Shown here piece by piece: positions 1 through 24,979 of a DNA stretch of 24,979 nt; position 1 is the first letter of the stretch; each line of letters starts with the position of its first letter. A model generated the notes under the pieces. The model was not told the origin of the DNA and searched no databases. It saw nothing but the letters and a program-made list of their open reading frames with translations. The position numbers were made by a program, and so were the translations under genes. Source of the stretch: a virus; IMG/VR virus record IMGVR_UViG_3300025305_000128, positions 1-24,979 of that record; one strand, given 5' to 3'.

Positions 1-22
1 AACACTGTTAAATAAATATATA

Positions 23-277
23 ATGTCTTTTGCTGACAACGGTGCGGAGTTTAAACTTTATTTAAATGAGGAGATCGGCAGGCTTAGAACGATAATTGAA
101 TCTTCTTTGACAATTGAAGAAGTTAAATCTGATTCTCATATGACCGCCTCTACTAACAAAGTGTTATCTATAATAGAAGAATTTAAACAAAAGCCATTTG
201 ATCAAGATATGCTCGCAGATATATTAAATATACAAAATTTAACAAAAGAAATAATAAACAATGGCAATAACACTTAA
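23..277 (+). CDS. Small hypothetical protein of the prohead block (84 aa)
   Basis: I do not recognise a named family. The protein is acidic, mostly helical-looking (for example EEIGRLRTIIESSLTIEEV near residues 16-34) and has no membrane segment or cysteine. It overlaps the next gene by 17 bases, so the two are probably translated together. In T4 the genes between portal (20) and protease (21) are 67 and 68, small prohead-core proteins; this gene lies in the equivalent place if the portal lies just left of the window, and its length is close to T4 gp67 (80 aa). That is a positional inference only, since the portal is not visible. No good Shine-Dalgarno is seen: only AT-rich AATAAATATATA precedes the ATG, so the start may depend on coupling to an upstream gene outside the window. 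Confidence 0.7.
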   Translation: MSFADNGAEFKLYLNEEIGRLRTIIESSLTIEEVKSDSHMTASTNKVLSIIEEFKQKPFDQDMLADILNIQNLTKEIINNGNNT

Positions 278-827
278 AATTGGCTCACAAGCAGAGCCAC
301 CCGAGGGAGAACTTCCAGCCGAAGAAGAAGGTCCAACTACATCTGTAAAGCTTATAATTCGAAAAACGCTCGATAACAATTTAATTGTCTCAGATCATCC
401 AGATGTTGATATAGCCATTGTCGCAAATGAAACAAAAGTTTTAGCTTTCCCTAAGAAATCTTTGAATGATGACGTTTATGCAACACAGGATAGACTTTTT
501 AAATTTTTAAGATCGAAGGGCACAATACAACTTGACAGTATTCGTGGCGGTAATATTTATGGCTCACTAGAAGCAACATATTTGCAAAGCGAAGATGTAG
601 ATTCTGTACAAATGTTAATATTAAATATTAGCAAATTCATTGATGAAGAAAGACCTTATTTCGAATATGTGGATGCATATGAAGATATGCTATCCGATAG
701 ATATGTCGATCCAAACGATGAAGAAACTACCGAATTAGGCGAAGTTCCACACGAAGAAACAAAGGGCAGTATACGCCCAGGCTGGCTAAGGGGTCCATAT
801 GGCACAGGTGCAGTATATAAAATCTAA
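261..827 (+). CDS. Conserved T4-like phage protein near gp21, possible prohead core (188 aa)
   Basis: The N-terminus carries an acidic, proline-rich stretch (residues 10-26) and then a compact domain starting around SVKLIIRKTLDNNLIV. The C-terminal motif KGSIRPGWLRGPYGTG (residues 168-183) and the acidic segment before it look like a signature I associate with hypothetical proteins beside gp21 in marine T4-like phages; this is recollection, not a search result. It starts 17 bases inside the previous gene, and its TAA overlaps the next ATG (TAATG), so the three genes are translationally coupled. Position suggests a structural or assembly role near the portal or prohead core, comparable in place to T4 gene 68, but no catalytic or binding residues can be named. 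Confidence 0.75.
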   Translation: MAITLKIGSQAEPPEGELPAEEEGPTTSVKLIIRKTLDNNLIVSDHPDVDIAIVANETKVLAFPKKSLNDDVYATQDRLFKFLRSKGTIQLDSIRGGNIYGSLEATYLQSEDVDSVQMLILNISKFIDEERPYFEYVDAYEDMLSDRYVDPNDEETTELGEVPHEETKGSIRPGWLRGPYGTGAVYKI

Positions 828-1138
828 TGATAAATTTAATATATTTTATATTAACAGCATATGGTCTAACTCAAATTTTAGTTTACGGAAAACTATTTGA
901 TTCTATAAGACCGACAAGGGGCAAATTAAAAAAATTATTTGAATGTCCAATGTGTGTGGGCTTCTGGGTTGGTGCATTTTTATTTGGAATTAATCGATAT
1001 ACGGAACTATTTACGTTTGAGTATAAGATAGCTAATTTATTTATTTTAGGTTGGCTATCATCAGGAACATCATATATTTTAAATATGGTTTTTGGAGACA
1101 ATGGAGTTAAACATGAATACAAATATTTGGACAAGTAG
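827..1138 (+). CDS. Small membrane protein with DUF1360-like CPMC motif (103 aa)
   Basis: The protein has about three hydrophobic segments: residues 2-22 (LIYFILTAYGLTQILVYG), roughly 42-57 around GFWVGAFLFG, and 68-88 (IANLFILGWLSSGTSYILNM). Between the first two lie a basic loop and ECPMCVGFWVG at about residues 39-49. A C-x2-C followed by GFWVG is typical of the DUF1360 family of small membrane proteins seen in bacteria and phages, whose function is unknown. It should sit in the host inner membrane. Its place beside prohead genes would suit a role where proheads start assembly on the membrane, as T4 proheads do, but that is inference. Its start overlaps the previous stop (TAATG), and its TAG is followed directly by an ATG that opens a 17-codon ORF leading into gp21. 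Confidence 0.75.
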   Translation: MINLIYFILTAYGLTQILVYGKLFDSIRPTRGKLKKLFECPMCVGFWVGAFLFGINRYTELFTFEYKIANLFILGWLSSGTSYILNMVFGDNGVKHEYKYLDK

Positions 1139-1192
1139 ATGGATGTTGCAACCAGTCCGCCGATGCTGCAAGGGCTCTTAGCTTATGAGTAA
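1139..1192 (+). CDS. Possible 17-codon coupling ORF before gp21
   Basis: An ATG directly abuts the TAG of the membrane protein (TAGATG). The frame stays open for 17 codons (MDVATSPPMLQGLLAYE) and stops at TAA in 1190-1192, seven bases past the A of the gp21 start codon at 1185. It fills the only gap in an otherwise overlapping series of genes, so terminating ribosomes could reinitiate and be carried to the gp21 start. It may equally be chance: an ORF this short carries little statistical weight and no recognised peptide is encoded. Confidence 0.25.
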   Translation: MDVATSPPMLQGLLAYE

Positions 1193-1790
1193 ATTATTAT
1201 TACGAGAATATTACGAGCTTTGCCCAGATGGCGTATGTGACGATCTTCTTACGGAAGATGAAAAGCGCATGGTCAAAGAAAACAACGCACTATTTTTAAC
1301 AGGTGTTATGCAGAGATCCAACCATTTAAATGGTAATGGTCGTGTTTATTCCGAAGATATTTTAAGACGAGAAGTTGAGAATTATGAAAAACTAGTAAGA
1401 GAGCGCCGCGCATTAGGAGAACTAGATCATCCAGATTCTGCCACTATTAATTTAGCAAACGCCTCTCACATGGTAACGGATATATGGTGGGACAAAGATT
1501 CAGTTATGGGCAAGGTACAGGTGCTTAATACCCCATCTGGACAAATATTGCGTGAATTAGTTAATTGCGGAGTTAAACTTGGCATTTCTTCTCGCGGCAT
1601 GGGTTCTGTACATGAGGATCAAGGCACAACTGTTGTTGAAGATGATTTTCAATTAATTTGTTTTGATTTTGTTTCCGAGCCCTCCACTGCAGGAGCATTT
1701 ATGGTAGCAGAAAATAAGAAAGCAAACATATTAACAAAAGCAGATCGAATTAATAGAGCACTATATCAAGTATTGAAAGGTAAAGAATGA
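1185..1790 (+). CDS. 21: Prohead core protease gp21 (T4 family)
   Basis: This is the serine protease that degrades the scaffold and trims the capsid protein during T4-type prohead maturation. The family's catalytic signature is clear: GELDHP at residues 78-83 (catalytic His82) and GISSRGMGS at 133-141 (nucleophilic serine in the SSRG motif). A downstream Asp in the segment DFQLICFDFVSEPS (154-167) is the likely third residue. The NGNGRVYSEDIL stretch (49-60) matches the family's N-R-x-Y motif ahead of the His. The length of 201 aa is close to T4 gp21 (212 aa). The start at 1185 is fixed by an in-frame TAG six bases upstream (1179-1181), with AAGGG at 1170-1174 as ribosome site. Its TGA overlaps the next gene's ATG (ATGA). 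Substrates should include gp22 at 11809 and gp23 at 12877. Confidence 0.93.
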   Translation: MSKLLLREYYELCPDGVCDDLLTEDEKRMVKENNALFLTGVMQRSNHLNGNGRVYSEDILRREVENYEKLVRERRALGELDHPDSATINLANASHMVTDIWWDKDSVMGKVQVLNTPSGQILRELVNCGVKLGISSRGMGSVHEDQGTTVVEDDFQLICFDFVSEPSTAGAFMVAENKKANILTKADRINRALYQVLKGKE

Positions 1791-2230
1791 AACAGGCGGA
1801 ATTAAAAAAAGTTTTAAAACCATTAATAAAGCAGTGTATAAAAGAAGTCATTTTTGAAGAGGGAGTACTCTCAGGAATTATAATGGAAGTGACCCGTGGA
1901 CTAGGAGCTTCTACGTTAACAGAATCAAAACAAGCAAATACACAGCAGCAAATACAGGAAGCGCAGCAAGTAAAAGAACAAGCATATATACAAGCAGAAA
2001 AGCAAAGAAAGCAACAAATATCTAATACAAAGACGCAAATGCTAGATGCGATTGGTCAAGATTCATACAATGGAGTAAATTTATTCGAGGGTACCAGACC
2101 ATTGAACGGTGGCGGCAACAAAACACCTGGGTCCACTCCTTTGGGCGACGTGGATCCCGCCGATGCGGGCGTAGATATCTCCAATATTTTTGGCTCAATG
2201 ACACAAAATTGGTCACAATTAATAAAATAG
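1787..2230 (+). CDS. Probable prohead core/assembly protein (147 aa)
   Basis: No named family is recognised with certainty. The first 40 residues form a basic-amphipathic helix pattern (LKPLIKQCIKEVIFEEGVLS, then IIMEVTRGL) of a kind common in small proteins next to gp21 in marine T4-like phages. Residues 46-80 are very rich in Gln, Lys and Glu and probably form a coiled coil. The C-terminal third is Gly/Pro/Asp-rich and looks disordered, ending in a short hydrophobic segment around DISNIFGSM. The ATGA overlap with gp21 implies coupled translation. Size, charge pattern and position suggest an internal prohead scaffold component that may itself be processed by gp21; this is inference. Confidence 0.7.
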   Translation: MKQAELKKVLKPLIKQCIKEVIFEEGVLSGIIMEVTRGLGASTLTESKQANTQQQIQEAQQVKEQAYIQAEKQRKQQISNTKTQMLDAIGQDSYNGVNLFEGTRPLNGGGNKTPGSTPLGDVDPADAGVDISNIFGSMTQNWSQLIK

Positions 2231-2239
2231 GAATTATAA

Positions 2240-2473
2240 ATGAGCAAGCCAGCCCACGTTACAGTTAGATCTAGACGGAACGATTCTAATGAAAGAGTAA
2301 TAAAAAGATTTATACGAAAAGTTAAAAAAGCAAAAATTATTGACTTATACAAAGAGACTTTGCGATATAAAAAGCCGTCTGAAGAAAAGAATGAAAAAAG
2401 GCGAAGAAAATTAAAACAAATCGAAAGAGAAAAGAGCAAACAAGCTACTAATTATAAAGAGCGCAAAAAATAG
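2240..2473 (+). CDS. rpsU: Phage-encoded homologue of ribosomal protein bS21 (77 aa)
   Basis: The protein is short, very basic and almost all helical. It follows the bS21 pattern: an N-terminal V-x-V-R strand (residues 7-10), an RF at 23-24 inside KRFIRKVKKAKI, then YKKPSEEKNEKRRRKLKQ (43-60), corresponding to bacterial bS21 'RRFKR..EKAG' and 'FYEKP..ER.RAK'. Its 77 aa compare with 71 in E. coli bS21. In cells bS21 sits on the 30S platform close to the anti-Shine-Dalgarno end of 16S rRNA and helps initiation. Phage copies of bS21 are known from marine T4-like phages, and such a protein could replace the host copy to favour phage late mRNAs. What is odd is its location inside the prohead gene series, 9 bases after a core-protein stop, with AGGA overlapping that stop as ribosome site. 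A merely basic, DNA-binding core protein is the alternative. Confidence 0.78.
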   Translation: MSKPAHVTVRSRRNDSNERVIKRFIRKVKKAKIIDLYKETLRYKKPSEEKNEKRRRKLKQIEREKSKQATNYKERKK

Positions 2474-2497
2474 AATAACAAGGGATAGGAATATATA

Positions 2498-2902
2498 ATG
2501 GCATCAAATGAAAAATGGACTCAATATGGCGTTGGATTACACAATGTTGGATCATATCAAGTTGCTGGACTTCCATATATAACCGGCTCCGCAACATTAC
2601 CACAAGCCGGGGAATTTAAAGCTGTATTTCCACAAGTTTCTAGAAACATCACTGTAATTAATCATGGTACTGGAACTTTGGCTGTACATTTTAATCCCAC
2701 AGGTTCTGGCAGGGTAATTGGTGGTCTTCACTATGTGGAGTTAGACAGTGACGAAGACTCTATCACCTTTAATGTTAAGGCTAGAGAAATATATGTTTCT
2801 AACAATTATGGTCATGATGGCAATTTTAGAATTATTGCAGAGTTGACACAAATTGACAATGGCCGCATGTTTAATATTACTGGCGCTGGCCTTACTGAAT
2901 AG
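2498..2902 (+). CDS. Virion structural protein, fibre-associated type (134 aa)
   Basis: The sequence is beta-rich with no membrane segment, beginning KWTQYGVGLHNVGSYQVAG and continuing with PYITGSATLP. It reads as one compact beta-sandwich domain (ITVINHGTGTLAVHFNP, SITFNVKAREIYVSNNYG, FRIIAELTQI). I associate this N-terminal pattern with small structural proteins beside fibre genes in marine T4-like phages; the exact function is unknown to me. The start has AAGGGA at 2486-2491 in front of it, and the gene lies 15 bases before the first large fibre gene. That pairing suggests a cap, connector or adaptor for the fibres, or a small decoration protein. Confidence 0.7.
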   Translation: MASNEKWTQYGVGLHNVGSYQVAGLPYITGSATLPQAGEFKAVFPQVSRNITVINHGTGTLAVHFNPTGSGRVIGGLHYVELDSDEDSITFNVKAREIYVSNNYGHDGNFRIIAELTQIDNGRMFNITGAGLTE

Positions 2903-2917
2903 GGGAGTCACACGCAA

Positions 2918-5092
2918 ATGGGATTTAAGAGCGGCACAAGCACTGGAGTTGTAAAGATCGCGGAACAGGCAGATGCCGAGTCCGATACAGGTGGAGTTGG
3001 CCAAATTTGGGTAAAATCAAATGCCCCATGTGACCTATTCTTTACCGATGATACAGGACAAGATGTCCGTATTACTAATGATGGTAGTCTTGCCGCAGCC
3101 CCAGGCTCGTCCGTTGCAGCAGATGATATCAACGCCGGGGATGCAGCAGTACTCATAACAACGGATACTGGCAATATAACCATCGACGCCGCAGCCAACA
3201 ACACAGATATTATATTTAAAGGCACAGACGGCGGCGCTGACACAACCTTCCTTACATTAGATGGATCCGAAAAGGGAGCCGCAGCATTTAACGACGCCAT
3301 TTCAGGCGCAGCAGCACTTTCGGCACACTCTTTAGCAATTCAAGATGGAGCAGTAGTTACAGGCTCAAGCGTGAATCATGGTCCGTTAACACTGCAAGGG
3401 ACATTAAGTTCTTCTGGCGGTGTCGTAGTTCTAGGCGGTATCATTGCAAATACCATTGAAGTCTCAAGCAGCATAATGACCGCTGGTGCATTAACGGTCA
3501 CAAGCTCCATTTCAGGTGCAGCCGCAATTCAAGGACACAGCCTAGCAATTCAAGCCGGTGCTGCCATTACAGGCTCATCAACCCATCATGGTGCTTTGTC
3601 AATTGAAAATGGCACCCTATCATCCTCGGCAGGTGCAGTGTTTTTGGGTGGAATTATTGCAAACACTGTCGAAGTTTCAAGCAGTATAATGACTGCTGGC
3701 GCACTAACGGTCACAAGCTCCATTTCAGGGGCAGCAGCACTTTCTGCACACTCTTTAGCAATTCAAGATGGCGCAATCGTAACCGGTTCAAGCATCAATC
3801 ATGGTTCTTTGACACTTCATGGCGTATTGTCATCTTCAGCCAATATTACGCTACCGTCAGATTCTTATTTATCATCTTCTGGTGGTGCAACCTTCTTGCA
3901 GGGCATCATTGCAAACACCCTTGAGGCTTCAAGCAGCATACAGACCGCAGGCACACTTGAGGCTTCAAGCTCCATTTCGGGAGCAGCGGCAATCGAAGGG
4001 CACAGCCTAGCAATTCAAGATGGTGCAACAGTTACAGGCTCCACCATATTACATGGTCCCGTATCTTGTTCACAAGGAGCTACATTCACCCAAGGATTAA
4101 TTACAGTTCGAACGATTGAAGCGACGGGAAGTATTGTTACACAAGGCAGTTTAGCCGTTAGTGGCTCCACTGTTCTTGGAGATGCCACAACTGACACAAT
4201 TAATATTACAGGCTCCACAACACAGCACGGACCTTACTCATCTTCTTTCGGCGGCACTTTTGTTCAAGGATTAATTACAGTTCGCACGCTTGAAGCGACA
4301 GGCAGTGTAACTACGCAAGGCGATTTAAATACATCTGGTGCTTTAAATGTTGCTGCTGCAGGCACGGTTGTTGGTCCATTAACCACGAGAGATGATCTTA
4401 ATGTGAGTGGCTCTACCGTCCTTGGCAACGCAGCCGCTGATACAATTAATATTACAGGCTCGACTAAAGTTCATGGTCCTATTTCCTCTTCTTATGGAGC
4501 TACATTCCTTGGCGGAATTCAAGCCACCAACATTGAAGCAACAGGCTCGACATTCATCAAAGGCGATCTAAATATATCATCTTCTCTTGGTGCACAAGTT
4601 ATTAATGTCGGTAAGGGTAAAAAGATGGTCCATTCCTCTGTGGACATCAGAACTGTGGATAGCACTGCCCAAACAGTTTGCGAACAAATCCTAGGAATTA
4701 CGATACCGGCAAAATCCGTTATAACCAGAGTTGTTGCAGTTGTTGAAGTAGATTCAAATCTTGGCACACAAACACATAATATATTTATCATTGATCAAGA
4801 CGAGCATCCAGGTGATGCGGATTTGACCACATCTCATGCCAATGTTAGCGTATCGACTGAAATATTGGGAGCAGGCGCATCGGGTACTAGATCAACAGAT
4901 AACGCTTCCGGTGCCGAAGATATTAATATGGGGGATGGAGTTGACGAAAAAGAGGTCTGGATTAATGATGATCTGCAGTGGGTAGGTGCATCCGATATGC
5001 AAGTGTATATTGCCAATGCAGGCGATAACGGTACTACAAACCCGTCTGCGGGAACGATTGGCGTCTACATTGAATACTACGGAATTGACTAA
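2918..5092 (+). CDS. Repeat-built fibre/adhesin protein A (724 aa)
   Basis: This is a large extracellular virion protein, most likely a tail or head fibre. The N-terminus (about residues 1-60) carries VGQIWVKSNAPCDLFFTDD and GQDVRITN, a pattern typical of the virion-proximal part of marine phage fibres. From about residue 128 come four copies of a roughly 70-residue unit containing HSLAIQ.GA..TGSS..HG, SSS.GA.FL.GIIANT.E.SSSI and TAGAL.V, followed by variant repeats (GLITVRTIEATGS). The regular spacing suggests a trimeric beta-helix or beta-solenoid shaft. The last ~150 residues (from about 575) are unlike the repeats, with a likely jelly-roll or lectin-type tip (KSVITRVVAVVEVDSN, VWINDDLQWVGASDMQVYI) that would bind the receptor. 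GGGGAG at 2902-2907 is the ribosome site. No enzymatic motif is visible. Confidence 0.85.
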   Translation: MGFKSGTSTGVVKIAEQADAESDTGGVGQIWVKSNAPCDLFFTDDTGQDVRITNDGSLAAAPGSSVAADDINAGDAAVLITTDTGNITIDAAANNTDIIFKGTDGGADTTFLTLDGSEKGAAAFNDAISGAAALSAHSLAIQDGAVVTGSSVNHGPLTLQGTLSSSGGVVVLGGIIANTIEVSSSIMTAGALTVTSSISGAAAIQGHSLAIQAGAAITGSSTHHGALSIENGTLSSSAGAVFLGGIIANTVEVSSSIMTAGALTVTSSISGAAALSAHSLAIQDGAIVTGSSINHGSLTLHGVLSSSANITLPSDSYLSSSGGATFLQGIIANTLEASSSIQTAGTLEASSSISGAAAIEGHSLAIQDGATVTGSTILHGPVSCSQGATFTQGLITVRTIEATGSIVTQGSLAVSGSTVLGDATTDTINITGSTTQHGPYSSSFGGTFVQGLITVRTLEATGSVTTQGDLNTSGALNVAAAGTVVGPLTTRDDLNVSGSTVLGNAAADTINITGSTKVHGPISSSYGATFLGGIQATNIEATGSTFIKGDLNISSSLGAQVINVGKGKKMVHSSVDIRTVDSTAQTVCEQILGITIPAKSVITRVVAVVEVDSNLGTQTHNIFIIDQDEHPGDADLTTSHANVSVSTEILGAGASGTRSTDNASGAEDINMGDGVDEKEVWINDDLQWVGASDMQVYIANAGDNGTTNPSAGTIGVYIEYYGID
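3298..4050 (+). repeat. Tandem ~210-bp fibre repeat units in gene A
   Basis: Four successive units each encode GAAA(L/I)..HSLAIQ, TGS...HG and (I/V)EVSSSI or EASSSI. The DNA between units is only partly conserved, but blocks of 65-80 bases are identical to blocks in gene B, for example 3518-3597 with 6166-6245 and 3632-3696 with 6493-6557. Confidence 0.85.
3518..3597 (+). repeat. 80-bp block identical to 6166-6245
   Basis: Starts GCAGCCGCAATTCAAGGACA and ends CATCATGGTGCTTT. It is base-for-base the same in fibre genes A and B, in the same reading frame, as expected from recent duplication or gene conversion between neighbouring genes. Confidence 0.9.
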
Positions 5093-5135
5093 AGATAAAA
5101 AATAACAAAGCCCATAGAGTTTATCCAGCTAGCGA

Positions 5136-5146
5136 TCTATTTATAG
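5136..5146 (+). promoter_or_regulatory. Candidate late promoter before fibre gene B
   Basis: TCTATTTATAG lies in the 86-base gap between fibre genes A and B, about 33 bases ahead of the ATG and 19 before the AAGGA ribosome site. It fits the recurring CTATTTAT motif found in the gaps before other transcription units. The rest of the gap shows no hairpin terminator. Confidence 0.45.
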
Positions 5147-5178
5147 GTGCTAATATTATATTCAAGGATAACTAATAA

Positions 5179-8100
5179 ATGGCTGATTTTGGATGGGCAT
5201 ATATAGGAGACGGCACAGCAATAACCGGCTCCGGTGGCGGCACTGCTGGCGGCAACAATTCACTACAATTTAAAACTAGTGACACTGCCATTTCTGGCAC
5301 CAACAGATTAACTTGGAACGACAGCACATATGTCATGGCTGTAACAGGTAACTTAGAAGTATCTGGTACTATTGTTGGTAATACATTAAATGTTAGAAAC
5401 GTAAATTATGTACAATCTACCATTATGTCACAGACTGGTTCTAACCAGTTTGGCGATACATTGGACGATGATCACTCGTTTACTGGCTCTATTCAGCAAA
5501 CAGGCAGTTATGGAGATCAGGGTAAATCATATTTCCTAGATAACATAGGAATTGGCACCACCACAGTTAGTCACAAATTAACTCTTTCTGGAGCCCTGTC
5601 AGCTTCTCACGGCATGCTGATGGACGGAGCAGCCAGTTTTAGTAAAACCGTATCAGTTTCAGGCAATATAAGTGGAACAGCCGCAATCCAAGGACACAGC
5701 CTAGCAATCCAAAACGGTGCAATAATTACGGGCTCAAGCGTTAATCACGGCTCATTGACACTTCAAAATGGCACCCTATCCTCTTCCGGTGGTGCGACCT
5801 TCCTAGGCGATATATTCGCAGAAAATGCAAATTTCAGCGGAACGCTTATTGTCTCTCCATACGCCGGGATTGGTCAGACATCCCCCGCATCTCCCAATTC
5901 AGCGACCAAATTTGTACATATTGGCAACAGTTCTGGGGACTCAGCCGGATTGGTCTTGCAAGATAATGAAAATACATGGGAAATCCTTAATAATGGATGG
6001 TTAGTAATTAAAGATGGGACTACAACTGTTGCCTACTGGAAACATACAGGCAACAACGACTTCATTCTTGCCACTCCGCTCTCTAGCTCAGAAGCAGTGA
6101 TGATTGGCGGAACAGCCACCTTTACCAAAGCAACATCAATTGTAGCTTCTGGATCAATTAGTGGGGCAGCCGCAATTCAAGGACACAGCCTAGCAATTCA
6201 AGCCGGTGCTGCCATTACAGGCTCATCAACCCATCATGGTGCTTTAACACTTCAAAATGGCACCCTATCATCCTCGGCTGGAGCAAGCTTTCTAGGTACC
6301 ATTATTGCAAACACTGTCGAAGTTTCAAGCAGTATAATGACTGCTGGTGCACTAACGGTCACAAGCTCCATTTCAGGAGCAGCGGAAATCGAAGGACATA
6401 GCCTAGCAATTCAAGCTGGTGCTGCAATTACAGGCTCGTCAACTCACCACGGTGCGCTGACAATTGAAAATGGTACCCTGTCTTCTTCCGCTGGTGCAGT
6501 GTTTTTGGGTGGAATTATTGCAAACACTGTCGAAGTTTCAAGCAGTATAATGACTGCAGGTGCACTAACGGTTACAAGTTCCATTTCAGGGGCAGCAGCA
6601 CTTTCTGCACACTCTCTATCGATTCAAGCCGGTGCTGCCATTACAGGCTCATCAACTCATCATGGCGCACTAACACTTGAAAATGGCACCCTATCTTCTT
6701 CCGGTGGCGCGACCTTCCTTGGTGATATATTTGCTAACGATGTAAATATAAGTGGCACATTGTCAACCGCTGGAGCCTTTTCGCCATCTAAAATATCTGC
6801 TTCTTCGGGAGTAAGTGCTCATGGCGGCTTTATAACAGACTCTACATTAGAAGTATCAGGAACAACATTCCTTGCTGGTGTGGTAAATATTAGTGGTAAT
6901 GTGCAACTTGGCAATGCTGCGTCTGATGTGGTAACCAGCACGGCGCAGATTACTGCTTCCGAAGGCTTAAAACTTAGCAATGCGTTATTCGCAAACAGTC
7001 AAAATATTTATAATGTTGGAACAATTACCGCATCAATTGGCTCGTTTGACGAACTACAAGTTAACACGCTAAAGAGTACAACAACCACAGCGCACAATGT
7101 TGATATGTCCGGTTCACTTATTATTGCTTCTGGAGCCGCAGATTCAGCAGATGCGGATGGATTTGGATTAATTATCAGTGGTGCCAACGCACACTTAACT
7201 TGGGATCATGGCAATACAAGAATGGACTTGTCAAAACCCTTGGCAATTACTGGAATCGTAAGTAGCTCAGCGACAATCCAGGGTCACGCTTTATCAATTC
7301 AAAGCGGTATGACAGTTACAGGCTCAAGCATTAATCATGGTTCACTAACTCTTCAAAATGGCACTTTGTCTTCTTCTGGTGGAGCGACTTTCCTTGGCTC
7401 TATCTTTGCCGAAGATGTAAATGTAAGCGGTACTTTGACTGCGGCGACATTCGCTCCATCAGCCATGTCCGGTAACGTCAAAATAAATGTTAACAGCCCA
7501 ATATTCGCTAACGGGCTCAACGTTTCAGGTACATCAGTTTATGCTGCCAATATCTCATCTTCCGGCGAGGCAGTCTTTGGCGGCGAAGTAATCTTCTCAA
7601 ATGACATATTAGCAAGCTCATCCTTAAAAATTGTCGGAGACATCAGCAGCGCCGCTGGTAATCTTATCGTAGGTGGCGGCACAACAATTAGTAATACGCT
7701 CAACGTATCAGGCACTACTACTTTGGCAGGCAATCTTTCTTCTTCTGGCGAAGTAATATTCGGTGGAGAAGCTATTTTTTCGAATGCTGTGTTGGCTAGT
7801 TCATCTTTAACGATTGTTGGCGATATTAGTAGTTCTGCCGGTAATCTTATTATAGGTGGCGGCACAACCATAAGCAACACACTTAATGTGACAGGCGCTA
7901 TTACTACAGCGGGCAATGTTACATCTTCCGCAGCCATTCAAGGACACTCTCTAGCAATTCAAGCCGGTGCCACCATTACAGGTTCGAGCATTAATCACGG
8001 CTCATTAACATTGCAGGGCACCTTATCTTCTTCTGGCGGAGCTACCTTCCTTGGCTCTATATTTACCGAAGATCTAAATATAAGTGGAGCCACAACTGTA

Positions 8101-8304
8101 GCAGGAAATGTATTACCAGTTGCCGATAATACTCATAATTTAGGAAGCGCATCAAAGAGGTGGGCAAATCTTTATACAGGCGACTTACATCTAAGAAATG
8201 AGCGAGGAGATTGGACAATACTTGAGGAAGAAGACTATTTATGTGTGGTGAATAATAGAACAGGCAAGAAGTATAAAATGATGCTTCAGGAATTAGAGGA
8301 TTAA
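5179..8304 (+). CDS. Repeat-built fibre/adhesin protein B (1041 aa)
   Basis: The N-terminal 140 residues are unlike protein A and include NLEVSGTIVGNTLNVRNVN and SNQFGDTLDDDHSFTGS, a known pattern at the start of marine phage fibre shafts. Six units with GH(S/A)L.IQ.G follow, interrupted by two unique modules. One is at about residues 225-315 (VHIGNSSGDSAGLVLQDNEN, WEILNNGWLVIKDGT); the other is at about 640-690 (GFGLIISGANAHLTWDHGN). Two 'GGEVIFSN' modules (about 795-915) contain SSSLKIVGDISS and IGGGTTISNTLNV. The C-terminus, LGSASKRWANLYTGDLHLRN then WTILEEEDYLCVVNNRTGKK, is a conserved fibre end that in other phages can precede an S74 peptidase chaperone; here the protein simply stops. 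AAGGA at 5164-5168 is the ribosome site. A host-recognition role is the best inference. Confidence 0.85.
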   Translation: MADFGWAYIGDGTAITGSGGGTAGGNNSLQFKTSDTAISGTNRLTWNDSTYVMAVTGNLEVSGTIVGNTLNVRNVNYVQSTIMSQTGSNQFGDTLDDDHSFTGSIQQTGSYGDQGKSYFLDNIGIGTTTVSHKLTLSGALSASHGMLMDGAASFSKTVSVSGNISGTAAIQGHSLAIQNGAIITGSSVNHGSLTLQNGTLSSSGGATFLGDIFAENANFSGTLIVSPYAGIGQTSPASPNSATKFVHIGNSSGDSAGLVLQDNENTWEILNNGWLVIKDGTTTVAYWKHTGNNDFILATPLSSSEAVMIGGTATFTKATSIVASGSISGAAAIQGHSLAIQAGAAITGSSTHHGALTLQNGTLSSSAGASFLGTIIANTVEVSSSIMTAGALTVTSSISGAAEIEGHSLAIQAGAAITGSSTHHGALTIENGTLSSSAGAVFLGGIIANTVEVSSSIMTAGALTVTSSISGAAALSAHSLSIQAGAAITGSSTHHGALTLENGTLSSSGGATFLGDIFANDVNISGTLSTAGAFSPSKISASSGVSAHGGFITDSTLEVSGTTFLAGVVNISGNVQLGNAASDVVTSTAQITASEGLKLSNALFANSQNIYNVGTITASIGSFDELQVNTLKSTTTTAHNVDMSGSLIIASGAADSADADGFGLIISGANAHLTWDHGNTRMDLSKPLAITGIVSSSATIQGHALSIQSGMTVTGSSINHGSLTLQNGTLSSSGGATFLGSIFAEDVNVSGTLTAATFAPSAMSGNVKINVNSPIFANGLNVSGTSVYAANISSSGEAVFGGEVIFSNDILASSSLKIVGDISSAAGNLIVGGGTTISNTLNVSGTTTLAGNLSSSGEVIFGGEAIFSNAVLASSSLTIVGDISSSAGNLIIGGGTTISNTLNVTGAITTAGNVTSSAAIQGHSLAIQAGATITGSSINHGSLTLQGTLSSSGGATFLGSIFTEDLNISGATTVAGNVLPVADNTHNLGSASKRWANLYTGDLHLRNERGDWTILEEEDYLCVVNNRTGKKYKMMLQELED
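6166..6245 (+). repeat. 80-bp block identical to 3518-3597
   Basis: The gene B copy of the block described at 3518. Just downstream, 6301-6377 nearly repeats 3653-3729, with one C/T difference noticed, so the homology between the genes is not confined to one unit. Confidence 0.9.
6493..6557 (+). repeat. 65-bp block identical to 3632-3696
   Basis: The block runs from GGTGCAGTGTTTTTGGGTGG to AATGACTGC and encodes GAVFLGGIIANTVEVSSSIM in both genes A and B. Silent third positions are conserved as well, which points to recent copying rather than selection on the protein alone. Confidence 0.88.
7882..7942 (+). repeat. 61-bp block identical to 9493-9553
   Basis: Begins CTTAATGTGACAGGCGCTAT and ends GCAGCCATTCAAG. 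It is shared between fibre genes B and C at the junction of a 'GGGTTISNTLNV' module with an 'HSLAIQ' unit. Confidence 0.88.
8232..8243 (+). promoter_or_regulatory. Candidate internal late promoter for fibre gene C
   Basis: AGACTATTTATG lies inside the last 25 codons of fibre gene B (encoding DYLC), about 65 bases before the gene C ATG. It is an excellent match to the motif in the gaps before gp22 and the sheath gene. As it is in coding sequence, the match could be chance. Confidence 0.3.
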
Positions 8305-8307
8305 TAA

Positions 8308-11300
8308 ATGGCATTTATAGGCAGCATATCGGGATCATCGGGCACCGGCACTACTCCAGTCACAGGCGGATTGGTAGTTACCAGTTCTGGTGGTGTCACC
8401 ACGCTTACAATTTCTTCAGATGGAATGCTTTCTTCATCACTGCCATGGAAAGGAAACGCTGAAGGTTTAACAGGAATCCCGTCGCAGCTAGAAACTACTG
8501 CATCATTCGACGTTACACACGAATTAACTGCATCGCGCACAATGTATGTAACGGCTTCTACCGTATTTATAAGCGGAAGCCCTAGTGCTGGCGGTGTAGG
8601 AACCGGATCATTTCAAGTAACAGGCTCCACAGTAATGCACGGACAAGTTACTGGTACATTAATTGCAAGTGGAACTCATGCAGGACCAGGAAGTTTTCTT
8701 GCCATTTCCACCCTAGGCGGCTTTGTGCTGGCTACTCCCGGTGGCGCAGTTACAGGAGTTAATAATAAATCTGAAAATAGATTAGTTTCTATAGGCAGCA
8801 CAACAACGGAGTTAGATGGTGAGGCTAATTTAACATTTGATGGAGACACATTAACAGTGGCCGGGGCAGTAACAGGCTCTGGAGCCGTCTCAGGACACAG
8901 CCTAGCAATTCAAGCTGGCGCAGTAATCACAGGCTCATCGACTCACCATGGAGCACTAACGCTTGAAAACGGCACTCTATCATCCTCGGGCGGTGCAACC
9001 TTTCTGGGCAGCATATTTGCAGAAGATGTAAATGTAAGTGGAACTTTGACTGCTGCCACCTTTAGCCCATCAAGCGTATCTGGCAATGTTGCAATAAATA
9101 TTAACAAGCCATTATTTGCTAACGGGCTGAACGTATCTGGTACGTCGGTTTATGCTGCAAACATCTCTTCCTCTGGTGAAGCCATATTTGGCGGCGAAGT
9201 AATCTTCTCAAATGACGTATTAGCAAGCGCATCCTTAAAAATTGTCGGAGATATCAGCAGCGCTGCGGGTAATCTTATCGTAGGCGGCGGCACAACAATT
9301 AGTAACACGCTCAATGTATCAGGCACTACAACCTTGGCGGGCAATCTTTCATCTTCCGGTGAAGCCATATTTGGCGGCGAAGTCATCCTTTCAAATGACG
9401 TATTGGCAAGTGCATCCTTAAAAATTGTCGGAGATATAAGCAGCGCTGCAGGCAACCTTATTATAGGCGGCGGCACAACCATAAGTAATACTCTTAATGT
9501 GACAGGCGCTATTACTACAGCGGGCAATGTTACATCTTCCGCAGCCATTCAAGCGCACTCTTTAGCAATTCAAGCCGGTGCAACAATTACAGGCTCAACC
9601 ATTAATCACGGCTCATTAACATTACAAGGTAACCTTTCATCTTCCGGTGAAGCAATCTTTGGCGGCGAAGTAATCTTCTCAAATGACATATTGGCAAGCG
9701 CATCCTTAAAAATTGTCGGAGATATTAGTAGTGCCGCTGGTAATCTTATCGTAGGTGGCGGCACAACCATAAGTAATACTCTTAATGTGTCAGGCGCTAC
9801 CACGACAGCAGGTAATATTACATCTTCTGCGGCGCTTCAAGGACATTCATTAGCAATTCAAGCCGGTGCAGTAATTACGGGCTCAAGCGTACACCATGGT
9901 CCGGTGACATTGCAAGGAACATTAAGTTCTTCTGCAGGGGCAGTACTTCTAGGCGGTTTAATTGTAAACACCATTGAAGCCTCAAGCAGCATAATGGCTG
10001 CTGGTGCGATGGAGGTAACAGGTAACATATCAAGTTCTGCAATTCTCAAAGGTCAACAACTTGCCATCCAAGAAGGTATTCAAGTTACGGGATCTAATCA
10101 GTTCCACGGCTCTGTAACGATTGACAATGGCACCTTATCATCTTCAGCAGGCGCGGTCTTCTTAGGCAATGTTATTGCTAACAGCACGCTAGCGACTAGT
10201 GGAACTATAACTACTGCTGGTGCAGTGTCGTCTTCTAAGGGTGGAATGTTCGTCGGAGGATTAATAACCCATACATTAGAAGCCTCAAGTAGTATTATGA
10301 CTGCTGGCAAGTTGACAGTTACTGGCTCTATCTCGGGCGCAGCATCCATTGCGGGTCACTCTTTGACAGTTCAGGCTGGCGCAGCCATCACGGGGTCATC
10401 GACCCATCACGGTGCGCTAACATTACATGGCATATTGTCATCTTCCCACAATATTACGCTCCCATCGGATTCCTATGTTTCCTCTTCAGGTGGCGCAACC
10501 TTCTTACAAGGTGTCATTGCAAACACCATTGAAGCCTCAAGCAGCATTTTTGCCGGTGGGCACATGGAGGTCACAGGCAATATATCAAGCTCTGCAATTG
10601 TTAAAGGGCACCAGCTTGCTATCCAAAGCGGATTCCAAGTTACGGGCTCTAGCATCATCCATGGAGCACTAACGCTTGAAAACGGCACTCTATCATCCTC
10701 AGGCGGTGCAACCTTTCTGGGCAGCATATTTGCAGAAGATGTAAATGTAAGTGGAACTTTGACTGCTGCCACCTTTAGCCCATCAAGCGTATCTGGCAAT
10801 GTTGCAATAAATATTAACAAGCCATTATTTGCTAACGGGCTGAACGTATCTGGAACATCAGTATATGCCGATGATATATCTTCTTCCGCTGGTGCTACAT
10901 TCTTAGGCACCGTTATTGCGAACACCATTGAAGCCTCAAGTAGCATTTTCGCCGGTGGACACATGGAGGTCACAGGCAATATATCAAGTTCCGCAATTGT
11001 TAAAGGGCACCAGCTTGCTATCCAAAACGGATTCCAAATTACAGGATCTGGTAAATTACACGGACCTCTAACAATTCAAGCCGGAAATATCTCTTGTTCC
11101 GTGGGGGCAAGCTTCCTGGGCGGCATCATTGCAAATACCATTGAAGCCTCAAGCAGTATAATGACTGCAGGGGCACTAACAGTTACTGGTTCTATCTCGG
11201 GTGCAGCAGGCATTGCCGGTCACTCTTTAAGTATTCAAGCTGGTGCCACCGTTACAGGCTCTAGTATCAACCATGGTCCGTTGACATTGCAAGGCACACT

Positions 11301-11718
11301 ATCTTCTTCTGGCGGAGCCACCTTCCTTGGCTCTATATTTACCGAAGATGTAAATATAAGTGGCAACGTCATGATGACACAACAGGCACCAGATGATCTT
11401 GGCGACGATACCACCGCTATTGCAATATCCGAAATGCTAAAGGGAATAGCCACAGTTACGCCAACACAAAATCGCAGTAAAGCTACAGATACAGCAACCA
11501 ATATTGTAGGCGGAATGACCAATCCAGAACCTAATTCATCATTTGATTTTGTTATTTTAAATGCCGCCACAGGTCCAGATAAAGATATAACAATGACTGC
11601 TGGAACTGGTGTTGATCTTGTAGGAAACATGGCAATTCGATCCGAGGATTCAGCCAGATTTAGAGTGAGAGCAACTAACGTTGCCAGTCCAGCGGTTAGC
11701 ATTTATAGAATTGCATAG
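8308..11718 (+). CDS. Repeat-built fibre/adhesin protein C (1136 aa)
   Basis: The longest of the three fibre genes starts three bases after gene B's stop, with GAGG in the end of gene B as ribosome site. The N-terminal 190 residues are gene-specific (SISGSSGTGTTPVTGGLV, FLAISTLGGFVLATPGGA). Eight units with an HSLAIQ-like core (variants GQQLAIQEG, GHQLAIQSG) follow, mixed with three GGEVIFSND modules and two copies of an AEDVNVSGTLTAATF module. One ~194-bp segment occurs twice with one base difference. The last ~115 residues (ISEMLKGIATVTPTQNRSKA, SSFDFVILNAATG, RFRVRATNVAS, ending VSIYRIA) form a distinct beta-rich C-terminal domain that I associate with marine phage structural proteins. No enzyme or S74 chaperone motif is visible. 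Probable role: long fibre shaft and tip. Confidence 0.85.
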   Translation: MAFIGSISGSSGTGTTPVTGGLVVTSSGGVTTLTISSDGMLSSSLPWKGNAEGLTGIPSQLETTASFDVTHELTASRTMYVTASTVFISGSPSAGGVGTGSFQVTGSTVMHGQVTGTLIASGTHAGPGSFLAISTLGGFVLATPGGAVTGVNNKSENRLVSIGSTTTELDGEANLTFDGDTLTVAGAVTGSGAVSGHSLAIQAGAVITGSSTHHGALTLENGTLSSSGGATFLGSIFAEDVNVSGTLTAATFSPSSVSGNVAININKPLFANGLNVSGTSVYAANISSSGEAIFGGEVIFSNDVLASASLKIVGDISSAAGNLIVGGGTTISNTLNVSGTTTLAGNLSSSGEAIFGGEVILSNDVLASASLKIVGDISSAAGNLIIGGGTTISNTLNVTGAITTAGNVTSSAAIQAHSLAIQAGATITGSTINHGSLTLQGNLSSSGEAIFGGEVIFSNDILASASLKIVGDISSAAGNLIVGGGTTISNTLNVSGATTTAGNITSSAALQGHSLAIQAGAVITGSSVHHGPVTLQGTLSSSAGAVLLGGLIVNTIEASSSIMAAGAMEVTGNISSSAILKGQQLAIQEGIQVTGSNQFHGSVTIDNGTLSSSAGAVFLGNVIANSTLATSGTITTAGAVSSSKGGMFVGGLITHTLEASSSIMTAGKLTVTGSISGAASIAGHSLTVQAGAAITGSSTHHGALTLHGILSSSHNITLPSDSYVSSSGGATFLQGVIANTIEASSSIFAGGHMEVTGNISSSAIVKGHQLAIQSGFQVTGSSIIHGALTLENGTLSSSGGATFLGSIFAEDVNVSGTLTAATFSPSSVSGNVAININKPLFANGLNVSGTSVYADDISSSAGATFLGTVIANTIEASSSIFAGGHMEVTGNISSSAIVKGHQLAIQNGFQITGSGKLHGPLTIQAGNISCSVGASFLGGIIANTIEASSSIMTAGALTVTGSISGAAGIAGHSLSIQAGATVTGSSINHGPLTLQGTLSSSGGATFLGSIFTEDVNISGNVMMTQQAPDDLGDDTTAIAISEMLKGIATVTPTQNRSKATDTATNIVGGMTNPEPNSSFDFVILNAATGPDKDITMTAGTGVDLVGNMAIRSEDSARFRVRATNVASPAVSIYRIA
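8947..9140 (+). repeat. 194-bp direct repeat in fibre C, copy 1
   Basis: Runs from CATGGAGCACTAACGCTTGA to ACGTATCTGG and matches 10660-10853 except for one base (G at 8988, A in the other copy). It encodes the module around GGATFLGSIFAEDVNVSGTL through ANGLNVSG. Confidence 0.92.
9493..9553 (+). repeat. 61-bp block identical to 7882-7942
   Basis: The gene C copy of the block shared with gene B. The bases on both sides differ, so the identical tract has defined edges. Confidence 0.88.
10660..10853 (+). repeat. 194-bp direct repeat in fibre C, copy 2
   Basis: Second copy of 8947-9140 with one mismatch. The two copies lie 1,713 bases apart in the same frame, so recombination between them would delete or duplicate exactly 571 codons without a frameshift. 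Confidence 0.92.
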
Positions 11719-11765
11719 ACAAGAAAAGATATAACCAATATTATGTGGCATTTAATGAATTTGCA

Positions 11766-11775
11766 GACTATTTAA
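11766..11775 (+). promoter_or_regulatory. Candidate late promoter before gp22
   Basis: GACTATTTAA sits in the 90-base gap between fibre gene C and gp22, about 33 bases before the ATG. The surrounding TTGCAGACTATTTA closely matches TTGTAGACTATTTA before the sheath gene, and both have GACA a few bases on. No terminator hairpin is seen in this gap. Confidence 0.5.
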
Positions 11776-11808
11776 TTGTGACAAGTTTATGTACAATGGA
11801 GTGAATCT

Positions 11809-12855
11809 ATGTCTTCTATGTTAGAAAAAGCAATTGTTGATGCATCAGCATTAAGAGAGGCGGCTATGAAAAATGCCGAATCAACAATACTAGAAAAATA
11901 TTCAACAGAAATTAAAGATGCAGTTGACATGCTTCTTGAGCAGCCCGAAGAGGAAGAGGGGCTTGAGGATATTATGGGAGGAGATCTCGGAGCAGAACTT
12001 GGCATCGGCGGCGAGGAAGAAGCAGAGGAAAGCCCAGTTGTACAAAGAATTGATTTATCTGCAGCCGAAGACGAAGAAGGTCAGCCCGCAGAAAACGAGC
12101 CAATTGAAGTTGAAATTGATTTACCTGCGTTAAGCGCAGCTATTGACCAGCTTGAAGCTGGCGAAGAAGATGTTGGCGGACTGGAAGGATTTGAAGACAT
12201 AGAAGGTTTGGGTGCAGCAGGTGCTCCCGACGAAATGACCGCACCAGAAATGGCACTTCAAGAAGATGAAGAATATTCATTAGATGAACAAATTATAGCC
12301 AAATTAGCCGAAACATTAGCAGTTGATCTTAGCACACCTGATGCTGGTCTGGGCGGAAGAACCACCCCAACATCACGAGTCAGAGAAATGGAAGATGTTG
12401 GCTTGGCAGCTTTGCGCGATGATGAACTAGCAGAAGAAAACGAAGAACTTAAAAAAGTACGCGACGAATTGATGGAACAAGCAAAGAAATATAAATCAAA
12501 AACCGCAAAACTTACAAAAACAATATTAAATTTGAAAGAGCGCGTAGGAAGCGTAAACTTATCAAATGCAAGATTACTTTACACGAATCGTGTTTTGAAT
12601 AGCACCTCCTTGAATGAGCGACAAAAAGAGAAAATTGTCGAATCTATTTCAAAAGCCGATTCGGTGGAGGAGGCGAAGGTTATATACGAAACCCTTCAAA
12701 GCGCAGTGGGAGTATCGAAAGATAATAAAGCTCCAAAATCACTCCGCGAAGCAGTATCAAGACCTTCATCAACTTTGCCAAGACGGCAAAATAATAATAC
12801 AAATACAGCTAATCCCGCACTTGTGCGAATGAAAAAATTAGCAGGTATCGATTAA
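11809..12855 (+). CDS. 22: Prohead core scaffolding protein gp22 (T4-like)
   Basis: gp22 is the internal scaffold on which the T4-type capsid assembles, later destroyed by gp21. Position directly ahead of gp23 and composition support the call. The N-terminus is helical (MSSMLEKAIVDASALREAAM); residues about 45-160 are extremely acidic with many Glu and Gly; residues about 200-245 form a strong coiled coil (DELAEENEELKKVRDELMEQ). A C-terminal conserved segment, NARLLYTNRVLNSTSLNERQ then KADSVEEAKVIYETLQS, is one I associate with gp22 of marine T4-like phages. The protein ends in RMKKLAGID, a short tail that in scaffolds can contact the shell. At 348 aa it is longer than T4 gp22 (269 aa), mostly through the acidic region. 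GGAG at 11799-11802 is the ribosome site. Confidence 0.85.
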   Translation: MSSMLEKAIVDASALREAAMKNAESTILEKYSTEIKDAVDMLLEQPEEEEGLEDIMGGDLGAELGIGGEEEAEESPVVQRIDLSAAEDEEGQPAENEPIEVEIDLPALSAAIDQLEAGEEDVGGLEGFEDIEGLGAAGAPDEMTAPEMALQEDEEYSLDEQIIAKLAETLAVDLSTPDAGLGGRTTPTSRVREMEDVGLAALRDDELAEENEELKKVRDELMEQAKKYKSKTAKLTKTILNLKERVGSVNLSNARLLYTNRVLNSTSLNERQKEKIVESISKADSVEEAKVIYETLQSAVGVSKDNKAPKSLREAVSRPSSTLPRRQNNNTNTANPALVRMKKLAGID

Positions 12856-12860
12856 ACAAT

Positions 12861-12869
12861 TAAGGAGGT
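12861..12869 (+). promoter_or_regulatory. Perfect Shine-Dalgarno site of the major capsid gene
   Basis: TAAGGAGGT is a full match to the canonical anti-SD of 16S rRNA and ends seven bases before the gp23 ATG. Most other genes here have only AGGA, GAGG or AAGGG, so this fits the need for very high capsid protein output. Confidence 0.85.
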
Positions 12870-12876
12870 AAAATAG

Positions 12877-14703
12877 ATGTCTGTATTAAAAAAATTAACT
12901 GAAGGCATTGTTAGTCGTGATCTACAGAAGGAAGGTGCTGCTCTTCTCTCCAAGTGGGAAAGAACAGGACTTCTAGAAGGGCTCAATAATGAGCATGGTC
13001 GTGATACAATGGCTCGGTTGCTTGAAAATCAAGCAAAAGAGTTACTTCGTGAGGCTTCAACCATGGCAGCAGGCGATGTTGAAGGATTTGCGGCAGTAGC
13101 ATTCCCAATTGTTAGGCGTGTATTCGGCAGCTTGGTTGCAAATGAACTTGTTTCAGTGCAGCCCATGAGCTTGCCATCTGGACTAATCTTCTTTCTAGAT
13201 TTCCAGGTGACACCCGGTACAGCCCCTCGATTGGGCGAAAACGACAACGATTCACTATATGGTGGCGGTGTTGTTGGTCAGCAACTCACTGGAGGTGTGG
13301 ACTTAGGAGACACAACTGCGGCTAACGCAGAGCGTGGCTTCTATGCCTTAAACCAAGGATATTCCTCACCGACAGGTTCTTACACAACCACTGGTGCAAC
13401 ATTCACTGTTCTAGCATCAGGTACATTTGGTGGTGTCTGGTATCTTTCTTCACAAGGTGGAGCAAATAAACTAGCCGCTGTCGATGGTTCCGGTTCAGTA
13501 GGCGCGGACATGGACGCAATTTTGCGCTATGATCCAGACCTGACATCCGGTTCAACTAAGTGTGTAATTGGTAGATTGGGAACGTCCAATCTAACACAGT
13601 GGAACAAGGATAACCTTGTTGGTGTTGTAGTTTCCGGTTCTAAGACTGGTCTAGGCAACGGTAAGCGTCATGGCTCACTACCCTTGGGTGGTACACAGCT
13701 ACGCCGACTTACACAATATAGTGGTTCTCATAAGGGTTCTCCCAATGAGGCACAACTACTAATTGTTGCTGTTGGTACTGGTAGTGCGAACTTGGAAGAC
13801 TTATCGTCTTCACTATGTGTTGGCGCACCTAAGATCTTCTTCCCGGAAGCAGATGATTTCGCAGGTAACCCCGCTGCTGCATCCAACGAAGCCATTGGTG
13901 CTGTTGTTGGACAGTCAACATGGGGACTTGAGAATGACGAAGGAATTCCCGAGATTGATATCAAGGTGGACTCCATCAGCATCACTGCTGTAACCAAGAA
14001 GCTCAAGGCTAAGTGGACACCCGAGTTAGGACAGGACTTGAACGCCTATCACAACTTGGATGCCGAAGTCGAGCTAACCAGTATTCTATCCGAGCAAATT
14101 GCTCTAGAGATCGATAGAGAAATTCTTGAAGATCTTGTTAAGGGTGGAACTGCTGGTGTTCGGTATTGGTCACGTCACGCAGGCAAGTTCGTTAACCGCA
14201 CCACTGGTGTTGAGGTTGGCGCAACAACTGCTACGCCTGACTTCACTGGTACAGTATCCGAGTGGTATGAGACACTTGTTGAAACAATCAACGATGTTTC
14301 AGCACAAATTCACCGCAAGACTCTACGCGGCGGCGCTAACTTCTTGGTGTGTTCACCTGAAGTTGCCAACGTTCTTGAGTTCACGGCTGGATTCCGTGCA
14401 AACGTCACAGCAGATGCTGACAGAGGTTCTGTCAGTGCTGTCAACGTCGGTAATGTGTCTAAGAAGTTCGATGTCTACGTCGATCCCTACTTCCCACGTA
14501 ACGTGGTTCTAGTAGGTCGCAGAGGCAACAGCTTCTTGGAGAGCGGCTATGTATACGCACCTTATGTGCCACTACAGGTCACTCCCACTATCTTTGGTAC
14601 GGAAGACTTCGTACCCCGTAAGGGCGTGATGACCCGCTACGGTAAGAAGATGGTGCGTCCAGACCATTACGGTCTTGTCATCTGTCTAGACCTTGTTGGC
14701 TAA
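12877..14703 (+). CDS. 23: Major capsid protein gp23 (T4 family)
   Basis: This is the shell protein of the T4-type prolate or icosahedral head. The N-terminal propeptide (KKLTEGIVSRDLQKEGAALL, then NQAKELLREAS) leads to a gp21-type cleavage site LLRE|A after Glu59, comparable to T4 cleavage after Glu65. It continues with AFPIVRRVFGSLVANELVSV and QPMSLPSGLIFFLDF, the hallmark of gp23. The middle (about residues 120-330) is Gly/Ser/Thr-rich and longer than in T4, probably the inserted surface domain. The C-terminal half carries IDIKVDSISITAVTKKLKAK, a WTPELGQDL segment and DVYVDPYFPRNVVLVG. Length is 608 aa against 521 in T4. After the first codons, Lys is mostly AAG and Arg often CGT/CGC, unlike the AAA/AGA-rich neighbours. 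A strong terminator follows. Both the initial SD and the codon use indicate very high expression. Confidence 0.95.
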   Translation: MSVLKKLTEGIVSRDLQKEGAALLSKWERTGLLEGLNNEHGRDTMARLLENQAKELLREASTMAAGDVEGFAAVAFPIVRRVFGSLVANELVSVQPMSLPSGLIFFLDFQVTPGTAPRLGENDNDSLYGGGVVGQQLTGGVDLGDTTAANAERGFYALNQGYSSPTGSYTTTGATFTVLASGTFGGVWYLSSQGGANKLAAVDGSGSVGADMDAILRYDPDLTSGSTKCVIGRLGTSNLTQWNKDNLVGVVVSGSKTGLGNGKRHGSLPLGGTQLRRLTQYSGSHKGSPNEAQLLIVAVGTGSANLEDLSSSLCVGAPKIFFPEADDFAGNPAAASNEAIGAVVGQSTWGLENDEGIPEIDIKVDSISITAVTKKLKAKWTPELGQDLNAYHNLDAEVELTSILSEQIALEIDREILEDLVKGGTAGVRYWSRHAGKFVNRTTGVEVGATTATPDFTGTVSEWYETLVETINDVSAQIHRKTLRGGANFLVCSPEVANVLEFTAGFRANVTADADRGSVSAVNVGNVSKKFDVYVDPYFPRNVVLVGRRGNSFLESGYVYAPYVPLQVTPTIFGTEDFVPRKGVMTRYGKKMVRPDHYGLVICLDLVG

Positions 14704-14731
14704 TTAGCAAACAAGCACCTAGCATACTAAT

Positions 14732-14759
14732 GCCCCCGCCTTTCGGCGGGGGTATTTTT
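14732..14759 (+). terminator. Rho-independent terminator after gp23
   Basis: Stem CCCCCGCC (14733-14740) pairs with GGCGGGGG (14745-14752) around a TTTC tetraloop and is followed by TATTTTTTTT. It begins 29 bases after the gp23 stop and is the strongest hairpin in the window. Confidence 0.95.
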
Positions 14760-14790
14760 TTATAAAACATGTGGTATTCACACGGGAACA

Positions 14791-14804
14791 GACTATATAT
14801 AGAT
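14791..14804 (+). promoter_or_regulatory. Candidate promoter of the 173-aa gene
   Basis: GACTATATATAGAT lies about 33 bases before the ATG at 14837, between the gp23 terminator and the gene. It resembles the AGACTATTTA motif of the gp22 and sheath gaps. TATAAAAC at 14761-14768, directly after the terminator, is a second possible late-type element; the same octamer follows the next terminator too (15413-15420). Confidence 0.4.
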
Positions 14805-14836
14805 AAAGCACTTTGGTGTATTGGAGGAAATTATTA

Positions 14837-15358
14837 ATGGCTAAAAGACTATCTCACGCTTTATTAGAAGCTAGATTGGAGGGATTTGCAGAAGAACTTG
14901 ATTTGTCTAACACGACAATTAAGGATGCTGCCTATACAGGGTTTGTCAAAGGAACCGCAACGGTTTCGTTAACGGCAGCACAAAGCGGAAGAACTATTAT
15001 AGTTGGACCCCTTGCTGCTGGTTTAGCTGCCGATTCCATTTTTTCGCTTCCCACTGCAGCAGACGGACTTCAGTACAGGTTCGTGTTTGTCGGCGGCGCA
15101 GCCGATGCCCAAGACTTTCAGGTTAATACTGGCTCTGACACCAACTTTTATATTGGTGGAGTTTCGCAATCCGATCCAGACAATGGCGGTGACGATATGG
15201 TTGTTTATCATCCAAATCTTTCATCGAACTCTAGAGTCAATCTTCTCACCCCAGATGCGGGAACGTGGGTTGAGGTTTATTGTGATGGAACCAACTGGTT
15301 CCTAGCTGGTAGCTTGGTTTCTGCCACGGACACCGGGGTCACTTTCGCGGATAACTAA
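14837..15358 (+). CDS. Candidate capsid accessory/decoration protein (173 aa)
   Basis: The start at ATG 14837 is chosen over an upstream GTG because TTGGAGGAAA (14821-14830) gives an ideal ribosome site nine bases ahead. The first 28 residues are a charged helix (HALLEARLEGFAEELDLS); the remainder is beta-rich and polar (VSLTAAQSGRTIIVGPLAAG, YRFVFVGGAADAQDFQVNTG, WVEVYCDGTNWFLAGSLV), ending ..TGVTFADN. I do not recognise a named family. It is its own transcription unit, bounded by terminators on both sides and directly behind the major capsid gene. That suggests a protein made in large amounts, such as a decoration, vertex or head-stabilising protein (a functional counterpart of T4 Soc/Hoc or gp24). 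The WVEVYCDGTNW motif is also common in fibre-tip domains, so a small fibre or spike is the alternative. Confidence 0.75.
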   Translation: MAKRLSHALLEARLEGFAEELDLSNTTIKDAAYTGFVKGTATVSLTAAQSGRTIIVGPLAAGLAADSIFSLPTAADGLQYRFVFVGGAADAQDFQVNTGSDTNFYIGGVSQSDPDNGGDDMVVYHPNLSSNSRVNLLTPDAGTWVEVYCDGTNWFLAGSLVSATDTGVTFADN

Positions 15359-15381
15359 AATTTAATAATATTTTATATTTT

Positions 15382-15412
15382 AACCCCCCTTTTGACAGGG
15401 GGGTTTTTATTT
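15382..15412 (+). terminator. Rho-independent terminator after the 173-aa gene
   Basis: Stem AACCCCCC (15382-15389) pairs with GGGGGGTT (15398-15405) around an eight-base loop and runs into TTTTTATTTTAT. It isolates the 173-aa gene from the neck genes. Confidence 0.93.
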
Positions 15413-15440
15413 TATAAAACTATATTTTCCTTGTCCAACT

Positions 15441-15453
15441 CACTATTTATGAT
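15441..15453 (+). promoter_or_regulatory. Candidate late promoter before the neck genes
   Basis: CACTATTTATGAT lies between the terminator and the GCGGAGG ribosome site of the gene at 15469. It matches CACTATTTATTAT at 22976-22988 at 12 of 13 positions; both copies come shortly after a terminator and 18-20 bases before an ATG. Confidence 0.5.
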
Positions 15454-15468
15454 AGCGGAGGTATATAT

Positions 15469-16770
15469 ATGGCAACGGCACCAACCTTAACACCAAAAAG
15501 TACTACTAATGCATCTACACTAACTTCAACAGGTAGCACATCATTAGTTGCAGCCGCATGTCCATTTGGGGTTTATACGTCATCTGCAGGCTTTCTCTCT
15601 GGAGCCTCATCACAAGTTGCTTATACTTATAAAAAGCTTGGTGGTGATGTCTTAGATTTAGAAATTAAAGCCGACAATGTTTATGCCGCATATGAAGAAG
15701 CTTGTTTGGAATATTCTTATATTCTTAACGTGCATCAAGCAAAAAATGTTTTATCTGATATGCTTGGAGATTCAACTGGCACATTTGATCACAAAGGTGA
15801 AATGTCGGACAGTACTCTTTCATCAAGTCTTAGCGGAACAAATGTAGCTCTAAAATATCCTAGGATTGAGTTTTCTTATGCACGTAGGTTTGGTCAGGCG
15901 ATGTCCAAAGAGGCAGATGCGGGGGGCACAGAGACTGTGTATTCGGGCTCTTTTGAAAGAATAGCCGATGTGCAAGATTATGATTTACAAGCAGCAATAT
16001 ATTCCGCCTCCAACGATAATTCAGATCCCGCCACTGGACATCCAGTGCCGTATGCTGGCAAGATTGCAAGCGGCAGTGTAACCAAAGTTATTATTAAAGA
16101 TGTTTATTATAAAACACCGCATGCTATGTGGAGATTTTTTGGCTATTATGGTGGCTTAAATACAGTTGGAAACCTTGCAAATTATGGTCAATATGCAGAC
16201 GATTCTACATTCCAACTTGTTCCAGTGTGGCAAAATAAAGCACAATCAATTGCATTCGAAGACGCGATTTATACAAGAAATTCTCACTATGCATATGAAT
16301 TACATAATAATAATTTAAGAATATATCCAACACCCGTTACTACAAGTCCTAAATATTTTCATTTTAAATTTACAATCGATACAGATGTTTGGGAAGAAGA
16401 TGGCGACAGAACAACAGGGGTAGAAGGTATTAATAATATGAATACCTTGCCATTTGCTAATATATCATATGAGAATATTAATTCTATTGGGAAGCAATGG
16501 ATTAGACGATTTGCGCTATCTTTAACAAAAGAAACGTTAGGACAAATAAGAAGTAAATTTGCCGCTATCCCAATACCAGGAGAATCTGTAACCCTTAATG
16601 GCTCCGATTTGATGAGCCAAGCCAGAGAAGAACAAGACAAACTAAGAGACGAATTAAAAACAGTATTAGATGAATTAACTTATCAGAAACTGTTAGAAAT
16701 GGATGCAACAAAAGCGGAGTCGGTCACTACCATACAGCAGGGCGCTCCAATACCAATATTTTTGGGGTAA
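15469..16770 (+). CDS. Probable neck/head-completion protein, gp13-like (433 aa)
   Basis: After a low-complexity Ser/Thr-rich N-terminus (residues 1-50) comes YTYKKLGGDVLDLEIKADNV followed by YAAYEEACLEYSYILN. This resembles the 'LG.PV...E....QV...I.EAL..Y' opening of T4-like gp13 and of connector-type head-completion proteins. Further on are YPRIEFSYARRFGQAMS, DVYYKTPHAMWRFFGYYGG, and a C-terminal helical region (FALSLTKETLGQIRSKFAAI, then a charged coiled coil at about 385-415). It should bind the portal and close the filled head before tail joining. It is longer than T4 gp13 (309 aa). Position immediately before gp14-like and gp15-like genes supports the call, but the primary similarity to T4 is weak, so a more general virion adaptor remains possible. 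Confidence 0.6.
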   Translation: MATAPTLTPKSTTNASTLTSTGSTSLVAAACPFGVYTSSAGFLSGASSQVAYTYKKLGGDVLDLEIKADNVYAAYEEACLEYSYILNVHQAKNVLSDMLGDSTGTFDHKGEMSDSTLSSSLSGTNVALKYPRIEFSYARRFGQAMSKEADAGGTETVYSGSFERIADVQDYDLQAAIYSASNDNSDPATGHPVPYAGKIASGSVTKVIIKDVYYKTPHAMWRFFGYYGGLNTVGNLANYGQYADDSTFQLVPVWQNKAQSIAFEDAIYTRNSHYAYELHNNNLRIYPTPVTTSPKYFHFKFTIDTDVWEEDGDRTTGVEGINNMNTLPFANISYENINSIGKQWIRRFALSLTKETLGQIRSKFAAIPIPGESVTLNGSDLMSQAREEQDKLRDELKTVLDELTYQKLLEMDATKAESVTTIQQGAPIPIFLG

Positions 16771-16781
16771 AGGAGTAAACT

Positions 16782-17276
16782 ATGTCAGGAGGCAACAAAT
16801 GGGATCAGCCAGATAATCCGCCCCCCCCATTATTTATAGGGGAAAAAGAAAGAAATTTGGTTAAACAAGTTAATGACGAATTAATTGAAAGAGTAATTGG
16901 TCAACAAGTTGTATATTATCCGCTAAGTCGGGAACATACAAATTACCACGATATATATGGCGAGGCTATTGAAAAAACATTTCTCTCACCTATACGAGTT
17001 CATGTTTTAGTAGACTATGAAGGACTACAAACAAAGGCAGATACAGCTATTGGAATGGACAAAATATCCAACATTACTGTTTATTTCCACAAAAGAAGAC
17101 TAACAGAAGACCAAGAACTATATGTTAGAGAAGGGGACTTTGTTTACTACGGCGATATATACTATGAAATTGTTAGCTTATCTGAGCCAAAACAATTATT
17201 TGGTCAGGTTGATCATCAATTAGAAATTGTTGCTAAATGTATTAGATCTAGAGAGGGACTATTCGATGCCTGTTGA
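16782..17276 (+). CDS. Probable neck protein, gp14-like (164 aa)
   Basis: In T4-type virions gp14 joins gp13 at the neck under the portal. The sequence shows ERVIGQQVVYYPLSREHTNY (residues 36-55) followed by DIYGEAIEKTFLSPIRV and YEGLQ, similar in order to T4 gp14 'ECYYVPREYVSPDLIFGED'. Later EGDFVYYGDIYYEIVSLSEP (116-135) and QLFGQVDHQLEIV parallel T4 'EGDLIYFPMDNSLFEVQWV' and 'FYQLGENSLFEI'. It is shorter than T4 gp14 (256 aa). It starts 11 bases after the previous stop with AAAGGAG as ribosome site and overlaps the gp15-like gene by 11 bases. An uninterrupted run of eight C (16821-16828) encodes part of the PPPP stretch near the N-terminus. Confidence 0.68.
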   Translation: MSGGNKWDQPDNPPPPLFIGEKERNLVKQVNDELIERVIGQQVVYYPLSREHTNYHDIYGEAIEKTFLSPIRVHVLVDYEGLQTKADTAIGMDKISNITVYFHKRRLTEDQELYVREGDFVYYGDIYYEIVSLSEPKQLFGQVDHQLEIVAKCIRSREGLFDAC

Positions 17277-18174
17277 TGATGAATATTATGAGTCTGATCA
17301 TTATGAGAACAAGACTCAAGAAATAGAAATTAGACCTTCTACAATTGAGACTATTGATCGCGCCTTATTCGAATATCTTGATAATCTAGAGATTCATACA
17401 CAAACCAATAAGGGCTGGATTCCGGTACCTATTATATGGGCAGGCGCAGAGCGTGCTTTTCAGATTAAAAACGAACAAGATGTGCGCGATGTTAAAGGTG
17501 CCATAAAACTTCCATTAATTGTGATAGAGCGAACATCGATTGTTAAAGATTTAGAGAAAAAGGGTTCTATTAGAGGGTTGGGAAATCCCATGAGCGATCA
17601 TAAAAATGGCAACATAACAATTGCCAGAGTTATCAATCAAGACAAAACGGCTAATTTTGTTAATGCGGAATCAAAAAAAATGACTGGACCCATGGGCAAG
17701 AGAAATGTAGGACATGGGCAACTTAATTTTCCGCGCAAAACTAAAAAAGTAGTTTATAAATCTGTATCAATCCCAATTCCACTATATTTAGAATTAAATT
17801 ATAAACTCACTTTGAAGACGGAATACCAACAACAAATGAACGAAATGATAATGCCGTTTATGGTATCCAGTGGACCAATAAATTATCAAGTACTATCAAA
17901 AGATAACCATAAATATGAAGCTTTTTTTGAATCAGAGTATGCAGTCGAAAACAATATCACATCTTTAGGCGATGAAGAGCGTTCATATAAGACCGATATT
18001 AATGTGCGTGTACTCGGTCATATCATAGGCTCAGGCAAAAACCAAGATACGCCCAAAATTGTACATAGAGAAAATGCGGTTGAAGTAACATTTCCTAAAG
18101 AGCATGTCATACTTGGAGATGTGCCACAGCACAGAAAAATCTCAGGAAGCGCAGATCCGTTTTATAGAGAGTAA
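17266..18174 (+). CDS. 15: Tail sheath stabiliser/completion protein gp15-like (302 aa)
   Basis: gp15 caps the end of the finished sheath and tube and joins the tail to the neck. The start is placed at ATG 17266, with GAGAGGG at 17251-17257 eight bases upstream, rather than at an upstream TTG deep inside the gp14-like gene. The family layout is visible: GWIPVPIIWAGAERAFQIKN (T4 'IRVPITYASKEHF') at about residues 48-67; IKLPLIVIERTSI at about 78-90; and SVSIPIPLYLELNYKLTLKT with EYQQQMNEMIMPFM at about 167-200 (T4 'IKMIYELSIFTRYEDDMFQIVEQILPYF'). Length is 302 aa against 272 in T4. It overlaps the gp14-like gene by 11 bases and is followed by an 80-base gap before the sheath gene. Confidence 0.8.
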   Translation: MPVDDEYYESDHYENKTQEIEIRPSTIETIDRALFEYLDNLEIHTQTNKGWIPVPIIWAGAERAFQIKNEQDVRDVKGAIKLPLIVIERTSIVKDLEKKGSIRGLGNPMSDHKNGNITIARVINQDKTANFVNAESKKMTGPMGKRNVGHGQLNFPRKTKKVVYKSVSIPIPLYLELNYKLTLKTEYQQQMNEMIMPFMVSSGPINYQVLSKDNHKYEAFFESEYAVENNITSLGDEERSYKTDINVRVLGHIIGSGKNQDTPKIVHRENAVEVTFPKEHVILGDVPQHRKISGSADPFYRE

Positions 18175-18196
18175 TTTGGATTTTAGGCATTTTGTA

Positions 18197-18206
18197 GACT
18201 ATTTAC
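18197..18206 (+). promoter_or_regulatory. Candidate late promoter before the sheath gene
   Basis: GACTATTTAC lies 48 bases before the gp18 ATG. TTGTAGACTATTTA matches the gp22 upstream region at 13 of 14 bases, and both are followed by GACA. The AAGGAGAT ribosome site is at 18239-18246. Confidence 0.5.
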
Positions 18207-18254
18207 TATCGACAGACCGCACCCAAATTAAGTGTCATAAGGAGATCATTACGC

Positions 18255-21155
18255 ATGTCAGATGTAAGAAAATTTAAATTTGTTTCTCCAGGCGTCTTTA
18301 TTGATGAAATTGATAATTCACAATTACCCGCAACGCCTGAGCCAATTGGACCCGTTATAGTTGGCAGATTTGAAAAAGGACCAGGATTAAGACCAGTTAA
18401 GGTGGAATCCTTTTCAGAATTTGTTGAAATTTTTGGTAACCCATCCGCAGGAGGTAGAGGCGGAGATGTTTGGCGTGACGGCAACTACATGGCTCCTACT
18501 TATGCGGCATATGCAGCACAAGCATATTTAAGAAATAGCTCCCCTGTAACAATTGTTAGAGTACTGGGAGCACAGCATGCCGATGTAACAGATGGCGGTG
18601 GTGGTGAAGCGGGATGGAGAACAGATGAAGGCGGATCAACCACCGAAAAGTCGAATGCCGCAGCCATTGGCTCCAATGGTGGTGCTTATGGACTGTTCCT
18701 GATTAACTCAGCCGCTGCTGGTACCACGCCAGCAACAGGCGTATTGGCTGCAGTTTGGTATCTCAACGAAGGTGCAATTGCCTTATCTGGTACTTTGCGA
18801 GGCGGCAACATAGTAACAGGAGCCGCAGGACTTTTTCAGTCAACTGACGCCAAGAGACAGTTTAGAGCCATCATTAAAGATAAGAGTGGCAATATCGTAG
18901 AAGACACGGCATTTAACTTCGCTAGATCTTCCGACCGATACGTTAGAAAAGTGTTTAACACAAACCCAACTCTTACCAATCACGATGTTACAAGAACCAA
19001 CCAGCGAAAGAAGTACTTCCTAGGACCAACTTATGAACGTCATGTGGAAAGATATGTGTCCCAGACCGGTTCAGGCGGTGTATACGGCATGATCCTTGGA
19101 CTACAAAGTGGCTCCTCTGGCGTTGGTTCAAACTTTAAGTTTGGCACACAAAATGCACGAACTGGCTGGTTTATATCACAAGATATTACAACCAACAGTG
19201 GTACTTTTGATGCGGAACAGCAAAATAAATTATTTAGATTACAGGGAATTAATAATGGAGAATGGGAACAAGCAAATATTAAAATTTCTATTCAAGATCT
19301 TAAATCCTCAACGAATACCTTCGACCCATACGGCTCATTTTCTGTGGTAATACGCAGAGCCGATGATCACGATGGAGCGGTACGAATTCTTGAAAGATAC
19401 AGCAATGTCACATTGAATCCATATTCATCAGATTATATTGGTAGGCGAATCGGTACTCAACATATTGTATGGGATGATACTGATAGAAGGTATCGTACAT
19501 ATGGAGCATACCCAAATAAATCAAAGTATGTTCGTGTCGAAATGAATGAAGATGTAGACGCTGGCTCTACAGATCCGACCTTGTTGCCTTTTGGCTTCTT
19601 CGGACCTGTTAGATTTACAGGATTCGTTGTTCTTTCCGGCTCCGATAAAGCGATTGACATCAGCGGCGCACCAACTGATAACAGCACCACAAACGACTTT
19701 GAGAATGTAGCGGTCGCTGGAGATACTAGTATTTGCCAATCAATTGCGGGTGCATATGGCGGCTCGCCCTTAGTAGAAGTGGGAACAGCTTCAGTAGGAA
19801 TGGCAATTACAGCTTCCTTCCTGTTTCCATCTATTCCGTTGAGAGTGTCAGCATCAGATGGTGATATGGCAAACCCCCAAGAGGCGTATTTTGGAATCGA
19901 CACTACGCAAGCAGGCAACAATAGATTTGACCCAAGCTATAAAGATACGGTTAGAGTACTACCTGATTATGCAGATTCATTCAGCACGGGCGATGCTACG
20001 GAGTTCTCCTTTGTGTTTACTTTGGACGACTTGATTCCCACTGGATCAGTTGGCGCAGTATATGTGTCAGGCTCTAGGGCGGCAGAAAATTCATTCACAG
20101 CAATTAGCGCATCTTATAAGGGCGTTTTGAACAATGGCTTTGATAGGTTCACCGCTCCAATGTTCGGAGGGTTCGATGGACTCGATATCTATGAAAAAGA
20201 GCCACTGAGAAACGAATCTATTGGGACTTCAGATGCAAGCAACTATATTTATTACAGCTTGAAGCGAGCCATTGACACTGTTTCGGATCCCGAAGTTGTA
20301 GAGATGAACTTGCTTTCTGTACCCGGAGTTACCAAGACCGTCATTACTGACCATGCGATCAGGGTTTGTGAAAGTCGAGGCGATGCTCTAGCTATCATTG
20401 ATGTAGAAGGTGGCTATACTCCAAATACGGAAAACACAAAATCTGAGACTGCTCGCAAGGGAGATGTTACAACAACAGTAAACAACATGCGAGATAGAGA
20501 GCTAAACACAAGCTATGGCGCATGTTATTATCCCTGGGTACAAATTAAAGATACCATTAGTGGGGCGCAATTATGGGCTCCGCCCTCAATCGTGGCTATT
20601 GGAGTGCTATCAAGCGCTCAAAGAAAATCTGAATTGTGGTTTGCCCCTGCAGGGTTTACCAGAGGCGGATTATCGGAAGGCGCAGCAGGACTCCCTGTCA
20701 CTGGCATCCGCCAGCGCTTGACATCTAAAGAACGCGACAAGCTATACGAGGCAAATATCAACCCCATTGCTCAATTTCCAGCCGAGGGTATTGTAATATT
20801 CGGACAAAAGACATTACAAGTAACGCCATCTGCATTGGATAGGGTTAATGTGCGCAGACTTCTAATTTTCATCAAGAAAGAGATTTCTCGGATGGCTGCG
20901 ACAACGCTATTTGATCAAAATGTTTCTTCAACTTGGAATCGATTCAACGCTCGCGCAAGAAGCTTCCTTGAAAGTGTAAAGGCGCGATTTGGACTAGAAG
21001 ATTATAGATTAATTCTGGACAGCACAACAACCACACCAGACTTGATTGATAGAAATATCATGTATGCTAAAATCTTCTTAAAGCCAGCCAAAGCAATTGA
21101 ATATATTGCAATTGATTTTACAATTACAAATTCTGGAGCTTCTTTTGAAGATTAA
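18255..21155 (+). CDS. 18: Contractile tail sheath protein gp18
   Basis: This is the subunit of the contractile sheath. The N-terminus reads FVSPGVFIDEIDNSQLPATP, then GPVIVGRFEKGPGLRPVKVE and SFSEFVEIFG, the standard T4-like sheath opening. The conserved C-terminal part runs from about residue 684: MNLLSVPGVTKTVITDHAIR, SRGDALAIIDVEGGY, YGACYYPWVQIKD, LWAPPSIVAIGVLSSAQR, APAGFTRGGL, and the closing helices LFIKKEISRM-like and FLKPAKAIEYIAIDFTI. At 966 aa it is much longer than T4 gp18 (659 aa). The extra length is in the middle (about residues 110-640), rich in Gly/Ser/Thr and probably forming added surface domains on the sheath. The start is supported by AAGGAGAT and a promoter-like gap. 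This call is secure. Confidence 0.95.
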   Translation: MSDVRKFKFVSPGVFIDEIDNSQLPATPEPIGPVIVGRFEKGPGLRPVKVESFSEFVEIFGNPSAGGRGGDVWRDGNYMAPTYAAYAAQAYLRNSSPVTIVRVLGAQHADVTDGGGGEAGWRTDEGGSTTEKSNAAAIGSNGGAYGLFLINSAAAGTTPATGVLAAVWYLNEGAIALSGTLRGGNIVTGAAGLFQSTDAKRQFRAIIKDKSGNIVEDTAFNFARSSDRYVRKVFNTNPTLTNHDVTRTNQRKKYFLGPTYERHVERYVSQTGSGGVYGMILGLQSGSSGVGSNFKFGTQNARTGWFISQDITTNSGTFDAEQQNKLFRLQGINNGEWEQANIKISIQDLKSSTNTFDPYGSFSVVIRRADDHDGAVRILERYSNVTLNPYSSDYIGRRIGTQHIVWDDTDRRYRTYGAYPNKSKYVRVEMNEDVDAGSTDPTLLPFGFFGPVRFTGFVVLSGSDKAIDISGAPTDNSTTNDFENVAVAGDTSICQSIAGAYGGSPLVEVGTASVGMAITASFLFPSIPLRVSASDGDMANPQEAYFGIDTTQAGNNRFDPSYKDTVRVLPDYADSFSTGDATEFSFVFTLDDLIPTGSVGAVYVSGSRAAENSFTAISASYKGVLNNGFDRFTAPMFGGFDGLDIYEKEPLRNESIGTSDASNYIYYSLKRAIDTVSDPEVVEMNLLSVPGVTKTVITDHAIRVCESRGDALAIIDVEGGYTPNTENTKSETARKGDVTTTVNNMRDRELNTSYGACYYPWVQIKDTISGAQLWAPPSIVAIGVLSSAQRKSELWFAPAGFTRGGLSEGAAGLPVTGIRQRLTSKERDKLYEANINPIAQFPAEGIVIFGQKTLQVTPSALDRVNVRRLLIFIKKEISRMAATTLFDQNVSSTWNRFNARARSFLESVKARFGLEDYRLILDSTTTTPDLIDRNIMYAKIFLKPAKAIEYIAIDFTITNSGASFED

Positions 21156-21162
21156 TAGGAAA

Positions 21163-21170
21163 AATAAATA
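21163..21170 (+). promoter_or_regulatory. Possible late promoter before gp19
   Basis: AATAAATA in the 54-base gap between sheath and tube genes fits the T4-like late promoter type (T4 TATAAATA; cyanophage NATAAATA). It lies 40 bases before the ATG, leaving room for a leader with the GGAAGGAGA ribosome site. In such AT-rich DNA the match is weak evidence. Confidence 0.35.
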
Positions 21171-21209
21171 TACAAGGCTAGTTATCATAAAGGAAGGAGA
21201 TAAACAATA

Positions 21210-21809
21210 ATGGCAGAAACAAGCGCAAATAATTTTTGGAGCAATCCAACATTAGAACCGAAAAGAGGATTTCGGTTTATCGTGGAATTTGGTTCTGATG
21301 GCGGGAATCTATCAAAATGGGTAGCTAAATCTGTCAGCAAGCCGGGTTTCACTGTAACAGAGACACCACATCAGTATTTAAATCACACTTTTTATTATCC
21401 CGGTAGAGTAGAGTGGGGTACAGTTGAGGTAACTTTGGTTGATCCGGTAAATCCCGATGCAACTGCTATGCTATACAGAATGCTTCTCGGAGCAGGCTAT
21501 AATTTTCCTTCTAATGTCGCTGAGGCTCAGGCAACAACCATATCAAAAGCTGCCGCAGTTGGACCAGATTCACTAAATCAGGTCGTTATTAAACAACTCG
21601 GACCAGCCCCAGAATCGTCAGACCCAGACAACTATGTAGTTGAGCAATGGTACTTACATAATCCATTCGTTACAGAAGTGAGTCTAGGTGATCTGGATTA
21701 TGGAACAGAGGATCTTGTATCAATAAGCGTAACACTTCGTTACGATTGGGCAATAATGGAAGTCTCTGGAGATGGTACAGTTGGAAATAGTCCACAAAAA
21801 TTAGTGTAA
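21210..21809 (+). CDS. 19: Tail tube protein gp19
   Basis: gp19 forms the inner tube through which DNA passes. The family pattern is clear: NFWSNPTLEPKRGFRFIVEF (residues 8-27), KWVAKSVSKPGFTVTE, HTFYYPGRVEWGTVEVTLVD and LRYDWAIME near the C-terminus (the end of T4 gp19 has an equivalent strand). Its length is 199 aa against 163 in T4; the added residues are chiefly the linker around NVAEAQATTISKAAAVGP (about 97-115) before the QVVIKQLG strand. It directly follows the sheath gene, as in T4, with a strong GGAAGGAGA ribosome site as expected for an abundant structural protein. Confidence 0.93.
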   Translation: MAETSANNFWSNPTLEPKRGFRFIVEFGSDGGNLSKWVAKSVSKPGFTVTETPHQYLNHTFYYPGRVEWGTVEVTLVDPVNPDATAMLYRMLLGAGYNFPSNVAEAQATTISKAAAVGPDSLNQVVIKQLGPAPESSDPDNYVVEQWYLHNPFVTEVSLGDLDYGTEDLVSISVTLRYDWAIMEVSGDGTVGNSPQKLV

Positions 21810-21855
21810 AACTAATAAATTTTAAATTAAAATATAATTACTATAAGAGGTAGAA

Positions 21856-22740
21856 ATGACAGTACGCAATAACGAGGAGCGTCTAAACACTCCCGAAGTT
21901 GAGCCGCCTGTGAGCGCTGCTGCGCCGCAGCAACAGCAGGTTGCGCAACCAAAACAAGAAGAATCAAATGGATTACAGTTTGTAACGCCAACAGAGTTTG
22001 TTGAACTTCCATCTAGAGGCAAGTATTATCCAGATACACATCCGCTTTATAATAAAGAAGTGATAGAAATCCGTTATATGACAGCTAAAGATGAGGATAT
22101 TCTTTCATCACAAACATTATTACGAAAAGGAATAGCAGTAGAAAGATTGTTGCAAAACATCGTGTTAGACCAAAGTATTAGAGTTAATACATTATTAATT
22201 GGCGATAAAAATGCAATATTATTAGCAGCTAGATGTTCGGGATATGGTGCAGACTATAAAACACAAGTTGACTGTCCAAAATGTGGCACAACCAATACAC
22301 ATACTTTTGATTTAAATGAACTTTCATCAACCAACATGACAGAAGGCAGGCGCGAACTTAGCGTTACAGAAACTGCAAATGGGACATTTATAACCATATT
22401 GCCAAAGTCGGGTGTCAACGCTGAGTTTCGTTTACTAACTGGTGAAGATGAAGTAAAGCTCACAAAAACCGCCCAGCGAAGAAGAAAGAATGATTTGCCC
22501 GATACCGCCATTACCGAACAGCTTAAAATAGCTATAGTGTCAGTAAATAATGAAACAGATAAAAGAATAATAGAACAATTTGTTGACAACATGCCAGCAT
22601 TTGATTCACGCTATTTTAGAGCACTTTATGCTGATATAATGCCAACTATTGATTTGATACAATCATTTGTGTGTAACGAGTGTGGGTCAGATGAGGAGGT
22701 AGAAGTCCCGTTTACAGCGGACTTTTTTTGGCCTGGATAA
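21856..22740 (+). CDS. 26: Baseplate hub protein gp26-like with zinc ribbon (294 aa)
   Basis: The first 40 residues are Pro/Gln-rich and probably disordered. The core begins PTEFVELPSRGKYYPDTHPL (45-64) and continues with EIRYMTAKDEDILSS (71-85), LLIGDKNAILLAARCSGYG (113-131) and FRLLTGEDEV (191-200), the layout I know from the T4_baseplate (gp26) family. Cys140-x2-Cys143 (DCPKCGT) and Cys273-x2-Cys276 (CNECGS) can form a four-cysteine zinc ribbon that brings distant parts of the protein together. In T4, gp26 is a minor hub component needed for baseplate assembly. The protein is longer than T4 gp26 (208 aa). GAGG at 21847-21850 is the ribosome site. The position between the tube gene and the gp51-like and tape-measure genes supports the assignment. 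Confidence 0.8.
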   Translation: MTVRNNEERLNTPEVEPPVSAAAPQQQQVAQPKQEESNGLQFVTPTEFVELPSRGKYYPDTHPLYNKEVIEIRYMTAKDEDILSSQTLLRKGIAVERLLQNIVLDQSIRVNTLLIGDKNAILLAARCSGYGADYKTQVDCPKCGTTNTHTFDLNELSSTNMTEGRRELSVTETANGTFITILPKSGVNAEFRLLTGEDEVKLTKTAQRRRKNDLPDTAITEQLKIAIVSVNNETDKRIIEQFVDNMPAFDSRYFRALYADIMPTIDLIQSFVCNECGSDEEVEVPFTADFFWPG

Positions 22741-22747
22741 TAAATAT

Positions 22748-22942
22748 ATGCAATCTGTTTATGAGGAAATATTTTTCCTTATACAGAATGGCAACTGGAA
22801 TTTTTCTGAAGCGTATACTTTACCGCTCGGCTTGCGCCGTTGGTTTGTTTCGCGCTTATTAAAACATTTAAAAGATGTAAATCAACCAGCAGAAAACAAT
22901 AATAAAATGACTAAGCTTCCTAGAGGCAATCATAAATTTTAA
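22748..22942 (+). CDS. Small baseplate hub assembly protein, possibly gp51-like (64 aa)
   Basis: A short protein beginning MQSVYEEIFFLIQNGNWNFS followed by EAYTLPLGLRRWFVSRLLKH. The pattern 'W.F.EAY.LP.GLR.WF..RL' is one I associate with the small product encoded right behind the gp26-like gene in marine T4-like phages, there usually called gp51, the hub assembly factor. It also recalls the small chaperones encoded ahead of tape-measure genes in other tailed phages. It starts seven bases after the previous stop. A terminator begins at its own stop codon. The function is inferred from context more than from sequence. Confidence 0.65.
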   Translation: MQSVYEEIFFLIQNGNWNFSEAYTLPLGLRRWFVSRLLKHLKDVNQPAENNNKMTKLPRGNHKF

Positions 22943-22970
22943 AGCGGGATTTGACCCGCTTTTATTTTTT
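22942..22970 (+). terminator. Rho-independent terminator after the gp51-like gene
   Basis: AAGCGGG (22942-22948) pairs with CCCGCTT (22955-22961) around ATTTGA, then TTATTTTTTT. The stem starts at the last base of the stop codon. It closes the sheath-tube-hub unit. Confidence 0.93.
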
Positions 22971-22975
22971 TCCTA

Positions 22976-22988
22976 CACTATTTATTAT
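22976..22988 (+). promoter_or_regulatory. Candidate late promoter after the hub terminator
   Basis: CACTATTTATTAT lies just past the terminator and 19 bases before the ATG at 23008. It is the twin of CACTATTTATGAT at 15441-15453, which also stands between a terminator and the next gene. Confidence 0.5.
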
Positions 22989-23007
22989 ACGCCAAGGAAT
23001 ATTTTAC

Positions 23008-23358
23008 ATGAACGATGATAGCGATAAAGAATTAATTCCAATTATTATTGATTTGCAACAATTAAAAAATAGCGATGGACAAGTTAATGAACTGTTTAAT
23101 GTGCTGGGAATGTTCGGTACCGCTGTTGAAATGATGCTTAAAGCAATGTTTGGAAATGTTAACATTCCTGTAAGGGTACGGGGTAACAAATCAGAAATAG
23201 ATGCCTTTATGTCTGCCTTATCGCGTGAAAAAAGATATCTAGATGCTGCCAAACAGTACGGACTTACTGATCCCAAAGTCATTAAGAATAAGGCCAAATT
23301 AGATTCGGCAGCTAATAAATTTTTTAGTAAAACAGGGATTAAATGGCCATTTAAATAG
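23008..23358 (+). CDS. Hypothetical tail-region protein (116 aa)
   Basis: The start is placed at ATG 23008, with AAGGA at 22994-22998; an in-frame TTG further upstream would begin inside the terminator and is rejected. The first half is acidic then hydrophobic-helical (LIPIIIDLQQLKNSDG, NELFNVLGMFGTAVEMMLKA, MFGNVNIPVRVRGNKSE), the second half basic and helical (ALSREKRYLDAAKQYGLTDP, ANKFFSKTGIKWPFK). No signal peptide, cysteine or catalytic motif is visible and I know no family. As the first gene of the unit leading into the tape measure, it may be a tail assembly factor or a small hub part. Confidence 0.72.
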   Translation: MNDDSDKELIPIIIDLQQLKNSDGQVNELFNVLGMFGTAVEMMLKAMFGNVNIPVRVRGNKSEIDAFMSALSREKRYLDAAKQYGLTDPKVIKNKAKLDSAANKFFSKTGIKWPFK

Positions 23359-23370
23359 GAAATTATTATT

Positions 23371-23841
23371 ATGAAAATGAAAAGTGATGAATTAGAAAGA
23401 ATAATTTTTGAAGCAACAGAACAGGTTTTAGCTGAACAGGGCTTGGGGAGCCGTCTTAAATCTGCATGGTCTGCTCTTAAAGGCGACAAAGGCAAGGAAG
23501 GCGGCGGCACTGTGGGAAAAAATCTGCAGGCTGCCGAGAAGGCTGCTAAGGGCAAAGAAGCTGCTGCTAGCGACATTACAGGCACAGCGGCTGGACAGCA
23601 ACTGTATGATGCAGTATACTCCACAATACAGGATGATTTTGTTAAAATTAAAGGCTATATTGATAAGCAAGATATGACATTCGCTAAGAAGCTTATGGCT
23701 CACATTGACGCCAGGACGGGCGACTTTACAGATGTCGGCAGCGGTGAAGCCCCCGAAGAAGAAGAAGGCGAAACAAGAAGAGCTGGATTTGTTCAAGAAT
23801 CGCTCATCAAGGCAATTCATGATGCTTTAGCAACACTCTAA
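23371..23841 (+). CDS. Hypothetical tail-region protein (156 aa)
   Basis: It opens with an acidic-amphipathic helix, KSDELERIIFEATEQVLAEQ, of a type common at the N-termini of marine T4-like structural proteins. Residues 30-75 are a Lys/Ala/Gly-rich linker (KGDKGKEGGGTVGKN, AAEKAAKGKEAAA). A small folded part follows (QQLYDAVYSTIQDDFVKIKG, DMTFAKKLMAHIDARTGDF), then a Glu-rich stretch (APEEEEGE) and a C-terminal helix FVQESLIKAIHDALATL. AGGA overlapping the previous stop is the ribosome site, and the next gene starts 12 bases after its stop. No family is recognised; context suggests tail assembly. Confidence 0.7.
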   Translation: MKMKSDELERIIFEATEQVLAEQGLGSRLKSAWSALKGDKGKEGGGTVGKNLQAAEKAAKGKEAAASDITGTAAGQQLYDAVYSTIQDDFVKIKGYIDKQDMTFAKKLMAHIDARTGDFTDVGSGEAPEEEEGETRRAGFVQESLIKAIHDALATL

Positions 23842-23853
23842 GAGGAATAATTA

Positions 23854-24979
23854 ATGGCGACTAAAGAACAATTAGAGATTGAACAACGCTATAATAGACT
23901 CTTGGAGGAGCAGGAAAAGAAAAAAGAAACGCTGAAAAAGCTTGACATGGATACGTCTGCTGTAGATAAACAAATAAAAGCATATAAAGATATGCAACAG
24001 AATCTTCAGACAGTTTCCGAGCAAATCGAAACCCTCGGCGGTATCACCGGAGCGTTTGGAGAAAAATGGAGAACCGGCATTGCCGGTTCTTTTATTAACG
24101 CTGCCGAAGCGGCAGGCGAAGCGAGCATGTCTCTTGGCGACTTGGGCGGCATGCTTAAAAACACTTTTAGTCTTACAAACTTAATGGGAAATGCATTCGA
24201 AGGAACAGTTCAACAGGTTATCATATTCACAAAAGCGAATTATGATGCGGCTGCAAGTTTTCACAAGACAACGGGTGCTTCGAAAAGCTATACCAAACAA
24301 TTAAGAAACGTAAATAAAGATTTAATGGGTTTAGGCATCACCATGGCGGAAGTATCTGAGGCTGCTGCTCCACTATATGATACTTTTACAGATTTTACCA
24401 AGTTAAACAAAGAAACATCGGAAGCGGTTATTAATACTTCGGCAGTACTACAAAAGCTGGGCGTGGCGGGACAAACCAGTGCGCAAAGTATGCAAATGTT
24501 AACAAAGGGTATGGGCTTTACTGCTACCGCAGCCAACAAACAAATGGGCAAAATCGAAAAAGCGGCTGGCGATTTAGGTGTTAGCTATACAAAAATGTTT
24601 GACGATTTTACCCAATTTGGAGGTGAATTTGCACAATTTGGTAAAGAGGGTCCTGCTCTGTTCAACGACATGGCTGCAGCCGCAAAGTCCACCGGAATAG
24701 AAATGGGCAAATTAGTGGAAATCACCCAGGGGCTGCAAACATTTGAAGGTGCAGCCGATGCGGCAGGGCGACTTAATGCATTAATGGGCGGCGATTTTCT
24801 TAATAGTGTGGACCTAATGACTTCTGCTTTAGAAGATCCAACCCAAGCAGTGGAACAGATGCAAAACGCATTGATATCAGGATTCGGATCTTTTGAAGAT
24901 ATGTCGCCTGCAATGGCACGGGCAGCAGCAGAGGCAGCAGGGTTCGGTAATGATGTTGGCGCAGTTCAAGCATTAATGG
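23854..24979 (+). CDS. Tape-measure-like protein, N-terminal part (runs off the right edge)
   Basis: An open frame of 375 codons starts at ATG 23854, with GAGG at 23842-23845, and is uninterrupted to the window end, so the C-terminus is missing. The first 60 residues form a coiled coil (RYNRLLEEQEKKKETLKKLD, then VDKQIKAYKDMQQNLQTV). A long Ala/Gly/Met-rich helical region follows, with repeated segments typical of phage tail tape-measure proteins (GASKSYTKQLRNVNKDLMGL, TSAVLQKLGVAGQTSAQSMQ, FTQFGGEFAQFGKEGPALFN, GAADAAGRLNALMGGDFLNS). In contractile tails this protein sets tail length and sits inside the tube, like T4 gp29, although direct similarity to gp29 cannot be shown here. Its place after the hub genes supports the call. 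Confidence 0.75.
   Translation, partial: MATKEQLEIEQRYNRLLEEQEKKKETLKKLDMDTSAVDKQIKAYKDMQQNLQTVSEQIETLGGITGAFGEKWRTGIAGSFINAAEAAGEASMSLGDLGGMLKNTFSLTNLMGNAFEGTVQQVIIFTKANYDAAASFHKTTGASKSYTKQLRNVNKDLMGLGITMAEVSEAAAPLYDTFTDFTKLNKETSEAVINTSAVLQKLGVAGQTSAQSMQMLTKGMGFTATAANKQMGKIEKAAGDLGVSYTKMFDDFTQFGGEFAQFGKEGPALFNDMAAAAKSTGIEMGKLVEITQGLQTFEGAADAAGRLNALMGGDFLNSVDLMTSALEDPTQAVEQMQNALISGFGSFEDMSPAMARAAAEAAGFGNDVGAVQALM
24070..24093 (+). terminator. Terminator-like hairpin inside the tape-measure gene
   Basis: AGAACCGGC (24070-24078) pairs perfectly with GCCGGTTCT (24082-24090) around an ATT loop, followed by TTTATTAA (with the T at 24090, four T in a row). It lies about 72 codons into the gene and encodes RTGIAGS. 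It may slow or attenuate transcription, or be chance. Confidence 0.4.

Follow-up and report, generated by a model that had tools for sequence, protein, structure and literature searches.

A bS21 ribosomal protein homologue in the head gene series of marine T4-like phages

We analysed a 24,979-nucleotide stretch of viral DNA (IMG/VR record IMGVR_UViG_3300025305_000128; hereafter, the window) and find that, judged from its sequence, the open reading frame (ORF) at 2240-2473 (+ strand, ATG to TAG, 77 amino acids) encodes a real homologue of ribosomal protein bS21 that is conserved in a group of marine T4-like phages. The closeness of phage bS21 genes to head genes and the idea of a late retuning of host ribosomes are already published. 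Phage bS21 and its incorporation into ribosomes were reported by Mizuno (2019; PMC6375957), and Chen et al. (2022; PMC9723584) profiled 900 bS21 phages, of which 388 have core structural genes within ten genes of bS21, the prohead protease being the commonest structural neighbour (n = 310); they showed late expression and proposed both a ribosome swap and encapsidation. The initial annotation had taken the position beside structural genes as its notable point, a position that is real but that had already been published for hundreds of phages (PMC9723584). Our additions are modest: a near-fixed slot in one clade, a single phage lineage, the missing tyrosine of Bacteroidia and a hinge-insertion variant. 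With them comes a clade where bS21 amounts to a core late gene and not a scattered accessory one.

The predicted product is basic (pI 10.8; 30 K/R compared to 10 D/E) and matches the Pfam family PF01165 (Ribosomal_S21) through residues 9-59, covering positions 2-52 of 55, with an E value of 4.8e-5 and 23.4 bits. As this lies under the curated Pfam cut-off of 27 bits, and the match to NCBIfam TIGR00030 (S21p, E 1.9e-4) is also under its curated cut-off, the single-sequence match is specific but sub-threshold; the PHROG S21 profile gives an E value of only 0.35. The protein scores 72.3 bits against a family profile built without it (best of 2,000 shuffles, 8.3) and 21.6 bits against a bacterial bS21 profile (best shuffle, 8.3), both so far over the shuffles that the match exceeds chance. 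Two IMG/VR relatives, L003 and L006, reach 49 and 44 bits against PF01165, above the cut-off, all 57 aligned family members match it, and the family profile retrieves solved bS21 chains from the PDB (E 7.3e-13). The HMM search suggested in the initial annotation thus succeeds for the family, and for the window sequence alone it gives a match slightly short of the curated cut-off. Across the phage family, the conserved residues are those of the bS21 core (F24, K29, Y43, KPS and a K/R helix); the window protein lacks VRxR ahead of the hinge.

An AlphaFold model of the window protein (pLDDT 90.5) has helices at residues 17-31, 33-41 and 46-76, the helical bS21 fold that the structure-prediction check looked for. 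Its best Foldseek matches are ribosomal bS21 chains (probabilities 0.98, 0.82 and 0.77), and at least 11 of the 15 PDB matches are chains of bacterial, chloroplast or mitochondrial ribosomes, most of these being bS21 chains also found by the sequence profile. None of the PDB matches has an E value <0.1, as expected for a protein that is small and helical. The identity claimed at the outset is borne out by the relatives' scores, the family-wide PF01165 match, the PDB profile match and the predicted fold.

The proposed place within the head gene series also holds. Upstream lies a gp21-type prohead core protease gene (1185-1790, +; PF03420, E 3.9e-30; PHROG 207, E 1.1e-52), whose stop is overlapped by the start of a gene for a small, 147-amino-acid core-like protein with a capsid-targeting-like N-terminus, MKQAELKKVLKPLIKQCIKEVIFEEG (1787-2230, +). 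bS21 follows after 9 nucleotides, and its likely Shine-Dalgarno (SD) sequence, read as AGGAA at 2229-2233 (+), shares bases with the TAG (2228-2230) that ends the core-like gene. Downstream come a small structural-type protein of 134 amino acids from the VGSYQV family (2498-2902, +), which has no match in Pfam or PHROG and is also found in L003, L004, L005 and L093; a gp22-like acidic scaffold protein (11809-12855, +), assigned by position and composition, with no significant match in Pfam or PHROG; and the gp23 major capsid protein (12877-14703, +; PF07068, E 1.7e-71). An ORF resembling the 11809-12855 product sits just before gp23 in L093. The same-strand order is gp21, core-like gene, bS21, structural gene(s), gp22-like gene and gp23. 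No terminator-like sites were found on the bS21 strand within 1-3500, sigma-70-like promoter sites are at the shuffled level with no excess, the T4 late promoter TATAAATA shows no enrichment in the window and is absent from the + strand, and neither the window nor the first fetched loci contain tRNA genes.

Several features of this region stand apart from bS21. Three long repetitive ORFs (724, 1041 and 1136 amino acids, with repeats SSSGGATFLG, ISGAAAIQGHSLAIQ and GSSxxHGxLTL) occupy 2918-11718 before the gp22-like gene, which comes directly in L093, where they are absent. An amphipathic, capsid-targeting-like segment of the type L+xxVKExLxExLxEG recurs at the ends of differing head- and tail-module proteins (window 1787-2230 and 23371-23841; L093:1430-1924; C-terminus of L093:2543-3598). 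A 39.5-kb contig, L002 (IMGVR_UViG_3300025280_000067), shares at least 8470 identical bases with the window and continues upstream of it.

Because selection by bS21 itself was to be avoided, 80 viral contigs were collected with the window gp21 alone. Canonical bS21 lies downstream on the same strand in 67 and a variant in 2, and the remaining 11 stop before or inside the ~140-amino-acid gene; bS21 or its variant is present in 69 of 69 loci extending past that gene, typically directly after it. These loci include near-duplicates; with L003 and L006 added they give 63 distinct bS21 proteins, and 62 distinct loci have an identified upstream neighbour. By reading, this neighbour starts with an MKKSELKxxLKPLIKECIKEVxFEEG-like motif in 59 of the 62 (55 under a stricter pattern), and does so also in loci with insertions of large genes behind gp21; in many relatives it overlaps bS21 stop to start (gap -4). 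In the more distant L006-L009 (gp21 about 46-52%), bS21 is directly ahead of a gp22-like gene. In the window as in its relatives, bS21 thus keeps company with the genes for prohead protease and capsid proteins. A gp21 is also present in six further isolates (cyanophages, phiM12 and Vibrio phage YC), but these lack bS21, and direct tblastn of the window bS21 against cultured phages gave no match. Several apparent phage matches of the relatives were discounted as resembling bacterial sequence within phage records.

Such a near-fixed slot behind gp21 and a capsid-targeting-like core protein could mean that bS21 is packaged, and perhaps injected, having been recruited as a prohead core protein or a DNA-associated protein of the virion, a use also entertained in the initial annotation. 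Phage bS21 is very basic, and encapsidation was also raised by Chen et al. (PMC9723584), but we consider this use quite unlikely and find it unsupported. T4 gp21 cleaves after L/I-x-E (PMC9026906), a site that, by reading, the window bS21 does not contain; [LI]xE[AGS] occurs in 3 of 63 bS21 members compared to 39 of 62 upstream neighbours within their first 60 residues. The window bS21 also has no targeting-like N-terminus, and the presence of both features in its upstream neighbour argues against prohead use. The residues kept in bS21 (F24, K29, Y43 and KPS) are, moreover, those of the ribosomal protein core.

Strong purifying selection acts on the phage family, with a dN/dS of about 0.03-0.14 between close relatives, and bS21 is inherited together with gp21 in the T4-like clade, the identities of the two co-varying (Mantel r 0.65, 0 of 2,000 permutations). 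In a 110-sequence tree, built on 76 columns with limited bacterial sampling, the gp21-linked bS21 form one group (99/79; 100% of 200 bootstrap trees) set apart from the sampled Alphaproteobacteria, Gammaproteobacteria and Bacteroidia copies, so that the phylogeny proposed as a check returns a single phage lineage. Host assignment through similarity to bacterial bS21 failed, as this lineage lies apart from all three bacterial groups. With its long branch (0.9) and sub-threshold score, the window protein is divergent, as a functionless host-derived passenger might be; such a passenger is hardly credible given a dN/dS far under 1, the presence of bS21 in all loci of sufficient length and the co-divergence of its single lineage with gp21. 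It is possible rather than probable that, across this large marine T4-like clade, bS21 has ceased to be an optional gene of host origin and is an obligate, old component of the head operon, passed on vertically in a phage-specific form that includes the hinge variant. If so, these phages may rely for late translation on a ribosome modified by their own dedicated bS21 or, alternatively, on a link between bS21 and the core-like protein whose synthesis immediately precedes it.

Comparison with known systems places the window among several arrangements. Bacterial bS21 (rpsU of Gammaproteobacteria, Alphaproteobacteria and Bacteroidia) shares the Pfam family, predicted helices and KP[ST] hinge with the phage protein, but has neither the N-terminal leader specific to the phage protein nor its KVKK helix 1. 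The bS21 of freshwater Bacteroidetes phages (PMC9723584) is likewise a few genes from the prohead protease and capsid protein, but on the opposite strand, whereas that of the window shares the strand of its head genes and lies between the ~140-amino-acid core-like gene and gp22-gp23. The Pelagibacter phage HTVC008M, a marine myovirus, also has its own bS21, shown in 70S ribosomes (PMC6375957), but this adjoins CobS and heat-shock genes and clusters with Alphaproteobacteria in our tree, which together point to a separate acquisition. Neither HTVC008M nor PA5oct has its bS21 beside head genes; the neighbours there are CobS or ClpX and heat-shock genes, and a head position is thus not needed for a general role of phage bS21. 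Closest in gene order is the cultured Microcystis phage Mel-JY01 (PP395634), with protease, a ~150-amino-acid hypothetical protein, RpsU and capsid genes on the same strand, although its gp21 is only 46% identical to that of the window and its RpsU is a long branch beside, not within, the gp21-linked group. Mel-JY01 offers a cultured phage in which the swap and packaging hypotheses are testable.

The best reading of phage bS21, and in our view a fairly likely one, is a protein for late ribosome swapping. Made together with the head proteins, it would displace or join host bS21 on the 30S platform late in infection, beside the anti-SD tail, and could bias initiation towards the late mRNAs of the phage, which are abundant and for the most part SD-led, the gp23 mRNA among them. 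The claim that late genes are rich in SD sites is confirmed: SD-like pairing of -5 kcal/mol or stronger occurs at 13 of 20 gene starts compared to 19% of 484 other ATGs, and gp23 has a perfect 9-nucleotide SD, TAAGGAGGT (-13.5 kcal/mol); pairing at the bS21 gene itself is modest (-4.2 kcal/mol). Bacteroidia use a bS21 tyrosine to hide the anti-SD tail (PMC9723584; background in PMC9976891). This position, Tyr54, is Y in 12 of 12 Bacteroidia and aromatic in the Bacteroidetes-phage bS21 (PMC9723584), but not in the window bS21 or in any phage family member scored (3 of 63 not scorable), so that an SD-reading ribosome fits better.

The swap reading is plausible and agrees with published proposals and with one incorporation assay, in which E. 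coli 70S ribosomes took up the bS21 of another phage, HTVC008M (PMC6375957). Phage bS21 is expressed alongside structural genes (PMC9723584), and in Francisella a bS21 homologue alters the proteome with transcripts unchanged (PMC9578407). Counting against it are the long branch of the window protein, its score below the Pfam cut-off and its lack of VRxR. In the same study, purified E. coli ribosomes with HTVC008M bS21 had ~5% in vitro activity, compared to ~75% with tagged E. coli bS21 (PMC6375957), and such near-inactivity in E. coli-based translation makes inhibition a live rival: phage bS21 might enter host ribosomes mainly to poison or slow them, for shut-off or end-stage initiation, and not to favour phage mRNA. 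The helix 1 of the phage lineage, with its KVKK motif, is also unlike sampled bacterial bS21. We nonetheless think poisoning unlikely, as the assay used a mismatched host and the phage, by making a general poison along with its capsid proteins, would impair its own late synthesis.

Beyond these loci, phage-type bS21 contigs L093, L094 and L096 are binned in metagenome-assembled genomes (MAGs) named Acidiferrobacteraceae, Maricaulis and Flavobacteriaceae. These MAGs also hold a separate cellular bS21, and L093 carries phage head genes; the placements may be binning errors. A variant bS21 occupies the same slot in L084:5072-5404, L060:6069-6332, L099:3995-4333 and L100:3980-4243; L084 had first been scored as lacking bS21, a scoring that was overturned. 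The variant retains helix 1, PF01165 covers only its residues 5-34, and a conserved HPVHGTPECRNISK-like insert replaces or lengthens the hinge.
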